This document shows positions 1 to 64,000 of a stretch of DNA of 64,000 nt, piece by piece. A program made the position numbers and the translations under genes. Source of the stretch: Adhaeribacter swui (GTDB lineage Bacteria; Bacteroidota; Bacteroidia; Cytophagales; Hymenobacteraceae); NCBI RefSeq assembly GCF_014217805.1, contig NZ_CP055156.1, positions 992,001-1,056,000 on the forward strand, written 5' to 3'. The notes beneath the pieces were generated by a model, which worked only from the letters and a program-made list of their open reading frames with translations, was not told the DNA's origin and did no database searches. Positions within the stretch are counted from its first letter, which is position 1, and every line of letters starts with the position of its first letter.

Positions 1-306
1 ACGTTTCGCCAGCAAAATTTGCCCGACGGTGTTGTTTATTTTATGCGCACCGGTATGGGCTAAATCTTCGCGTTTCAGGTAAATTTTAGCGTTAAATTTT
101 TCGGAAAGCCGCTTGGCGTAATACAAAGGCGTCGGCCGGCCCACGTAATCGCGCAACAGCTCATCTAATTCTTCCTGAAAGCTGGGTTCGTAGATAATAT
201 CCAGGTATTTCTGGCGCAGTTCTTCTACGTTCGGGTATAACATTTCCGGAATGTAAGCGCCACCGAACTTACCATAATACCCACGTTCATCAACAGAAAA
301 ATCCAT
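1..306 (-). CDS. trpB: Tryptophan synthase beta chain, N-terminal part (cut by window edge)
   Basis: The first 102 codons are present and the rest lies beyond base 1. The start ATG is at 306-304 and the translation begins [20 protein letters not shown]. It continues with the TrpB segment [15 protein letters not shown] and [15 protein letters not shown], where the lysine of HTGAHKINN is the pyridoxal-phosphate lysine of the family. The enzyme condenses indole with serine to give tryptophan in the cytoplasm, together with TrpA. It is the last trp gene visible here, 132 bp downstream of trpF on the same strand, and trpA presumably follows outside the window. The trpF-trpB gap holds a degraded copy of the aggttg-type phrase repeat. 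Confidence 0.97.
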
Positions 307-438
307 TCTATATTAGTTTAAAAGTTAGAAGGTTGAAAAGTTGGCAGGTTGAAAACCCGGAAGATTATTCTTAAACAGTTAATTTTAAAAATTTATCTAC
401 TTCCGTTTTCATTCTTTAAACCAATACAACCTTTAATT

Positions 439-1131
439 TTATTTATCAGCAATGCTAATGTTTTCTCGAAATGCCGTTAGCATTTTTTTTACTTTGGAAA
501 TATTTTTTAAGCCGGGTTCCAGTTCAAACCGGCTATTGATGTCGATGCCCCGGAGCTGGGGCCATCGGCCGGCTTTAATGGCAGCAACATGTTCTATGTC
601 CAGACCGCCACTTAGGAAAAAAGGCGTATTTAAGTGATACTGATCCAGAACTTGCCAGTTAAAAGTAACCCCGTTGCCGCCGTGTTGCTGGCCTTTGGTA
701 TCGAATAAATAATAGTCGCAGGTGCCTTCGTAAAATTCTAAAGTTGTGAAATCAAAACTATCATCCAGGGCGAAAGCTTTTAACACAAGAAAACCCGCTT
801 GCTTTAATTTACGGCACAGTTCTGGAGTTTCGTGGCCGTGGAGTTGTACGGCCTGCAAGCCATACTTTTCTGTTAGCGCCAGAATTGTTTCCAAGGCTTC
901 GTTTACAAATACGCCTACTTTTTGCACGGTAGCCGGCAAGTGTTTGGCGTATTCGGGATTTAGTTTTTCGCCGGCGTACCGGGCAGATTTCCGGTAAAAA
1001 ATAAAGCCGATGTAATCGGGCTGCAAGGCTACTAAATCGCCAATGTTTTCAGGCTCCCGCATGCCGCATACTTTCACCTGTAAAGTAGTGGGTGCATTAG
1101 TTAAGGAAACAGCCATGGGCGGAATAGTCAT
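439..1131 (-). CDS. trpF: Phosphoribosylanthranilate isomerase
   Basis: This 230-residue protein opens the real domain with VKVCGMREPENI (the KxCG motif with the catalytic Cys), followed by DYIGFIFY, VGVFVNE, VQLHGHE and the C-terminal FLSGGLDIEHV phosphate-binding segment ending in GIDINSRFE. These mark the TIM-barrel isomerase that converts N-(5-phosphoribosyl)anthranilate to CdRP in tryptophan synthesis. It starts 10 bp after the trpC stop, so the two are probably co-translated. The family is usually about 205 residues. About 18 extra residues precede the domain, so the start may be the internal Met at residue 6 (base 1116). Confidence 0.96.
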   Translation of the reverse strand: MTIPPMAVSLTNAPTTLQVKVCGMREPENIGDLVALQPDYIGFIFYRKSARYAGEKLNPEYAKHLPATVQKVGVFVNEALETILALTEKYGLQAVQLHGHETPELCRKLKQAGFLVLKAFALDDSFDFTTLEFYEGTCDYYLFDTKGQQHGGNGVTFNWQVLDQYHLNTPFFLSGGLDIEHVAAIKAGRWPQLRGIDINSRFELEPGLKNISKVKKMLTAFRENISIADK

Positions 1132-1141
1132 TTTTTAAAAA

Positions 1142-1951
1142 TTATTGCGTCAGAGAAGATTTGGCGGTTTTTAATGATTCAATTAACTCGGCTAAAGTTT
1201 TTTCGGGCTGGCTGGTTTTCATGAAGGCTTCGCCCATTAAAAAACCCCGGTACCCGTAAGTTTGCAAATCCAGGATAGTTTCAACTTTTCCGATTCCACT
1301 TTCCGAAACTTTCACGAAAGTGTCTGGAATCAATGCCGCCAGTTCTTTGGAAGTGTTGATGCTGACCGTGAAATCTTTCAGATTGCGGTTGTTCACGCCA
1401 ATGGCATCTACCTGGTCGGTTAAGGTGCGCTCCAGTTCTTCGCGGTCGTGTACTTCCAGCAAAATTTCCAGCCCTAGCGACTTGGCGAAAGTTGCTAGTC
1501 TTGTTACTTCTTCGGCTTCCAGGATACCGGCAATTAACAGAATCACGTCAGCGCCGATGGATTTGGCTTCGATGATCTGGTACTCGTCGATAATAAAATC
1601 TTTGCGCAGGATCGGGCAGGAATTAAACTTGCGGGAAGTAGTTAAATCCTCGTTTTTACCGCCGAAGAACTCGGTATCTGTAAGCACCGACAAAGCCGAA
1701 GCGCCCGCCTGCATGTAACCAATGGTGGTACGCTCCACGGAAGCATGGCCGTTAATCACACCCAGCGAAGGTGACTTCCGCTTAAATTCCGCAATAATGC
1801 CGTGCAAATCTTCCCGCAGCAGATACTTCCGAAAAGATACCGGCTGCGTTTCGAAATAAATACTTTGCTCCAGCAATTTCACCGGAAACAAAGCTTTGCG
1901 TTCCGCTACTTCCTGGCGCTTATGGGCGGCTATTTGTTCGAGTATGTTCAT
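1142..1951 (-). CDS. trpC: Indole-3-glycerol phosphate synthase
   Basis: This 269-residue protein is a TIM barrel that closes CdRP to indole-3-glycerol phosphate. Family motifs are in order: N-terminal MNILEQIAAHKRQEV, IIAEFKRKSPSLG (catalytic Lys region), ALSVLTDTEFFGG, PILRKDFIIDEYQI, ILLEVHDREEL, IGVNNRNLKDF and VSESGIG. The length is normal and the protein is not fused to TrpF, which follows 10 bp downstream. The 308-bp gap to trpD upstream is unusually long for this operon and is filled with repeats, so trpC may have its own promoter or be affected by RNA structure there. Confidence 0.97.
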   Translation of the reverse strand: MNILEQIAAHKRQEVAERKALFPVKLLEQSIYFETQPVSFRKYLLREDLHGIIAEFKRKSPSLGVINGHASVERTTIGYMQAGASALSVLTDTEFFGGKNEDLTTSRKFNSCPILRKDFIIDEYQIIEAKSIGADVILLIAGILEAEEVTRLATFAKSLGLEILLEVHDREELERTLTDQVDAIGVNNRNLKDFTVSINTSKELAALIPDTFVKVSESGIGKVETILDLQTYGYRGFLMGEAFMKTSQPEKTLAELIESLKTAKSSLTQ

Positions 1952-2259
1952 TTTTTAGTTGCAGGTTACAAGTTGCAGGTTGCAAGTTGTGCTCTTATTT
2001 ATTTTTAGTCGATAGTCCATGGCCCATAGTCCACAGTTCATTTTTTGGTTATTTAGCTCCCCTCCTGTTTTAGGAGGGGTTAGGGGTGGTTGATTTTTTA
2101 AAAATTTAAATTTTCGTAGCTCCTGGTCCTCCCCCTACCCCCTCCAAAGGGGGACTTTTTACTTGTTTACAAAATTCTTTTTCGTTTTAAATCGAATATT
2201 TAATTTCGACTGTCCAATGTTTAGTGTCTAAAGTCTAACATCCAATATCCAACATCCAA
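1952..2259. repeat. Repeat-packed trpD-trpC intergenic region
   Basis: This 308-bp gap has no gene. It carries four kinds of short repeat in a row: a gttgcaggttacaagttgc phrase (about 1963-1990, the same words as around the four-helix gene at 3848-4330), a tagtccatggcccatag phrase (2008-2042), two facing copies of a cctccc...ggagggg element (2056-2090 and 2118-2160, inverted relative to each other) and a taacatccaatatccaac phrase (2216-2262). The facing C-rich/G-rich copies could pair into a hairpin in trp mRNA. Confidence 0.7.
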
Positions 2260-3246
2260 CTAAGCTATGAGCTTTTTAAACGACTCCAGGGCTTTGCCGG
2301 AAACTAAAGATTCGCGGGCGGCGGCTACGGCTTCGTCTATGGAAAATTCTTCGTTCATTAAGTACAAGCCCATGGCGGCGTTGGCAACTACGGCGTTGGT
2401 TTGCGCTTCGGTGCCGCGGTTTTCCAGCACGTCGGTGAAGATTTTGGCGGATTCTTCTACGGTGGTACCACCGGCTAATTCTTCTTGTTTTACTTCTTTA
2501 AAGCCTATTTTTTGAGGGCTTAAAATTTGTTCGCCGTTTTCGGTTACTACTTTAAACGAGCCGGTTAACGAAATTTCGTCATAGCCATCCAAGGCGTGCA
2601 CCACCATAAAATGCTTATCAGTTTGCTGGTATAAATAGGCGTACAAACGCAGCAGTTCCAGGTTAAAAACGCCGACCATCTGGTAGTTAGGCCGGGCTGG
2701 GTTCACCATGGGGCCCAGCATATTAAAAAAGGTCTTTAAACCTAATTGCTTCCGGATAGGACCTACGTGGCTCATGGCCGGGTGAAACGCTGGTGCGTGC
2801 AAAAAGCAAATATTCGCTTCGTCGAGTTTCCGGCGCAGGTAATCGCTGTCGTGGGTAAACTGGTAGCCAAAATGGGCCATAATATTAGAGGACCCGCACA
2901 CCGACGATACCCCAAAATTACCGTGCTTGGCAACTTTATACCCCGCTCCGGCTACCACAAACGAAGCCAGCGTAGATATATTAAAGGTATCTTTGCCATC
3001 GCCGCCGGTACCGCACATATCAATCACTTCGTGCGTTCCCAGTTCGGGTTTAATGCATAGTTCCAGCAAAGCGTCCCGGAAACCTTCTAGTTCGTGCACG
3101 GTAATGTTGCGCATTAAAAACACCGTTAAGAAAGCGGCCATCTCAGACTGGTTAAACCGGCCCTGCCCTAAATCCACTAACACGTTGTAAGCAGCTTCTT
3201 TGGTGAGCGCTTTTTGCTCAAATAACTGCTGCAGTATTTCTTTCAT
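2260..3246 (-). CDS. trpD: Anthranilate phosphoribosyltransferase
   Basis: This 328-residue enzyme transfers phosphoribose from PRPP to anthranilate. It has the glycine-rich PRPP motif MCGTGGDGKDTFNIST, then KHGNFGVSSVCGS, FLHAPAFHPAM and GPMVNPARP, all typical of TrpD, at normal length. Its ATG at 3246-3244 overlaps the TGA of trpG (ATGA), a sign of translational coupling. It is not fused to the glutaminase domain, unlike some enterobacterial TrpGD proteins. Confidence 0.97.
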   Translation of the reverse strand: MKEILQQLFEQKALTKEAAYNVLVDLGQGRFNQSEMAAFLTVFLMRNITVHELEGFRDALLELCIKPELGTHEVIDMCGTGGDGKDTFNISTLASFVVAGAGYKVAKHGNFGVSSVCGSSNIMAHFGYQFTHDSDYLRRKLDEANICFLHAPAFHPAMSHVGPIRKQLGLKTFFNMLGPMVNPARPNYQMVGVFNLELLRLYAYLYQQTDKHFMVVHALDGYDEISLTGSFKVVTENGEQILSPQKIGFKEVKQEELAGGTTVEESAKIFTDVLENRGTEAQTNAVVANAAMGLYLMNEEFSIDEAVAAARESLVSGKALESFKKLIA

Positions 3247-3842
3247 ATCCAGCTTTTTTTAGGCGTAATAGAGCCTTTTAACCAACTGCGCATCATGTTT
3301 TCGCCGTGCTCGGTTAAAATCGATTCCGGATGAAACTGTACGCCCCGTACGTTGTGCACCTTATGTCGCAAAGCCATAATCTGCCCGTCGGCATCCAGGG
3401 CTGTTACTTCCAGTTCTTTCGGCATGGTGGTGGGCACCACTACCCAGGAATGGTAGCGGCACACTTTAAATTCGGCGGGCAGCCCCCGGAAAAGAGGTTC
3501 GTTTTTAGAAGTAATTTTAATGTTGGTAGCTACGCCATGCATGGGCTCCGGTAAATTGTACAAACTCGCCCCAAAAGCTTCGCCAATGGCCTGGTGCCCC
3601 AAACACACGCCCATTATTTTTTTGGTCGGCGCGTATTGTTTAATCAGGTCCATCATAATTCCGGCTTCGGAAGGCACGCCCGGTCCCGGCGACAGCAAAA
3701 TGCTGTCGTATTCTTCCACGTCGGCCAGACTGATTTTATCGTTCCGGTACACCTCCATGTTCATGCCGTAGCCCAGCTTTTTCACCAGCTGCACCAGGTT
3801 ATAAGTGAACGAATCGTAATTATCTAAAACTAGTATTTTCAT
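3243..3842 (-). CDS. trpG: Anthranilate synthase glutamine amidotransferase subunit
   Basis: This 199-residue class I glutaminase supplies ammonia to TrpE. Diagnostic segments are LDNYDSFTYNLVQ, LLSPGPGVPSEAG, the nucleophile elbow MGVCLGHQAIGEAFG (catalytic Cys), RYHSWVV and the C-terminal catalytic GVQFHPESILTEHG (His and Glu). It could also serve PabB, as TrpG/PabA often do, but its place in the trp operon fits tryptophan synthesis. Its ATG is only 6 bp from the end of the left arm of the inverted-repeat element (3848-4330), so the element separates it from trpE, its usual immediate partner. Confidence 0.96.
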   Translation of the reverse strand: MKILVLDNYDSFTYNLVQLVKKLGYGMNMEVYRNDKISLADVEEYDSILLSPGPGVPSEAGIMMDLIKQYAPTKKIMGVCLGHQAIGEAFGASLYNLPEPMHGVATNIKITSKNEPLFRGLPAEFKVCRYHSWVVVPTTMPKELEVTALDADGQIMALRHKVHNVRGVQFHPESILTEHGENMMRSWLKGSITPKKSWI

Positions 3843-3847
3843 GATAG

Positions 3848-4330
3848 AGGTTGCAAGTTGCAGGTTACAAGTTGCAGGTTAAAAATTTTAACTATTAACT
3901 ATTATTAAGTTGTCGGTTTTTCAAATATTTGATAAAAGCTGCTAATTGCCGGGATAACTGAATGAGTTCTTCATATTTATTCTGGTAAAAAGCATCTTCT
4001 AACATTTTTAATTCTTTTAAAACATACAACTGATTTCTTAGTTCCCCCGCTAATCCCTTGGCGTATTTTAAAAAGCGGATAAAATCAGCATTGTTGTCGT
4101 ATTCAAATCCTTCTGCAATATTATTGGAGATAGACATGGCCGCTCGTTGCATTTGGTCCCGGGTACCGTAATCTATTTTTAAATTACCGGAAGCGCACAT
4201 CTTATAAATATCAATCGCAATAGAAGTCGCTTTCTGATAAATCTCAAAATCCTCAAACCGCCCTATCCGCGCCATCTATTTTTTTAATTTTTTTAATCAA
4301 TACCCACCTGTAACCTGCAACTTGCAACCT
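3848..4330. mobile_element. IVS-like element: four-helix gene bracketed by 22-bp perfect inverted repeats
   Basis: Bases 3848-3869 and 4309-4330 are exact reverse complements over 22 bp (first bases aggttgcaagttgc). The left arm ends 6 bp before the trpG start codon and the right arm lies 4 bp past the trpE stop codon, so the roughly 480-bp segment sits exactly in the trpE-trpG junction. In trp mRNA the arms would form a 22-bp helix with the four-helix gene in the loop. This matches the layout of intervening sequences in 23S rRNA that encode S23-type proteins. That it moved here as a unit is inference; no transposase or target duplication is visible. Confidence 0.55.
3895..4275 (-). CDS. Four-helix bundle protein (S23/IVS-encoded family)
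   Basis: This 126-residue, all-alpha, charged protein has the hallmark pattern of the 23S rRNA intervening-sequence protein family: FEDFEIYQKATSIAIDIYK at the N terminus, YGTRDQMQRAAMSISNNIAEG in the middle, then FIRFLKYAKGLAGELRNQL and a C-terminal helix with LSRQLAAFIKYL. The function of the family is unknown; members form homopentamers and related proteins (Avd) occur in diversity-generating retroelements. It has no known role in tryptophan synthesis. It lies between trpE and trpG inside a 22-bp inverted repeat, which suggests insertion of a selfish or accessory unit. Confidence 0.9.
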   Translation of the reverse strand: MARIGRFEDFEIYQKATSIAIDIYKMCASGNLKIDYGTRDQMQRAAMSISNNIAEGFEYDNNADFIRFLKYAKGLAGELRNQLYVLKELKMLEDAFYQNKYEELIQLSRQLAAFIKYLKNRQLNNS

Positions 4331-4334
4331 GCAA

Positions 4335-5747
4335 CTATATCGAAGCTGCCTTTTCCATGGCGGAGCGGAGGGCGGCTAGTTTGTGGTGTACTTCGTTGAG
4401 TTCGGATTCGGGGTTGGATTTGGCAACTACGCCGGCGCCGGCCTGGTAGTGCAGGCGGTTGCGGGTGCTCAGGAAAGACCGGATCATGATGGCGTGGTTA
4501 AAGTCGCCGTTAAAACCAATGTAACCGATGCAACCACCGTAATACCCGCGGCCGGTGGGTTCCAGCTCGTCGATAATACTCATGGCGCGGTACTTGGGGG
4601 CACCGGATAAGGTACCGGCCGGGAACGTGTCGGCGACCATGAGCATGGGTGCTACTTCTTTGGACCGCTGGCTGGTAACTTTCGAAACCAAATGGATCAC
4701 GTGCGAATAATACTGCACTTCTTTAAACACCTCTACGGCTACCTGGTCGCCGTGGCGGCCTAAGTCGTTGCGGGCCAGGTCTACCAGCATTACGTGCTCG
4801 GAATTTTCTTTCGGGTCGTCGTAGAGTTTGCGGGCTAGTTCGGCGTCGGCGTTGTCGTTGCCGGTTCTTCTAAAAGTGCCGGCAATGGGGTAAATGCTGG
4901 CTTTATTGCCTTTTAAAGTAATCTGAGCCTCGGGCGAAGAACCAAAAATTTTAAAATTTCCGTAGTCGAAGTAAAATAAATACGGCGACGGATTAATAGA
5001 ACGCAAAGCCCGGTATACGTTAAACTCATCGCCTTTAAAGCCTTTCGAGAACTTGCGCGACAATACTATTTGAAAAACGTTACCCAGTTTGCAATGGCGC
5101 TGGCCTTCGTTGAGTACTTTTAAAAAATGGTCGTCGGTGAAGTTAGAAGTTTCGTCGGCATCCGGAGTGAAGGTAAAAGCCGGAATGTTTTTATTTTTAA
5201 TCAGCGCTTCCAGTTGTTCCAGGCCCGGGCCGGTGGTGTTTTCGTCAATGCTGTGCTCGAAAATATACAGCTCGTTTTTAAACGGATCTACCACTACAAT
5301 AAACCGGTACAAACGGTACAGAATTTCGGGTAACTCCGGGTAAGCGGTTTCCTTCGGCCGGAATTCAATGTCTTCGTAATACGTAACGGCATCGTAGGTC
5401 ATGTAGCCAAACAAGCCGTTATTGATGAAGTTAAAAGGATTGGCCCGCACGTAAAACGAATTAATAAACTGCTGCAAATGCTTCACAGCATCACGACGGT
5501 CTTCCAGAGGAATTTGTTCTTCGGTACCATCTGGGAAATACTGACTGATTACCTGGTCTTTTAACTCAAATCCCCCAATCGGGTCACAACAGATGTAGGA
5601 AAAGCTATTTTCGTTGCCGTGGTAATCCGAGCTTTCGAGCAAAATGCAGTTGGGATATTTATCACGTAATTGTAAATAAATACCAACAGGGGTAACGGTA
5701 TCGGCGAGGAGCTGTTTGTGGGTGTTATACAGCTTGTATTTATTCAT
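4335..5747 (-). CDS. trpE: Anthranilate synthase component I
   Basis: This 470-residue chorismate-using enzyme makes anthranilate with ammonia from TrpG. The N-terminal half carries the tryptophan feedback site (LLESSDYHGNENSFSYI, the LLES..S type). The C-terminal catalytic domain has FQIVLSRKF, NPSPYLFYFDYG, IYPIAGTFRRTGN, DLARNDLGRHG, FPAGTLSGAPK and GGCIGYIGFNGD. It is the first structural gene of the operon. The distance to the leader terminator upstream is about 250 bp, which contains no ORF. The stop TAG at 4337-4335 abuts the right arm of the inverted-repeat element. Confidence 0.97.
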   Translation of the reverse strand: MNKYKLYNTHKQLLADTVTPVGIYLQLRDKYPNCILLESSDYHGNENSFSYICCDPIGGFELKDQVISQYFPDGTEEQIPLEDRRDAVKHLQQFINSFYVRANPFNFINNGLFGYMTYDAVTYYEDIEFRPKETAYPELPEILYRLYRFIVVVDPFKNELYIFEHSIDENTTGPGLEQLEALIKNKNIPAFTFTPDADETSNFTDDHFLKVLNEGQRHCKLGNVFQIVLSRKFSKGFKGDEFNVYRALRSINPSPYLFYFDYGNFKIFGSSPEAQITLKGNKASIYPIAGTFRRTGNDNADAELARKLYDDPKENSEHVMLVDLARNDLGRHGDQVAVEVFKEVQYYSHVIHLVSKVTSQRSKEVAPMLMVADTFPAGTLSGAPKYRAMSIIDELEPTGRGYYGGCIGYIGFNGDFNHAIMIRSFLSTRNRLHYQAGAGVVAKSNPESELNEVHHKLAALRSAMEKAASI

Positions 5748-6002
5748 TTTTTAAATTTCTGTTTTTCTATGACAATTATTAAAAGGGAACGAGCGCTTCG
5801 CTTAATTAAAAATTAGAAATTATGAATTAGAAATTTTCATCAATTTGACTAATACTAATTTATTGGGTAGATGATTTTCTAAAAATTAAGTTAACAAAGC
5901 ATTAACCGGAGTACACCGGGTAAAAGCAACTTAGCCTCGCCAATAATAATTTGTCCGGAAGAAAAAATATTGCATCATGGATACTATTTCTAAAAAGTTT
6001 AA

Positions 6003-6033
6003 AAATAAAAAAGCCCAAGTGAACTTGGGCTTT
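6003..6033 (-). terminator. trp leader terminator (attenuator)
   Basis: Read on the minus strand, aaagcccaag (6033-6024) pairs with cttgggcttt (6019-6010) across a 4-base loop, giving a 10-bp stem followed by TTTTTTATTTTT. This is an intrinsic terminator placed after the Trp-rich leader peptide and before trpE. A 7-base segment upstream (6072-6066) can instead pair with its loop and inner stem (6024-6018), so it is a candidate regulated terminator. Confidence 0.85.
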
Positions 6034-6093
6034 TCTGCTATTTATAGCTGTATACAAACGTGCCGGTTCACTCTTTTAGAATTCTAAAAGGTG
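6018..6093 (-). promoter_or_regulatory. trp leader alternative RNA structures (pause hairpin and antiterminator)
   Basis: Minus-strand RNA can form a first hairpin from cac+cttttagaa (6093-6082) with ttctaaaag+gtg (6081-6069); its core 6073-6090 is a perfect 18-base palindrome covering the last leader codons and stop. The 3' side of this region, agtgaac (6072-6066), is perfectly complementary to gttcact (6024-6018) in the terminator loop and stem. The hairpin, the antiterminator and the terminator are therefore mutually exclusive. A ribosome stalled on the Trp codons (6099-6094) would open the first hairpin and leave agtgaac free, favouring read-through. A ribosome reaching the stop would mask agtgaac. 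Confidence 0.75.
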
Positions 6094-6129
6094 CCACCAG
6101 CCAGCAGTATAGAGTTGTTTCATCTTCAT
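6076..6129 (-). CDS. trpL: trp operon leader peptide with tandem Trp codons
   Basis: The 17-codon ORF reads MKMKQLYTAGWWHLLEF followed by TAA. Two adjacent Trp codons (TGG TGG, 6099-6094) in so short a peptide, directly before an intrinsic terminator and the trp genes, are the classic signature of ribosome-mediated attenuation. The first ATG lies only 8 bases after the -7 box, so the message may be leaderless or nearly so; the Met at codon 3 is the alternative start. The identification rests on position, codon content and RNA structure, not on peptide similarity. Confidence 0.85.
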   Translation of the reverse strand: MKMKQLYTAGWWHLLEF

Positions 6130-6136
6130 GATGCTG

Positions 6137-6166
6137 CAAATATAGCACTCGTATTTAAGCGCGCAA
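6137..6166 (-). promoter_or_regulatory. trp operon promoter (Bacteroidota type)
   Basis: On the minus strand, TTG (6166-6164) is followed after exactly 19 bases by TATATTTG (6144-6137), matching the Bacteroidota consensus of a -33 TTG and -7 TAnnTTTG box. Transcription would start near 6130, at or just before the leader peptide ATG. The promoter lies immediately after the stop codon of the esterase gene on the same strand. Confidence 0.85.
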
Positions 6167-6174
6167 CATTTTTT

Positions 6175-7248
6175 TTATTTTTTTGCGTAGAGCCATTTAA
6201 ACGCCTCCGGGAACTCGCGCCGCCAGAACCTTTCGCTGTGGTCCCCGTCCGGGCGGGTCTGGTACCAGATGTGTTCCGCCGGAAAGCCCTGGGCCAATAA
6301 TTGTTCGTAAAGTTCACGCATTTGCGGTACCATTTCTTCGCCTTCCTGCTCGCCAGCCAGCAAAACCAGACGGGTATTTTTAAAATCTTTCTGGGCTACG
6401 CTAAATATCTTATCCGAAAACCACAAGGAAGGCGACATAACTAAAGCTTTGCCAAAAACCTGTGGGTAATGCGCCGCCGCGTACAACGAAATTAAACCAC
6501 CCAACGAAGAACCGCCAATGCCGGTATGTTCGGCCTCGGGCTTGGTGCGGAAAGTAGCGTCCACGTACGGTTTTAAATCCTGCACAATAAACTGCAGGTA
6601 TTTTTCGCCATCGCCTCCGCCGTATTCCGGATTTTCATAGGGCGTAAGTTCGTTAATCCGTTCTTCCCCGCCGTGTTCAATACCCACTACTATTACCTGC
6701 GGGCCACCGGTTTGCGCCAGTTCATCCAGGGTTTCGTCTACGCCCCATTCCTCGGTAAAGCTGTAATAGGCATCGAATAAGTTCTGGCCGTCGTGCAAAT
6801 ACAACACCGGGTAGCGTTCGTTGCTGGTAGCATAATTTAGGGGTAAATACAACCAGATGCGCCGGGTTCGACCCAGTTCCGGCATTTCAAAAGCGGCATC
6901 CAGTACTTGCACCTGGGGGCTGGCCGTGTGTTTGCGGGGTGGCCGGACAACCAAGTCCGTCCAGTTGGCTACTTGCACGGCAACTACTTCCGGTGAGGGC
7001 AGTTTAATGATGCGGTTGGGCAGGTCGCTGCCGTCGGCCGCGGCCTCCACCGACTCCCAGGTGCCACGGGTTACTTTAAACTCGACCGGCCGGTTCATGA
7101 TGGGTATTTTTACTTCATAGGTACCATCGGGCTGTAATTGCAGGCGGTAAGCCGACGCTCCCGGTTGCCAGCGGTTAAAATTCCCTACCAGGTACAGGTG
7201 CGCCCCCGGCGGCGTATTTTCCGGAATCTGATTGACCACTATTTTCAT
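6175..7248 (-). CDS. Esterase of the EsterD/Fes type with N-terminal starch-binding-like domain
   Basis: From ATG at 7248-7246 the protein is about 357 residues. Residues 1-75 resemble a CBM20/CBM48-like beta-sandwich (LYLVGNFNRWQPG and a later DLPNR). The rest is an alpha/beta hydrolase of the putative-esterase family: PVLYLHDGQNLFD, VIVVGIEHGGEER, the nucleophile elbow GIGGSSLGGLISLY (Ser) and a C-terminal DGDHSERFW (His). No signal peptide is visible, so it is probably cytoplasmic. The frame stays open upstream to 7443, but those 65 residues look non-coding and the domain starts right after the internal Met. It lies divergent from a GH13 amylase, so a role in glycan or acyl-ester breakdown is plausible; the substrate is unknown. 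Confidence 0.85.
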   Translation of the reverse strand: MKIVVNQIPENTPPGAHLYLVGNFNRWQPGASAYRLQLQPDGTYEVKIPIMNRPVEFKVTRGTWESVEAAADGSDLPNRIIKLPSPEVVAVQVANWTDLVVRPPRKHTASPQVQVLDAAFEMPELGRTRRIWLYLPLNYATSNERYPVLYLHDGQNLFDAYYSFTEEWGVDETLDELAQTGGPQVIVVGIEHGGEERINELTPYENPEYGGGDGEKYLQFIVQDLKPYVDATFRTKPEAEHTGIGGSSLGGLISLYAAAHYPQVFGKALVMSPSLWFSDKIFSVAQKDFKNTRLVLLAGEQEGEEMVPQMRELYEQLLAQGFPAEHIWYQTRPDGDHSERFWRREFPEAFKWLYAKK

Positions 7249-7721
7249 GCGCGCTTTCCCGACATAATAAATCAAGTAGGTGTATAATTTAAAGCTCGGT
7301 TTTAGAACCGGTAACTCTGTTCCAAGGTGTACTCTATGCGTTACCAAATAGTTCTGGAGCAGGTGAACGTTAGTTTTTTTTAAATTTTGCCAAAAGCATT
7401 TCCATCGGGCAATAGTATTTTGATTAAAGTATAATTTTATCAACTCGCACTAATTTATCACCTAACGTCATAGGATTGCTCTTTAATTAGAAAACAGGTT
7501 AAATTTCAAAAAGAAGGCACTTTTAGGGGTAAGTAATGGTATAATGTACAATATCCGGCCCAACTATATTTTTCCGGCAAGTTGTAATATACCGGCACTC
7601 TGGCCTTGTGCTCCCGCGTAAAAACGCTTACATTTAGCTCCTTACCAGCCTCACGCAACCTTATACCCAAGCCGGGTGCGGCTGGTACCTTTACCTACTT
7701 GTAACCCGTGATCTTGCGCTT
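7249..7721. promoter_or_regulatory. Divergent intergenic region between esterase and GH13 genes
   Basis: No gene is supported here. Three similar words, caatatccggcc, tatttttccggcaa and taatataccggca, occur within 7548-7595 and could be repeated protein-binding sites or chance. No clear TAnnTTTG box is seen for the rightward amylase gene. Confidence 0.35.
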
Positions 7722-9605
7722 ATGAACAATTATTTTACCCAGAGTAGCCGGTATAATCTTTTAAGTTGGTTCTTCTTTTTCCTGGTGAGCGGCACCGTGG
7801 CACAAGCCCAGCAAATTACCCGCGTAGATCCTACGTTCTGGTGGGTGGGCATGAAAAACCCGAAAGTGCAATTACTGGTTTATGGTCCGGACATTGCCCG
7901 CAGTCAGGTAAGTTTGAGTTACCCCGGCGTGAAGCTGGAGAAAGTAAGTAAAGTAGAAAACCCGAATTATTTGTTTTTGGATGTAACAATTAGCCCTACT
8001 GCCAAGCCGGGTAAAGTAAACTTTGTGTTTTCTGGCGCCAAAAAAACTACCTACGCTTACGAGCTAAAAGCCCGGGATAAACTGCCCAAAGGGCAAGGCG
8101 TAAGCAGTAAAGATTTTATTTACCTGGTACTCCCAGACCGGTTTGCCAACGCCGACGAAAGCAACGATAAATTTGCCGACATGGCTGATCCGGAAGCCGA
8201 CCGCACAAATCCTTTTCTACGCCACGGCGGTGATATTGCCGGTATTACCAACCACTTAGATTATTTTGAGGAACTAGGCGTAACCGCACTTTGGCTGAAT
8301 CCGGTAATCGAGAATAATCAGCCACAAACCAACGAAGGCGGTTCCATGCGTAGTGCGTACCACGGCTATGGCTTTACCGACCATTACCAGGTAGACCGGC
8401 GCTTGGGTGGCAACGAGGCTTATTTAAAATTTATTCAGGCGGCACACGCCAAGAACCTGAAAGTAGTGCAGGATGCGGTTTATAACCACGTGGGCATTAA
8501 TCATTGGCTCTTAAAAGATGCCCCGGCCAAAGATTGGCTGCACCAATGGCCCACCTACACCAATACTTCTTACAAATTTCAACCGGTGCTGGATCCATAC
8601 GCGGCACTGAGCGATAAAAAAGTAACGCTGGATGGTTGGTTCGTACCTTTCCTGCCGGACTTAAATCAGGAAAATCCGTACGTGGCTAATTACCTGATTC
8701 AGCACGCGCTCTGGACGGTAGAATATTTTGGCGTAGATGCCTGGCGCATCGATACCTATTTGTACAACAACCAGGCCTTTATGAACCGCTGCAACCAGGC
8801 TCTACTCGATGAATACCCCAACATCCATATTTTCGGCGAGTCGTGGGTAAACAACGTCATTAGCCAGGCTTACTTCGTGAAGAACAAAATTAATTTCCCG
8901 TTTAAATGTAACCAGCCGGGCACCTTAGATTTTGTGCTATGGGGCGCTTTTAACCAGGCTTTAAACCAAAATTCTAATTACGACGAGAACCCGGTGTACC
9001 AGGTTCTGGCCCAGGATGCCGTGTACGCCGATCCTTTAAAACTGGTCAACTTTCTGGATAACCACGACATGGACCGGTATTATTCGGTAATCGGCGAAAA
9101 TTTTAATAAGTACAAAATCGGGCTTACCTGGCTGCTCACCACCCGCGGCATACCCAGTTTGTACTACGGCACCGAGATTTTAATGAAAAATTTTAAAAAT
9201 CCGTCGGATGCCGAGGTACGCCGGGATTTTCCGGGCGGTTTTCCGGGAGATAAAGAAAACAAGTTTACGGCAACGGGCCGCAATGCCCAGGAAAACGAAG
9301 CTTTTAACTTTGTGAAAACACTGGCCCAGTACCGCAAAAGTACCCCCGCCCTGCAAAACGGAAAACTGATGCAGTACTTACCGCAAAACAATACCTACGT
9401 GTACTTTAGGTACGATGCCGCCAAAACCATTATGGTGGCCACCAACCCCACCGCGCAGGAAATTTCCCTGGAAACCAGCCGGTTTACCGAACGCACCCAA
9501 GGTTTTACGCGGGCCCGCAACGTACTTACCAACGAAGTTCTCAGCAGTTTAGCTACTATTAAAGTTCCGGCGCAAACCGCTTTGGTTTTAGAATTGCAAA
9601 AGTAA
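7722..9605 (+). CDS. Secreted GH13 alpha-amylase family protein (cyclomaltodextrinase/neopullulanase-like)
   Basis: This 627-residue protein begins with a signal peptide ending around VAQAQQ. Residues 28-125 form the Ig-like N-terminal domain of Bacteroidota cyclomaltodextrinases (FWWVGMKNPKVQLLVYG). The GH13 barrel follows: YLVLPDRFANAD, DAVYNHVG, nucleophile Asp344 in DAWRIDTYLYNN, acid/base Glu373 in FGESWV and Asp449 in NFLDNHDMDR. A small C-terminal beta domain ends the protein. It should cleave alpha-1,4 (or 1,6) glucans or cyclodextrins in the periplasm or at the surface. No SusC/SusD pair is adjacent. Confidence 0.93.
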   Translation: MNNYFTQSSRYNLLSWFFFFLVSGTVAQAQQITRVDPTFWWVGMKNPKVQLLVYGPDIARSQVSLSYPGVKLEKVSKVENPNYLFLDVTISPTAKPGKVNFVFSGAKKTTYAYELKARDKLPKGQGVSSKDFIYLVLPDRFANADESNDKFADMADPEADRTNPFLRHGGDIAGITNHLDYFEELGVTALWLNPVIENNQPQTNEGGSMRSAYHGYGFTDHYQVDRRLGGNEAYLKFIQAAHAKNLKVVQDAVYNHVGINHWLLKDAPAKDWLHQWPTYTNTSYKFQPVLDPYAALSDKKVTLDGWFVPFLPDLNQENPYVANYLIQHALWTVEYFGVDAWRIDTYLYNNQAFMNRCNQALLDEYPNIHIFGESWVNNVISQAYFVKNKINFPFKCNQPGTLDFVLWGAFNQALNQNSNYDENPVYQVLAQDAVYADPLKLVNFLDNHDMDRYYSVIGENFNKYKIGLTWLLTTRGIPSLYYGTEILMKNFKNPSDAEVRRDFPGGFPGDKENKFTATGRNAQENEAFNFVKTLAQYRKSTPALQNGKLMQYLPQNNTYVYFRYDAAKTIMVATNPTAQEISLETSRFTERTQGFTRARNVLTNEVLSSLATIKVPAQTALVLELQK

Positions 9606-10039
9606 ATCAACCTGTATAAAAGAGCTTTTATCGGCTTGCTCCTGGAGCGTACATCCCGAAAGTTTACCTCCAGAAAGCTCAGATTTATTACACAAAATGG
9701 CCATTATATTTTCTGAATCTGTTTAGTGGAATACCAGAATCCGGCACTTTAATAAGCGAGTAACCAGCCGATGGTTATAGTTGTGAAAATTAGAAATTTA
9801 GATCTAACATTTACTTTCATCTAAAAAGATAACGCATTATTCCGGTAATTTTAACACGATTGCGCTAGTTCTTTGCATAAAATGAAATATTTCTGGTTAC
9901 TTAATTATTAAATTATTAATTATTTATCTTAAGTTTACAAACCTTTTACTTCGTGCAGGAGCAATTAAATATTTTCGAATACCGGGCACTCGTATTTAAT
10001 TAATTAACAGCTTAAACCCTTATAACTTATTTTTTTCAC
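9606..10039. other. Gene-free interval, nothing recognised
   Basis: This 434-bp AT-rich stretch lies between the GH13 and kinase genes. I see no ORF with coding character, no strong terminator (only a weak taaaagagctttta hairpin near 9617) and no clear promoter box. Confidence 0.4.
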
Positions 10040-10900
10040 ATGGTAATTATTGCAGATGGTGGTTCAACCAAAACAAGTTGGTGTTTGATAACAGACTCTA
10101 ATACCAAGGTTTATTTCAACACAGAAGGTTATAACCCGTATTTTTCTGATACTCCTACTATTATTGCCTCACTCCAAAAAAACTTACCGGAAAATCTTCG
10201 TAAAGAGGCCGTTAATGAAGTAAATTACTACGGTGCCGGATGTTCTGTTCCTGAAAAAATTGAAGTAGTGGCGGCGGCCATGCGAGCTGTTTTTACCAAT
10301 GCCAACGTGTACGTGGGCCACGATTTATTAGCGGCCGCCCGGGCCTTATTAGGGGTAGATCCGGGATTTGCGGCTATTTTGGGTACTGGTGCCAATACTT
10401 GCCTGTACGATGGTAAAAATGTTACCTTAAACATTGATTCTTTAGGATATTTCCTGGGCGACGAAGGTAGCGGTTCGCATTTAGGTAAGCGATTGGTTCG
10501 GGATTACATGCGCGGTTACTTACCCGAAGGCATGCAGAAAATCTTCCGGGATACTTACGAACTGACCAACGAAGATATTTTTGATAATTTATACAACAAA
10601 CCTTTGCCTAACCGGTTCCTGGCCAGCTTTAGCAAGTTTTTGTACGAAAACAATAATTTCTCATACTCCCGCGAAGTAGTAAAAGAATCTTTCGAAGCAT
10701 TTTTTAAAAATTTGGTTTGTCATTACCCCAACTACGAACAGTATTCTTTAAACTGCGTAGGTTCCGTAGGTTATAACTTCCGCGATGTGTTAGAAGAAGT
10801 AAGTGCCGAGCATAACATGGCCTTTGGTAAAATTATCCGTTCGCCTATAGATGATTTAGTACATTACCACTCGGTATTAGCACCGCAAACTCAGATCTAG
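10040..10900 (+). CDS. N-acetylglucosamine kinase-like protein, BadF/BadG/BcrA/BcrD ATPase family
   Basis: This 286-residue ASKHA-fold kinase has the phosphate-1 motif IADGGSTKTSWCLI at the N terminus, the linker and phosphate-2 region AAILGTGANTCLYDG, and SLGYFLGDEGSGSHLGKRL, a signature of the GlcNAc kinase branch. The predicted reaction is GlcNAc plus ATP to GlcNAc-6-phosphate in the cytoplasm. The presence of a GH20 hexosaminidase and a GlcN6P deaminase in the same window fits an amino-sugar route, although they are not in one operon. Muramic or other amino sugars remain possible substrates. Confidence 0.85.
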   Translation: MVIIADGGSTKTSWCLITDSNTKVYFNTEGYNPYFSDTPTIIASLQKNLPENLRKEAVNEVNYYGAGCSVPEKIEVVAAAMRAVFTNANVYVGHDLLAAARALLGVDPGFAAILGTGANTCLYDGKNVTLNIDSLGYFLGDEGSGSHLGKRLVRDYMRGYLPEGMQKIFRDTYELTNEDIFDNLYNKPLPNRFLASFSKFLYENNNFSYSREVVKESFEAFFKNLVCHYPNYEQYSLNCVGSVGYNFRDVLEEVSAEHNMAFGKIIRSPIDDLVHYHSVLAPQTQI

Positions 10901-10978
10901 ATATTTAGATGTTAGACGCTAGATATTAGACGTTAGACTTACATAAATCAAAGCATATTCTTAATTTTTAAAATATTT

Positions 10979-11012
10979 TAAAAAAGCTTCTGCCAACCGC
11001 AGAAGCTTTTTG
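10979..11012 (+). terminator. Intrinsic terminator of the kinase gene
   Basis: The sequence aaaaagcttctgc / gcagaagcttttt forms a stem of about 12 bp with a short caacc loop and a T-rich 3' side. It lies about 80 bp after the kinase stop. A diverged copy of this hairpin with its flank recurs at 11193-11229. Confidence 0.8.
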
Positions 11013-11032
11013 CTTTTCAGGCGACCTTCATA

Positions 11033-11096
11033 CGCCGCTGGTTTCATCCGCTGCTGATTGTGCAATTCGCCGCTGGTTGTGTCTTTAGAACCAGCT
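11033..11096. repeat. Degenerate tandem units sharing a word with 37149-37225
   Basis: Three imperfect units begin at about 11033, 11049 and 11068 (cgccgctggtttcatc, cgctgctgattgtgc, cgccgctggttgtgtc). The last unit, gccgctggttgtgtct, is repeated exactly at 37202-37217. This is a small dispersed repeat family with no coding potential seen. Confidence 0.55.
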
Positions 11097-11192
11097 TTAG
11101 TCATTTTCTAAGTAGGGTCTAATGGGGACACTGATAATTTCAGATAAAAAATAAAAATGATGGTAGGTTCTCTCTAACCTTCCTCCATATTC

Positions 11193-11229
11193 AAACTGTT
11201 TCTGTTAACCGCAGAAGCAGTTTGTTTTT
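11193..11229 (+). terminator. Second, related terminator-like hairpin
   Basis: Bases aaactgtttctg pair with gcagaagcagttt (11211-11223) and are followed by a T run. The unit taaccgcagaagc...tttgtttttcgggtga resembles the hairpin and flank at 10979-11022, so the pair looks like a duplicated terminator bracketing about 170 bp. Confidence 0.6.
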
Positions 11230-11251
11230 CGGGTGAGCGGAATAATTCCGG

Positions 11252-11259
11252 TATATTTG
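11252..11259 (+). promoter_or_regulatory. -7 promoter box before the DUF2279 gene
   Basis: TATATTTG matches the TAnnTTTG consensus. No convincing TTG lies 19 bases upstream. The box ends only 4 bases before the GTG start, implying a leaderless transcript if both are real. Confidence 0.5.
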
Positions 11260-11263
11260 CGCC

Positions 11264-12214
11264 GTGAATACGCGCTGTCCAATTTTTAAACTTCGAAGTG
11301 GATTTGTAAAAGCAAAATGGCTGATTGGCCTGCTTTGCTTGCTTTCCGGTCAGGTTTGGGCGCAAACCGATTCCGTAATAACGTTTGCCGTGCCGGAAAA
11401 GCAACCCGATAAAACGAAATTAAAAGCATTGGGGATTGGTACTGGTTTAGCGTACGCAAGCTTTTTAACCGCCGCTAGTCAGGCCTGGTACAAAGATATG
11501 TCTCGCACGCGCTTTCACTTTTTTAACGACAATCACCAGTGGCAGCAGGTAGATAAAGTCGGGCATTTCTGGGGGGCGTTTCACCAGAGCCGTTTGGCAG
11601 TAGCTGCTTTGCACTGGGCCGATGTACCCACCCGAAAAGCGATTATCTGGGGCAGCTTGGCCGGAGTTATTCTGCAAACGCCCATCGAAATACTGGATGG
11701 TTATGCCGTAGATTACGGCGCTTCTACCGGCGATGTGGTGGCCAATGCTTTGGGTTCGGCCGCGGTTTTAAGCCAATATCTGGTGTGGCCGGAGTTACGG
11801 TTGCAGCCCAAGTATTCGTTCCATACTACCCGGTTTGCCCGTGAACGGCCCGCGGTATTAGGCAGCAATGTACCCGAACAAATGCTGAAAGATTATAACG
11901 GCCAAACCTACTGGCTGGCCGTAGAAGTCGCGCATTTCTTACCGCCTACCAGCCGCTTTCCCAAATGGTTGAACGTGGCCGTAGGTTACGGCACCGAAGA
12001 AATGGTTTACAATGACGTAGACACAAACCGGCAGGCAGGCTTCCGGGCATACCGGCAATTTTACCTGGCTCCGGATTTAAATCTATCGGCGCTGCGTACG
12101 CGCAGTAAATTTGTAAAAACCGCATTTTTTATTCTGGATATGGTGCATGTACCCGCCCCTACCCTGGAATTTAACAAACGACAGAAATTTAAATTTCACC
12201 CTTTTTATTTTTAA
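11264..12214 (+). CDS. Exported DUF2279 family protein
   Basis: This 316-residue protein starts at GTG (no in-frame ATG precedes the signal peptide). The N terminus has a hydrophobic signal KAKWLIGLLCLLSGQVWAQ. The body carries the DUF2279/YfiM-like pattern VDKVGHFWGAFHQSRL, IIWGSLAGVILQTPIEILDGY and STGDVVANALGSA, with likely membrane-associated helices, then a C-terminal region ending in FHPFYF. The family is thought to lie in the envelope and its function is unknown. A -7 box sits directly before the start codon, so translation may begin at or very near the 5' end. Confidence 0.8.
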   Translation: MNTRCPIFKLRSGFVKAKWLIGLLCLLSGQVWAQTDSVITFAVPEKQPDKTKLKALGIGTGLAYASFLTAASQAWYKDMSRTRFHFFNDNHQWQQVDKVGHFWGAFHQSRLAVAALHWADVPTRKAIIWGSLAGVILQTPIEILDGYAVDYGASTGDVVANALGSAAVLSQYLVWPELRLQPKYSFHTTRFARERPAVLGSNVPEQMLKDYNGQTYWLAVEVAHFLPPTSRFPKWLNVAVGYGTEEMVYNDVDTNRQAGFRAYRQFYLAPDLNLSALRTRSKFVKTAFFILDMVHVPAPTLEFNKRQKFKFHPFYF

Positions 12215-12346
12215 AAACCAAAATGGCTGGCAGTTTTGTTTAGAGGTAAAAGAGACAGTTGCTTCCAGTAGAACGTTCTCCCATTGTAATTGCCCGTAGG
12301 AGTTAAATTCGGGTTTATCAAGTAAACATTATAAGAAACTAATAAC

Positions 12347-13318
12347 ATGAATATAGGTGATCGCGTGCGTTTATTGCACGGCAAAGAACAAGGCATTGTT
12401 ACCCAATTTATTGGCACTGACCAGGTAGAAATTGCCATCGACAATGATTTTACCATTCCGGTTTTGCGTCGCGAAGTGGTGGTAATTGCCGAGGAAGAAG
12501 ATAAATATTTAAAAAATTCGGGGTTAGAGCAACCCGCCAAAGAAACCCGGAAAAACGAACCGACCCCTTTACCCGTAACGGCCACGGCCGGGGTTTACGT
12601 AGCCCTGGTGCCCCAAACTGATGAGCTATTGGCCGTTACCATCATTAACTTTTCGGATTTTGATTTGCTGTTTACCTACGGCGAAGAAACCAACAGTCGC
12701 TATAGAGGCATCCAGAGCGATAAATTAACGCCTAAGAATAGTAAAGTGGTGAGCCATTTGCACCTGAAAGATTTCGATAAGTGGCCCGATTTGGTAATCC
12801 AATATCTACAACACCGCGCGAGTGGTGTTACCTTACTGGAACCCGTAGTAAAACGCATTAAGTTTAAAGCGTCATCGTTTTACAAGAGCAAAAAAACGGC
12901 TCCGGTTGTTAAGAAAGAAGCTTACTTGTTTACCCTGGACCAAAAACCAGTAGAAGTAAATCCATCTAAAATCCTGGAAAACTTAACCGAAACCGAAACG
13001 AAAAATCCGGAAAATTACCAGCTGGTAGCCCCGTCGCACGAAGTGGATTTGCACATTGAAAAACTAACCGACCTGGATCCGACATTAATGAGCAACAGCG
13101 AAATGCTGCGCACCCAATTAGCGGCTTTTCAGGATAACCTGGACCGGGCGCTGGCCACTAACATGCACGAAATTATTTTTATTCATGGCACCGGCAACGG
13201 CGTGCTGCGCAAAGAAATTCATAAAATACTAAGCCAGCGGCGCACCCAGATTAAGTTCTACGAAGATGCCCGCAAAGAAAAATTTGGCTACGGCGCTACG
13301 CTCGTTCGATTGAAATAA
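12347..13318 (+). CDS. DUF2027 protein with C-terminal Smr domain
   Basis: The protein has 323 residues. Residues 1-55 form a small KOW-like beta domain (IGDRVRLLHGKEQGIV). The middle is the DUF2027 region (QTDELLAVTIINFSDFDL). The C-terminal 80 residues are a Smr domain with EVDLHIEKL and the signature IFIHGTGNGVLRKEI, as in the nicking tail of MutS2. Smr domains act as DNA or RNA endonucleases. The Bacteroidota DUF2027-Smr family is widespread but poorly characterised. No MutS ATPase part is present. It is cytoplasmic and monocistronic as far as can be seen. Confidence 0.88.
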   Translation: MNIGDRVRLLHGKEQGIVTQFIGTDQVEIAIDNDFTIPVLRREVVVIAEEEDKYLKNSGLEQPAKETRKNEPTPLPVTATAGVYVALVPQTDELLAVTIINFSDFDLLFTYGEETNSRYRGIQSDKLTPKNSKVVSHLHLKDFDKWPDLVIQYLQHRASGVTLLEPVVKRIKFKASSFYKSKKTAPVVKKEAYLFTLDQKPVEVNPSKILENLTETETKNPENYQLVAPSHEVDLHIEKLTDLDPTLMSNSEMLRTQLAAFQDNLDRALATNMHEIIFIHGTGNGVLRKEIHKILSQRRTQIKFYEDARKEKFGYGATLVRLK

Positions 13319-13493
13319 AGTTAAATCCGGCAGATGAGAAGTAAGAAAAGCAACTAAAACGCAGTTATGAATCAGCTAGTTTTTTAAAAAAGCCCGCTGA
13401 AAAAAAAACTGCTAACCAGCACTTAAGGCAACATCCAGTAGCTAGTTAAAATTCTGATCAACAAGATTTTTTAAAAAATTGCGGAAACTTGCT

Positions 13494-13540
13494 TTGGTTA
13501 TAGAGTTGGGTATTATTAATAGTACCCAACTCTATACCAA
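13494..13540. promoter_or_regulatory. Inverted repeat immediately before the AraC gene
   Basis: The sequence atagagttgggta (13500-13512) and its exact complement tacccaactctat (13523-13535) are separated by 10 bases, and the match extends outward as ttggt/accaa with one bulged base. It ends 9 bp before the ATG at 13550. It may be an operator for autoregulation, an RNA hairpin over the start, or a terminator, although no T tract follows. Confidence 0.6.
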
Positions 13541-13549
13541 CCGACCATT

Positions 13550-14305
13550 ATGATTGATAGCTTCCATTATAAGTTCCTTAAACCCGATAAGCCGATTTCT
13601 GATTTTGTAGAAAGTATCGGTATGTTTCACAATCCATCGGATGAAGCCAAAGAAGTGGTGGTAATGCCTGATGGACGCATTGATTTATTCTTTTCATTAT
13701 CTGCTTCAGAGCCTTTTCATGTTACTTTGATTGGCTTAGAAACTGCCCCCGAAACCAGAAGCATTCTGCCCCATGCCCTCACTTTTGTTATTAGTTTTAA
13801 ACCGCTGGCCGTCGAATACATTTTACAAACTTCCATCGCTGATTTATTGAATACTGCCAAAGATGTTGGGCCTGGTTTCTGGGATTTTAATGCAAATGAT
13901 TTACAGAATTTTGATGTTTTTTATCAGAAAGCCTTCAAGAAAATTACAGAACTTTTACCACAGGAAATAGATGAAAGAAAACGTCAGCTTTTCAAGTTAA
14001 TTTATTCCTCCAAGGGCCAAATGAGTGTAACCGAGCTTTCTCAAAAAGTATGCTGGAGCAGCCGGCAAATTAATCGTTATTTTAATCAACAACTCGGGCT
14101 TTCCTTAAAGGCTTACTGTACTGTTCTACGCTTCCGGGCTTCGCTGGAACATATTGCTGAAGGCCAGCTTTTTCCGGAACTAAAATTCACCGACCAAACC
14201 CATTTTATTAAAGAAATTAAAAAATTTTCGGGGGTAGCACCCAAAGAGTTATCTAAAAATAAAAACGACCGATTTGTACTATTATCAGTCTTAAAGCAGA
14301 AATAG
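13550..14305 (+). CDS. AraC family transcriptional regulator
   Basis: The 251-residue protein has an N-terminal sensor region like that of DUF6597-type regulators (FHYKFLKPDKPISDFVESIG, VVVMPDGRIDLFFSL). The C-terminal HTH half includes MSVTELSQKVCWSSRQINRYF, GLSLKAYCTVLRF and a second helix pair FTDQTHFIKEIKKFSGVAPKEL. It lies 30 bp upstream of a TetX-like monooxygenase on the same strand, so it probably controls that gene. The inverted repeat just upstream may be its site. Confidence 0.9.
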   Translation: MIDSFHYKFLKPDKPISDFVESIGMFHNPSDEAKEVVVMPDGRIDLFFSLSASEPFHVTLIGLETAPETRSILPHALTFVISFKPLAVEYILQTSIADLLNTAKDVGPGFWDFNANDLQNFDVFYQKAFKKITELLPQEIDERKRQLFKLIYSSKGQMSVTELSQKVCWSSRQINRYFNQQLGLSLKAYCTVLRFRASLEHIAEGQLFPELKFTDQTHFIKEIKKFSGVAPKELSKNKNDRFVLLSVLKQK

Positions 14306-14335
14306 TTTTGCTTCTGTAAAACTAATTTTAAAAAA

Positions 14336-15496
14336 ATGCTGATAGAACATAAATCCATTGCCATAGTGGGCGGCGGCCCCGGCGGACTTACCTTAGCCAG
14401 ATTGTTGCAAATGCACGGCGCTCAGGTAAAAGTGTACGAAAGAGATTTAAATAAACATGCCCGGGTGCAAGGCTCCCCCCTGGATATGCACGAAGAATCC
14501 GGGTTAGCGGCTTTACGCCAGGCAGATTTGTTAAACGAGTTTAAACAGAATTTCCGGCCTGGGGCAGATAAAATGGTTATCCTGAATGAACGCGCCGAAT
14601 TATTTTTCAGCGACCACAATGAGAAGCCCCAGGAAGATTTTGGCAGTGCAAATTTCCGCCCCGAAATAGACCGTGGCCCCCTAAGAAATATGTTGCTGGC
14701 CTCTTTACAACCAGACACCGTGGTATGGGATAGTCATTTTATTTCGATGGAACAACAAAATGAGGGTTGGTTATTACATTTTAAAAACGGCCTACCGGCT
14801 TATGCTGATCTGGTAATTGCGGCAGATGGCGCCAATTCTAAAATCCGACCTTACATTACCAACATTAAACCTTTTTACTCCGGCATTACCATGCTGGAAG
14901 GCAATGTTTATAACGCCGAAAAAACAACACCTCATATTGCCGCGCTTTTACAAGGCGGCAAAATAATGGCTTTCGGAAATACTAAAAATTTACTACTCGG
15001 CCAAAAAGGCAACGGCGATTTGGGGTTTTATGCCAGTTTTAGAGCCGATGAAAAATGGGCCGCCAATAGTAACTTAGATTTTTCTGATAAAACGCAATTG
15101 CTAACGTGGTTTAAAAAAGAGTATAGCGAATGGAGCCCAGTTTGGTACGAACTCTTTGAGAATGCCGCCCCCCCTTTTATTCCACGGCCTATTTATTGTA
15201 TGCCTTTCGATCAAACCTGGGAAACCTTGCCCAACGCAACACTACTGGGCGACGCTGCCCATGTAATGCCGCCTTTTGCCGGAGAAGGGGCCAACATGGC
15301 CATGCTGGATGCCTTGGAATTAAGTGCCTGTTTAACCGCTAGTCGCTACTCTTCTTTGCAAGAAGCTCTTGCTTTTTATGAAGAAAATATGCGCAAAAGA
15401 GCCGCCAAGGCCGCCCAGGAATCACTGGAAAACGGGGAGCGAATGCACTCCGAAATTGCTTTAACGACAATGGTGGCAATGTTCCAAGGACATTAA
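14336..15496 (+). CDS. FAD-dependent monooxygenase, TetX-like
   Basis: This 386-residue class A flavoprotein has a length close to that of TetX tetracycline monooxygenases (about 388). It has the Rossmann FAD motif IAIVGGGPGGLTLARLLQ followed by VKVYERD, a middle LVIAADGANSKIR (DG motif), and the second FAD motif LLGDAAHVMPPFAGEGANMA. The overall order, including an RNMLLASLQPDTVVWD-like segment, resembles TetX. It would hydroxylate an aromatic or polyketide-like substrate with NADPH and oxygen. Whether tetracyclines are substrates cannot be told from sequence. It is preceded by an AraC regulator, as expected for an inducible detoxification pair. Confidence 0.88.
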   Translation: MLIEHKSIAIVGGGPGGLTLARLLQMHGAQVKVYERDLNKHARVQGSPLDMHEESGLAALRQADLLNEFKQNFRPGADKMVILNERAELFFSDHNEKPQEDFGSANFRPEIDRGPLRNMLLASLQPDTVVWDSHFISMEQQNEGWLLHFKNGLPAYADLVIAADGANSKIRPYITNIKPFYSGITMLEGNVYNAEKTTPHIAALLQGGKIMAFGNTKNLLLGQKGNGDLGFYASFRADEKWAANSNLDFSDKTQLLTWFKKEYSEWSPVWYELFENAAPPFIPRPIYCMPFDQTWETLPNATLLGDAAHVMPPFAGEGANMAMLDALELSACLTASRYSSLQEALAFYEENMRKRAAKAAQESLENGERMHSEIALTTMVAMFQGH

Positions 15497-15679
15497 TGAC
15501 TAAATGCCCAACCCAAGTTAAGGTTTGTGATTAAAGGCTCAACCAGGCACTTTTATTAACTTTTTACCAAATTTTATATTGCATATCCTGCTTACGATAT
15601 AAACTATTAACTGAATCGTCTTCTTCAATTACAAAAGCTCAAATCAATTAATCTTAAACTTGGGAGTATTTGGGTCCGC

Positions 15680-15990
15680 GATTTACAGATTGCCAGTTTT
15701 CAGGTAAGCCCCGCTATGATCCAGGGTATAGCGCAAAAAGCCACGAACCAGGAATTTAGACTGTATTCGATGGGCAGCCTGGAAGAATTTGCACAGTCTG
15801 TTAAAAAGCAAAGAGCCGAAAACCCCGCGGGAGAAAAAGGAATTGTACGCCAAATGGCAGCAAAGTCAGTATATGTATTCGATGTTTACCACGCAGCACC
15901 AGCACTTAGCCAATGCGCGTTACCAAAACCTCACCTGGCCAACTGGGGAATCGTGCCTTACATCTTTTGTAAAATAACTAGCTATCTTGG
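15680..15990 (+). pseudogene. Possible decayed ORF with a frameshift
   Basis: One frame reads as coding-like up to about 15835 (FRLYSMGSLEEFAQSVKKQ, then RAENPAGEK). The adjacent frame continues with ELYAKWQQSQYMYSMFT and QHQHLANARYQNLTW up to about 15960. Charged, helix-like composition on both sides of the shift suggests one former gene, but no family is recognised and the start is unclear. It could also be chance. The rest of 15497-16145 shows no feature. Confidence 0.3.
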
Positions 15991-16145
15991 GTGGGCCAAA
16001 AACTATCCAAGGTAGCCTTTGTGCAGCTATTTAAAATGCTAAGCCACATTGTATTTACCGAAAGACTTTACCAGTTTTTTGCAGAAACGAAGACCAGAAA
16101 TCCGCTGCTTTTTCCGGAGCAGAACCAAACCTCATAAATTTGAGT

Positions 16146-16153
16146 TAAATTTG
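16146..16153 (+). promoter_or_regulatory. -7 promoter box of rnpB
   Basis: TAAATTTG fits TAnnTTTG and ends 8 bases before the predicted 5' end of RNase P RNA. No clear -33 TTG is seen. Confidence 0.55.
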
Positions 16154-16160
16154 TAAAAAT

Positions 16161-16552
16161 ATGGCAAGCCGTCTTATCGCTGCGCCTTCGGGCGGAGAGG
16201 AAAGTCCGGGCAACGTAGAGCAGCCTACTTCCTAACGGGAAGGGTTCCGGCGCCAGCCGGGATACAGCCAGTGCCACAGAAAATAACCGCCATTTTTAAT
16301 TTTTTAAAATGGTAAGGGTGAAAAGGTGCGGTAAGAGCGCACCAGTACGCGGGTGACCGTTGTAGCTGGGTAAACCTTAGGCGTTGAAAGACCAAATAGG
16401 CTGGCAGCACTGCCACTTCGGTGGTAGTTAAGGGCGGCTCGTCCGATGCCAGTGGGTAGGTTGATGGAGCCCCGCCGCGAGGTTGGGCCTAGATAAATGA
16501 TAAGACGTTAACCTTTTGGTTAGCGACAGAACCCGGCTTACAGGCTTGCTAT
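16161..16552 (+). ncRNA. rnpB: RNase P RNA, bacterial type A
   Basis: The region contains the universal P4 strands: GAGGAAAGTCCGGGC near 16195 at the 5' side and GACAGAACCCGGCTTAC near 16525 at the 3' side. The ends pair as helix P1 (atggcaagcc at 16161-16170 with ggcttgctat at 16543-16552). Internal landmarks include ggtaagggtgaaaaggtgcggtaagagcgcacc and gtgaccgttg, typical of P7-P11. The length of about 390 nt is normal. This ribozyme matures tRNA 5' ends. An AT-rich T run follows. The gene for the tRNA-repair-type enzyme KptA comes next. Confidence 0.96.
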
Positions 16553-16630
16553 ATTTTTAAATTTTTAAAATTTCAGGATTTCAGGGCAACTCCGCATTTC
16601 CCTTTTCATTATTTTGCCCCCAACACAGCC

Positions 16631-17185
16631 ATGTTACCCGAAAAAGAAATTGTACGGATTAGTAAATTTCTGAGTTTGGTGTTGCGGCATCGACCCGAAA
16701 AAATCGGCATTTCACTGGATGAAAACGGCTGGACCGACGTAACAACCCTAATCCAACAAGTCAATAAAAATGGCGTGCCACTTTCGCGGGAAGTTTTGAA
16801 GTTAGTAGTGGAAACCAATAGTAAAAAACGGTTCGCCTTTAACGCCGATAAAACCAAGATCCGGGCCAGTCAAGGGCATTCGGTTAACGTAAATTTAGAT
16901 TATACCCCTCAAACTCCACCCGCTATTCTCTACCACGGCACCAGCGAGCGCCACTTAAAATCTATCCTGGCCACGGGTTTGCAGAAACAAAACCGCCACC
17001 ACGTCCATCTGTCTACGGATGTAGTTACCGCCCGGAACGTAGGGCAACGACACGGCAAACCCGTAATTTTACGTATCGATGCCGAAATCATGACTAAAAA
17101 TGGGTATTTGTTTTACTTATCCGAAAACCAGGTTTGGCTCACCGACCACATTCCAACGGAATACTTGCAGATTGTAGCCTCGTAA
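16631..17185 (+). CDS. kptA: RNA 2'-phosphotransferase (Tpt1/KptA family)
   Basis: The protein has 184 residues, with an N-terminal winged-helix-like part (RISKFLSLVLRHRPEKIGI) and a C-terminal ADP-ribosyltransferase-like fold with LYHGTSERHLKSIL and HHVHLSTD. The conserved Arg-His...Arg residues of the family are visible (LRHRP, HGTS). Tpt1 removes an internal RNA 2'-phosphate using NAD+. Bacteria lack the yeast-type tRNA splicing that makes this mark, so the substrate here is not known; RNA repair or end modification is proposed. Its gene sits 78 bp after rnpB. Confidence 0.93.
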   Translation: MLPEKEIVRISKFLSLVLRHRPEKIGISLDENGWTDVTTLIQQVNKNGVPLSREVLKLVVETNSKKRFAFNADKTKIRASQGHSVNVNLDYTPQTPPAILYHGTSERHLKSILATGLQKQNRHHVHLSTDVVTARNVGQRHGKPVILRIDAEIMTKNGYLFYLSENQVWLTDHIPTEYLQIVAS

Positions 17186-17290
17186 AAGTTTACTTGCCTT
17201 TTCCGTTCCTAATTGTTAATGCCACAAAAAGTTGGTAGAAAATAAAATTTTAAAAAATCGTTTTCGGCCAATAAAATAAAACCTAGTTCT

Positions 17291-17400
17291 GGCGTTATAG
17301 CAACAACAAGAACCATTATGCAATGAAATTGGCTGTTACTACCTGCCAAAGTGGTTCTTTTACTCTCCCACTACTTTTACATCATCGGTTGCTATAAGCC
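17291..17400 (+). ncRNA. Candidate structured RNA element with three nested stems
   Basis: Three inverted repeats are nested around one centre: ggcgttatagcaac (17291-17304) with gttgctataagcc (17388-17400, one bulge), aagaacca (17308-17315) with tggttctt (17352-17359), and ttggc (17329-17333) with gccaa (17345-17349). No ORF covers it. It lies between kptA and the beta-barrel gene (start 17493) and may be a small RNA, a 5'-UTR element or a miniature mobile element. The strand is not certain. Confidence 0.35.
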
Positions 17401-17492
17401 ACGGCTCTTGGCGGTGACTTTTGCTTAGTAAGATTTACCCTTGCCTTTCGGCTTTTAACATTTATAACTAAATCTTAACGCTAATTAAGTTT

Positions 17493-18155
17493 ATGAGAAA
17501 AGTAGTTTTAATAGTGTACTTGTTTTTCCTGATTGCCCCATTTTGCTACAGCCAGAAATCTTTTGGCGTGAAAGCTGGCCTGAATGTAACCAAGATGAAT
17601 GTAAATGAGGCTCACACTTTAAAAGTTAAAAATCGGTTAGGGTATCACCTCGGTTTATATAAAGAATCTAACTTTTCGCCTAAAGTCTTTTTACGGATAG
17701 AATTATTCTATACCCAAAAAGGAAGTAGATATTCCGACACTTTAACCTTGCCTTTTACCAATGAAACAATCCGAAGTAAAGGAACGCTCATTTATAACTA
17801 TTTCACACTTCCATGGTTACTTGGCTATAACCTTAATAGCAAAACAGCCATTTTCCTAGGTCCGGAACTTAGCTTATTAATAGCTCCTCGTATTAAGGAA
17901 GATGGGGGTAAAGCGCACAATATGCGACATATTTTAAGATATAATGCTCCAGATATGGGAATTACTGCTGGTTTCCGGTACAAAATAAACGAGAAGTTGA
18001 ACGCAGATATCCGGTACACTTATGGTTTTAGCACCATGCTGCAGTACGAAGCTACTGACGCTCAAGGAAACACTTATTCACCTAAACAAAGCCACAACCA
18101 AGCGGCCCAGTTAGGTTTAAGTTACCGGTTAAAAACAAAGGAGAAAAGAGTTTAA
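17493..18155 (+). CDS. Outer-membrane beta-barrel protein (porin family)
   Basis: This 220-residue protein has a cleavable signal peptide (RKVVLIVYLFFLIAPFCYSQ). Alternating-pattern beta strands follow, beginning SFGVKAGLNVTKMNV, the usual first strand of Bacteroidota outer-membrane beta-barrel (PF13568-type) proteins, and including IFLGPELSLLIAPRI and NADIRYTYGFSTM. It is predicted to be an 8-stranded barrel in the outer membrane of unknown role. It converges on the GH20 gene, and a hairpin between the two may terminate both. Confidence 0.85.
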   Translation: MRKVVLIVYLFFLIAPFCYSQKSFGVKAGLNVTKMNVNEAHTLKVKNRLGYHLGLYKESNFSPKVFLRIELFYTQKGSRYSDTLTLPFTNETIRSKGTLIYNYFTLPWLLGYNLNSKTAIFLGPELSLLIAPRIKEDGGKAHNMRHILRYNAPDMGITAGFRYKINEKLNADIRYTYGFSTMLQYEATDAQGNTYSPKQSHNQAAQLGLSYRLKTKEKRV

Positions 18156-18212
18156 ATTTAAAATTATTTCAATTAAAAATTCAGCAATAAGGCCTAGATT
18201 TTTTAAAAACAG

Positions 18213-18265
18213 AACACGCTCTAATTACATTGTTGCATAATAATACAATACAAGTAGAGCGTGTT
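18213..18265. terminator. Hairpin between convergent genes
   Basis: The sequence aacacgctcta (18213-18223) pairs with tagagcgtgtt (18255-18265); an inner attgt/acaat pair shortens the loop. It lies between the stops of the beta-barrel gene and the GH20 gene and may terminate in both directions. Confidence 0.5.
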
Positions 18266-18287
18266 TAAAACCTCAAAAACAATAAAA

Positions 18288-20210
18288 TTACTTCTTCTTG
18301 GGAGCGCGTTGTTCTAAGTCTGCAATGGGTATGGTAATTAAGCGACCTACTGGTTTGTTGCCCCGGTAAGTAATCAATCTTAACATAGCGGCATCTTTAG
18401 GGGGCACCAGCGGTTCCAGGTATTTTGGGTAAAACCGGTCCGGGAAAGAGTTGTCGAACGTGTAATAAATATCCAGTCCTTCTACTTCGGTGCTTAGCTC
18501 CAGGCTTAAATAATCGCCGGGGGTGCGGGTTACGTTTATAATGGGCTCATACACGCTGGGAGCGTAATTTTTCTCGGCAAACTGGTAGCGGGTAAAGTGA
18601 TTCTCAACGCGGTTAAAGAAATCGGGCCAGCTTTTATTTTCTTTCGGCGACCACAACGATTCGGCTATAGCAAAACCGCGGGGCCAGGTCATGTACTGCG
18701 CGTGGCGCATGTTGTAAATTTGCTCCGTCCAGAGGTTAGCCTGTCCGCCTTTAATGTATTTGGGATTTACGCCGTCGGGCAGGGGTTCAAATTGGTAAGC
18801 TTTGTTTAACCGCAGCGAAGCGTAAATCTTGGGCTCAATGGCCGGGTCGCCTTGCATGTAGTCAATGTAAGCAAAATCAGTGGGGCTCATCACCACTTCG
18901 TGTTTTTGGCGCGCAGCCTCAATGCCGCCTTTCATGCCACGCCAGCTCATTACGGCTGCACTAGGCGCCAAACCGCCTTCCAGAATCTCGTCCCAGCCCA
19001 TAAACTTTTTACCTTTGGCCAACACTATTTTCTCCATTCGTCTTTCAAAATACCCCTGCACTTCGTGCATATTTTTTAATTTTTCTTTTTTCATGAGGCT
19101 TTTAATAGCGTCACTTTTTTCCCAGAAATTCTGTGGGGTTTCGTCGCCGCCCAAATGGATGTACTCAAACGGGAAAAGCTGGGCTACCTCGGTAAGCACC
19201 TTATCCATAAACTCGTACACCTTTTCGTTGGCCGGGCACAACGTATTATCTATTAAAGCAATGGGCGGCGCGCCGCGCGACCAATCCATGATTTGTTCGC
19301 CGGACCGCACCCGGTAATTTTCTACGCCAGGCGTGCACGATAGCTCGGGGTAAGCCACTACCGCCGCCAAACTATGGCCGGGTACATCTATTTCGGGCAA
19401 AATACTTACGAAACGATCCCGGGCGTACTGCACCAGTTCTTTAATGTCGTCCTGGGTATAAAAACCACCGTAGGTGCGGGGCTCATCGGGCGCCGGCGGC
19501 GAAAACGTGCCGAAATACCCTTCTTTTTTCACGTTCCAGGCGCCTACCTGGGTAAGTTTGGGCAGACTTTTAATTTCAATGCGCCAACCTTCGTCGTCGG
19601 TTAAATGCAGGTGCAGCAAATTGTACTTGTAGCGCACCATATCATCAATAAACTGCTTTACTTCGTCTTTGGTGAAGAAATGTCGCGACACATCAAACAT
19701 CAAGCCCCGCCAGCCAAACCGGGGGTAATCCATTACGGTTACACAGGGTATTTGCCAGTCTACATTTTTAACCGGAGTAGCACTTTCGATTTCGGCCGGG
19801 AATAACTGCACCAACGATTGCGCGCCGTAAAATAAACCAGCCGGTTGGTTCGCCCGGATTACGATATCTTTCGGGGTTACGGTTAACCGGTAGCCTTCTT
19901 TGCCAAGGGCTTTATCGGTGGTTTCATTTAAAATTAACCGGATGGTAGCGGTAGTGGCCGGTGCACTAACGGTTACACTACGGTCGGTAGGCACGGCTAA
20001 GAATTCTTTTAAAAAAGCAATGGTTTGCTTTAGCTCCGGGTGCGCACCGGCGCTAATAACTACATTTTGGGGCAGTACAAACTGGCCGTTATCCACAGTC
20101 ATGGAAACGGGTTGCGGTATAATGGCGGGTGTTTTTTGGCTAGCAGTAGTTTGACCTAATGTAGTTAAAGCCATTAGGCAAAAAGCCAGTTGCAGGTAAA
20201 GATTTTTCAT
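18288..20210 (-). CDS. Secreted beta-N-acetylhexosaminidase, GH20
   Basis: This 640-residue protein has an N-terminal signal peptide (to about TLGQTTA). A GH20 N-terminal alpha/beta domain (PAIIPQPVSMTVDNGQF) is followed by the catalytic barrel from about residue 160: GWRGLMFDVSRHFFT, NLLHLHLTDDEGWR, LPEIDVPGHSLA, and the Asp356-Glu357 pair in YIHLGGDETPQNFW, where Glu is the acid/base in substrate-assisted catalysis. A C-terminal chitobiase-like domain ends it. It removes terminal GlcNAc or GalNAc from glycans in the periplasm. It fits the GlcNAc kinase and GlcN6P deaminase elsewhere in the window. Confidence 0.96.
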   Translation of the reverse strand: MKNLYLQLAFCLMALTTLGQTTASQKTPAIIPQPVSMTVDNGQFVLPQNVVISAGAHPELKQTIAFLKEFLAVPTDRSVTVSAPATTATIRLILNETTDKALGKEGYRLTVTPKDIVIRANQPAGLFYGAQSLVQLFPAEIESATPVKNVDWQIPCVTVMDYPRFGWRGLMFDVSRHFFTKDEVKQFIDDMVRYKYNLLHLHLTDDEGWRIEIKSLPKLTQVGAWNVKKEGYFGTFSPPAPDEPRTYGGFYTQDDIKELVQYARDRFVSILPEIDVPGHSLAAVVAYPELSCTPGVENYRVRSGEQIMDWSRGAPPIALIDNTLCPANEKVYEFMDKVLTEVAQLFPFEYIHLGGDETPQNFWEKSDAIKSLMKKEKLKNMHEVQGYFERRMEKIVLAKGKKFMGWDEILEGGLAPSAAVMSWRGMKGGIEAARQKHEVVMSPTDFAYIDYMQGDPAIEPKIYASLRLNKAYQFEPLPDGVNPKYIKGGQANLWTEQIYNMRHAQYMTWPRGFAIAESLWSPKENKSWPDFFNRVENHFTRYQFAEKNYAPSVYEPIINVTRTPGDYLSLELSTEVEGLDIYYTFDNSFPDRFYPKYLEPLVPPKDAAMLRLITYRGNKPVGRLITIPIADLEQRAPKKK

Positions 20211-20357
20211 GAATGGGTAAGGTTATTCGGGTATTTGATTTTTTCGAAAGATAATAATAGGGAATAAATCTTTCGGATTAAAACGATCATTGAAAACCAG
20301 CTAAAATCAATCTTTAAAATCTTTCATTTTATTTCTCGTTATCAAAATTTTTAAACT

Positions 20358-20552
20358 CTTGTTCGCATAGCGGTTGTGGCTGCTTTGATTGCTGATTGAA
20401 GTTGTTTCATAGTTTAGGTCTTGTTCTTTTTGTCTTGATACAAAAAGAACCAACGAAAATCATGACGCTAAAAACTCGCTGACCGCTCAAACAGTTTAGC
20501 GTCAACACTTGCACCTGGCTCAGGCTGATTGTTGCAGGCAAGTAAAATTTTA
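20358..20552 (+). repeat. Composite structured repeat, copy 1 (blocks A and B)
   Basis: Block A (cttgttcgcatagcggttg, 20358-20376) and block B (20464-20552) both recur at 42182-42202 and 42358-42451. Block B begins gacgctaaa, has its complement tttagcgtc 30 bases later (a conserved 9-bp stem) and ends ggcaagtaaaatttta. Between them lies a ttctttttg/caaaaagaa hairpin (20427-20448). No ORF is present. The remainder of the 20211-20872 gap shows only the element at 20671-20729. Confidence 0.65.
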
Positions 20553-20670
20553 GATTTTTTAAATTTTTAAAATTTTGTCATTCAGAAGGAACCTATTTAA
20601 CTACGAAGCAAAACAGATCCATTAGGTAAATACCTTAAGCATGCAGTTACTTCCATCCTGATGCAGATCA

Positions 20671-20729
20671 GTAATAACCGCATCTCCTCCCCTGTTTTTA
20701 GGGGAGGTGCCCTTTAGGGCGGAGGGGTA
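20671..20729 (+). repeat. REP-like dispersed element (aaccgcatctcctccc family)
   Basis: The core cctgtttttagg sits between cctcccc and ggggagg arms, followed by ggcggaggggta. Related copies lie at 2056-2090, 2118-2160, 25350-25403, 25546-25600 and 42269-42322, in both orientations. The element is short, palindromic and strictly intergenic. Confidence 0.65.
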
Positions 20730-20872
20730 ACAAAAGCCTGGAGATTTGAAAAGCTCCAGGTAGATCAAATCCAAAGTGACATTAAAAAACATGATACAAA
20801 TTTTGCAGAGAAAGATCTGATCAGCTAGGTTTTTCCGTACATCCAACCTTTACAATCTAAACCCAACAAACT

Positions 20873-21709
20873 ATGAAATTTATCACAAATAAAAACGCCA
20901 GTACCGGCGAAGAAATAAAAATAGCCTATGCCGATTATGGTAGCGGTCGACCCGTAATTTTGATCCATGGCTGGCCTTTAAGCAAAGAAATGTGGGAATA
21001 CCAGGTAGGTCCTCTGGTAGAATCGGGGCACCGGGTAATTAAATACGACCGCCGGGGCTTTGGGCATTCCGAAAAACCCTGGAGCGGCTACGATTACGAT
21101 TCTTTAACCAGCGATTTACACGCGCTCATCGAGGAGTTAGATTTATCCGACGCCGTGCTGGTAGGCTTTTCCATGGGTGGGGGCGAAGTAGTGCGGTATT
21201 TAAGCCGTTACGGCAGCAGCCGGGTTTCTAAAATTGTACTGGTTTCGGCCGTTACGCCTTACTTAGGTAAAACCCAGGATAACCCGGATGGTGTAGCCCC
21301 TAGCGTATTCGCTGAAATGCTTACCCAAATCAAAGAAGACCGCATTGCTTTTCTGGATGATTTTGGCAAAAAGTTCTTTGGTGTAAATTTATTAAACCAC
21401 CCGGTGAGCGCGCCTTTACTGGATTATTACCGCATGCTGGCTTCGGTGGCGTCGCCGCGGGCCACGGAGCAATGTGCCATTGCCTTTGCGCAAACGGACT
21501 TCCGGCAAGATGTACAAGCTATTTCGGTACCAACCTTGATTATTCACGGCGACGACGACCAGACCGTGCCAATTGAGGCGAGTGGCAAGCGCACTGCCAG
21601 CATGATTCCGGCCGCCCAGTACCTAGTGTACGAAGGTGCGCCGCACGGACTTTTTTACACGCATAAAGAACGCTTAAACCAGGATTTGATCCAGTTCATC
21701 GCCTCATAA
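20873..21709 (+). CDS. Alpha/beta hydrolase, non-heme chloroperoxidase-like
   Basis: This 278-residue hydrolase has no signal peptide. It has VILIHGWPLSKEMWEYQ (oxyanion region), the nucleophile elbow LVGFSMGGGEVVRYLS, the acid in IIHGDDDQTVPIEAS and a C-terminal His in GAPHGLFYTH. This set and length match the cofactor-free haloperoxidase/perhydrolase group, which in practice are esterases or perhydrolases. The physiological substrate is unknown. It is followed by a clean intrinsic terminator and appears monocistronic. Confidence 0.9.
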   Translation: MKFITNKNASTGEEIKIAYADYGSGRPVILIHGWPLSKEMWEYQVGPLVESGHRVIKYDRRGFGHSEKPWSGYDYDSLTSDLHALIEELDLSDAVLVGFSMGGGEVVRYLSRYGSSRVSKIVLVSAVTPYLGKTQDNPDGVAPSVFAEMLTQIKEDRIAFLDDFGKKFFGVNLLNHPVSAPLLDYYRMLASVASPRATEQCAIAFAQTDFRQDVQAISVPTLIIHGDDDQTVPIEASGKRTASMIPAAQYLVYEGAPHGLFYTHKERLNQDLIQFIAS

Positions 21710-21735
21710 GCTTACTAAAACCTGGTATTATATTT

Positions 21736-21768
21736 AACGGCTCTGTTACGCAACAGAGCCGTTTTGTT
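21736..21768 (+). terminator. Intrinsic terminator
   Basis: The sequence aacggctctgtt (21736-21747), loop acgc and aacagagccgtt (21752-21763) form a perfect 12-bp stem with a T-rich tail. Confidence 0.85.
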
Positions 21769-21912
21769 TTCCATCAGGTACTAAAGTTTTTTAAATTTTA
21801 GCGTTTTTAAAGGGCTTTTGTTCCTTCAAATTTTAAAAAATTTAAAAAATAGCTTTTAAAATTATCCCGGATAAAATATTAACTTCAAGAGTTTTAGCTA
21901 AAGCCACCACCT

Positions 21913-23310
21913 ATGCAAACGCTACAAGAGCCTTCTGTCCGGGAGAACCAAGCAATGTTGCAAGACCCGTACGTAATAACGAACAACAAAATCCAGGAAC
22001 CGCCAACTACCCTTCGGGGAATTGCCCGTCACCTGGGTCCGGGTTTTGTGCTTTCGGCGGCAATAGTGGGTTCCGGCGAGTTGATTGCTACCACGGCCTT
22101 GGGCGCGCAAGCGGGTTTTGTTACCTTTTGGGTAATTATTTTAAGTTGTCTGGTAAAAGTAGCCTTACAGCTGGAGTGGGGCAAACACGTGATTCATTCC
22201 GGCGAAACGTCCATGGCCTCGCTTAACCAACTACCCGGTTTTAAAATGGGTAAGGCGAACTGGAGCATCTGGCTGTGGTTGTTTATTCAACTGTTTAAGC
22301 TTTTGCAGGTGGGCGGCATTGTGGGTGGCGTAGCCATTACGCTGAACATGATGGCCCCGGTTATTAGCATTCCCGTCTGGGCCGTAGTCATAACCTTCAT
22401 TACCGCTTTGCTGGTGTACAAAGGTTACTACAAAGTAGTCGAGCAGTTTTCGCTGATCATGATGGTGTTCTTCACGGTTTTTACCTTGGCTTCGGTGTTT
22501 TTTCTGCAATACACGCCATTTGCTATTTCGTGGGCCGATATTCAGGAAGGTTTACAACTAAAGCTGCCGCCCAGTACCGTGGCTATTGCCATTGCAGCTT
22601 TTGGCATAACCGGCGTGGGTGGCGACGAAATTATGTATTACAACTACTGGTGTATCGAGAAAGGGTACGCCGGATTTACGGGAATGCGGCAAAACACCCC
22701 GGAGTGGCAGCAAAGAGCCAAAGGCTGGATAAAAATTATGTATTACGATGCCTTGCTGGCCATGGTGGTTTACACCGTAGTAACCGCCGCTTTTTATATT
22801 TTAGGAGCGGCCGTACTGCACAACCAGGGCCAGGTGCCCGAAGGCTATAATATGGTAAAAGTATTATCGGGCATGTACACGCAAACCTTAGGTCCGTGGG
22901 CCGAAGTTATCTTTATGATCAGCGCTTTTATGGTGTTGTACTCCACCATGTTCACGGCTACCGCCAGTTTCACGCGTATTTTTTCAGATGCTTTCGGGCA
23001 GTTGGGTTGGGTATCGTTTACCGATTATGCTACCCGCAAAAAAACAATTGCGGTGCTGGCCTGGGCTTTTCCGGTTAGCTGGTGTTTGCTGTTTTTGTTT
23101 ATTAAGCTGCCCATGAGCATGATTTTACTGGGCGGCTTTATGACCTCGATCTTATTACTCTTAGTCGTGTACGCGGCCATTTATTTCCGCTATCGCCGTT
23201 TACCGGCCGCTTTAAAACCTACCCGGTGGTACGATCTTGCTTTTTGGCTGAGTTGTATTACCATTCTGGCTATTGCGGTGTACGGCATTGTGCAGGCAAT
23301 AAAATTGTAA
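21913..23310 (+). CDS. Nramp-like transporter lacking the canonical metal-site motifs
   Basis: This 465-residue inner-membrane protein has about 11 hydrophobic helices in the LeuT-like Nramp order. TM1 reads GPGFVLSAAIVGSGELIATT; standard Nramp proteins have DPGN at the position of GSGE here. TM6 reads FGITGVGGDEIMYYNYW, where the usual MPH motif is replaced. Both motifs supply the transition-metal ligands in MntH-type proteins, so manganese or iron transport is doubtful. Divergent Nramp relatives that move magnesium are known, but this one need not share that substrate. It is monocistronic, with a spacing of about 200 bp on each side. Confidence 0.82.
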   Translation: MQTLQEPSVRENQAMLQDPYVITNNKIQEPPTTLRGIARHLGPGFVLSAAIVGSGELIATTALGAQAGFVTFWVIILSCLVKVALQLEWGKHVIHSGETSMASLNQLPGFKMGKANWSIWLWLFIQLFKLLQVGGIVGGVAITLNMMAPVISIPVWAVVITFITALLVYKGYYKVVEQFSLIMMVFFTVFTLASVFFLQYTPFAISWADIQEGLQLKLPPSTVAIAIAAFGITGVGGDEIMYYNYWCIEKGYAGFTGMRQNTPEWQQRAKGWIKIMYYDALLAMVVYTVVTAAFYILGAAVLHNQGQVPEGYNMVKVLSGMYTQTLGPWAEVIFMISAFMVLYSTMFTATASFTRIFSDAFGQLGWVSFTDYATRKKTIAVLAWAFPVSWCLLFLFIKLPMSMILLGGFMTSILLLLVVYAAIYFRYRRLPAALKPTRWYDLAFWLSCITILAIAVYGIVQAIKL

Positions 23311-23482
23311 AAACTAATCGAGCCTGTTTCAGAACTTTCCCCTATTCATATCTATACAAATTAGTTACAGCTCTTTTAAAACTAAGCTTAAACTCTTGCA
23401 GAAAGATTTTGGAGAGTGTAACTTATTGCAAACTTTTGTTTAATTTTCAACCCGATTCTATTTTTTAAATTTTTTATTTTCT

Positions 23483-24301
23483 ATGAACGTACACCATTCT
23501 TTTTCTAAGAAATTTATTCTGGTTGGTATGATGCTGGGCGTATTTGGCTTAACCCAAGCCCAGGCGCAACAAACCGTACCCACTCCGCCCAAAATGGTAC
23601 CCGAAATGACCGAGTTCTGGGAACCTGAGGTAAAAGTAGTTACTCCGGGCGCTGGTACCGGCATCGCAGCCCCATCGGATGCCATTATTTTATTTGATGG
23701 AAAAGATTTATCGCAGTGGGTATCGGTTAAAGATCCTTCGGCACCAGCCGGCTGGACCGTAAACAAAGGCGTATTTACCGTTAAAAAAGGTACCGGCAAC
23801 ATTCAAACCAAGCAATCTTTCCTGGATTACCAATTGCACATCGAGTGGCAAATTCCAGCTAACATTACCGGCAAAAGCCAGGGCCGGGGCAACAGTGGCG
23901 TATTCTTATCGTCTATTGGTGGCGGCGATGCGGGTTACGAACTGCAGGTGCTCGATAGCTACAACAACCGTACTTACGCCAATGGCCAGGCCGGCAGTAT
24001 TTACAAACAATTTCGCCCGTTGGTAAACTCTATGCGCAAACCCGGCGAATGGAACGTATACGATGTGGTGTTTACCGCCCCGCGCTTTAAAGAAGATGGT
24101 ACGCTTTTCAGCCCGGCCCGGGTAACGGTATTCCATAACGGCGTTTTAATTCAGAACAACACCCAGATTAAAGGCCCAACCCAGTACATTGGTATACCAG
24201 ACTATAACCAGCCACACGGCAAAGGCCCGATTAAATTACAAGACCACGGCGACCCTAGCGAACCTATCAGCTTCCGCAATATCTGGATTCGCGAGTTATA
24301 A
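23483..24301 (+). CDS. Secreted DUF1080 (3-keto-disaccharide hydrolase family) protein
   Basis: This 272-residue protein has a signal peptide ending QAQAQQ. The DUF1080 concanavalin-like fold follows: IILFDGKDLSQWVSV, GWTVNKGVFTV, YQLHIEWQIP, the signature GRGNSGVFLSSIGG, GYELQVLDSYNNRTYANG and the C-terminal ISFRNIWIREL. DUF1080 proteins have been linked to breakdown of 3-keto-glycosides or glycans in the periplasm. No 3-keto-forming oxidoreductase is adjacent. A strong terminator follows. Confidence 0.92.
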   Translation: MNVHHSFSKKFILVGMMLGVFGLTQAQAQQTVPTPPKMVPEMTEFWEPEVKVVTPGAGTGIAAPSDAIILFDGKDLSQWVSVKDPSAPAGWTVNKGVFTVKKGTGNIQTKQSFLDYQLHIEWQIPANITGKSQGRGNSGVFLSSIGGGDAGYELQVLDSYNNRTYANGQAGSIYKQFRPLVNSMRKPGEWNVYDVVFTAPRFKEDGTLFSPARVTVFHNGVLIQNNTQIKGPTQYIGIPDYNQPHGKGPIKLQDHGDPSEPISFRNIWIREL

Positions 24302-24339
24302 TAACATAAGCCGGTTACCGGTAAGCATCATTTAAAATT

Positions 24340-24374
24340 AAGAAAGGCTCCTGTTGCGGGAGCCTTTCTTTTTA
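24340..24374 (+). terminator. Intrinsic terminator
   Basis: The sequence aagaaaggctcc (24340-24351) pairs with ggagcctttctt (24359-24370) across a 7-base loop and is followed by a T run. Confidence 0.85.
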
Positions 24375-24569
24375 CCTACCCGGTCAAAACACTGCTCCTG
24401 TTTATTTTTTAAAAATTCAGCTTCTCCGGAAAAATTTATTTGCCGAAGTAATTTTTTAAAAAATTGCTTTTCCAGATTTATCTTCTTTTACTTGTTGGTT
24501 TAAATTCTGATAAAAACCATTTTCGGAACAAACTTTAACGCTTAATTAAAATTCTTAAATATTTCCAGT

Positions 24570-25352
24570 ATGGCCTTATTTGATTTAACCGGTAAAACAG
24601 CCGTAGTTACGGGCGGTGGTAGTGGCATTGGTAAAAGTATTTCGCATTTGTTTGCCCAGCAAGGAGCCCACGTGTATATTCTGGAGTTAAACGCCGAAGC
24701 CGGCGAGGAAACAATCCGGGAAATTACCGAAGCGGGGGGCAAAGCTACTTTACGCCCCTGCAACGTGGCCAAACAAGCCGAGGTACTGGAAGTTTTTGCC
24801 GGTATAGAACAAAAAGCCGGAACCATTGATATTTTAATAAACAACGCCGGTATTGCCCACGTGGGTAATTTAGAAAATACCGCCGAAGCAGATATTGATC
24901 GCATTTACTCGGTTAATATTAAAGGCATGTATAACTGCATGCTGGCCGCCGTTCAAATCATGAAAAAGGCCAACAAAGGCGTTATTACCAACATGGCTTC
25001 GGTAGCGGGTTCGTTAGGCATCCCCGACCGGTTTGCTTATTCTATGAGTAAAGGTGCCGTTATCGCCATGACGTATTCGGTAGCCCGCGATTATTTAACA
25101 TCCAACATCCGGTGCAATTGCATTTCGCCGGGCCGGGTACATACGCCGTTCGTTGACGGCTTTATTGCCAAAAATTATCCGGGCCGTGAACAGGAAATGT
25201 TCGAGAAACTATCGAAAACGCAACCCATTGGCCGAATGGGCACTCCCAACGAAATTGCTCACCTGGCGCTGTACCTCAGCTCCGAAGAAGCCAGCTTTAT
25301 CACCGGCACCGACTACCCGATTGACGGCGGTTTTATAACGCTGAATAGTTAA
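24570..25352 (+). CDS. SDR family oxidoreductase (possible 2-keto-3-deoxy-fuconate or sugar dehydrogenase)
   Basis: This 260-residue classical short-chain dehydrogenase has the NAD(P) motif VVTGGGSGIGKSISHLF, INNAGIAHVGN, a catalytic Ser (MASVAGSLG) and YxxxK in FAYSMSKGAVIAM, then SPGRVHTPFVDGFIAKN and a C-terminal DGGFITL. An acidic ELN after strand 2 suggests NAD preference. The FVDGF loop and the FAH-type hydrolase gene 277 bp downstream resemble the oxidative L-fucose/L-rhamnose pathway. The exact substrate cannot be fixed from sequence. Confidence 0.88.
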   Translation: MALFDLTGKTAVVTGGGSGIGKSISHLFAQQGAHVYILELNAEAGEETIREITEAGGKATLRPCNVAKQAEVLEVFAGIEQKAGTIDILINNAGIAHVGNLENTAEADIDRIYSVNIKGMYNCMLAAVQIMKKANKGVITNMASVAGSLGIPDRFAYSMSKGAVIAMTYSVARDYLTSNIRCNCISPGRVHTPFVDGFIAKNYPGREQEMFEKLSKTQPIGRMGTPNEIAHLALYLSSEEASFITGTDYPIDGGFITLNS

Positions 25353-25403
25353 CTCCTCCGGCCTAAAGGCCAAGCTAAAAACAGGGAGGAGATGCGGGTA
25401 ATG
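25350..25403 (-). repeat. REP-like dispersed element, inverted copy
   Basis: Read on the minus strand it gives gcatctcctccctgttttt, followed by a cctttaggccggaggagtt end, the same order as 20671-20729. It starts at the SDR stop codon. With the copy at 25546-25600 it forms an inverted pair about 140 bp apart. Confidence 0.6.
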
Positions 25404-25545
25404 CTGCGTAGAAAGATGACTCAATTAATTCTAATCATCAATCAATTTTTTAAAATTTTAATAAAAAACTAGATTGACATTGCTACTGAATTGAACCTAA
25501 CAAAACATCGGCAATTATTAGCAGAAATAATGCTATTAGTTACGA

Positions 25546-25600
25546 CAAGCCGCCTCTCCTCCCCTGTTTTTAGGGGAGGTCCCGCAGGGGGAGGGGTATT
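25546..25600 (+). repeat. REP-like dispersed element, direct copy
   Basis: The sequence ctcctcccctgtttttaggg followed by gaggtcccgcagggggaggggta is the same family as 20671-20729. It lies 30 bp upstream of the FAH-hydrolase start, so it is probably in the 5' UTR or promoter region. Confidence 0.6.
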
Positions 25601-25629
25601 TTAAACTTATAACCTACTTGATATATTAA

Positions 25630-26487
25630 ATGAAATTAATTCGATTTGGAGAGCCCGGCCAGGAAAAGCCCGGCTTGCAATTGCCTGATGAGCGCCGCAT
25701 AGATGCCAGCGCCTTCGGCGAAGATTACACCGAACAGTTTTTTGCTACCGATGGTTTAACGCGCCTGCAGGCCTGGGCCGACGCCAATGCGGCTACGGCT
25801 CCCGAAGTTGGCAGTGAAGTACGTTTAGGGCCGCCCATTACGCGCCCCAGCAAAATTATTTGCATTGGTTTAAATTACTCCGACCACGCCAAAGAAACGG
25901 GTGCCGCTACGCCAGCCGAACCTATTGTTTTCTTTAAAGCTACCTCTTCTTTGGTTGGCCCGAACGATGATTTAATTATTCCGAAAAACAGCGAAAAAAC
26001 CGATTGGGAAGTAGAACTAGCCGTGGTAATTGGTAAAAAAGCTACTTACGTAGACGAAGCCGATGCCCTGGATTACGTTGCCGGTTACGCCTTGCACAAC
26101 GACTACAGCGAGCGGGCGTTCCAGTTAGAGCGCGGTGGCCAGTGGGTAAAAGGTAAAAGTTGCGACACGTTTGCTCCTCTTGGACCATTTTTAGCTACCA
26201 AAGACGAAATTGCCGATGTGCACAACTTGCGGTTATGGCTTACCCTAAACGGCGAAACCAAGCAGGATGGCAATACCAGCAATCTTATTTTTAACGTACC
26301 TTACGTGGTTAGTTATTTAAGCCAGTTTATGTCGCTGCTTCCCGGCGATATTATTTCTACGGGTACTCCGGCCGGCGTTGGATTGGGTTTTAAACCGCCG
26401 CAATACTTAAAACCCGGCGACGTAGTAGAATTGGGAATTGATGGTTTGGGTGTCTCGAAACAAGTAGCCCGAGCGTTAAATGCTTAA
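25630..26487 (+). CDS. Fumarylacetoacetate hydrolase family protein (possible 2,4-diketo-3-deoxy-fuconate hydrolase)
   Basis: This 285-residue protein has the FAH C-terminal domain from about residue 75: SKIICIGLNYSDHAKETG, PIVFFKATSSLVGP, the metal-binding DWEVELAVVIGK, YALHNDYSER, KSCDTFAPLGP and ISTGTPAGVG. The Glu/Asp metal ligands of the family are in place. In sugar-acid pathways this group cleaves 2,4-diketo-3-deoxy-fuconate or -rhamnonate. Its neighbour SDR and the fuconolactonase-like gene at 31986 support, but do not prove, that role. Confidence 0.9.
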   Translation: MKLIRFGEPGQEKPGLQLPDERRIDASAFGEDYTEQFFATDGLTRLQAWADANAATAPEVGSEVRLGPPITRPSKIICIGLNYSDHAKETGAATPAEPIVFFKATSSLVGPNDDLIIPKNSEKTDWEVELAVVIGKKATYVDEADALDYVAGYALHNDYSERAFQLERGGQWVKGKSCDTFAPLGPFLATKDEIADVHNLRLWLTLNGETKQDGNTSNLIFNVPYVVSYLSQFMSLLPGDIISTGTPAGVGLGFKPPQYLKPGDVVELGIDGLGVSKQVARALNA

Positions 26488-26490
26488 TCT

Positions 26491-26536
26491 AATAACAGGC
26501 AGTACAAGCTAAAACTTAAGCTGCCTGTTATTTTTA
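26491..26536 (+). terminator. Intrinsic terminator
   Basis: The sequence aataacaggcag (26491-26502) pairs with ctgcctgttatt (26521-26532) and is followed by TTT. The 18-base loop contains a small inner pairing. Confidence 0.75.
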
Positions 26537-26874
26537 CATGTAACTTTTTCTTAAAATTAGTTATACTTTTCTGGCATTATTCTATAATTTCATAATTAGG
26601 ATTTTTTTAATTTATATTTTCTATTAATATTCCCTTTCTTTCTTCATCTTACTTCTTATTTTCTATATTGAACAAATCTCCTACCTACCAAAAACTGTTA
26701 AATTTCAAAGTATTTCTGCTATCCTGATCTATCACTTATGTAATGCTGCCTCAAAACTTTTATTAAAAAAAGCTTCTTTTGAATTTATTTGGCACATAAA
26801 ATGTGTTAACAATTATAATTTTCCCGATAACAAGTTCTTGTTTCAAAGTTCTGCCATTTATTTAATTGCTTTGC
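26537..26874. other. Gene-free AT-rich interval before the sensor kinase
   Basis: About 340 bp with no ORF of coding character, no repeat and no clear TAnnTTTG box. Confidence 0.4.
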
Positions 26875-29800
26875 ATGCCAGCTAAAAATTTTACTTTACT
26901 TGCCCCGTCCGAAGAAGCGAAAAGATTAAATACGCTGTACCAATACGAAATACTGGATACCGAGGCAGAAGCTGATTTTGATGCTATCACGCAATTGGCT
27001 TCCCAAATTTGCAATACGCCTATTGCGCATATATCTTTTATTGACCAGGATCGGCAATGGTTTAAATCGATAATCGGTCTGAAATTTACCGAAATAGCGC
27101 GTAGTAATTCATTGTGCCAATATACTATTCTGGATGACAATATTCTGGAAGTAGAAGATTCGTCGGAACACGAGTTGTTTTGTAAATACCTTGCTGTAAC
27201 CCAGGACCCGCCAATTCGCTTTTATGCCGGCGCTCCTTTAATTACCTCAGATGGTTACCGGATAGGTACTTTGTGCGTGCTTGATAAAAAATCCAGATCC
27301 TTAACCAATGCGCAACGTCAGTCCTTACAAACCCTGGCACAAGGCGTGATAACTAGCTTAGAACTCCGTTTTCATCGCAGAAAATTAGAACAAGAAAATC
27401 AACGGTTGAACCTTCATAAGATGCTGTTTAACAATAGCGTGGAGATGATGTGCATCATTGATTTAAAAACAAGCTTGTTTATAGAAGTAAATGCGGCGGT
27501 TAAGACCATAATGGGCTTTGAACCGCACGAACTTATTGGCCAATCGGTTTTAGACTTTATTCATCCCGAAGATTTAAATAACTGGATTAACTTACTCGAG
27601 AAATTGCCTGCTGGAGAGGCCATAGAATCAGAATCGAGGTACTTTGCAAAAGATGGTACCATCCGGTGGATTAGTTGCCGTAACCAAACCATTCATGGAA
27701 AAATATTTGCTACCGCCCGCGATATTACCCAATTACGGAAATCGGGTAGTGAAAACCTGAATGTAGAAAACCTGCTCATAAACGTACTGGACAACTCCCC
27801 TTCGGGGATTTGCGCTTTTCAATGCATCCGGGATGAAGCCCATCAAATAGTTGATTTTAAATGGTTAATGCTCAACCAGGCCGTAGAAAAAATTATCGAG
27901 CAAAAAGCCTCCGATGTCATTGGGCAGGCTTTTTCAAAGGTATCAAATTCCGAAAATTTAAAAATCCTCCTTCCTTTAGCTAAACAAGTAATCGACCAGA
28001 ATACGCCCATACAAGAAGAACTTTATTTTTACGGAAAAGATGGCCGGAAGAACTGGTACCAACTAATTGCCAATAAAATGGGGGATGGCCTGGTGGTAGT
28101 GGTAAATGATATTTCGGAACGTAAACTAAACGAAGAAGAACTTCAAAATCAGCGCACTTTTTACGAAAGCATTTTAAATAATATACCGTCGGATGTGGCC
28201 GTGTTTGATGCCGAACTACGCTACTTATTTGCGAACCCGCAAGCCATAAAAAATCCGGAGATACAGCAGTGGATTATTGGCAAAAATGATTTTGAATACG
28301 CAGCTTATCGCAACTGTAAACTAAGCATAGCCGAACAGCATACACAAAAAATACAAGAAGCTATCGTTAAAAAGCAAATTATGCAATGGGAAGAGACTAT
28401 TGCAGCTCCCGATGGCCAGCTATTTCATTATATGCGCCGGCTTAATCCTATTTTTGATGAAGCCAACAACCTGCAATACCTCATTGGCTATGGTTTTGAT
28501 ATTACCGATCGCAAAAATATAGAAACCGAATTGCAGTACCAGAAAGAGTTGGTGCAACAAGTAATAGATACCAACCCGAGTTTGCTGTATTTAAAAAATG
28601 AAGAAGGTCAATTTACCTTGGTAAACAAAGCCTTTGCTGATTTTTTTGGTTTACCGGCCGATCAGTTAATCGGGCAAAATTCAGCGGCATTCGAGTCCTC
28701 CCTGGAAGCCTCCGCGGTAAGCCAGAATCAGGATCATCAGGTTCTGGAAACCTGCCAATCCGTCGAGATAAAAGAATTAAACGTGTATCACCCTTTAAAA
28801 GACCAACAACTGTGTTTTAATCTTTTAAAAATACCGTTTATTCAAGCTGATAAAAAACCGCAGATATTGTGTATTGCCACCGATATTACTGAAGCCAAAG
28901 AGATAGAACGAAGCCTGCGGGAAAGCCAGAAAATGCTAACGGAATCGCAGCAAATTGCACATCTGGGTTCCTGGTACTGCGATTTAAAGTTAGAAAAAGC
29001 CGTTTGGTCCGACGAAACTTTCCATATTTTTGGATTGGAGCCTCACGAAGAACCGCCTAATTTTAAAGAAGTACTGCAGCTTTTGCACCCCGAAGATGCC
29101 CAAGCCTTAATTGGAAAGCTGCAGGAAACCATTGTTTATCAACAACCTTACACCGCAGAATCGCGAATAATGCTGCCCAATGGGCAAGTGCGCTACATTC
29201 AGGATGTGGGACGCACCGAATTAGATGAAACCGGCCAGCCTTGTCGTTTGGTGGGCACCATCCAGGATATCACTAACCACAAGAAAATTGAGCAGGAATT
29301 AATTCTGGCCAAAGAACAAGCCGAAGAATTAGTGCGGGCCAAGGAAATGTTTTTATCCATGATGAGCCACGAAATCCGGACGCCGTTAAATGCGGTTATT
29401 GGCATGTCGCATTTGCTTTTGCAAAGCAACCCCAAACCGGAACAAATCGAAAACTTAAAAGTGCTGCGTTTTTCCGGCGAAAACCTGCTTATCTTAATAA
29501 ACGATATTCTGGATTTTAGTAAAATAGAAGCCGGTAAAATTACCTTTGAAGAAACACCTTTTAACCTGCCTGATTTAATCTCCAGCGTAAAGCAATCGTT
29601 CCAGTACCAGGCCGATGAAAAAAATTTAAAAATTAAAGCCCGTCTCGATGCGGCTTTGCCCTCTGTTTTGGTGGGCGACCCCGTGCGATTAAATCAGATT
29701 ATTACTAATTTGCTATCTAACGCCATTAAATTTACTGCTCAGGGTAGCATTACCATGGATATTGTTCTGGAAGAAGAAACCAAAGAGCAGGCTACTCTAT

Positions 29801-30495
29801 CGTTTATAGTAACCGATACCGGCATTGGCATTCCGGAAGATAAACTTTCTGTTATTTTCGAAAGCTTTACCCAAGCCCAATCCGACACTACCCGCAAATT
29901 TGGTGGCACCGGCTTAGGTTTAACTATTACTAAACGCCTGATAGAGCTGCAAAACGGCACTATATCGGTAACCAGCACCTTGGGCAAAGGCAGCGTATTT
30001 ACAGTAACCATTCCGTTTAATAAAAGCCCGCAGCAAGTAGTAGCTCCTGATCAACCTTACTTTGATAACCCCAGCCAGAATTTAGAGAATGTGCGTTTGT
30101 TGCTGGTAGAAGATAATGAGGTAAACCAGTTTATTGCTATGCAGTTTTTAAAAAATTGGGGCATTACGCCAGATTGCGCTTTAAACGGGGAAGTAGCCGT
30201 AAACATGGCCCGGCAGCAAACCTACGATATAATTTTAATGGATTTACAAATGCCCGTAATGGATGGGTTTGAAGCCACCAAACAAATCCGGGAGCTGGGG
30301 GGCAGCTACGCCACTATACCCATTATTGCTTTAACGGCATCTGCCATGGTGGATGTACGGGAAAAGGCGCTGCATTACGGCATGAACGAACACGTAAGTA
30401 AACCTTTTAACCCGAACGAGCTGTATTCAAAAATTATTAAATACACCAACCCCGAAATTTTACCGGCTGCCATTTATCACAATAATTTTTTATAA
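26875..30495 (+). CDS. Hybrid sensor histidine kinase: GAF, five PAS-type domains, HisKA, HATPase, receiver
   Basis: The protein has 1206 residues from ATG 26875; a TTG three codons earlier is less likely. An N-terminal GAF domain (about 10-165, with [18 protein letters not shown]) is followed by five PAS/PAC units (about 185-295, 300-420, 425-560, 565-680, 685-805). The HisKA motif [17 protein letters not shown] has phospho-acceptor His832. The ATPase has N and G boxes ([32 protein letters not shown]). The C-terminal receiver has Asp1123 in [15 protein letters not shown]. No transmembrane segment is seen, so it is a cytosolic sensor. No DNA-binding partner is adjacent; its stimulus is unknown. 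Confidence 0.95.
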
Positions 30496-30647
30496 TAGCG
30501 TTACTAACAAAGCTTAAGGTAAATGCCAGCCCCAATTTATTCCCGGAAATAAGTAATAATTTAAAATTTAAAAAAATCAGATCACCGAAATAAAGGCAAC
30601 CCATTTACCTGGTTTACGCTAAAGAAGCAGGTTAAAACACGTACTTT

Positions 30648-31985
30648 ATGCCCCCAAAAGCTGGTTTGGTAAACTTATTTTTTAAATTATTTTTATTTCA
30701 GGTACTGGTAATTCGTTTAGCCGCAGCGCAGGGCCAGGAAATGGCTCTGGCTTCGCCGGTAAATGCAGCGCCTTCGCCGCGGCCCGACCGGATTATTTTG
30801 AGCTGGGTAGCCGATCCTACCACTTCTTTTACGGCTACCTGGCGCACCGATAATTCAATAAAAACCCCTAAAGCCGAAGTAGCCATAGCCGATGCCTCGC
30901 CATTTTTTACCCAACAAGCCCAGGAAGTAAAAGCCAAAACCGAATCCCTTAAAACCGAAAACGGCGCCGCTCTGTACCACCACGTTACTTTCCAGAACTT
31001 AAAGCCCAACACGTTATACGCTTACCGCGTGGGCGATGGCACCTACTGGAGCGAGTGGTACCAGGTTAAAACTGCCAATAACCAACCCGAGCCTTTTTCA
31101 TTTATTTACCTGGGCGATGCGCAAAACGATTTGTTTTCGCTGTGGTCGCGTACCATCCGGGCCGCTTATGCCACCGCGCCACAGGCTAAATTCATGATTC
31201 ACGCCGGCGATTTAATTAACCACGCCGAAGCCGACGCGGAATGGCAAGAATGGTTTAGCGCCGGCAGTTTTATTCACGCCACCATACCCAGTTTACCTAC
31301 GCCGGGCAACCACGAATATACCCGCACCGTGGGCATTCCTACGCTTACCCGGTTGTGGCAACCGCATTTTACGTTGCCCGCCAACGGCATTAAAGATTTG
31401 CAAGACACCAATTATTACGTAGACTACCAGAACATTCGGATTATTGCGCTTAACTCCATGATGCACGTACCCGCGCAAGCCGATTGGTTGGAGAAAATTT
31501 TAAAAAATAATCCGCAGCAATGGACCTTTGTTTTTTTTCATTACCCGGTATTTTCAACGTCGGGCCGCAACGAAATTGGAAATTTAGCGAAGCACTGGAA
31601 ACCAATTTTTGATAAATATAAAGTAGATTTGGTGATGCAGGGCCACGAACATAATTACGCCCGGGGCACGAATCTGCCTTACGGTGTAAATTACAAAGAC
31701 GATCAGACCGGCACGGTGTACGTGGTATCGGTAAGCGGTCCTAAAATGTACGATATAAGTCCGGAAGAGTGGATGGCGCGAAAAGCCGAAAATACCCAGC
31801 TATATCAGGTTATCACCGTTGATCACGACCAGGTTCTCTATAAAGCCATTACCGTTACCGGCGAAGTATACGACCAATTTGAGCTACGGAAGCAACCAGG
31901 TCAACCGAATAAACTAACCAATTTTAAAAACAGCTTAAACCCGGAACGGCAGTTTAAAAACACTTTATCTAAACCCGAAAATTAA
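30648..31985 (+). CDS. Secreted purple acid phosphatase-like metallophosphoesterase
   Basis: This 445-residue protein has a signal peptide (to about RLAAAQGQ). A fibronectin-III-like purple-acid-phosphatase N-terminal domain (RIILSWVADPTTSFTATWR, NTLYAYRVGDG) is followed by the dimetal phosphoesterase core: IYLGDAQND, MIHAGDLINHAE, TPGNHEY, VFFHYPVFS and VMQGHEHNYAR. It should hydrolyse phosphomonoesters or related esters in the periplasm. Its stop codon TAA (31983-31985) is directly followed by the ATG of the next gene, so the two are expected to be co-translated. Confidence 0.93.
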   Translation: MPPKAGLVNLFFKLFLFQVLVIRLAAAQGQEMALASPVNAAPSPRPDRIILSWVADPTTSFTATWRTDNSIKTPKAEVAIADASPFFTQQAQEVKAKTESLKTENGAALYHHVTFQNLKPNTLYAYRVGDGTYWSEWYQVKTANNQPEPFSFIYLGDAQNDLFSLWSRTIRAAYATAPQAKFMIHAGDLINHAEADAEWQEWFSAGSFIHATIPSLPTPGNHEYTRTVGIPTLTRLWQPHFTLPANGIKDLQDTNYYVDYQNIRIIALNSMMHVPAQADWLEKILKNNPQQWTFVFFHYPVFSTSGRNEIGNLAKHWKPIFDKYKVDLVMQGHEHNYARGTNLPYGVNYKDDQTGTVYVVSVSGPKMYDISPEEWMARKAENTQLYQVITVDHDQVLYKAITVTGEVYDQFELRKQPGQPNKLTNFKNSLNPERQFKNTLSKPEN

Positions 31986-32822
31986 ATGATCAGGATAGAC
32001 GCGCACCAGCATTTCTGGCAATATTCACCCGCCACGCACGATTGGATAACTCCTGAAATGGCCGTTTTACAGCGCCATTATTTACCCGAAGATTTAGCGG
32101 GAAATTTAAAAAAAGCGGGTTTTACGGGCTGCGTAGCCGTGCAAGCGGCCCAAACCGAAGCCGAAACAGAATTTTTGTTAAATCTGGCAGTGGAATATTT
32201 TTTTATCAAAGGCGTAGTGGGTTGGGTAGATTTACGTGCCGACGATGCCAGGGAAAGATTAGCTTACTTTGCGCAGAATCCTTTGTTTAAAGGCGTACGC
32301 CACGTAGTGCAGGACGAGCCCGATAATTTATTCCTGATTCAGCCGGCTTTTTTGCGGGGCATCGCCTTGTTACAGCCGCTGGGCTTAACCTACGATATTT
32401 TGATATTCCCGCGGCATTTGCCGGTAGCTACCCAATTTGTAGTGCAGTTTCCGGAACAAAAGTTTGTGTTGGACCATTTGGCTAAGCCGTTCATCAAAAA
32501 AGGCGAGCTGCAACCGTGGGCCGAAAATTTAAAAAAACTGGCCAGCTATCCGAACGTCAGCGCTAAATTATCGGGCTTGGTTACCGAAGCCGATTGGGCC
32601 AACTGGCAACCGCAGGATTTAAGTCCTTACTTAGATATTGCCCTGGAAGCATTTGGCCCCGAAAGGCTGATGATTGGCTCCGACTGGCCCGTTTGCCGTC
32701 TGGCCGGGGAGTACGAAGCGGTGATGCAGGTAGTCGTGGATTTCGTTACGGCTCTTTCGCCGGATGAGCAAGCGGCTATACTGGGCAACAATGCCGTACA
32801 ATTTTATAATTTAAAAATGTAG
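31986..32822 (+). CDS. Amidohydrolase 2 family, L-fuconolactonase-like
   Basis: This 278-residue TIM-barrel hydrolase of the COG3618 group begins IRIDAHQHFWQYSPATHDWI, the HxHFW signature, then has GVVGWVDLR, FKGVRHVVQDEP, FVLDHLAKPFIKKG and the C-terminal metal site LMIGSDWPVCRLAGEY. Family members open L-fuconolactone or L-rhamnonolactone. The ATG abuts the stop of the phosphatase gene (zero spacing). With the SDR and FAH genes at 24570-26487 it would cover several steps of an oxidative deoxyhexose route. No dehydratase is visible. Confidence 0.9.
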   Translation: MIRIDAHQHFWQYSPATHDWITPEMAVLQRHYLPEDLAGNLKKAGFTGCVAVQAAQTEAETEFLLNLAVEYFFIKGVVGWVDLRADDARERLAYFAQNPLFKGVRHVVQDEPDNLFLIQPAFLRGIALLQPLGLTYDILIFPRHLPVATQFVVQFPEQKFVLDHLAKPFIKKGELQPWAENLKKLASYPNVSAKLSGLVTEADWANWQPQDLSPYLDIALEAFGPERLMIGSDWPVCRLAGEYEAVMQVVVDFVTALSPDEQAAILGNNAVQFYNLKM

Positions 32823-32921
32823 TTTAGCGTTCCGAAACTAACGTACCTTTATTTTTTAAAATTTTTGCTTTTTCACCCGTGGGTGAGCCAGCTTTTTACC
32901 TGTTACTTTAGCTTTTTCTTT

Positions 32922-33797
32922 GTGAGATACTCTGCCTGTTTTTCGAATAAACTAAACTGCAACCTGCTTTCTTCTTTTGTTATCCTGCTGAGTTTAGGGC
33001 TGGCAACGGCTTGTAACAACGACAAAAAAGAGACTACGGAGTCCAACACCACCACCCAGGCTCCGCCGCCGGTGGTAAGCCCGATTACCATGAATTACGA
33101 AGTGGTAAACACTTTCCCGCACGATACCACCGCTTTTACCGAAGGCTTGCTGCTGCACCAGGGCCAGTTATTCGAAAGTACCGGCTCCCCCACCGAAATG
33201 CCCCAAACCCGCTCCCTTATCGGCATTGTAGATTTAAAAACCGGTAAAATCGACGAAAAAATTGAGCTGGACAGAAACAAATACTTTGGCGAAGGCATGG
33301 TAATTTTAAACGATAAAATTTACCAGTTAACTTATACCACTAAGGTAGGCTTTGTGTACGATGCCAAAACTTTTAAAAAATTACAGGAATTTACCTTCCC
33401 GAGCCAGGAAGGCTGGGGCCTGACCACCGACGGCACGCATTTAATTATGAGCGACGGCACCAGCCAGCTCACGTACCTGGACCCGAATACGTTTAAAACC
33501 GTTAAAACCTTACAGGTAAAATACAACTACGACCCACTCGTAAACCTGAACGAACTGGAGTACATTAAAGGGGTGATTTACGCTAATATTTACACCACCA
33601 ACAGCATTGTGCGTATAGACGAAGCTACCGGCCAGGCCACCGGTATTCTGGATTTAAGCGCCTTAACCAACCAGGTAAAAAGCAAGTACCCTAACGCCCT
33701 GGAGCTAAACGGCATCGCTTTTAACCCAACTTCCGGCACTATTTACGTAACCGGTAAACTCTGGCCCAACATTTTTGAGCTGAGAATTAAGGCTTAA
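32922..33797 (+). CDS. Glutaminyl-peptide cyclotransferase (beta-propeller type), lipoprotein
   Basis: The reading frame is open from TTG 32865, but GTG 32922 gives a normal lipoprotein signal (LLSSFVILLSLGLATAC, lipobox Cys). After a Thr/Pro-rich linker the glutamine cyclotransferase domain follows: FPHDTTAFTEGLLLHQGQLF, EGMVILNDKIYQLTYT, GWGLTTDGTHLIMSDGT, LNELEYIKGVIYANIY and LNGIAFNPTSGTIYVTGK. It forms N-terminal pyroglutamate on exported proteins, a common modification in Bacteroidota, in the periplasm. It lies about 100 bp after the amidohydrolase. Confidence 0.92.
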   Translation: MRYSACFSNKLNCNLLSSFVILLSLGLATACNNDKKETTESNTTTQAPPPVVSPITMNYEVVNTFPHDTTAFTEGLLLHQGQLFESTGSPTEMPQTRSLIGIVDLKTGKIDEKIELDRNKYFGEGMVILNDKIYQLTYTTKVGFVYDAKTFKKLQEFTFPSQEGWGLTTDGTHLIMSDGTSQLTYLDPNTFKTVKTLQVKYNYDPLVNLNELEYIKGVIYANIYTTNSIVRIDEATGQATGILDLSALTNQVKSKYPNALELNGIAFNPTSGTIYVTGKLWPNIFELRIKA

Positions 33798-33868
33798 GAA
33801 ACAAATTGCCTCTGTTAATTTAGAGTTTATCATTGTTCGTAAGGTACTATTTACATTTAATAGGAGTA

Positions 33869-34603
33869 ATGATTTACAGGCAAATTAAACCGCATCCAGC
33901 TTTATCGGCCTACATTGATAGTTATTGGACCTTAGATTGTGAGGACAATAAACCGGAATGCGAGCGGATCTTTCCGGATGGATGCTGCGGCCTTGTTATC
34001 AACTTGGGAGAAAAGTGCACTACCGACAATGGGCTAGTAATCCTTCATGCAGGAAAACCCTATTTAGTTGGCCCCATGACTACCTTTAAAGAAACCAGTA
34101 TACCACCGGGTGGCCGTTTGATTGGTGTTTGCTTTAATCCTGCTGCGTTTTCACAGTTTTATTATCAATTTCCGCTATCCGAGGTTATTGATAAAACAGT
34201 AGATTTCGATCTGATACCAGAACGAACTATGCAGAAGCTAATGCAAAATACTGTTTCTTCGCTAAATGAGTACTTCGGCAATAGACTTACTTCTGAGAAA
34301 CACAACCTAATACCCATCATAAAAGATATTCAATTAGCGAAAGGCCAGATTAGTATTGACCAATTGGCGAGAAGAAATTTTATGACTTGCAGGCAATTAG
34401 AAAGAAGTTTTAAGAAACATATTGGCCTAAGCCCGAAAGAGTTTACCAAAATTACTCGCTTTCAAACCGCTTTTTTAAAAATTAAAAATAATTACCAGCA
34501 CAAAAGTTTACTGGATATTGCCTTTGATTGCGGGTATTACGACCATGCACATTTAACTAATGAGATAAAACAATATACCGGACTTACGCCTTCTGCTATT
34601 TAA
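33869..34603 (+). CDS. AraC family transcriptional regulator
   Basis: ATG 33869 is preceded by AGGAG (33862-33866), a Shine-Dalgarno-like site closer to the start than usual; a TTG 36 bases earlier is less likely. The 244-residue protein has an N-terminal DUF6597-type sensor (HPALSAYIDSYWTLDCED, RIFPDGCCGLVINLG) and a C-terminal HTH pair (ISIDQLARRNFMTCRQLERSF, LLDIAFDCGYYDHAHLTNEI). It precedes a DHFR-like reductase gene by 75 bp, but that gene has its own -7 box. The ligand is unknown. Confidence 0.9.
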   Translation: MIYRQIKPHPALSAYIDSYWTLDCEDNKPECERIFPDGCCGLVINLGEKCTTDNGLVILHAGKPYLVGPMTTFKETSIPPGGRLIGVCFNPAAFSQFYYQFPLSEVIDKTVDFDLIPERTMQKLMQNTVSSLNEYFGNRLTSEKHNLIPIIKDIQLAKGQISIDQLARRNFMTCRQLERSFKKHIGLSPKEFTKITRFQTAFLKIKNNYQHKSLLDIAFDCGYYDHAHLTNEIKQYTGLTPSAI

Positions 34604-34644
34604 TTTTGTCGTTTTTTTCCAAAGCCTAATCTATCCCAAGTTCC

Positions 34645-34652
34645 TAAATTTG
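34645..34652 (+). promoter_or_regulatory. -7 promoter box of the DHFR-like gene
   Basis: TAAATTTG matches TAnnTTTG and lies 26 bases before the start codon. No TTG occurs at the usual 19-base spacing. Confidence 0.45.
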
Positions 34653-34678
34653 TGGACATTTAAAATGATAAAGTAGTT

Positions 34679-35230
34679 ATGCGCAAAGTAATTTTGGATT
34701 TAGCCACCACCCTGGATGGCTACATTGAAGGGAGTAACGGCGAAATTGATTGGTGTATCATGGACGATGATATGGAATTTGAAAATTTTTTAAATTCCAT
34801 TGACACTATTTTCTACGGCCGGGTTAGTTACGATTTGTGGGGAAACTACCAGCCCGATTCTTCGGCCAGCCCTTCCGAAAAAGCAATCTGGCAAGCGGTT
34901 CATGCCAAAGAAAAATACGTATTTTCGAGCCATTTCCGGGATGATGCAAACGCCACTTTTATTACCTCCGACTTAGCGGAAAAAGTAGCCGAAATTAAAA
35001 ACAGCACCGGAAAAGATATATGGTTGTACGGCGGTGCGCAACTCATCACTACATTCAATAATCTGGGCCTGATTGACCTTTACCGGATTGCGGTACATCC
35101 CACGGTACTGGGTTCCGGTAAACCTTTATTTCAAAATTTAAAAAACCGGCTAAACCTAAAATTAGTCGATACCAAAGTTTTTCGATCTGGAGTAGTTCAA
35201 CTGATTTACGAGCCTATTACAAGCTTTTAA
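34679..35230 (+). CDS. Dihydrofolate reductase family protein (RibD C-terminal-like)
   Basis: This 183-residue single-domain reductase has MRKVILDLATTLDGYIEG at the N terminus, FYGRVSYDLWG, KDIWLYGGAQLITTF (NADPH-binding glycine motif) and RIAVHPTVLGSGKPLF near the end, typical of YyaP/RibD-C proteins rather than true FolA. It is probably a cytosolic NADPH-dependent reductase of unknown substrate. It converges on the HAD gene with a striking 58-bp palindrome between them. Confidence 0.9.
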   Translation: MRKVILDLATTLDGYIEGSNGEIDWCIMDDDMEFENFLNSIDTIFYGRVSYDLWGNYQPDSSASPSEKAIWQAVHAKEKYVFSSHFRDDANATFITSDLAEKVAEIKNSTGKDIWLYGGAQLITTFNNLGLIDLYRIAVHPTVLGSGKPLFQNLKNRLNLKLVDTKVFRSGVVQLIYEPITSF

Positions 35231-35271
35231 TTACCACTCAAACATACATCCGCAGTAACTTAAGTATTACG

Positions 35272-35329
35272 GGTTCTTCCGGAGGAAACTATTTAGCTAC
35301 GTAGCCAAATAGTTTCCTCCGGAAGAACC
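35272..35329. repeat. 58-bp near-perfect palindrome
   Basis: Arms 35272-35300 and 35301-35329 are reverse complements over 29 bp with one mismatch and no spacer (outer bases ggttcttccggaggaaac). It lies between the stops of two convergent genes. There is no T tract on the plus strand, so it is not a standard terminator. Confidence 0.9.
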
Positions 35330-35427
35330 GAATAAAATTATGTAATTTATCAGGTTACTCTGTAAATAAACTTACTTATAATCTGGGGCAACATCTTAAA
35401 AAAACGACTAATTTCGAGCTACTATAT

Positions 35428-36033
35428 CTACAAAAGCTCCTGGGCTTGTAACTCTTCCCGTAAAGCTTCCGGGGAAGTAAACGCAATGGAGGTAATGCCT
35501 AAAGCTTCGGCGGCGCGTACGTTGCGCAGGTTATCGTCGATAAAAATAGATTCTTCGGGTTTAACATCGTAGCGGTTCAGCAAAGTTTGGTAGAAAGAAG
35601 CAAAAGGTTTGCGGTCTTTTTCAGTGCCCGATACCACCACCCCATCAAACCAACCCAAGAAATCAAATTGTTGCAGCGCTATCGGAAACGTTTCGGCGGA
35701 CCAGTTGGTAAGCGCGTAGAACTTATATTTTCCGGTTTCTTTTAATTCTTTAAAAATATCAACGGTACCGGCAATGGCACCGCCCAGCATCTCGGGCCAA
35801 CGCTCATAGTAAGCCCGGATATTTGCCTCGTGTTTCGGGTGTTTAGCCAGTAAGTAATCCGTGGCTTCTTGTATGGTTCGGCCGCCGTCCTGTTCTTCGT
35901 TCCAATCCGGGGTACACACATTTGCCAGGAAATGCCGCATTTCCGTTTCATCAGTAAACAATTTCCGGTACAAATACTCCGGATTCCAGTCGATGAGCAC
36001 GCCGCCCAAATCAAAGATGATGGTTTGTATCAT
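35428..36033 (-). CDS. HAD-IA family phosphatase
   Basis: This 201-residue HAD hydrolase begins IQTIIFDLGGVLIDW (motif I; Asp nucleophile, with Gly in place of the second Asp as in the YihX-like group), then KFYALTNWSAETFP (motif II), a conserved Lys in GTEKDRKPFASFYQ and motif IV ESIFIDDNLRNVRAA. It probably removes phosphate from a sugar phosphate or nucleotide in the cytoplasm. No operon partner is evident. Confidence 0.9.
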   Translation of the reverse strand: MIQTIIFDLGGVLIDWNPEYLYRKLFTDETEMRHFLANVCTPDWNEEQDGGRTIQEATDYLLAKHPKHEANIRAYYERWPEMLGGAIAGTVDIFKELKETGKYKFYALTNWSAETFPIALQQFDFLGWFDGVVVSGTEKDRKPFASFYQTLLNRYDVKPEESIFIDDNLRNVRAAEALGITSIAFTSPEALREELQAQELL

Positions 36034-36220
36034 GTAGTGTAGTTTAATTAGTTCTATAAATCAGGAGCGGTTTTGCCAAGTATAAAATTTATTTTTCAAG
36101 ATATGCCTAAAACAATTCAATACTTACTTCTGCAAACTGTTTTTTTAAATTTTAATCATATTAACCATTCCCCTTTTATTCCAATACATCCTTAAGCCAG
36201 GTTTTGCAGTATGATTACTC

Positions 36221-37084
36221 ATGACCTTAACGCAAAAAACATACGCGGTAAACAACGTGCAATTGCAGGTAACTACGGCCGGCGAAGCGCACCATCCTGT
36301 TATTTTATTTTTACACGGGTTTCCGGAAATGGGCTTATCCTGGCGCCAGCAGCTTTTGTTTTTCGCGGAGCAAGGATTTTACGCCATCGCGCCCGACCAG
36401 CGGGGCTACAACCGCAGCAGCAAACCCAGCAAAGTAAAAGACTATACGCTCCCGCACCTAACCGCCGACATAGCCGCTTTAATCCAACAACTAACTCCCG
36501 GGCAAGTTTACCTGGCGGGTCATGATTGGGGCGGAGCCGTAGTCTGGTCCTTGGCGCTCCACTATCCCGAACTTATTCATAAATTAATAATTCTGAACAT
36601 GCCGCACCCGGTGGTGTTGCAGCAACAATTAAAAAAGAGTGGCAAGCAACGTCTCCGTAGTTGGTACGCCGGCTTTTTTCAGGTGCCTGTTTTACCGGAG
36701 TTGCTGTGCCGGGCGTTTAATTTTAAAATTTTAGAAAGTTCGGTGGTTAAAACGGCTTTGCCCCGTACCTTCTCGCGCCAAACAATTGCCTTGTATAAAA
36801 AAGCCTGGCAGCAACCCGGCGCCTTGCGGGCCATGATTAACTGGTACCGGGCTTATAAATACGACCCGCTCACCAACAAAGAAAAGATAACCGTTCCTAC
36901 TTTGCTGCTCTGGGGCAAGAAAGATAAGTTTTTAAGCTCTGAAATGGCCCAGCCCAGTATCAACCAATGTAACCAAGGCCGCTTAGAATTTCTGGATAAC
37001 GCTACGCACTGGCTTCACCACGAGCAGCCCAGTTTGGTTAATAATTTAATTTTGGACTTTGTTAAAACAGAATCACCTTCCTGA
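36221..37084 (+). CDS. Alpha/beta hydrolase, epoxide-hydrolase-like
   Basis: This 287-residue protein has VILFLHGFPEMGLSWRQQ (HGxP oxyanion motif), the nucleophile elbow LAGHDWGGAVVWSLA with Asp as nucleophile (the xHDWGG pattern of epoxide hydrolases and haloalkane dehalogenases), KKDKFLSSE and a C-terminal His in ATHWLHHEQP. Asp in the nucleophile position sets it apart from the Ser esterase at 20873. The natural substrate is unknown. Its last codons form the left arm of its own terminator. Confidence 0.9.
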   Translation: MTLTQKTYAVNNVQLQVTTAGEAHHPVILFLHGFPEMGLSWRQQLLFFAEQGFYAIAPDQRGYNRSSKPSKVKDYTLPHLTADIAALIQQLTPGQVYLAGHDWGGAVVWSLALHYPELIHKLIILNMPHPVVLQQQLKKSGKQRLRSWYAGFFQVPVLPELLCRAFNFKILESSVVKTALPRTFSRQTIALYKKAWQQPGALRAMINWYRAYKYDPLTNKEKITVPTLLLWGKKDKFLSSEMAQPSINQCNQGRLEFLDNATHWLHHEQPSLVNNLILDFVKTESPS

Positions 37085-37125
37085 TTAACCCCGCAAGGTT
37101 AAAAGGAAGGTGATTCTGTTTTTTT
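37066..37125 (+). terminator. Intrinsic terminator overlapping the end of the coding region
   Basis: The sequence aacagaatcaccttcc (37066-37081) pairs perfectly over 16 bp with ggaaggtgattctgtt (37105-37120), followed by T5. The left arm includes the last codons of the epoxide-hydrolase-like gene. Confidence 0.85.
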
Positions 37126-37148
37126 AAATTTTATGATTTGCACAAGCC

Positions 37149-37225
37149 GTTTGTGAAGACACAAACGGCGGCATGAGACGGTACGATCGCCCTTAGCTGT
37201 TGCCGCTGGTTGTGTCTTCACAAAC
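37149..37225. repeat. Inverted repeat related to 11033-11096
   Basis: Arms 37149-37173 and 37201-37225 (25 bases each) are reverse complements with about three mismatches and a 27-base spacer. The right arm contains gccgctggttgtgtct, found also at 11069-11084. It lies between the epoxide-hydrolase-like and nagB genes and may be structured RNA or a miniature repeat. Confidence 0.65.
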
Positions 37226-37264
37226 AACTTTATAAACTGTGCGTTGATCCTGGTTTTTTAAATT

Positions 37265-39184
37265 TTAGAATTTCCAGCGCACAAAAGCTTCCATGGCTTC
37301 GTAATCCGCGAGGCCTAATTTATCGTAAATTTTGGCAGTTTCGCGGTTACGCTCCGCAGCGCGTACCCAGAACTCGCGGGCATCGTCGCCGGGGAATACC
37401 GGCCGGTCTTTTTGTGATTGGTGCTTGAAAATAGCGTTGCGTTTGCGTTCCACTTCCTGCGGTGACAACGGTACAGCCATTTCAATTTCGTGGGTTTCAA
37501 ATTCATGCCAGGCACCGCGGTACATCCACAACCAGCAGTCCTTGGTCCATTCTTCGGTTTTTTGCAAGCGACTCATTGCTTCCAGAATAATCCGGAAACA
37601 AACAATGTGTGTACCGTGCGGATCGGCAAAATCGCCGGCGGCAAAAATCTGGTGCGGCTTTACTTTCTGCAACAAATCCATAGTTAACTCAATGTCGCGG
37701 TCGGTAACCGGATTTTTGCTGGTTTTACCGGTTTCGTAGAACGGCAAGGCCATAAAGTGAATGTGATCGTCGGCTAAGCCAGCGTAACGCGCACCCGAAA
37801 TAGCTTCGGTTTTGCGGATAAAGCCTTTCACGTCGCGGATTTCGCGGGTATCAACCTGGTTGGGTTGTTTTTGGGCAAAAAACTGCCGCATGTCGTCGTA
37901 AATCGATTTCAAGTGGCTGTTGTCTTCGCCGATGCTGGCATTAAAGTCAATGGCAAATTCCATGTAGCGCAAAACGTCATCGTCCCACACGGCGGTATTT
38001 CCCGATGTTTGGTAAGCCACATGCACGTCGTGCTTTTGGTCCACTAACCGGATAAAAGTACCACCCATCGAAATTACGTCATCGTCGGGGTGCGGCGAGA
38101 AAATAATGACGCGTTTTTTTGCCGGGTTGGCCCGCTCTGGCCGCTGCGAATCATCGGAATCTGGTTTACCACCTGGCCAGCCGGTAATGGTGTGCTGTAT
38201 TTTATTGAAAACGTGAATGTTAATGTTATAAGCCGGGCCTTTTTCTACGGCCAGTTGGGCCATGCCGTGATTATTATAATCTTCTTCGGTTAGTTTTAAA
38301 ATCGGTTTGTTTAACAACCGTGATAACCAGATAACCGCTTTTTTGGTGAGTTGCTCGTCCCAAACGCAATCTTTTACCTGCCACGGCGTATCGAAACGGG
38401 TTAATTCGGCGGCGGCATCTTCGTCCAGCACAAATTCTACGTTATCTGATAATTGCAAATAAGTAGCTGGTACTTCGCTGGACATTTCGCCTTCTACCGC
38501 TTTTTTAATAATTGGGGCTTTTTTGCGGTTCCAGGCCATCAAGATAATTTCGCGGGCTTTAAAAATAGTACCGATACCCATGGTAATGGCTTTAGTCGGC
38601 ACATTTTCTTTCCCACCGAAATCGCGGGAAGCATCGCGGCGGGTTAGGTCGTCGAGGGTTACCAGGCGGGTACCGGAGTTAGGTGCCGAGCCGGGTTCGT
38701 TAAACCCAATGTGACCAGTACGGCCAATACCCAGGATTTGCAGATCCAAACCACCCAGTTCTTCTATTTTGCGCTCGTATTCCAAACAGAAAGCCGGAAT
38801 TTCTTCCAAAGGCAAGGTACCATCCGGAATGTTAATGTTTTCCCGCGGAATATCGATGTGGTCGAATAAGTTTTCGTTCATGAAAGTCACGTAGCTTTGC
38901 GGCGCGGTGGGTTTCATGGGATAATACTCATCCAGGTTAAATGTAATTACATTCTGAAAGCTTAAGCCTTCTTCGCGGTGCAGGCGAACCAATTCGGCGT
39001 ACACGCCCACCGGCGTAGCACCGGTAGCCAGGCCCAACACGGTGGTTTCTCCGTTTTGCAGCTTCCGGCGGATAAGATCACAAATGCGGCGGGCTACTTG
39101 CTTGGAGGCAATGTCCTGATTGGGGTAAACCGTAACGGGTAGCTTTTCAAAACGGGTTTCTTCGAGTAAGTTTAAGCGGATCAT
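37265..39184 (-). CDS. nagB: Glucosamine-6-phosphate deaminase fused to an LmbE/PIG-L-like domain
   Basis: The protein has 639 residues. Residues 1-275 are NagB-like: TTVLGLATGATPVGVYAEL, ITFNLDEYYPM and ILGIGRTGHIGFNEPGS. Residues 355-639 are an LmbE/PIG-L deacetylase-like domain with the zinc motif IIFSPHPDDDVISMGG and later DPHGTH. NagB converts GlcN6P to fructose-6-P and ammonia. In E. coli NagB the residue before GHIAFNEP is catalytic Asp141; here it is Thr156. Fusion and substitution together suggest a distinct enzyme, perhaps acting on acetylated amino-sugar phosphates. The ROK repressor gene lies 148 bp upstream on the same strand. Confidence 0.9.
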   Translation of the reverse strand: MIRLNLLEETRFEKLPVTVYPNQDIASKQVARRICDLIRRKLQNGETTVLGLATGATPVGVYAELVRLHREEGLSFQNVITFNLDEYYPMKPTAPQSYVTFMNENLFDHIDIPRENINIPDGTLPLEEIPAFCLEYERKIEELGGLDLQILGIGRTGHIGFNEPGSAPNSGTRLVTLDDLTRRDASRDFGGKENVPTKAITMGIGTIFKAREIILMAWNRKKAPIIKKAVEGEMSSEVPATYLQLSDNVEFVLDEDAAAELTRFDTPWQVKDCVWDEQLTKKAVIWLSRLLNKPILKLTEEDYNNHGMAQLAVEKGPAYNINIHVFNKIQHTITGWPGGKPDSDDSQRPERANPAKKRVIIFSPHPDDDVISMGGTFIRLVDQKHDVHVAYQTSGNTAVWDDDVLRYMEFAIDFNASIGEDNSHLKSIYDDMRQFFAQKQPNQVDTREIRDVKGFIRKTEAISGARYAGLADDHIHFMALPFYETGKTSKNPVTDRDIELTMDLLQKVKPHQIFAAGDFADPHGTHIVCFRIILEAMSRLQKTEEWTKDCWLWMYRGAWHEFETHEIEMAVPLSPQEVERKRNAIFKHQSQKDRPVFPGDDAREFWVRAAERNRETAKIYDKLGLADYEAMEAFVRWKF

Positions 39185-39332
39185 AGTTAAACCGTATAAA
39201 GTAGTTTTAAAGTTTATGTTCTAATAGCTACACGTAATTATTCGTATAACCTGGTTTTAATGCTGATGTTTTTAGCTGTTTCTGTCTGTAACTTAAGTTT
39301 TAAATTTGAGAAAGAAGCAGTTCATTAATTTT

Positions 39333-40556
39333 TTAAATATTTTCCATTACCAGGGCCAGCGACCCCAGAATCATGTTATTTTCACCTAAATCAGATAAGG
39401 CAATACTCGTTTTTTCGCGTAACTGCGCCATGCAATACGTGTTTAAAGATTGTTGTACCGGCGTGGTAATAAATTGCTTGGCTTCGGCAATGGTACCGCT
39501 CAATATAATTAATTCCGGGTTAAACAACTGAATCAGAACGGCTAAGCCTTTCCCTAAATTAATACCAATTTCCGATAAAATAGAAATAGCAAACTGGTCG
39601 CCGCGGTTAGCGGCATCAATAATGGCGCGGGGCTCCAGTTGCTCTAATTCCTGCTTCGGCAAAGCGCTTAACATAGAGATTGCGCCGGCTTTTATACCTT
39701 CTTTCGCCATGCGCACCAAGGCCATCCCCGAAGCAATGGTTTCTAAACAACCCCGTTTGCCGCATTGGCACAACAAACCGTCTTCCACCATGGGTATGTG
39801 CCCAAACTCGCCGGCAAAGCCCGAGGTACCGCTGCGCAGTTTCCCATCCAGAATCATCCCGAAGCCAATGCCCCAGTTCATCCAGATTACTAACACGTCT
39901 TTTTTGCCGTGGGCCAGCCCAAAACGGTGTTCCGCCAGACTAATGGTTTTCACGTCGTTTTGAATAAATACTGGTTTTTGAAATTTCTTCTCCAGCACTT
40001 CTTGCAACGACTCTGATTTATCCGGATTTAATAAATAGGTATAGTTATTTCCTTCTTTGGAAGCCACCAGACCCGGCATACTAATGCCAATACCAATAAG
40101 TTTATCGCGCTTAATGCCTGAGGATTGCAGCAATTCTTCGGCGAAGGTGTGCAGTTGCTCGATGGCGCTTAAGTCTTGAGTAATTTGCAGCGAATAAGTG
40201 CGGATACCGGTTAAATTCTGGTTATTGTTGTTAAAAACCGCCATCCGGATTTTGTGCTTTTCCATTTCGATACTCAGCACAAACAAGGAATTTTCCTGGA
40301 GACCGAATAAGTCTGGTTTGCGGCCACCAATGGATAAGCCGCGGCCTTGTTTTTCTACGATGCCGTCGGAAATTAATTCGTTGAGTAACGCGATGGAAGT
40401 AGGAGCACTAATCGAAAAATGCTCGCAAATAGCTGCGTTGGTCTTGGCACCTTTCAGGTACAAGTATTTGATAAGCTTTAGTTTTTGCAAATGCTTCTTC
40501 CGCTCTACGTGGTTAAGCGTTTGTAAGAAGGCATCTTCCAAAAACATGGCAGTCAT
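39333..40556 (-). CDS. ROK family transcriptional repressor (NagC/XylR-like)
   Basis: The protein has 407 residues. The N-terminal winged helix (about 20-80) has KLIKYLYLKGAKTNAAICEHF and TSIALLNELISDGIVEKQG. The ROK sugar-kinase-like domain follows, with LIGIGISMPGLV, NDVKTISLAEHRFG and the zinc motif GLLCQCGKRGCLETIASG. Such proteins bind a sugar phosphate and repress uptake or catabolic genes. The nagB fusion lies next on the same strand, so GlcNAc-6-P or GlcN6P control is the simplest proposal. A TATTTTTG box on the minus strand (40612-40605) may be its promoter. Confidence 0.92.
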   Translation of the reverse strand: MTAMFLEDAFLQTLNHVERKKHLQKLKLIKYLYLKGAKTNAAICEHFSISAPTSIALLNELISDGIVEKQGRGLSIGGRKPDLFGLQENSLFVLSIEMEKHKIRMAVFNNNNQNLTGIRTYSLQITQDLSAIEQLHTFAEELLQSSGIKRDKLIGIGISMPGLVASKEGNNYTYLLNPDKSESLQEVLEKKFQKPVFIQNDVKTISLAEHRFGLAHGKKDVLVIWMNWGIGFGMILDGKLRSGTSGFAGEFGHIPMVEDGLLCQCGKRGCLETIASGMALVRMAKEGIKAGAISMLSALPKQELEQLEPRAIIDAANRGDQFAISILSEIGINLGKGLAVLIQLFNPELIILSGTIAEAKQFITTPVQQSLNTYCMAQLREKTSIALSDLGENNMILGSLALVMENI

Positions 40557-40992
40557 AAGATTAGCTTATTTGACGCTGCAAAGTATTTAAATTATTCGGT
40601 TAATCAAAAATACTTTCATAAAATTTTTACTAAAGTCATCTCTTATTACAAAAAATTTAATATTCCGTAATACGATTACTTTATATAAACCGCATCAATG
40701 AAAATTTTAAAAATTGCAAGCCCTCAACATTAACCTAGATTAGTTTTGCTTGAAGAAAGATGCTTTTGCAAGAGGCCTATGTTATCTGCTCACCCACAAC
40801 CAGGGTTTCACCTTTATTTTAGGTTTGGTGTCTTGTATAAGAAACAGGGCAGCTTGTTTTTTTATAGAGTAGCCGTAATTTGGCATTTAATTTACGAAAG
40901 ACATTGGCTGGTAACCGACTGGCTTTGTACTCTTTCTGTTTTATTGCGGAAACGCAAAAATTTTAAAATTTTAATTACTCACTAACCGAACT
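40557..40992. other. Divergent intergenic region, ROK and lactonase genes
   Basis: About 436 bp. A TAGTTTTG box (40741-40748, plus strand) and a TATTTTTG box (40612-40605, minus strand) fit the -7 consensus. An open frame at 40746-40985 has unnatural composition and is not called. Confidence 0.4.
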
Positions 40993-42144
40993 ATGAAAAG
41001 AACGCTTTTTTTATTTAACATTTTACTGTTTTGCTACCTTACCGCTTTTTCCCAAAAGCCGGGCAGTAAAGAAATTATATACGCGGGCACTTTCACCAAC
41101 AAAGGCAGTAAAGGCCTTTATATCTTAAATTTCGACCGGGCACAGGGAAAGTTAACCGAAATCGCCACGGTAGCGGGCGGCCAAAGCCCCAATTACTTAG
41201 ATTTGCACCCCAATGGCAAATACCTCTACGCGGTTTACAACGAGGGGGCTATCCCTGCGCCTAACCAGGAAGGCAGCGTAATGGCTTACCAGATTAATCC
41301 GCAAACGGGTTTGTTAACAAAATTAAACGAGCAAACAACAGGCGGTCGGGGTCCGGCACACATTGCTGTAGATCCTAAAGGCCGGTTTGTTTATATTTCG
41401 AATTATGGTGCCGGTAATTTAAGCGTATATCCAATAAAGCCGGATGGCAGTTTGGGGCAACTGGCCGATCTAAAACAACACGAAGGGTTTAGCATTAACC
41501 CGAACCGGCAAAAAGAGCCTCACGTGCACCAGGCAGTACCTTCTGCCGATGGTAAGTTTATTTACGTTTCCGATTTAGGCATCGATAAAATTATGATTTA
41601 CGCGGTTGACGCGAAAACCGGTAAACTAAGTCCGGCCCCTACTCCTTTTGCTCAAACTAAACCGGGTTCCGGTCCGCGGCATTTAGTTATTCACCCGAAC
41701 GGTAATTTTGCTTATTCGGCAGCCGAGCTCAACAATACCGTAGCGGCCTATAAAGTAAACAAAGCCACGGGGGCTTTAACCGCTTTAGAAAGCATCAGTA
41801 TGTTACCCCAGGATTTTACCGGCACCAGTTCGGCCGCCGACATTCATTTTTCGCCGGATGGTAAGTTTCTGTACGCTTCGAACCGCGGCCACGACAGCCT
41901 GGTTATTTACGCCGTAGACGCTAAAACTGGCAAACTCACTTTAGTGGGCTTTGAACCTACCCGGGGCAAACACCCCCGCAATTTTTTCGTGGATAAAAAA
42001 GGCGATTATTTATTTGTAGCCAACCGCGACGATAACAACGTAGTTGTTTTTAAACGCGATCTTAAAACGGGCAAACTGACTTATTCGGGTGTAGAAGCTC
42101 AAATACCTACGGTGGTGTGTGTGCAGCAGTTATTTTTAAAGTAA
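40993..42144 (+). CDS. Secreted lactonase family beta-propeller (6-phosphogluconolactonase type)
   Basis: This 383-residue protein has a signal peptide (to about YLTAFSQ). The seven-bladed propeller of the YbhE/PF10282 family has repeated units such as GKYLYAVYNEG, GRFVYISNYGAGNLSVY, GKFIYVSDLGIDKIMIYAVD, GKFLYASNRGHDSLVIYAVD and GDYLFVANRDDNNVVVF. Export argues against a pentose-phosphate role; periplasmic sugar lactone hydrolysis is more likely. It is monocistronic. Confidence 0.92.
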   Translation: MKRTLFLFNILLFCYLTAFSQKPGSKEIIYAGTFTNKGSKGLYILNFDRAQGKLTEIATVAGGQSPNYLDLHPNGKYLYAVYNEGAIPAPNQEGSVMAYQINPQTGLLTKLNEQTTGGRGPAHIAVDPKGRFVYISNYGAGNLSVYPIKPDGSLGQLADLKQHEGFSINPNRQKEPHVHQAVPSADGKFIYVSDLGIDKIMIYAVDAKTGKLSPAPTPFAQTKPGSGPRHLVIHPNGNFAYSAAELNNTVAAYKVNKATGALTALESISMLPQDFTGTSSAADIHFSPDGKFLYASNRGHDSLVIYAVDAKTGKLTLVGFEPTRGKHPRNFFVDKKGDYLFVANRDDNNVVVFKRDLKTGKLTYSGVEAQIPTVVCVQQLFLK

Positions 42145-42181
42145 TTTTTATGGTAGCATGGTAGCAGTGGTTGCTTGTGAG

Positions 42182-42451
42182 CTTTTGTTCGCATAGCAAT
42201 TGCTGTTTCGACTTGCTTATTGGGTTATTTTATTAGTAGAATCTTTGTTTTTTCTGTCTGGCTATAAATACTCTTCCGCCTACGGCACCTTCCCTAAAAA
42301 CAGCGAAGGAGATGCGGTTATTTTGGAATAGTAATTCTGGTATACACGATAAAGCCTGATGCTAAAAACTTGATGAACAATAGGACAGTTTAGCGTCATT
42401 CTTTGCTCTTGGTTAGAACTATCTGTTGCATTTCTGGCAAGTAAAATTTTA
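42182..42451 (+). repeat. Composite structured repeat, copy 2 (blocks A and B)
   Basis: Block A (cttttgttcgcatagcaattg, 42182-42202) and block B (42358-42451) match copy 1 at 20358-20552. The block B hairpin is kept here as gatgctaaa/tttagcgtc, where one pair changes to G-U, which preserves the RNA stem. In this copy a REP-like element (42269-42322) lies between A and B. Confidence 0.65.
42269..42322 (-). repeat. REP-like dispersed element, inverted diverged copy
   Basis: On the minus strand it reads aataaccgcatctccttcgc, then tgtttttagggaaggtgcc, ending ggcggaagagta. This is clearly the family of 20671-20729 with point changes on both sides of the core. Confidence 0.6.
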
Positions 42452-42480
42452 AAAATTTAAAATTTGATACCCTCGCCGGT

Positions 42481-42625
42481 GTGTGCGTTCCGCTCGTGTC
42501 TAAAATGTAGTATGCCCTTGTCCCGGCAAACCGATAAACTTAAATTAAAGATAATCAGCAACAGGTTCCTACCGGCCAGAGGCCGGACGATAAGCATCAC
42601 GAGTGTGGACGCTCGCGACAGGAAT
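42481..42625. repeat. Hairpin-rich non-coding stretch with imperfect inverted ends
   Basis: Left gcgttccgctcgtgtc (42485-42500) and right cacgagtgtggacgctcg (42598-42615) are imperfect complements. Inside is a perfect ccggcc-aga-ggccgg hairpin (42572-42586). No coding frame is convincing. It completes the repeat-rich 42145-42715 gap. Confidence 0.4.
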
Positions 42626-42715
42626 AACCGTAACAGTTTCCTTCAAAAGGGATTGAAAGATAATATCTATAGGCTGTGGCTTTAAAGAAAAGCTTCTAAA
42701 GTGTACCGATAGATT

Positions 42716-43585
42716 TTAGTTGCTTGTATTTTCAGCACTCAAATGTTTGATAATCGCAATAATATCTTCTTCGCCTAAGCTGGGTTCGGCTTGCTCAAAG
42801 GTAGCTTGCACTACTTCGGCCAGGGGAGTGTGGGAGCCTTCCTGCTGGGCCAGGCGCAGGTCTTTCGCTATGTGCTTTAAGGCAAAAGCCGGTTGAAAAT
42901 TGTTCGCCAGGATGGCTTCTCCTTTTAATTTGGTAAAAATATTTCCTAAGGCGCTGTTGCCAATTAAGGTTAATAAATCCTGCGGTTGAATGCCGCGTTG
43001 TTGCGCAAAAATTACGGCTTCGGCCAGGCCTTGGGCGTAAAATCCGAGTAAGGTATTTATGGCCAGTTTGGCCGTATTGCCCGCCCCGGTATTTCCTACC
43101 CGCAAAGTTAGTTTGCCAAGTTGGTCCAGAATAGGTTTAACCTGGTTAAAAACAGCTTCTTCACCGCCCACCATAATTACCAATTGGCCTTCTTCGGCCT
43201 GCTTTACGCTGCCAGACACGGGAGCATCGAGGTAATGATGTTGCTGTTGCTGGCACAGATTAGCCATTTCTTGGCTAACACCCGGCGAAACCGTGCTCAT
43301 GTTAATAATTATTTTTCCGGTAGCTTGTGCCTGAAGCAAACCTTGTTCGTTGGTAAAAATTTCGCGGGTAGCAGCATCGTCGGATACCATCAGGAAAATT
43401 ACCGTGGCTTGCTGCATCAGTTGAGCCGGCGATTCGGCAGAGCTTACTCCCGAGGAACGCAAAGCGGCTTCTTTTTCTTTGCTCCGGTTGTATACGGTTA
43501 CGGAATAACCCGCATCAACTAATTTCCGGGCCATCGGGGTACCCATTTTTCCTAAGCCAATCCAGCCTATATTTTTCAAGTCCAT
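42716..43585 (-). CDS. NAD(P)-dependent beta-hydroxyacid dehydrogenase
   Basis: This 289-residue protein has the Rossmann motif IGWIGLGKMGTPMARKLVDAG followed by VTVYNRS (a neutral or basic residue after strand 2, suggesting NADP). It then has the substrate loop YLDAPVSGSVKQAEEGQLVIMVGG and catalytic Lys in GNTAKLAINTLLGF. It belongs to the 3-hydroxyisobutyrate dehydrogenase/GLYR1 group. Likely substrates are small semialdehydes or hydroxyacids such as glyoxylate or tartronate semialdehyde. No pathway genes are adjacent. Confidence 0.92.
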   Translation of the reverse strand: MDLKNIGWIGLGKMGTPMARKLVDAGYSVTVYNRSKEKEAALRSSGVSSAESPAQLMQQATVIFLMVSDDAATREIFTNEQGLLQAQATGKIIINMSTVSPGVSQEMANLCQQQQHHYLDAPVSGSVKQAEEGQLVIMVGGEEAVFNQVKPILDQLGKLTLRVGNTGAGNTAKLAINTLLGFYAQGLAEAVIFAQQRGIQPQDLLTLIGNSALGNIFTKLKGEAILANNFQPAFALKHIAKDLRLAQQEGSHTPLAEVVQATFEQAEPSLGEEDIIAIIKHLSAENTSN

Positions 43586-43935
43586 TTTTTAAATTTTTAC
43601 GATTACACGCTTGGGTTTAAAAGCTAATGCTTGTGCGGTAAAGCTTTACAGGTGTCATTCGTAATAATAGCTAGATGGGTTTTAACAAGCATCAAATAAA
43701 TGCAGGATATCTGCTAGTAAACAAGTGGCCGGTAAACACAATAAGATAAAAAGATTTGGATCAGAACTTTAAAAACGGATTAATCTTGGTTCTTAAAAAC
43801 TACTTTAGCAAGTATTTTCTAATTTATCTTTTAAGGATTAATAAGTTAAACGACCCGGAAGCTACTAGCTATTGAACAAAAAATAATTCTGGCTGCGCTA
43901 TCCATATGGTGCCCCTTACTTATTGGTTCATATTA
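43586..43935. other. Gene-free interval, nothing recognised
   Basis: About 350 bp, AT-rich. No ORF with coding character, hairpin or promoter box stands out. Confidence 0.4.
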
Positions 43936-44292
43936 TTAGCGAACGTGCCCGATGCAGGTGGCACCATTTGAGTTGCTAGCCCATCCAGCAGCAATGTTAT
44001 CATCCACATCTATGTAATTGACTGCGTACTGGTTGGCGATATCGGTACGTTGAGTAGTTAAGTAGATGGTAATAGAAGATGTTTCCGGATTGAGCAGCCC
44101 GTTATGGTGGGTGTACCAGGTGCTTATTTGCTCATCGGGAGTAGAATTATAAAGCGTTGGTGCTACTTCGGTGGGGGTTTCAAAGTTGATTCCGGGTTCG
44201 GAGATATTTCCATCCGGGTTGCAGCGGCTAATACTACATATTACTAAACCACTTAACAGCAACGCAGAAAACATTTTTTTTAAATTTTTCAT
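43936..44292 (-). CDS. Small exported protein, unknown
   Basis: This 118-residue protein has a signal peptide (KNLKKMFSALLLSGLVIC) and a Cys-containing lipobox-like region (ISRCN), so it may be a lipoprotein. The mature part is acidic and rich in Thr, Asn and Ser, with two Trp (ISTWYTHHN, AAGWASNSNG) and a near-terminal Cys. I do not recognise a family. It lies 133 bp downstream of the exported beta-helix gene on the same strand, and both start MKN(L/F)KK, so they may be co-expressed. Confidence 0.65.
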   Translation of the reverse strand: MKNLKKMFSALLLSGLVICSISRCNPDGNISEPGINFETPTEVAPTLYNSTPDEQISTWYTHHNGLLNPETSSITIYLTTQRTDIANQYAVNYIDVDDNIAAGWASNSNGATCIGHVR

Positions 44293-44425
44293 TTTTTAAG
44301 AAAGGCAAAAGGTTAGGCAGGATAGTTTTAAGAGTAGGAAATAGTTTTGCAAGAAAGCCGGGCAACCGCTATGGTGATTTTTTATTTGGTTGCCCGTTTT
44401 TTTAATTTTTTACTTTCTGGATGGA

Positions 44426-45631
44426 TTAATCTTCGTAGTACACGCTTTTTAAAGCATTGGCCGTAAACGTGTTGCTGGTTTCGGCGTCGGCGTTCAGGGT
44501 TGCGTCTTGGCCGTACACATGAATGCCGTAGCCGCCACTGTGGCTGATGCTGGATTGGGTAATGGTTAAATTAGCGGCATCGGTACCAAAAAGCGCAATG
44601 CTTGATTTTACTCCGCTGAGTAAGCTGTTGGCACCGGCATAACTAATTTGCACTTGTTTCATTACGTTAGCCGGGTTGTGGGTATAGAAAAGAATGCCGT
44701 TCCAAGAAGCTCCGGTTTTAATAACTCCGGTAAACGTAATCTTCTTTTCGGGAGTACCCACGGCATTTAGGTAACCATCTTCTACGTCGATCATCTGGTT
44801 TTCAACTACTTCAATGGTAATGCCGGGGCTCAACTTCCAGCCGGTTTGGGCAGTAACCCGGCCCAGGAAACGATAAGGGGTTTTATCGGTAAAGGCGGGC
44901 CATACTACTTCGCCGGTGCCGGTAATCGACGAGCTGGTTACTTCAATAATATCGCGGCCATTGTTGCCGGTGAAAGCAGTTGCCCCATCTAATTTCGGGA
45001 TGTTTTGCACGGCGGTTAAAAGCGGCGCTTCCAGGTTATCTTTAAAGGTATTAGCGGCGAAAGAATTTAAAATGCTGTGCTCGGCGAGGTGCAAACCATA
45101 ACCACCACTTTGCATGATAAGCGTATTTTTTACCGCTACTTTGGCTTCTTTAAACACCGATAAAGCGGCTTTTTGATTGAACAAAGTAGGATAGCTGCCC
45201 GCGTATTTAATTTCGGTGTGGGAGAATTCGTTGGCCTGGCTGTTCGAAAAAACCGTAATGCCTTTCCAGAACCCGCGGTGGGCACCTTCGCCGGTGAAAA
45301 CAATTTTATTGGTGGGCTCGCCTTTGGCAATTAAAATACCGCCGGCTTCTTCTACGCTTAAACCGGTGTTTTCGGCAAAGGCAATTACTACGCCGGGTTT
45401 AATAGTCAACTCGGCCATTACCCGCACATCTTGTTTCACGAAGTAGTCGGCTACCTGCGGATCGGTGTTGCGGTCTTCCAACACGGTTTTAACTTTAATG
45501 TCTTCCAAAACTATTGCTTCGGTGTTGGGCTTATTAGGGGTAGGTTGGGCTGCTTCGTCGTCTTCTTTACAAGAGCTCAGTAATAAGGCAATAGGTAATA
45601 CGTACCAGGATAATTTTTTAAAATTTTTCAT
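44426..45631 (-). CDS. Lipoprotein with right-handed beta-helix-like repeats
   Basis: This 401-residue protein has a lipoprotein signal (LPIALLLSSC, then an acidic KEDDEAAQ linker). The mature part has turn-rich repeats with stacked-helix character: ISYAGANSLLSG, ITQSSISHSGGYGIHVYG, MQSGGYGLHLAEHSI and VKFTGE-like strands, resembling parallel beta-helix surface proteins. Two halves look duplicated (an IVIAFAENTGLSV-like unit and a PGITIEVVENQMIDV-like unit). It is probably surface-exposed; binding or lyase activity cannot be inferred. It ends 133 bp before the small exported gene. Confidence 0.8.
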   Translation of the reverse strand: MKNFKKLSWYVLPIALLLSSCKEDDEAAQPTPNKPNTEAIVLEDIKVKTVLEDRNTDPQVADYFVKQDVRVMAELTIKPGVVIAFAENTGLSVEEAGGILIAKGEPTNKIVFTGEGAHRGFWKGITVFSNSQANEFSHTEIKYAGSYPTLFNQKAALSVFKEAKVAVKNTLIMQSGGYGLHLAEHSILNSFAANTFKDNLEAPLLTAVQNIPKLDGATAFTGNNGRDIIEVTSSSITGTGEVVWPAFTDKTPYRFLGRVTAQTGWKLSPGITIEVVENQMIDVEDGYLNAVGTPEKKITFTGVIKTGASWNGILFYTHNPANVMKQVQISYAGANSLLSGVKSSIALFGTDAANLTITQSSISHSGGYGIHVYGQDATLNADAETSNTFTANALKSVYYED

Positions 45632-45820
45632 TTTTAAGGTTAGGATAGATAAGGTTTATTTAAGACTGGTTTATGATTCTGGATAAGCTATTCGTTTCAT
45701 CGTCAGGACAAAGGTGCGGCAAGAGGCCGGCATTAATCTTGGTAAAAGCCAAGATTTACTTCGGGTGTTTTTTAAAAGAGAATTTGCAAAAGGCTTTATT
45801 TCAGATAAATAAGATTGGAT

Positions 45821-46372
45821 TTAAAAGCGCACATATTGTTGTTGCAATTGCGCCGCAATGCCTTTTTTCACCGCCCGCCGGGCTAAAATTTTAAAAAAAG
45901 CGCCTAAAACCGACAACAATCCAGGCAACCGGGTTTCGCCCAATGAAAGAACGTAAGCCAGGTTTAACAAGCCTTTGGGCATGCCTTTGGCGTTGGTTTT
46001 ACCATCGCGGGCTAAGCCGTAATTAATCTGGAGCAATTGTTCAAACCCGGGGTTACCTGGCTCAATGCGGCACAAAAAACGACAAGGCTCCGGGCTTTGG
46101 TTAAAAAAGCGGTGCAAGGTATTGGCTTCAGCTACTGCGGATTGGCCGGATTGTAAGCGTACCACGTCTTTCTGGCATTGAATGCTGAGTTCGCCGGCTA
46201 CGCACGCAAATGTTTCGCGGTAGCTGTTGTGGTAGTGCAGCGGCACGCCGCCGCCGGGTGCTAATTTTACTTCTACCAAGGTGTAAGCGCCCCTGGTTTC
46301 GGCCGAGGTTTTTAAAAAAGTAACTTCGTCTTTAATTAAAGGATTGGTAATGGTTCGGGTTAAAGTTTGCAT
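45821..46372 (-). CDS. Cupin domain protein
   Basis: This 183-residue cytosolic protein has a single double-stranded beta-helix domain at about 25-110: VEVKLAPGGGVPLHYHNSYRETFACVAGELS (cupin motif 1, with His and Glu ligands) and LHRFFNQSPEPCRF (motif 2). A hydrophobic C-terminal part (LLSVLGAFFKILARR) follows. It is divergent from an AraC regulator, from which it is separated by 134 bp, and is the likely target of that regulator. Function unknown. Confidence 0.85.
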   Translation of the reverse strand: MQTLTRTITNPLIKDEVTFLKTSAETRGAYTLVEVKLAPGGGVPLHYHNSYRETFACVAGELSIQCQKDVVRLQSGQSAVAEANTLHRFFNQSPEPCRFLCRIEPGNPGFEQLLQINYGLARDGKTNAKGMPKGLLNLAYVLSLGETRLPGLLSVLGAFFKILARRAVKKGIAAQLQQQYVRF

Positions 46373-46395
46373 GGGATTGATTCTGCTGGGGCTAA

Positions 46396-46427
46396 TTGTT
46401 AATTATTTTTTTACCGTGTTATTTTTG
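46396..46427 (+). promoter_or_regulatory. Promoter of the AraC gene
   Basis: TTG (46396-46398), 21 bases, then TATTTTTG (46420-46427) fit the -33/-7 Bacteroidota pattern. It lies 80 bp before the ATG, upstream of the direct repeats. Confidence 0.6.
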
Positions 46428-46471
46428 TTTATTTTTAAGCAAAACTAACTGGTACAGAAGCACTAGCGGGA

Positions 46472-46507
46472 ACGCAAAAAGGATTAAGACCTACGCAAAA
46501 AGGATTA
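46472..46507 (+). promoter_or_regulatory. Tandem direct repeat, probable AraC operator
   Basis: The 15-mer acgcaaaaaggatta occurs exactly twice, at 46472-46486 and 46493-46507, with a 21-bp period (two helical turns). AraC-type proteins bind direct repeats at such spacing. The second copy ends on the A of the start codon, so bound protein would block its own transcription. Confidence 0.75.
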
Positions 46508-47508
46508 TGGCTTTTATTATTAATCAAAGCGATGTTTTCGACTTTGAGGTATTGACTCCTCTGACAAAAAAAGATTTACCTCTTGCCCCAAGCGCTTCGG
46601 GCACGCTGGATGTACATTATCATCATAAAAAAGCCGGAGCGGTGCAGGTAAAGTCGGTGGTGTTGCCGCACATGCATATCATGCACATGGCCTGGAACAC
46701 GGGCAGCGAAAACGTAGTATTATGCGATAGTACGCCTGCCGATAATATTAATGTTTGCTTTGTGCTGGGCGGGCACATGCATTCTTCATTCCAGGGTATT
46801 ACACACGATTTAGACATGCAGCCCTGGCGCCATAATTTGCTGTATATTCCGGAGGCGGGTAATACCAACCAGATTAAAGCCAACCAAAACCTGTCGCTGC
46901 TGCACATTACCGTCCAGAAAGATTATTTTATGGCAACGGTGGGGCAGGAAGATGCCTGGAGCGAACAAGCCATTACGAACCTGGAAAGACACCGGCCTTT
47001 TACGGGCCTGGCGGCTCCCTTAATGGCTACGCCCTACATGCAGCAAATCGTTCAGGCAATAAACACTAGTCCCGAAACCGGGGCCATGCGCAATCTGCTA
47101 CTGCAATCCAGAGTGTTAGAATTGTTGGCGCTGGAGATTGAACAATTTAAAATAACCGGTACCCCGGAACCCAGCGTACGCCCCGACGAAGCCGAGAAGT
47201 TGTATCAGTTAAAAGCTTACCTGGATTTGAATTACCTAACCGACCATAGCCTCACGCAACTTAGCCGTTTGTGCTTGTTAAATGAGTTTAAACTAAAGAA
47301 AGGCTTTAAGCTACTGTTTGGCAAAAGCGTGTTTAACTACCTAAAAGAGCTCCGGATGGAGCACGCCAGCCTGTTATTGCGCAACACGGCTACTTCCGTG
47401 GACGAAGTGGCATTTACTTTGGGCTACGAACACGGGCATCATTTTTCCGTGGCGTTTAAAAAGCATTTCGGCGTTAGCCCATCGCAACACCTCCGCAAGA
47501 AATTTTGA
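46507..47508 (+). CDS. AraC family transcriptional regulator (PchR/YbtA-like architecture)
   Basis: Starting at ATG 46507 the protein has 333 residues. An open frame extends 37 codons upstream but covers the operator and has no coding character. The N-terminal half is a sensor region (LDVHYHHKKAGAVQVKSV, VNVCFVLGGHMH-like). The C-terminal 100 residues hold two HTH motifs (LTQLSRLCLLNEFKLKKGF, SVDEVAFTLGYEHGHHFSVAF) and end in FGVSPSQHLRKKF. It probably controls the divergent cupin gene and itself through the 15-bp direct repeats. Confidence 0.9.
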   Translation: MAFIINQSDVFDFEVLTPLTKKDLPLAPSASGTLDVHYHHKKAGAVQVKSVVLPHMHIMHMAWNTGSENVVLCDSTPADNINVCFVLGGHMHSSFQGITHDLDMQPWRHNLLYIPEAGNTNQIKANQNLSLLHITVQKDYFMATVGQEDAWSEQAITNLERHRPFTGLAAPLMATPYMQQIVQAINTSPETGAMRNLLLQSRVLELLALEIEQFKITGTPEPSVRPDEAEKLYQLKAYLDLNYLTDHSLTQLSRLCLLNEFKLKKGFKLLFGKSVFNYLKELRMEHASLLLRNTATSVDEVAFTLGYEHGHHFSVAFKKHFGVSPSQHLRKKF

Positions 47509-47513
47509 AAATT

Positions 47514-49985
47514 TTAATTTTTCACAAGTCGCTCTACTAATTTCAACTGATCGCCTAGAATGGAAACTACATAAATCCCATTGGGGGCTTGCGTTAAATC
47601 CAACGGAATATTATTGCGGCCCGGCAGCGCGGCAAAGGTTTGCGTGCGAATGATTTGGCCGGTTACCTCCCGAACCACCAGGGTCAGTTCTTTAGCTACA
47701 GGTAAGGTTACCTCCAGGTTAAAATTACCGGAGCTTGGATTAGGATACGCCCGACTCGTAACCTGACTGATAACGGGGCTTTCTACTGAAACAATTTTAC
47801 TGGTGGTAATTTGTTTACTTAAACTTACTTGCTTTAAGCGGTAATAATTTACGCCGCCCACCAGGTGCTCGTCCAGGAAAGAATAACTTAAAAGTTGGTT
47901 GCTGTTACCGGCACCCGCCACTTTCCCGATTGTCTCGAAGGTAGTGCCATTCGTGCTCCGCTCCACTAAAAAGTAATCGTTTTGGTGTTCGGCGGCTGTT
48001 TGCCAAGTTACCAGTGTGCCGTTTTTAGTGAGTTGCGCTTTAAAATTAATCAACTCTACAGGTAAAACCACAATGGTAATGTTCTGTCGAAAAGCCGGGT
48101 TAGGATTTAATTCATTCGCGTAAGAAGCTACCTCAAACAAATCAATCCAACCATTATTATTTGAATCGTGGTAGTGAATATTACCAGAATCCAGGTAATT
48201 AGGTAGGCCGTCCTGATCATCGTCCTGCAGCCAAGCCGGAATATGATTCGGGTCCAGATTTAAGATTTCGTAATACTTGCCGGCAGCCGAATTAGTAGCT
48301 TGATTTCCGGCAAAGTTTGCAGCTAAAGCTTTTAAATCATCCAGCGACCGGGTATTGTAATTTAAATCGTAAGCTTCCACAAAGTCCGGTGCCTGGTCAC
48401 TATCGCTGTCCAGGTTTAGGTAATCTGGTATTCCGTTCAGGGTATTGGTTATTACGGGCGTAATTGGCTGTCCATTTTCACTGCAGCCGCACGTGCCATC
48501 ATATTGGTCGTCGATGCCGTCTTTATCGCCATCCGTGCCTTTCGGTAATTTCCGGGCCAAGCCGTTTGGCTGACTTTCTGGCTGACTTTCCAGGTTATCG
48601 CTTAGTCCATCATTATCGGAATCCAGGTCCAGAAAATCAGGCAATCCGTCTTTATCGGTATCGGGCAAGTCTACTCGGGGTATACCACTGTCGAAATCAG
48701 TTTCCCAGCTATCTGTCAAGCCGTTATTGCCAACCGAGCCCGTAGTAAACCTTCCTGCAGCCTCGTTGTAATCATAAAAAGGTTTCCGACCGTTATTTGC
48801 CTCAATGGCATCCGGGATACCATCGCCATCTGAGTCCAGATCCAAGGAGTTGATGATGCCATCCCGATCCTGGTCGAAGAAGTCGTTTACGCCGGTTATA
48901 CTGTTGTACGTGGCCGGTTTGTAACTCGGGTCGCGGTAATCCGGAATACCGTTGCCGTTATCATCGCCCATGGCATTTATATTATGGGTTTCTACTAAAT
49001 CCGGAATACCATCATTATCATCGTCCCAATCATAGGAATCTACGATGCCATCAAGGTCATTATCGCCATCGATATTGGCGGTGGTGGTGGCGGTAGTTTT
49101 AGATAAGGTATAATTAGCGGCTGCATTACCGCCAATGGTAATTCCGCTTACAGTAATATTTTTGTTGATGCCCGGGTTTTTATCGTCGTATACAGATGAA
49201 TTATAGTATAATAATAATACATCGCCGTAAATTGTATTGGCTGTTAACACCACAAAAGCCTCCGCAGTACCATCGTACACCTTGGGTAGCCCGATAGCTG
49301 TAATGGTTAACGGTCTTTTGTTAATGGTTAAAGTTACTGGAGTACGAACAGCACTGGCGCAACCCGAGCTATTACGCGCCTCGGCATAATACGTGTAAGT
49401 CCCGGCTGTTATCGCCGGGGAGGTAAAGGTGGTTCCGGTGGCAATCGGTTCACCACCCGTAGGCACATCATACCAAGCCAAGGTTTGATCACTTCCTGCA
49501 CTGGCCGAAAGAGTGGGATTGGCAGACCCGTAAGTGGTAGATTGATCGCCGCCACTGGTTGGGGCACCCGGAAGCGCATTAACAGTAAACGAATTTGAAG
49601 AAAATGCAGTTGCCCCACTACCATTGGTTAATTTTACGCCTATATACCTTCCACTGCCTGCAGAAGCACTTGGTAAAAAGAAACTGCCCGAGCCCGCATG
49701 GGTTGAATTGGACGTGCCTATAGTTCCTAAATCTTCTAATACGGTGGCGTTTGCTGATTTTCCATTATAAACACTAACGGTGTAAGTTTTATTGCCATTT
49801 GCAGCAGAGGCAATGTTTACGGTTACCTTACCGCCAACGCAAAATGGTCCTCCAGGAGTAAACGTAACTGTTTGCGCTTTTGCAAACGAAGTAATTAATA
49901 TGAAAATACTTACGATTGAAAAGCTTTTATAAGAGCCCCAAAAATGTAGCAACAATTGACAATAAGCAGTAAAAGTAGTTCTCAT
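47514..49985 (-). CDS. T9SS-exported surface protein with MBG/YDG-type domain and TSP3-like calcium repeats
   Basis: This 823-residue protein has a signal peptide to about FAKAQ. Ig-like/adhesin regions include an MBG-type domain (RPLTITAIGLPKVYDGTA, about residues 225-310). A run of Asp-rich thrombospondin type 3 repeats (about 310-590) has DNDLDGIVDSYDWDDDNDG, DLDSDGDGIPDAIE and DTDKDGLPDFLDLDSDNDG. A Gly/Ser-type domain follows, then a C-terminal type IX sorting domain (RAYPNPSSGNFNLEV...NGIYVVSILGD). It is secreted and anchored by the T9SS, which itself lies outside the window. It ends 5 bp from the AraC stop, with no hairpin between. Confidence 0.9.
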   Translation of the reverse strand: MRTTFTAYCQLLLHFWGSYKSFSIVSIFILITSFAKAQTVTFTPGGPFCVGGKVTVNIASAANGNKTYTVSVYNGKSANATVLEDLGTIGTSNSTHAGSGSFFLPSASAGSGRYIGVKLTNGSGATAFSSNSFTVNALPGAPTSGGDQSTTYGSANPTLSASAGSDQTLAWYDVPTGGEPIATGTTFTSPAITAGTYTYYAEARNSSGCASAVRTPVTLTINKRPLTITAIGLPKVYDGTAEAFVVLTANTIYGDVLLLYYNSSVYDDKNPGINKNITVSGITIGGNAAANYTLSKTTATTTANIDGDNDLDGIVDSYDWDDDNDGIPDLVETHNINAMGDDNGNGIPDYRDPSYKPATYNSITGVNDFFDQDRDGIINSLDLDSDGDGIPDAIEANNGRKPFYDYNEAAGRFTTGSVGNNGLTDSWETDFDSGIPRVDLPDTDKDGLPDFLDLDSDNDGLSDNLESQPESQPNGLARKLPKGTDGDKDGIDDQYDGTCGCSENGQPITPVITNTLNGIPDYLNLDSDSDQAPDFVEAYDLNYNTRSLDDLKALAANFAGNQATNSAAGKYYEILNLDPNHIPAWLQDDDQDGLPNYLDSGNIHYHDSNNNGWIDLFEVASYANELNPNPAFRQNITIVVLPVELINFKAQLTKNGTLVTWQTAAEHQNDYFLVERSTNGTTFETIGKVAGAGNSNQLLSYSFLDEHLVGGVNYYRLKQVSLSKQITTSKIVSVESPVISQVTSRAYPNPSSGNFNLEVTLPVAKELTLVVREVTGQIIRTQTFAALPGRNNIPLDLTQAPNGIYVVSILGDQLKLVERLVKN

Positions 49986-50729
49986 AGAGAAGCATTAGGT
50001 AATATATATGGGCCGCCCCAGTAACACCAACTACAGGCGGGGCAGCGCCCTAAAATTATTTTAGCTTTGAGAATACCATTGGATTATTGAATTAAAGGTT
50101 AGCAGCAAAACCACGCCGAAAAGTTGTAAGGCACAATCTAAATTTTAGCTGTTCGCGGTGTAGTTTCGGACGTGTACGCGCACAATTTAAAATTTTGGGT
50201 AATACTGCTAATCAATAAGTTATACGGTGGTAGATCGCAAAGCCTTCAAATATATATAAACATTAATATATAAAAATGTACATTTCGCCGAACAGCTATT
50301 TTAACCCGCCAGACTAGACCAAATACCAGACGAAAAATTTAGATAAATATTAACTTGCTAATAAAAAATGTAACTCAAAGGAGCTAATTCCTTAGAAAAG
50401 CAGGCGCTACAGATAGCTTGTATAAGCCAGATTAATTGGCAAACTTTTGCAGGAACTCAAACTGGTATACCCTATCAGCCAAAACAAGCCTACGGCAATT
50501 AAAAAATTTAAACAGGCCATGCATCAATCGCGGAAGCAACTTCAAAATAGTTAAAATTTAAAAATTAGGAGAAACCCAGCAGAAGAGATAGAATCTAATA
50601 GCTGTCTATTTTTAAAATTTTATTAACCGAGCAATTTGGCTTTCAACGCATTAATTAAAAATCCTAACATCAAATATCTAATATCTAGTGTCTAGTATCT
50701 AACCCCTTAAATCTACTTTAATGAAGTAG
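49986..50729. other. Gene-free interval with a phrase-like repeat
   Basis: About 740 bp of AT-rich DNA between the T9SS gene and the DUF2798 pseudogene. A run of related words (taacatcaaatatctaatat, tagtgtctagtatctaac) at 50664-50702 resembles the repeats at 2216-2262 and 10901-10945. Nothing else is recognised. Confidence 0.45.
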
Positions 50730-50927
50730 AAATGGGCTTTTACTTTTATCATGGGCTTGATTTCTACCGGCCTGGTTTCTTTCGCTATTATTGCTATTAA
50801 TAAAGGGTTTACCTTAAATTTTCAATAGGTCTGGTTTAAATCCTGGTTAATGGGTTACTTTGTAATTATTCCGGCAATATTAAAAATTGGCCCGCGGGTA
50901 CAATGGCTGGTAAACAAAACAGTTTAA
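50730..50927 (+). pseudogene. DUF2798 pseudogene
   Basis: In one frame the translation is KWAFTFIMGLISTGLVSF, AIIAINKGFTLNFQ, a TAG stop (50826-50828), then VWFKSWLMGYFVIIPAILKI and GPRVQWLVNK before TAA (50925). The two hydrophobic helices and the SWL...IIPAIL...VQWLVNK order match DUF2798 membrane proteins, which are about 75 residues. The upstream start is lost: the frame opens after a TAG at 50727. An internal stop and missing ATG make it non-functional unless the stop is suppressed. Confidence 0.7.
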
Positions 50928-50958
50928 GCAGTGTTCTTGGGGGTACCAAGCAAATTAT

Positions 50959-52209
50959 ATGAAAAGAGTAGTAATAACAGGTATGGGCGCCATAACGCCT
51001 TTAGGTAATACGGTAACCGAATTTTGGCAAAATATAGCAGCCGGTAAAAGTGGCGCCGGTCCCATTACTAAATTTGATGCCAGCAAGTTTAAAACGCAGT
51101 TTGGCTGCGAAGTAAAAAACTTCCATCCGGAAGAATTTCTGGATAAAAAAGAAATCCGGAAGTACGATTTGTTTACCCAATATGCCATTGCCGCCAGCGA
51201 CCAGGCCATTCAGGATGCCGGCCTGGATTTTTTAAAAATTCCGGAAGCCGAACGGTTTGAAGTAGGCGTAATCTGGGGTACCGGGAACGGAGGCATTGGC
51301 ACTTTCGAAGAACAACTACGGGAGTTTCATAGCGGCGATGGTACCCCGCGGTTTAACCCGTTCTTCATCCCCAAAATGATTGTGGACATCGCGGCCGGGG
51401 TTATTTCTATCCGGCACAAATTGTATGGCCCTAATTATTGTACGGTTTCGGCCTGTGCTTCGTCTAATACAGCCATTATCAGTGCTTTTGATACTATCCG
51501 GATGGGCAAGGCCCGCATTATGGTAGCCGGTGGCTCCGAGGCGGCCATTACCGAGTCGTCGGTAGGTGGTTTTAGTGCGGCGCAAGCTTTATCGAAACGC
51601 AACGATCAGCCCGACACTGCTTCCCGGCCTTTTGATCAGTCGCGTGACGGTTTTGTGATGGGCGAAGGTGCGGGCGCTTTAATTTTAGAAGAATTAGAAC
51701 ACGCCCAAAACAGAGGCGCCCGCATTTACGCCGAAATGGTAGGAGGTGGCATGGCTGGCGATGCTTACCATTTAACCGGTACTTCATCAAATGGATTAGG
51801 AGCAGCTTTGGGCATGGAAAAAGCGTTAAAGGACGCGCAAATAGTGCCCGACCAAATAGATTACATAAACGCGCATGCTACCTCTACCGGTATCGGCGAC
51901 TTAAGCGAACTAAACGGGATTAAAAAAGTTTTTGGTACCAAACCCGTAACCCTTAGCGCTACCAAATCCATGACGGGGCACTTGCTGGGAGCCGCCGGGG
52001 CCATCGAAAGCATTATCAGCATTATGGCGGTAAAGGAAGATCTGATCCCCCCTACCATTAACACCGAAAACCTGGATCCGGAAATTCCGGAAGGCCTGGA
52101 AATTGTTCTGGGTAAAGCTATTACTAAACCACTAAATTATGTTTTAAATAATACGTTTGGTTTTGGCGGCCATACGGCCAGTTCTATTTTTAAAAAATAT
52201 ACCAATTAG
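50959..52209 (+). CDS. fabF: Beta-ketoacyl-ACP synthase II
   Basis: This 416-residue condensing enzyme has the full catalytic set: Cys166 in the elbow VSACASSNTA, His in NAHATSTGIGD and His in TGHLLGAAGAIESI, plus FGFGGH-type C-terminal glycines. It adds malonyl-ACP to acyl-ACP in fatty-acid elongation in the cytoplasm. It is not in a fab cluster here, so it may be an accessory copy or serve a specialised lipid; a housekeeping role cannot be excluded. A terminator-like hairpin follows. Confidence 0.95.
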   Translation: MKRVVITGMGAITPLGNTVTEFWQNIAAGKSGAGPITKFDASKFKTQFGCEVKNFHPEEFLDKKEIRKYDLFTQYAIAASDQAIQDAGLDFLKIPEAERFEVGVIWGTGNGGIGTFEEQLREFHSGDGTPRFNPFFIPKMIVDIAAGVISIRHKLYGPNYCTVSACASSNTAIISAFDTIRMGKARIMVAGGSEAAITESSVGGFSAAQALSKRNDQPDTASRPFDQSRDGFVMGEGAGALILEELEHAQNRGARIYAEMVGGGMAGDAYHLTGTSSNGLGAALGMEKALKDAQIVPDQIDYINAHATSTGIGDLSELNGIKKVFGTKPVTLSATKSMTGHLLGAAGAIESIISIMAVKEDLIPPTINTENLDPEIPEGLEIVLGKAITKPLNYVLNNTFGFGGHTASSIFKKYTN

Positions 52210-52239
52210 TTTTATTGACACTAAGGCAAATTTGGATTT

Positions 52240-52266
52240 GGGAGATGGTAGTACCATCTCCCATTC
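52240..52266. terminator. Terminator between convergent genes
   Basis: The sequence gggagatggta (52240-52250) pairs with taccatctccc (52252-52262), followed by a T-rich stretch, 31 bp after the fabF stop. Confidence 0.7.
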
Positions 52267-52452
52267 TTTTACTAAGTTGAATTAGCCAATACAAATTAAG
52301 TTTCCTTTGGAGCCTTGATAAGCTCTTCAGAATTACCTTTTATCCAAATCAATACAACATTAGAGGCATACGCTTTCATATCCATCAAGTGCCTACAGAT
52401 ACACGCCTGTTTATTTTATCTAGCGAAAATAAACAATAGCGAAAACAGCAAT

Positions 52453-54069
52453 CTAATCATTCTCAATTTGTTGACGCAACTTTTCTTCTTCCAGGTCTAG
52501 TAAAGCTAAATGCTTGCGTACTACTACTTCGTCTACTTCGGCTTTTCGGTTAATTTGGTGCAGTAACTGGCGCTCATGCGTTAGCAAACTGGTCATTACT
52601 TTGCGGTAAGTTTCTACGTTATCATCAGCCCATTTTTCGCCGGTTTCCGGCTTATTAAAATGGTCCAGAAAAGTAAGGTCACTTTGTAAACGCAGCTTCA
52701 GGCTTTTAATTAATTCGTTGGTATTTACCTCGGTGGCGTATTTCTCCTGGATTAAAGATAAAGCCGCATCTTTTAATTTTTTACGCACTCTTAAATCTTG
52801 TTCGGGCAAAGATAAAGGGTAATCCATTTCCTGCGGATGTAGCCAGCGAATGACAAGGGGTAAGGTTAAACCTTGAAATACCAGCGTAACCAGAATTACC
52901 GTAAAAGTGATAAACAAAATAAGGTTACGTTGCGGAAAAGCCTGGCCGTTACTTAATAGCAGCGGAATAGAAAGGGCCGAAGCCAGTGAAACCACCCCCC
53001 GCATACCCGCCCAGCCCACAATAAAAGGTTGCCGCCAACCGGGCTTACTATCGGCAGTGGTAATAAAGCGGCTGATAAATACCGTAAAAAGCGAAGCACC
53101 TAAAACGCACAAAAGCCGGGTAATAATAACTACCAGCGAAATAAGTAAACCGTAGGTAATGGCATTGCTTAAGGTAATGTGGTCGCCGAGCTGTTGTACA
53201 ATTAAAGGCAATTCCAGGCCAATAAGCATAAACACAAAGCCATTCAGGGCAAAACCTACCGTGGCCCACACATTGGCGCCTCTAATCCGGCTCAAGTGGC
53301 TCAGCAGCCGGTGACTGTGGTTCGACAAAAATAAACCGCCGCTTACTACCGCTAGTACTCCCGAAAAATGAAACCTTTCAGCGGTGATGTACATGAAATA
53401 AGGAGCGATAAAAGTAAGCACGGTATCCATGCTGGGCGTAGTGGGCAACCACCTATGAATGGCATAAAATACCAAAGCCACGCCCAAACCCGTAAGCGTG
53501 CCCATAATAATTACCACAAAAAAACTGGTAACAGCTTCGTGCAAAACAAAACTACCCGAAACTACTGCGGTTAAAGCAAACCGGAAAATAATTAAGCTCG
53601 ACGCATCATTGAGCAAACTTTCGCCTTCCAAGATGGAAACAACGCGCTTTGGCACCTCCACATCTTTTAAAACCGAGGTAGCCGAAACCGCATCGGGTGG
53701 CGAAATTATGGCTCCCAGCAAGAAACCTAAAGCCAAAGTAAAACCCGGAATAAGTGCCTGCGAAATAAAAGCAATAACGGTAGCAGTGAGAATTACCACC
53801 AAAAAAGCAAAGGAACCAATTACCCGGCGCCATTTCCAGAATTCCTTCCATGACGTGTTCCAGGCGGCTTCGTATAGGAGGGGTGGTAAGAATATCAGGA
53901 ATATCAGCTCCGGATTAATTTCAATACCCGGTAGCCCCGGAATAAAGCTTAGCAGTAATCCGCCCAAAACCAAAATAATCGGGTACGACACTTTTAACCG
54001 CCGGGCCAGCATTACCAAAAATAAAATAACCAGCAACAGCGCGAGGTAAAAGAACAGGGTATTTTGCAT
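52453..54069 (-). CDS. Na+/H+ antiporter, CPA1/NhaP family
   Basis: This 538-residue inner-membrane protein has about 12 hydrophobic segments and the CPA1 signatures LLGAIISPPDAVSATSVL and ILEGESLLNDASSLIIF (the ND pair that binds cations), followed by GWAGMRGVVSLASAL. A charged cytosolic C-terminal tail of about 140 residues (with a TGEKWADDNVETYRKVM-type helix region) may be regulatory. It extrudes Na+ (or K+) in exchange for protons. It is monocistronic and converges on fabF. Confidence 0.93.
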   Translation of the reverse strand: MQNTLFFYLALLLVILFLVMLARRLKVSYPIILVLGGLLLSFIPGLPGIEINPELIFLIFLPPLLYEAAWNTSWKEFWKWRRVIGSFAFLVVILTATVIAFISQALIPGFTLALGFLLGAIISPPDAVSATSVLKDVEVPKRVVSILEGESLLNDASSLIIFRFALTAVVSGSFVLHEAVTSFFVVIIMGTLTGLGVALVFYAIHRWLPTTPSMDTVLTFIAPYFMYITAERFHFSGVLAVVSGGLFLSNHSHRLLSHLSRIRGANVWATVGFALNGFVFMLIGLELPLIVQQLGDHITLSNAITYGLLISLVVIITRLLCVLGASLFTVFISRFITTADSKPGWRQPFIVGWAGMRGVVSLASALSIPLLLSNGQAFPQRNLILFITFTVILVTLVFQGLTLPLVIRWLHPQEMDYPLSLPEQDLRVRKKLKDAALSLIQEKYATEVNTNELIKSLKLRLQSDLTFLDHFNKPETGEKWADDNVETYRKVMTSLLTHERQLLHQINRKAEVDEVVVRKHLALLDLEEEKLRQQIEND

Positions 54070-54769
54070 AAACGCGATAAGTGGATACCTGCCTTAATGT
54101 TATTTAAAAATTTAAATATTATAATCATAGTCCGGATAATTTTTGGATAGCAAAATAAGGCTCGTAAATAGTTTTAGGATAAGTATTAATTAGAAAAAAG
54201 AATTTGCTTCGAATAAGTAGAATAAGCCACGCCTGAAATAAATTTTATTTAATGAGCTAAGTAATAAAAACATTCGTGCAAGGATAATAGCAAAAACAGA
54301 AGAATAATTTGGAAGTTAAAGGAATGTTTATTTTGTTTGTCTATAAAATCTATAGATTATATATTATAAAGTAGAAGCAAATACCTAAAGTGGCTCTGGT
54401 CAGATTTTTAGCAAGATCTAAGGATAATGAAAGGTTTAACTTTCGCAAGACTCTAAACTGTAGGTTGCGATCGTTCGGGTTTAAAGCAAAGTGCGAGGTT
54501 CCTGATTTTAAATTCTATTGGTTTTTCAGGACAGGCTAAAGGAAAAAAACAGTTATAAGCTTTAAAGTCACCTTGGGTAATTCAGGAAATGGAGTGAGAG
54601 CATTCATCAGCTTATAGCATTTAGGAGACGCTGAAGTGATATACCGAAACGATGGTTTCTAGGATTGCTCCTAATAGCAGACGCTCTTATCTTAAATAAT
54701 AAGCAACAAAAACAAAACCGGCACTCTGGCAGGTAGCCGGCCTATAAACTCAAACTTTAATCTAAATAA
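54070..54769. other. 700-bp upstream region of the SusC/SusD locus
   Basis: No ORF with coding character is seen. It separates the antiporter and the SusC gene and must carry the promoter of the locus, but no perfect TAnnTTTG box was found. No regulator gene, anti-sigma factor or hybrid two-component system lies next to this locus. Confidence 0.45.
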
Positions 54770-57700
54770 ATGATGAAAAAACTACTACAAAAAAGTAGTA
54801 AGTGGTTCGTATTGCTTTTACTCTACCACCTACCTTTCCTAAAAAGTAGCGCTAATCCAGCTCTGGCCATTACGGATAAGTTCAGCATTACTGTAAATTT
54901 TGCCGACAAACCTGTTTCGGGAAAAGTAATTTCGGGTACGGGAGAGCCTTTACCGGGCGTAACGGTACTTTTAAAAGGCACTACTATCGGTACTACTACC
55001 AACTCCGAAGGTGGATTTGAGTTAACCGTTCCGGATAACGGGGGCATTTTGGTGGTGTCGTTTATTGGCTATTTAACCAAAGAAGTAGCCTTTACTGGCA
55101 ATGAACTCCTCCAAATTAGCTTAACGGAAGATACCAAAGCTCTGGACGAAGTAGTGGTAGTAGGGTATGGCACCCAGCGGTCGCAGGATGTAACCGGCTC
55201 TGTTGCAACCGTAGACCAAAAAAATATTAAAAGTTTACCGGTTTCTACTATCGATCAAAAACTTACCGGGCAAGTAGCCGGGGTGCAAATTCAGCAGGTT
55301 TCGGGTGCGCCAGGAGCAGGAACGTCCATTAAAATCCGGGGAAATGGTTCTTTAGGGGCCGGCAACGAACCTTTGTACGTAGTAGATGGCTTGCCGTACT
55401 CGGCCGGAATGAACCAAACTACCAATCCTTTATTATTCATTAACCCGAACGATATTGAGTCGGTAACTATTTTAAAAGATGCTTCTTCCACGGCTATTTA
55501 CGGGTCGCGTGGGGCCAACGGCGTTATTTTAATTACCACCAAAAAAGGCGCCAACGACCGAACCGAAGTGAATGTTTCATCGATGCGGGGGGTGCAGCAG
55601 GTACCCCAAAAAGGCCGGCCGGAAATGCTAAATTTGCGGGAATTTGCCGAATTGCAGCGCGATAAAATAAACGTAACCGTGCGTCGGCTCGAAAATCGGG
55701 AAGCTATCCTCAACGATTACCCCGTAGAATACCAGAACCTGGATAATATTACCGGTAACGGCACCGATTGGTACGATTTACTTTTACAAACCGCCGCTAT
55801 TCAAGACCATAATGTGAGCCTTTACAAAGGGACCAAAGACTCCCGCTTAAACTTTAGTTTGGGCTATTTTAAACAGGAAGGTACCGTGCGCTATACCGGG
55901 GTGGAACGCTACAGCAGCAAACTGGGTATGGAATCGAATATTGGCAAATACTTGTTAGTAGGCGCTTCGCTGCAGCCCAGTTACATTAAGCAAAACCGCA
56001 CCAATACCAACGCCAACCGCGAAGATGTTCTGGGTACGGCCATTTGGGCGAACCCGTTTATGTCGCCCTACGATGCCAGTGGAAATTTAATTCCCTACAT
56101 TGTTTCGCCGCAAAGTAAGTATCATTCGGCCTGGAGTTTTGCTAACCCTTTGTTTGTTTTAAAAGAAACAGTTCAGAACCAGAATATTTTTCAGAACCTG
56201 GGTTCGGCGTTTGTGCAGTTAACCTTGTTTAAAGACTTAAAAGCCAAAACGTCGTTATTCACCAATTGGTCTACTTCTAATTATTTTCAATTTATCCCGA
56301 GCACGGTAGGTGCTGCCAATAAACCACCGGTAGCTGGTACGGGCCGTTCCACTACCATCCGCGACCAGAGTTTTGATTGGCTGATTGAAAATACCTTGAA
56401 CTACGATAAAACTTTTGGCAGCCACCAGGTAAGTGCAGTAGTAGGGTATACCACTCAAAAAAACTCCGCCAAAACCATTAACCTTAACGCCGATCCATAC
56501 GCCAACGATTTACTCGAAACCATTAATGCGGCGCAAACCATTAAAGGCTGGGGCCAGGGCTCTAACGAGTGGAGCATGATTTCTTATCTGGGCCGCGTGA
56601 ACTACGGCTTTAAAGACCGGTATTTACTAACCGCTACGTTCCGTTCCGATGGTTCTTCCCGGTTCGGTAGCAATAATCGGTATGCCTTTTTCCCTTCCAT
56701 GGCGGCAGCCTGGCGGCTTTCCGAAGAAAATTTTTTGAAAAACAACTCTATTATCTATAACCTGAAGTTACGGGCGAGCTACGGAAAAAGTGGTAATAAC
56801 AATATTGGTAATTACGCGCATTTGGCTTCTATTAGCCCGGGGGCTTATGTCTTTGGCAACACGCAGGTAACAGCGGTCAGCGTGGGGTTACCTAATCCTA
56901 ATTTAACCTGGGAAGAATCGGACCAGTTTGATGCCGGCCTGGACTTAGATTTATTCGAGAACCGTTTAAACCTGGTGGTAGATTTTTATAACCGGAAAAG
57001 CAATAACATGCTGCTCGACAACATTATTCCGGCCATTACCGGTTTTAATACCCAAACCATAAACAAAGGAAACGTTCGGAACCGGGGAATAGAAATAGCC
57101 TTGGGCGGAACACCTGTAGCCGGCACGGTACAATGGAATACCAATTTTAACATTGCTTTTAACCGGAACAAAGTTTTATCCCTGAACAGTAACAACGACC
57201 GCATTTTAGCCGGAAATAACGATAACAACCCTACTCACATTTCAGTGGTGGGAAAACCCATCGGCCAATTCTTCGGGTACATTTACGAAGGCTTGTATAC
57301 CGCCGAAGATATGGCTAACCCTAATATAATTAAAACGGCCCAGGTATACGAAGGTAACGTAAAATACCGCGATGTAAACGGCGACGGCATTATTACAGAC
57401 TTGCTCGATTACACCATTATTGGCAATCCGCACCCTGATTTTACGTACGGCTTCACCAACAATTTTTCTTACAAAGGCCTGAGCCTGGGCGTAATTGTAA
57501 ACGGGCAATACGGCGGACAGGTAATGAATGGGTTGCGGCAAACCGTAGATAACCTGCAAGGCTTTTTTAACGTGAGCAAAGAATGGGTAAACCGCTGGCG
57601 GAGCGCCGATCAACCCGGCGATGGCATGCATTACGGGGTTCCCAAACTAACTCCCAGCTTAGGTCACCGGGTTTCTAACTTATGGGTAGAAGACGCCACA

Positions 57701-57946
57701 TACTTACGCATTGCCAACGTAACGCTGGGTTACAACTTACCCCAAAAATGGGTGCAATATACCGGCGCTATTAAAAATTGCCGGCTGTACTTTACCGTGC
57801 AAAATCTGGCTACTTTCACAAAGTATGGCGGCGCTAACCCCGAAGGGCAATCGGTGAACATCAACAACACTCTGGCACCCGGCTTTGACATGACTTCTTA
57901 TCCTTTAGCCCGAACTACTTCTTTAGGTATTAATCTTACTTTTTAA
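54770..57946 (+). CDS. SusC/RagA family TonB-dependent outer-membrane transporter
   Basis: This 1058-residue protein has a signal peptide (to about ANPALA). It has a carboxypeptidase-D-like regulatory domain (VSGKVISGTGEPLPGVTVLLKG), a TonB box-like segment (LDEVVVVGYGTQRSQDVTGS), a plug domain with IKIRGNGSLGAGNEPLYVVDG, and a 22-strand barrel with C-terminal strands ending in LGINLTF. It is the large import channel that carries oligosaccharides across the outer membrane, with SusD as lid. It forms an operon with the SusD and two sulfatase genes (gaps of 72, 30 and 11 bp), pointing to a sulfated glycan. Confidence 0.97.
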   Translation: MMKKLLQKSSKWFVLLLLYHLPFLKSSANPALAITDKFSITVNFADKPVSGKVISGTGEPLPGVTVLLKGTTIGTTTNSEGGFELTVPDNGGILVVSFIGYLTKEVAFTGNELLQISLTEDTKALDEVVVVGYGTQRSQDVTGSVATVDQKNIKSLPVSTIDQKLTGQVAGVQIQQVSGAPGAGTSIKIRGNGSLGAGNEPLYVVDGLPYSAGMNQTTNPLLFINPNDIESVTILKDASSTAIYGSRGANGVILITTKKGANDRTEVNVSSMRGVQQVPQKGRPEMLNLREFAELQRDKINVTVRRLENREAILNDYPVEYQNLDNITGNGTDWYDLLLQTAAIQDHNVSLYKGTKDSRLNFSLGYFKQEGTVRYTGVERYSSKLGMESNIGKYLLVGASLQPSYIKQNRTNTNANREDVLGTAIWANPFMSPYDASGNLIPYIVSPQSKYHSAWSFANPLFVLKETVQNQNIFQNLGSAFVQLTLFKDLKAKTSLFTNWSTSNYFQFIPSTVGAANKPPVAGTGRSTTIRDQSFDWLIENTLNYDKTFGSHQVSAVVGYTTQKNSAKTINLNADPYANDLLETINAAQTIKGWGQGSNEWSMISYLGRVNYGFKDRYLLTATFRSDGSSRFGSNNRYAFFPSMAAAWRLSEENFLKNNSIIYNLKLRASYGKSGNNNIGNYAHLASISPGAYVFGNTQVTAVSVGLPNPNLTWEESDQFDAGLDLDLFENRLNLVVDFYNRKSNNMLLDNIIPAITGFNTQTINKGNVRNRGIEIALGGTPVAGTVQWNTNFNIAFNRNKVLSLNSNNDRILAGNNDNNPTHISVVGKPIGQFFGYIYEGLYTAEDMANPNIIKTAQVYEGNVKYRDVNGDGIITDLLDYTIIGNPHPDFTYGFTNNFSYKGLSLGVIVNGQYGGQVMNGLRQTVDNLQGFFNVSKEWVNRWRSADQPGDGMHYGVPKLTPSLGHRVSNLWVEDATYLRIANVTLGYNLPQKWVQYTGAIKNCRLYFTVQNLATFTKYGGANPEGQSVNINNTLAPGFDMTSYPLARTTSLGINLTF

Positions 57947-58018
57947 GTGGGCGCTTGGATTTAGAGAATCAGGTTCCTTTTTATCTAGAATCACCTTATT
58001 TAAATTGAAATAATTACC

Positions 58019-59500
58019 GTGAAAAAATATTTAGTTTATATACTCTTATTAGGCCTGCTGCCCGCTTGCTCCGATGATTTTCTGGAAATTTATCCCGAAT
58101 CGAGTTTGAACGAGGGCACTTTTTATAAATCGGAAAAAGAAATTATTCTGCTGGCCAACGGCTGCTACGTGCCTATGCGCAACTACGAAAAAGTAGAACA
58201 TTGGGTAATGGCCGAGCTTCCTTCCGACAATGCCAGTTTCCAGTACAATACTGCCACTGGCGAGGCCTCTAAAGGCGTAATTGATCAGTTTATCTTGGCT
58301 TCTAACAACGTAGCTTACGCCAATTTCTGGAATGCTTCTTACAACGGAATTACCCGTTGCAATAAATTATTGTTTGAAATAGATCGTCCGGAAATTACCT
58401 GGTCCAAACCCGCTTATAAAGACCGGAGCGCCGGCGAAGCTTTATTTTTGCGTGCCTTGTATTATTTTAATCTGGTGCGGCAGTTTGGGGGAGTACCGAT
58501 AGTAACCGAACCGATCAGCTCCGAAGAAGCGGTAAAAATTAAGAGAGCCACGGAAGCTCAGGTGTACGAAAGAATTATAACCGATTTAAAAGATGCCGCT
58601 ACCCGGTTTAGCCAGGCCAAAGAAGTAGAAGAAGTGGGTCGGGCCAACGAAGGGGCAGCGCTGGCTTTACTAGGCAAAGTGTACGTTACCCTGCATCAAT
58701 ACGCCGAAGCCGAAGCGCCGCTAAAAGCCGTTATAAATTCCGGCAAATACATTTTACAACCTAACTACGCCGATGTTTTTAACCCCACCAACAAAGATTT
58801 TAAAGAAACCATTTTTGCTATTCAGTTTTCCGAAAACAGCGTAGAACTGGCGAACCGCTTTATTTTCTGGTTTGCCCCCTGGACTTCCGGCGGAGCCATC
58901 ACCAATCGCCCGGCCATTAGTTTGGTGGGGGGTGGGTGGAATCAGCCCACCGAAGATTTAATTAATGCTTTTGAACCCGGCGATTTACGGAAAGATGTAT
59001 CTATAAAATACTGGAACGGAAAAGACTGGGATGGCCAGGTGCGGGATATTCCGTATTGCGGCAAATACAAACCCCCAGTAACCGCCGCCGATGACCGCAC
59101 TGGCGATAATCTGCCTATTCTGCGTTATTCCGATGTATTACTCTTATACGCCGAAGCATTAAACGAACTTGGCCGGACTGGCGAAGCTATTTCGTATGTG
59201 CAACAAGTGCGCGCCCGGGCCGGATTAACGAACGATTTAACCAGTTTAGATAAAGTTTCTTTAGAAAATTTAATTGACAAGGAACGTCAGGTAGAGTTTT
59301 GTTTCGAAAACCAGCGCTGGTACGACCTCAAACGCACCGGCAAAGCTTTGGCCGTTCTTACGGCTCACGGTTTACGCGAAAAAGCCAAAAAATCTTTCCT
59401 GTACGCATCGGCTTACGAAATGACACCCAATAAATTGCTGGCTCCAATACCGGAAGAACAAATATTGGTGAATCAATTAGAACAAAACCCAGGATATTAA
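58019..59500 (+). CDS. SusD/RagB family glycan-binding lipoprotein
   Basis: This 493-residue protein starts at GTG 58019. The lipoprotein signal is LVYILLLGLLPAC. The SusD N-terminal signature (SDDFLEIYPESSLNEGTFYK) and TPR-rich helices (AGEALFLRALYYFNLVRQFGG, AGEALFL) are followed by the C-terminal LRYSDVLLLYAEALNELG and ENQRWYDLKRTGKA segments. It is anchored to the cell surface and binds the substrate over the SusC channel. It lies 72 bp after the SusC gene. Confidence 0.97.
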   Translation: MKKYLVYILLLGLLPACSDDFLEIYPESSLNEGTFYKSEKEIILLANGCYVPMRNYEKVEHWVMAELPSDNASFQYNTATGEASKGVIDQFILASNNVAYANFWNASYNGITRCNKLLFEIDRPEITWSKPAYKDRSAGEALFLRALYYFNLVRQFGGVPIVTEPISSEEAVKIKRATEAQVYERIITDLKDAATRFSQAKEVEEVGRANEGAALALLGKVYVTLHQYAEAEAPLKAVINSGKYILQPNYADVFNPTNKDFKETIFAIQFSENSVELANRFIFWFAPWTSGGAITNRPAISLVGGGWNQPTEDLINAFEPGDLRKDVSIKYWNGKDWDGQVRDIPYCGKYKPPVTAADDRTGDNLPILRYSDVLLLYAEALNELGRTGEAISYVQQVRARAGLTNDLTSLDKVSLENLIDKERQVEFCFENQRWYDLKRTGKALAVLTAHGLREKAKKSFLYASAYEMTPNKLLAPIPEEQILVNQLEQNPGY

Positions 59501-59530
59501 GCTGGTATTTACTATTTTAAAATTAGCACC

Positions 59531-60991
59531 ATGAAACAGTTTCTGATTTTATTGATAATAGCGGGACTTTTTGGTTTTACCCTAACTTCTTTAAACTCCG
59601 GTACACCGCAGCCTGCCCGCAAACCCAATATTGTTTTTATTGTGGTAGATCAATGGCGGGCGCAGGCTACGGGCTACGCGGGCGATAAAAATGTACAAAC
59701 GCCTAATTTGAATAAACTAGCCAGCCAAAGTTTAAATCTTAAAAATGCCGTGTCGGGAATGCCGGTTTGTACGCCTTACCGGGCTTCGTTATTAACGGGG
59801 CAGTATCCTTTAACTACCGGCGTTTTTATGAACGATGTAATGCTGGATACGACCAAAACCACTTTGGCCAAAGTTTATAAAAAAGAAGGCTATCAAACAG
59901 GTTTTATTGGTAAATGGCACATCGATGGTCACGGCCGCACCAGTTATATTCCGGAAAACCGTCGCCAGGGTTTCGATTACTGGAAAGCGCTGGAGTGTAC
60001 GCATAATTACAACCAATCGCCTTATTACGCCGGTAATTCAGATAAGAAGCTGTTCTGGGAAGGCTACGATGCCATTGCCCAAACCACCGATGCTATACGG
60101 TTTATTAACGAGCAAGCCAAAAAGCCAGATCCGTTTATGTTGTTTCTTTCAATAGGTCCCCCGCACGATCCTTACCAGACTGCCCCGGAAAACTACAAAA
60201 AGCTGTACGCCGATAAAGAAATTAAAATTAACCCGAATGTGCCGCAGGAGTTCCGCGAGAAAGCTACCAAAGACTTGAAAGGGTATTATGCCCACGTTAC
60301 CGCCATTGATGATTGCGTTGGCAAAGTATGGGAAACCTTAAAGCAAGCCGGCATTGAAAACAATACTATTTTTATTTTTACCGCCGATCATGGCGATTTG
60401 CTGGGCGCCCATGGTTCCTGGAATAAGCAACAACCCTACGAAGAAAGCATTCGGGTGCCTTTCCTGATTCATTATCCGGCCACTTTCGGCAATACCGGAA
60501 AAACATCTCCCATCCTGATCAACTCGCCCGATATTATGCCTACCTTACTAGGCCTGACGCAAACCAAAATTCCGACTTCGGTAGAAGGAGTAGATTTTTC
60601 CGGTGTTTTAAAGGGTACCAACCCCAATAAAGTAACACATACGTTAATTTCGTGCGTGCAGCCCTTTGGGCAATGGAATCGTTCAAAAGGCGGGCGCGAG
60701 TACCGGGGTGTAGTTACTACCCAATATACCTACACACGTGATTTAAAAGGTCCTTGGTTGTTATTTGATAATACCAAAGATCCGTTTCAACAAAACAACC
60801 TAATAGGCCAGCCAGCGTTTGCGGCTACCCAGCAAAAACTGAATAACTTACTTTCCGCTACTTTAAAACAGCGGAAAGATGAATTTAAGCCCGGCATGGA
60901 GTACGTAAAACAATGGAATTACGTGGTAGACGAAACCGAAACTGTTCCTTATAAAAATATAAACTTCGAAGGTAAACCGATTCTTGAATAA
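59531..60991 (+). CDS. Secreted sulfatase (S1 family)
   Basis: This 486-residue protein has a signal peptide (to about LTSLNSG). The sulfatase core has the metal site FIVVDQWRAQATGYAG and the formylglycine motif around Cys80 (PVCTPYRASLLTGQYP, CxPxR with Tyr in place of Ser), then IFTADHGDLLGAHGSW. Cys-type sulfatases need maturation by an FGE or anSME enzyme, which is not in this window. It should remove sulfate from a glycan brought in by the SusC/SusD pair. The start is 30 bp after the SusD stop. Confidence 0.95.
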   Translation: MKQFLILLIIAGLFGFTLTSLNSGTPQPARKPNIVFIVVDQWRAQATGYAGDKNVQTPNLNKLASQSLNLKNAVSGMPVCTPYRASLLTGQYPLTTGVFMNDVMLDTTKTTLAKVYKKEGYQTGFIGKWHIDGHGRTSYIPENRRQGFDYWKALECTHNYNQSPYYAGNSDKKLFWEGYDAIAQTTDAIRFINEQAKKPDPFMLFLSIGPPHDPYQTAPENYKKLYADKEIKINPNVPQEFREKATKDLKGYYAHVTAIDDCVGKVWETLKQAGIENNTIFIFTADHGDLLGAHGSWNKQQPYEESIRVPFLIHYPATFGNTGKTSPILINSPDIMPTLLGLTQTKIPTSVEGVDFSGVLKGTNPNKVTHTLISCVQPFGQWNRSKGGREYRGVVTTQYTYTRDLKGPWLLFDNTKDPFQQNNLIGQPAFAATQQKLNNLLSATLKQRKDEFKPGMEYVKQWNYVVDETETVPYKNINFEGKPILE

Positions 60992-61002
60992 TTATTGGAT
61001 TG

Positions 61003-62394
61003 ATGAAAAATTTTAAAAATGTGGCAGCCTTGGGCTTTCTTTATTTGTTGTTCGCGAGTGTTTTTTTCTCCTTTCGGCAAAAAGAATCTAAAAAGCCCAA
61101 TGTTATTGTGGTGGTAACCGATGATCACCGCTGGGATGCCTTGGGGGTGATGGGCAATAAAATTATTCAAACGCCTAACCTGGATAACCTGGCCCGTAAA
61201 GGTTTATTATTTAAAAATGCCTACGTTACTACGGCCATTTGCATGGTGAGCCGGGCGAGTATTCTCAGCGGGCAGTATTTATCCCGGCATAAGATCAACG
61301 AATTTACTACCGATTTTAGTAAAGAAGCCGTGGAACAAACTTATCCTTTGTTGCTAAAAAAGGCAGGCTATAAAATTGGTTTTATTAATAAATACGGCGT
61401 TGGTCAGAAAAATCAACCTAAAGAGTACTTTGATTACTGGACCTGCACTCCCAAACTGCAACCCGATTACGAAATGCAGGATGAAGCGGGTAACTTTATT
61501 CATAACACCGACCAAACAGATCGCGACATTCAAGATTTTTTAAATAAGTTTGGCCAAAAAGGTCCATTTTGCTTATCCGTAGGTTTTAAAGCGCCGCACG
61601 AGCAAGACGGTGATCCGCCTCGGTTTATTGTGCAGGAAAAATTTAAAAATTTATACCAAAACGTAACTATCCCTACGCCTGAAACCGCCGACCCGAAATA
61701 TTGGAATAGCTTTCCAGAATTTTTTAAGAATGATAAAAACATTGCCCGTGTACGCTGGAAGCCTTTATTTTCTACTCCGGAATTAGCCCAGGAAACCACC
61801 AAAAATTACTACCGCTTAATTACCGGGGTAGACGAAGTAATCGGGAACATGGTGGCGAAACTGGAAAAATTGGGCATTGCTGATAATACCGTCATTATTT
61901 TTATTGGCGACAACGGCTTTTATTTAGGAGAACACGGCATGGAAGGCAAATGGTTTGGCCACGAAGAATCTATCCGGGTTCCTTTAATTGTTTACGATCC
62001 CCGCCAGGTCAACCACTTAAAAGGCCAAACCATAAGCGATATAGCCTTAAATATTGACATTGCCCCCACTATTCTGAAGTTAGCCAACCAACCAGTGCCC
62101 GCGAGAATGCAAGGTCTGGATTTAATGGCCGTAGCCGCGCATAAACCCGGAACATCCCGGCAAGATTTCTTTTACGAGCATACCTTTGCAGGAAGCCCGC
62201 GTTTGCCGAAGGTAGAAGGGGTGGTGAGCCGCGAAATAAAATACATGAATTTTATTGAATACGGTTACGAAGAATTGTACGACTTACTAAAGGATCCTTT
62301 AGAAAAGCAAAACCTGGCAACTAACGCGGCTTATCAAAACCAGCTCCAAAAAATTCGTTTACAGTACCAAAAGTTAAAGCGGAAAGTTCAATAA
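61003..62394 (+). CDS. Secreted sulfatase with variant FGly motif
   Basis: From ATG 61003 it has 463 residues (a TTG one codon earlier is less likely). A hydrophobic N terminus (ALGFLYLLFASVFFSF) is the export signal. The S1 sulfatase core has VVTDDHRWDALGVMG, the motif at Cys80 reading CMVSRASILSG (Val in place of the usual Pro), and IFIGDNGFYLGEHGMEGKW with the DN metal site. It is the last gene of the operon and may act on a second sulfate position. The ATG is 11 bp after the previous stop. Confidence 0.93.
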   Translation: MKNFKNVAALGFLYLLFASVFFSFRQKESKKPNVIVVVTDDHRWDALGVMGNKIIQTPNLDNLARKGLLFKNAYVTTAICMVSRASILSGQYLSRHKINEFTTDFSKEAVEQTYPLLLKKAGYKIGFINKYGVGQKNQPKEYFDYWTCTPKLQPDYEMQDEAGNFIHNTDQTDRDIQDFLNKFGQKGPFCLSVGFKAPHEQDGDPPRFIVQEKFKNLYQNVTIPTPETADPKYWNSFPEFFKNDKNIARVRWKPLFSTPELAQETTKNYYRLITGVDEVIGNMVAKLEKLGIADNTVIIFIGDNGFYLGEHGMEGKWFGHEESIRVPLIVYDPRQVNHLKGQTISDIALNIDIAPTILKLANQPVPARMQGLDLMAVAAHKPGTSRQDFFYEHTFAGSPRLPKVEGVVSREIKYMNFIEYGYEELYDLLKDPLEKQNLATNAAYQNQLQKIRLQYQKLKRKVQ

Positions 62395-62400
62395 TATTCT

Positions 62401-62446
62401 CCGGATAAGTCTTGTTAAGCAGATTTAACAAGACTTATCCGGTTTT
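62401..62446 (+). terminator. Strong intrinsic terminator of the SusC/SusD-sulfatase operon
   Basis: The sequence ccggataagtcttgttaa (62401-62418), loop gcagat and ttaacaagacttatccgg (62425-62442) form a perfect 18-bp stem with TTTT. Confidence 0.9.
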
Positions 62447-63080
62447 AAATTTAAAGTGCCATCATTGTTACAAAATACCTCAAAAGCTTACTTGTCTTCT
62501 TAAAGAATAATCTAATTTAAAGCCCTTCTTAAAAAAATCAACCTTTCAATCAGTTCTGAATATAAATTTAAACAACTCTGTTGTAAGAGTTTAATTAGTG
62601 GTTAAACCATTCAAAAATTAAATTTTAGTTTTTTTTCACCCCAAATGAATAAAGGCGGGTCTCTATAAGCAGAAAGACTTAAAGTCTACCCAGATTTAGC
62701 GCTAATCTTTAAACATCCATACTGAAGTCGGTTTGTACTAAAGAAGGGGAAGTAGGGTAAAGCACATTACTTTTGCTGGAAGAAAACAGTTCGTCTTTTC
62801 AAATTTCTTCCTTTAAAAGTAAAAAGGTGTAGCCTGATGAATGGTGAATGGTTGGCTACACCCTTTACTAAACAAAGTATCGGGTTTAAATAAAAACCGC
62901 TACTTACTTCTCTGGCTAATTGGAAGTGGTGCTCCGGTTAACCTGGTACAAATCGACCTTCTTTTATTTTTTGTGGCTTTGGCGTTATTTAACGCCCGGC
63001 ATGGTTGTAAACGTAATTTTTTAAATTTTTAAAATTCCAGCTTCCACGCTTTTTCTTTCAATACTTTTTCTAAAGTAAAC
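62447..63080. other. Gene-free interval with one hairpin
   Basis: About 630 bp with no supported gene. A hairpin near 62826-62862 (ggtgtagcc/ggctacacc, 9 bp) has a T tract on its minus-strand side and may terminate the leftward oxidoreductase gene, although it lies about 220 bp past that stop. Nothing else is recognised. Confidence 0.4.
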
Positions 63081-64000
63081 TTAAACCGTAACTACCAGTT
63101 TGCCTTTGGTTTTGCCAGTTTCTATTTGGGCGCTGGCTTTAGGTAAATCGCTGAACGGGAAAGTAAGCGATACGTGGGCTTTTAAAATGCCTTGCTTCAG
63201 TAAAGCCGCCAGTTGCTGCATATCGTCGCCGCTGGATTGTACTAAAAAGAAAAACCCGTTTACATTTTTGGCTTGGGCTTGTTCCGTAACCGTATCGGCC
63301 ATACCGCTGGGAATGGTAATGAGCGTACCACCGGATTTTATTACTTGCAAGGAGCGGGCAATGTTATCGCCGCCTAAGGTGTCCAGCACCAGGTCTACCT
63401 CCTGCACTTCGTCTTCAAAACGCTGGGTTTGGTAATCAATGTGCTCGTCAGCACCCAGGCTCAACACAAAATCCCGGTTAGCCGCCGAAGAAGTGCCGAT
63501 GACGTACGCGCCCAAATGTTTGGCCAATTGCACGGCAAAATGCCCTACTCCACCAGCCGCCGCATGAATTAAAACTTTTTGCCCCGGCGATACGGTAGCT
63601 TTATGCACAAAGGCCTGGTAAGCAGTTAAGGCCGCCAGGGTAGCGGCGGCAGCTTCTTCGTAAGTGATATTAGCGGGTTTTAAGGCCAGGTGCGCGGCCG
63701 GAGCCGCTACGTATTCGGCGTAGGCCTGGCCGTGGCCCGGAAAGTTAACCATGCCAAATACTTCGTCGCCTTTTTTAAAATTTGTTACGTTTTCGCCTAC
63801 TTCGGTTACTACGCCTGCTATATCCCAGCCCAGAATTATGGTGGGCAATTCTTTTAAACGGCCAGCCATGCCTTTGCCCGAACGGCTTTTGGCATCTACG
63901 GGGTTTAAACTAATGGCTTTTACCTGCACTAATACTTCGTCGGGTTTTATAACCGGGGTTTCTATGGTCGCGGGCACCAGTTGGTCAGGGCCGCCAAAAC
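63081..64000 (-). CDS. NADP-dependent oxidoreductase (quinone reductase/zeta-crystallin type), N terminus outside window
   Basis: The reading frame runs through base 64000. Before the GTG at 63977-63975 the translation continues FGGPDQL, as in FGGPxxL of this family, so that GTG is internal and the true start is beyond the window. The MDR-fold core has SLNPVDAKSRSG, ILGWDIAGVVTEVGENV, FGMVNFPGHG, VLIHAAAGGVGHFAVQLAKHLGA (NADP Rossmann motif) and TLGGDNIARSL. No Cys zinc ligands are seen. The likely reaction is reduction of quinones or enones with NADPH in the cytoplasm. Confidence 0.92.
   Translation of the reverse strand, partial: FGGPDQLVPATIETPVIKPDEVLVQVKAISLNPVDAKSRSGKGMAGRLKELPTIILGWDIAGVVTEVGENVTNFKKGDEVFGMVNFPGHGQAYAEYVAAPAAHLALKPANITYEEAAAATLAALTAYQAFVHKATVSPGQKVLIHAAAGGVGHFAVQLAKHLGAYVIGTSSAANRDFVLSLGADEHIDYQTQRFEDEVQEVDLVLDTLGGDNIARSLQVIKSGGTLITIPSGMADTVTEQAQAKNVNGFFFLVQSSGDDMQQLAALLKQGILKAHVSLTFPFSDLPKASAQIETGKTKGKLVVTV

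Follow-up and report, generated by a model that had tools for sequence, protein, structure and literature searches.

The closest described leaders come from several bacterial groups. Rfam lists one in Bacteroidota as RF01692 (Bacteroid-trp, the Bacteroidete tryptophan peptide leader RNA), a family that originates from Weinberg et al. 2010 (PMC2864571). Like the leader described here, it places Trp codons in a leader before trpE. The E. coli leader, RF00513 (Trp_leader), follows a common logic, in which helices 1:2 and 3:4 stand against helix 2:3. The papers on Sinorhizobium meliloti trpL (PMC7298713) and Streptomyces lividans trpL1 (PMC8079986) describe trp leader peptides that are leaderless. 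These are trp attenuators too, with a peptide whose first codon lies at the RNA 5' end or close to it; they belong to other phyla and their starts are experimental, whereas the start proposed here is predicted and leaves a 5' UTR of 3 nt. In the same phylum, the authors of a study on Flavobacterium psychrophilum see strong clues for leader-peptide attenuation of amino-acid operons and name pheA and hisG among the conserved elements, and trp goes unmentioned in the main text (PMC9723704). A search of the open-licence literature found no study dedicated to trp attenuation in Bacteroidota. Lopatovskaya 2010 (cited in PMC4833913) and Merino 2008 may have predicted it, so predictions earlier than this one and additional to Rfam are possible.

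The leader before trpE in the window, the whole 64,000-nucleotide stretch of Adhaeribacter swui DNA that was analysed, is of a kind with earlier examples in the phylum and stands as a divergent member from Cytophagales. The RF01692 model has no match in the window at E<=5 and none in the organism's own genome at E<=0.001, and under strict filters it passes in only one (G050) of 59 Cytophagales genomes, the own genome included. Among 35 distinct relatives' loci submitted, nine reach its cut-off of 49 bits (L109, L114, L115, L119, L120, L122, L124, L129 and L130). These loci share the window's parts, and their antiterminator follows the first Trp codon by about 25 nt. Eight of the nine differ from the window in having three adjacent Trp codons (WWW) and a promoter box 16-20 nt before the ATG (4 nt in one), against two Trp codons (WW) and 7 nt in the window; in the ninth, L109, the box lies 5 nt before the ATG. 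The full RF00513 model scores 31.8 bits on the window (E 5e-5 in a 221-base search), under its cut-off of 41 bits, which is passed by none of the 59 genomes. This likeness is unspecific, the best match in the own genome lying elsewhere at 32.2 bits, and it was dropped as evidence.

A preliminary description of this DNA had suggested a leaderless leader peptide and called the design unusual. Near-leaderless initiation is plausible, with a predicted 5' UTR of 3 nt, but the design has precedents in S. meliloti and S. lividans. Nor is the regulator itself unusual, since Rfam has listed a Bacteroidete trp leader, RF01692, since 2010 and leader-peptide attenuation has been reported for F. psychrophilum (PMC9723704). 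The window's single case is otherwise an expected regulator; what stands out most is its likely near-leaderless start and, among relatives, the occurrence of attenuators in tandem.

The leader and its gene run in the window

Every part named in the preliminary description is present on the minus strand where it was placed. In the order of transcription, the features of the locus are:

6175-7443, minus strand: esterase ORF, the upstream neighbour, ending about 140 nt before the terminator
6164-6166, minus strand: candidate -33 element TTG, 19 nt before the -7 box (sequence)
6137-6144, minus strand: candidate sigma-A -7 box TATATTTG (sequence and genus alignment)
6132, minus strand: predicted transcription start, from the TAnnTTTG spacing of F. 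psychrophilum
6076-6129, minus strand: leader ORF MKMKQLYTAGWWHLLEF plus stop, 17 codons, ATG at 6129-6127 and TAA at 6078-6076
6094-6099, minus strand: adjacent Trp codons, the putative sensing codons, in alignment columns invariant in the genus
6069-6093, minus strand: ORF-end hairpin (1:2), 10 pairs by folding
6062-6073, minus strand: antiterminator 5' strand (region 2), AGUGAAC at 6072-6066 plus flanking pairs
6017-6030, minus strand: antiterminator 3' strand (region 3), terminator arm and loop, GUUCACU at 6024-6018
6007-6036, minus strand: intrinsic terminator stem-loop, 13 pairs, then a U-rich tail
5748-6006, minus strand: terminator-to-trpE spacer, 259 nt
4335-5747, minus strand: trpE, the putatively controlled gene (PF04715, PF00425)
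3842-3243, minus strand: trpG, class I GATase (Pfam)
3246-2260, minus strand: trpD, glycosyl transferase 3 domains (Pfam)
1951-1142, minus strand: trpC, IGPS (Pfam)
1131-439, minus strand: trpF, PRAI (Pfam)

Folding the whole leader gives -47.7 kcal/mol, where shuffles average -28.9 (z -4.85). The antiterminator consists of the 7 pairs between AGUGAAC and GUUCACU, a complementarity already recognized in the preliminary description, together with flanking pairs beyond the extent given there: G6073 with U6017, and GGC at 6064-6062 with GCC at 6030-6028. None of 200 dinucleotide shuffles equals this duplex of the window's own locus, L001. The terminator had also been located correctly, but the fold gives it 13 pairs and not 10 bp. 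The view that the three structures are mutually exclusive has to be given up: in the fold the ORF-end hairpin is present together with the terminator, and each excludes the antiterminator alone, as in the classic scheme. In Adhaeribacter these helices are conserved without co-variation. The ORF-end hairpin has 100% of its cells paired across 8 Adhaeribacter sequences, neither it nor the antiterminator contains a two-sided pair change among the 8 genomes, and the one such change in the terminator is no better than in shuffles.

The box TATATTTG is the sole TAnnTTTG between 6200 and trpE on the minus strand, and it is invariant in the alignment of 8 Adhaeribacter genomes. Mapped starts in F. psychrophilum place TAnnTTTG at -12 to -5 (PMC9723704). 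Applied to the window, this rule puts +1 at 6132 and predicts a 5' UTR of 3 nt, with a gap of 7 nt between the box and the leader AUG. This AUG is kept in 8 of 8 Adhaeribacter loci and a second in-frame AUG, at codon 3, is missing in L005-L008, so the first AUG is the likely start.

The spacer between terminator and trpE, estimated earlier at about 250 bp, measures 259 nt in the window versus 28 nt in A. rhizoryzae (L031), and contains an AT-rich, repeat-like stretch. A search of this spacer for a second promoter found no TAnnTTTG and five boxes with one mismatch, none of them with a properly spaced TTG. A scan for E. coli-type promoters returned a single weak site at 5775-5746, below the shuffle figure of 2.6, and was set aside. 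Further along the gene run, a PF05635 gene (23S rRNA-intervening-sequence protein) sits between trpE and trpG at 3895-4275 on the minus strand, and an ORF at 306-1 on the same strand, which runs past the window edge, presumably resembles trpB.

Conservation of the leader and of the antiterminator pairing

The comparison drew on trpE loci from relatives near and far. In the first sample trpE was sought in 59 relatives' genomes, with matches in 57 (E<=0.001), some merely paralogues, and the 30 best loci became L001-L030. A genome-contig scan supplied the best 80 of 587 relatives (L031-L110), and a phylum draw of 118 genomes gave 57 matches at E<=1e-80, from which 40 upstream regions were used (L111-L150). 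Duplicates were dropped (L031=L006, L032=L009, L038=L017 and L092=L087), as was L054 with its 51 nt of upstream DNA, leaving 145 distinct regions. To count as a leader, an ORF had to contain TGGTGG no more than 75 nt downstream of an ATG or GTG in the same frame.

By this definition trpE is preceded by a Trp-Trp leader at 137 of the 145 distinct Bacteroidota loci, at 136 of them 60-420 nt from trpE, and the leader is present in all 8 Adhaeribacter loci (L001-L008). As controls, reading the opposite strand yields a leader in 1/145 regions, and shuffled regions yield 4.65 of 145 on average (range 2-9). One locus counted in the 137, L136, lies 479 nt from trpE without a terminator and is probably a chance match. 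The 8 regions without WW comprise L051, L089 and L123, which have W-x-W ORFs nearby, L021 and L148, with scattered-Trp ORFs only, and L023, L028 and L091, with none. A covariance model of the Adhaeribacter leader recovers 8 of 8 genus genomes at E<1e-36 and has one match in the own genome.

The pairing potential of the antiterminator was assessed by setting the strand after the Trp codons against the terminator arm and loop and comparing the result with 200 shuffles, a site passing when matched by at most 10 of the 200. A terminator, by the rule of the analysis, is missing at 9 of 150 leader sites, and 95 of the 141 tested sites pass: 25/32 from the own family and order, 50/76 from genome contigs, 12/19 from the class and 8/14 from the phylum. 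The 46 that do not pass include the Hymenobacter leaders, which miss because their G+C-rich arms pair equally well with shuffles. The median distance from the first Trp codon to the start of the duplex is 25 nt, with quartiles of 23.5-26 where the null gives quartiles of 20-42.

The strands that form this duplex differ by lineage. Adhaeribacter pairs AGUGAAC with GUUCACU, Rufibacter pairs UGAACAGC with GCUGUUCA, and some Algoriphagus pair GGAAGUUUAG with CUGGAUUUCC. When antiterminator and terminator strands were exchanged among 52 non-redundant sites, own pairs stood on average at -5.07 kcal/mol versus the row/column-mean expectation, a value as low as which none of 10000 permutations came (z -13). 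A strand's own arm ranked first among all partners at 9/52 sites and within the top tenth at 30/52. The two antiterminator strands co-vary between lineages. A comparison of relatives for such co-variation had been proposed in the preliminary description; the WW codons proved conserved and the strands co-vary as expected from lineage to lineage, but not within the genus. From one lineage to another the antiterminator helix is replaced as a whole, yet its spacing from the Trp codons is kept, and trp attenuation in Bacteroidota probably extends well past the leaders detected by the Rfam model.

Ribosome position and alternative readings

Folding of the predicted transcript with the nucleotides beneath and behind a ribosome barred from pairing, a simplification, links these helices to translation of the leader. 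With RNA out to 6018 or 6014, the antiterminator forms in full (7/7) if the A site holds one of the two Trp codons or the codon after them. It is lost (0/7) if the ribosome has reached the stop codon or if there is none, and without a ribosome the ORF-end hairpin forms. Once the RNA is out to 6010 or 6003, the minimum-energy fold is always the terminator, even under a stalled ribosome. Since the terminator wins once the RNA reaches 6010, the switch must be kinetic, with the first-formed helix deciding the outcome.

These folds suggest a model in which RNA polymerase would begin a few bases ahead of the leader AUG and the translating ribosome would choose between two structures. When Trp-tRNA is scarce, the ribosome would stall at the two Trp codons and cover the 5' arm of the ORF-end hairpin, leaving strand 6073-6062 free to pair with the emerging 6030-6017. 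Formation of this antiterminator would delay the terminator and allow transcription to proceed into trpE. When Trp-tRNA is ample, the ribosome would reach the stop codon and mask 6073-6062, the terminator at 6036-6007 would form and transcription would stop. If no ribosome is loaded, hairpin 6093-6069 would hide 6073-6062 and termination would again follow. At 93 of the 95 passing sites, the start of the antiterminator strand would lie beneath a ribosome standing on the stop codon; at L058 the stop comes only 9 nt after the first Trp codon, sooner than the masking model allows.

Conservation, the partner swap and the constrained folding strongly support the ribosome-mediated Trp attenuation put forward in the preliminary description, and an attenuator of this type very probably controls the trp gene run of the window. 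We infer this regulation, as well as the start site and the near-leaderless initiation, from sequence and modelling. It is highly improbable that the terminator belongs to the upstream esterase gene and that the short ORF and the pairings are incidental. The esterase ORF does end at 6175 on the same strand, but a sigma-A type box stands between it and the terminator, the WW leader and terminator persist before trpE despite unrelated upstream sequence, and the partner-swap result would be unexpected. A leader read by a TRAP-like or TrpR-like protein, or by a T-box, in place of a ribosome has, if anything, a still smaller chance of being correct. Such systems control trp genes in other bacteria, but the own genome has no match to TrpR (PF01371) or to the T-box (RF00230), and the in-frame adjacent Trp codons with their fixed distance to the antiterminator point to a ribosome.

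Attenuation by a ribosome is also compatible with a transcription start further upstream, a longer 5' UTR and ordinary initiation, a reading that is unlikely but carries appreciably more weight than the other two. TAnnTTTG is absent within 60 nt in 37 of 146 ATG leaders, the gap between box and ATG is 26-50 nt in the Hymenobacter and Dyadobacter leaders, and leaderless mRNAs make up only 5.5% in F. psychrophilum (PMC9723704). Against this reading, the box that precedes the AUG by 7 nt does not vary in the 8 genus genomes, and TAnnTTTG stands 4-11 nt upstream of the ATG in 60/146 ATG leaders (exactly 4 nt, a predicted 5' UTR of 0, in 13/146) versus 5/1187 other ATGs of the same regions, a background count that includes duplicate genomes. 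As judged from box positions, a near-leaderless start of the trp leader is common, not general, across the sampled lineages, and near-leaderless initiation from the predicted start site is likely for the window's leader peptide.

Tandem leaders and other candidate attenuators

Two Trp-Trp leaders stand in series before trpE at 10 of the 145 loci. L009-L014, L033 and L034 come from one genus, Rufibacter by its named members, and the further tandems are L050 (Fulvivirga marina) and L066 (a Flammeovirgaceae MAG), each leader with its own terminator; L134, where the second site overlaps the first, was excluded from the count. In the Rufibacter tandems the first leader has a predicted 5' UTR of 0 nt and the second has no sigma-A box. 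This arrangement raises the possibility, tentative and somewhat short of an even chance, that trp attenuation in several lineages depends on leaderless initiation (predicted 0 nt in Rufibacter, 3 nt in Adhaeribacter) and that Rufibacter and two other lineages carry a second, internally started attenuator in series. If true, a tandem would apply two Trp checks, with differing types of initiation, to one transcript, and attenuation would rely on leaderless initiation, which is rare in Bacteroidota. Near-leaderless starts and tandems may also provide a route to testing leader translation in Bacteroidota, which are rare users of Shine-Dalgarno sequences.

The own genome contains leader-like sequences before other amino-acid genes. 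About 203 nt before hisG (L151), a leader ORF ends in ...VHFHHYHPSIRK, and its ATG is preceded at 9 nt by TACATTTG; this is probably a His attenuator, a candidate for a near-leaderless start as well. About 250 nt before ilvD (L152), the ORF MLFTSSVLNRIILSVIIDAKRWMV stands ahead of an inverted repeat rich in G+C and a run of T, both recognized by eye, and probably belongs to a branched-chain attenuator whose 5' UTR would be longer. Elsewhere in the window, a bacterial RNase P RNA of class A lies on the plus strand at 16161-16556 (268 bits).
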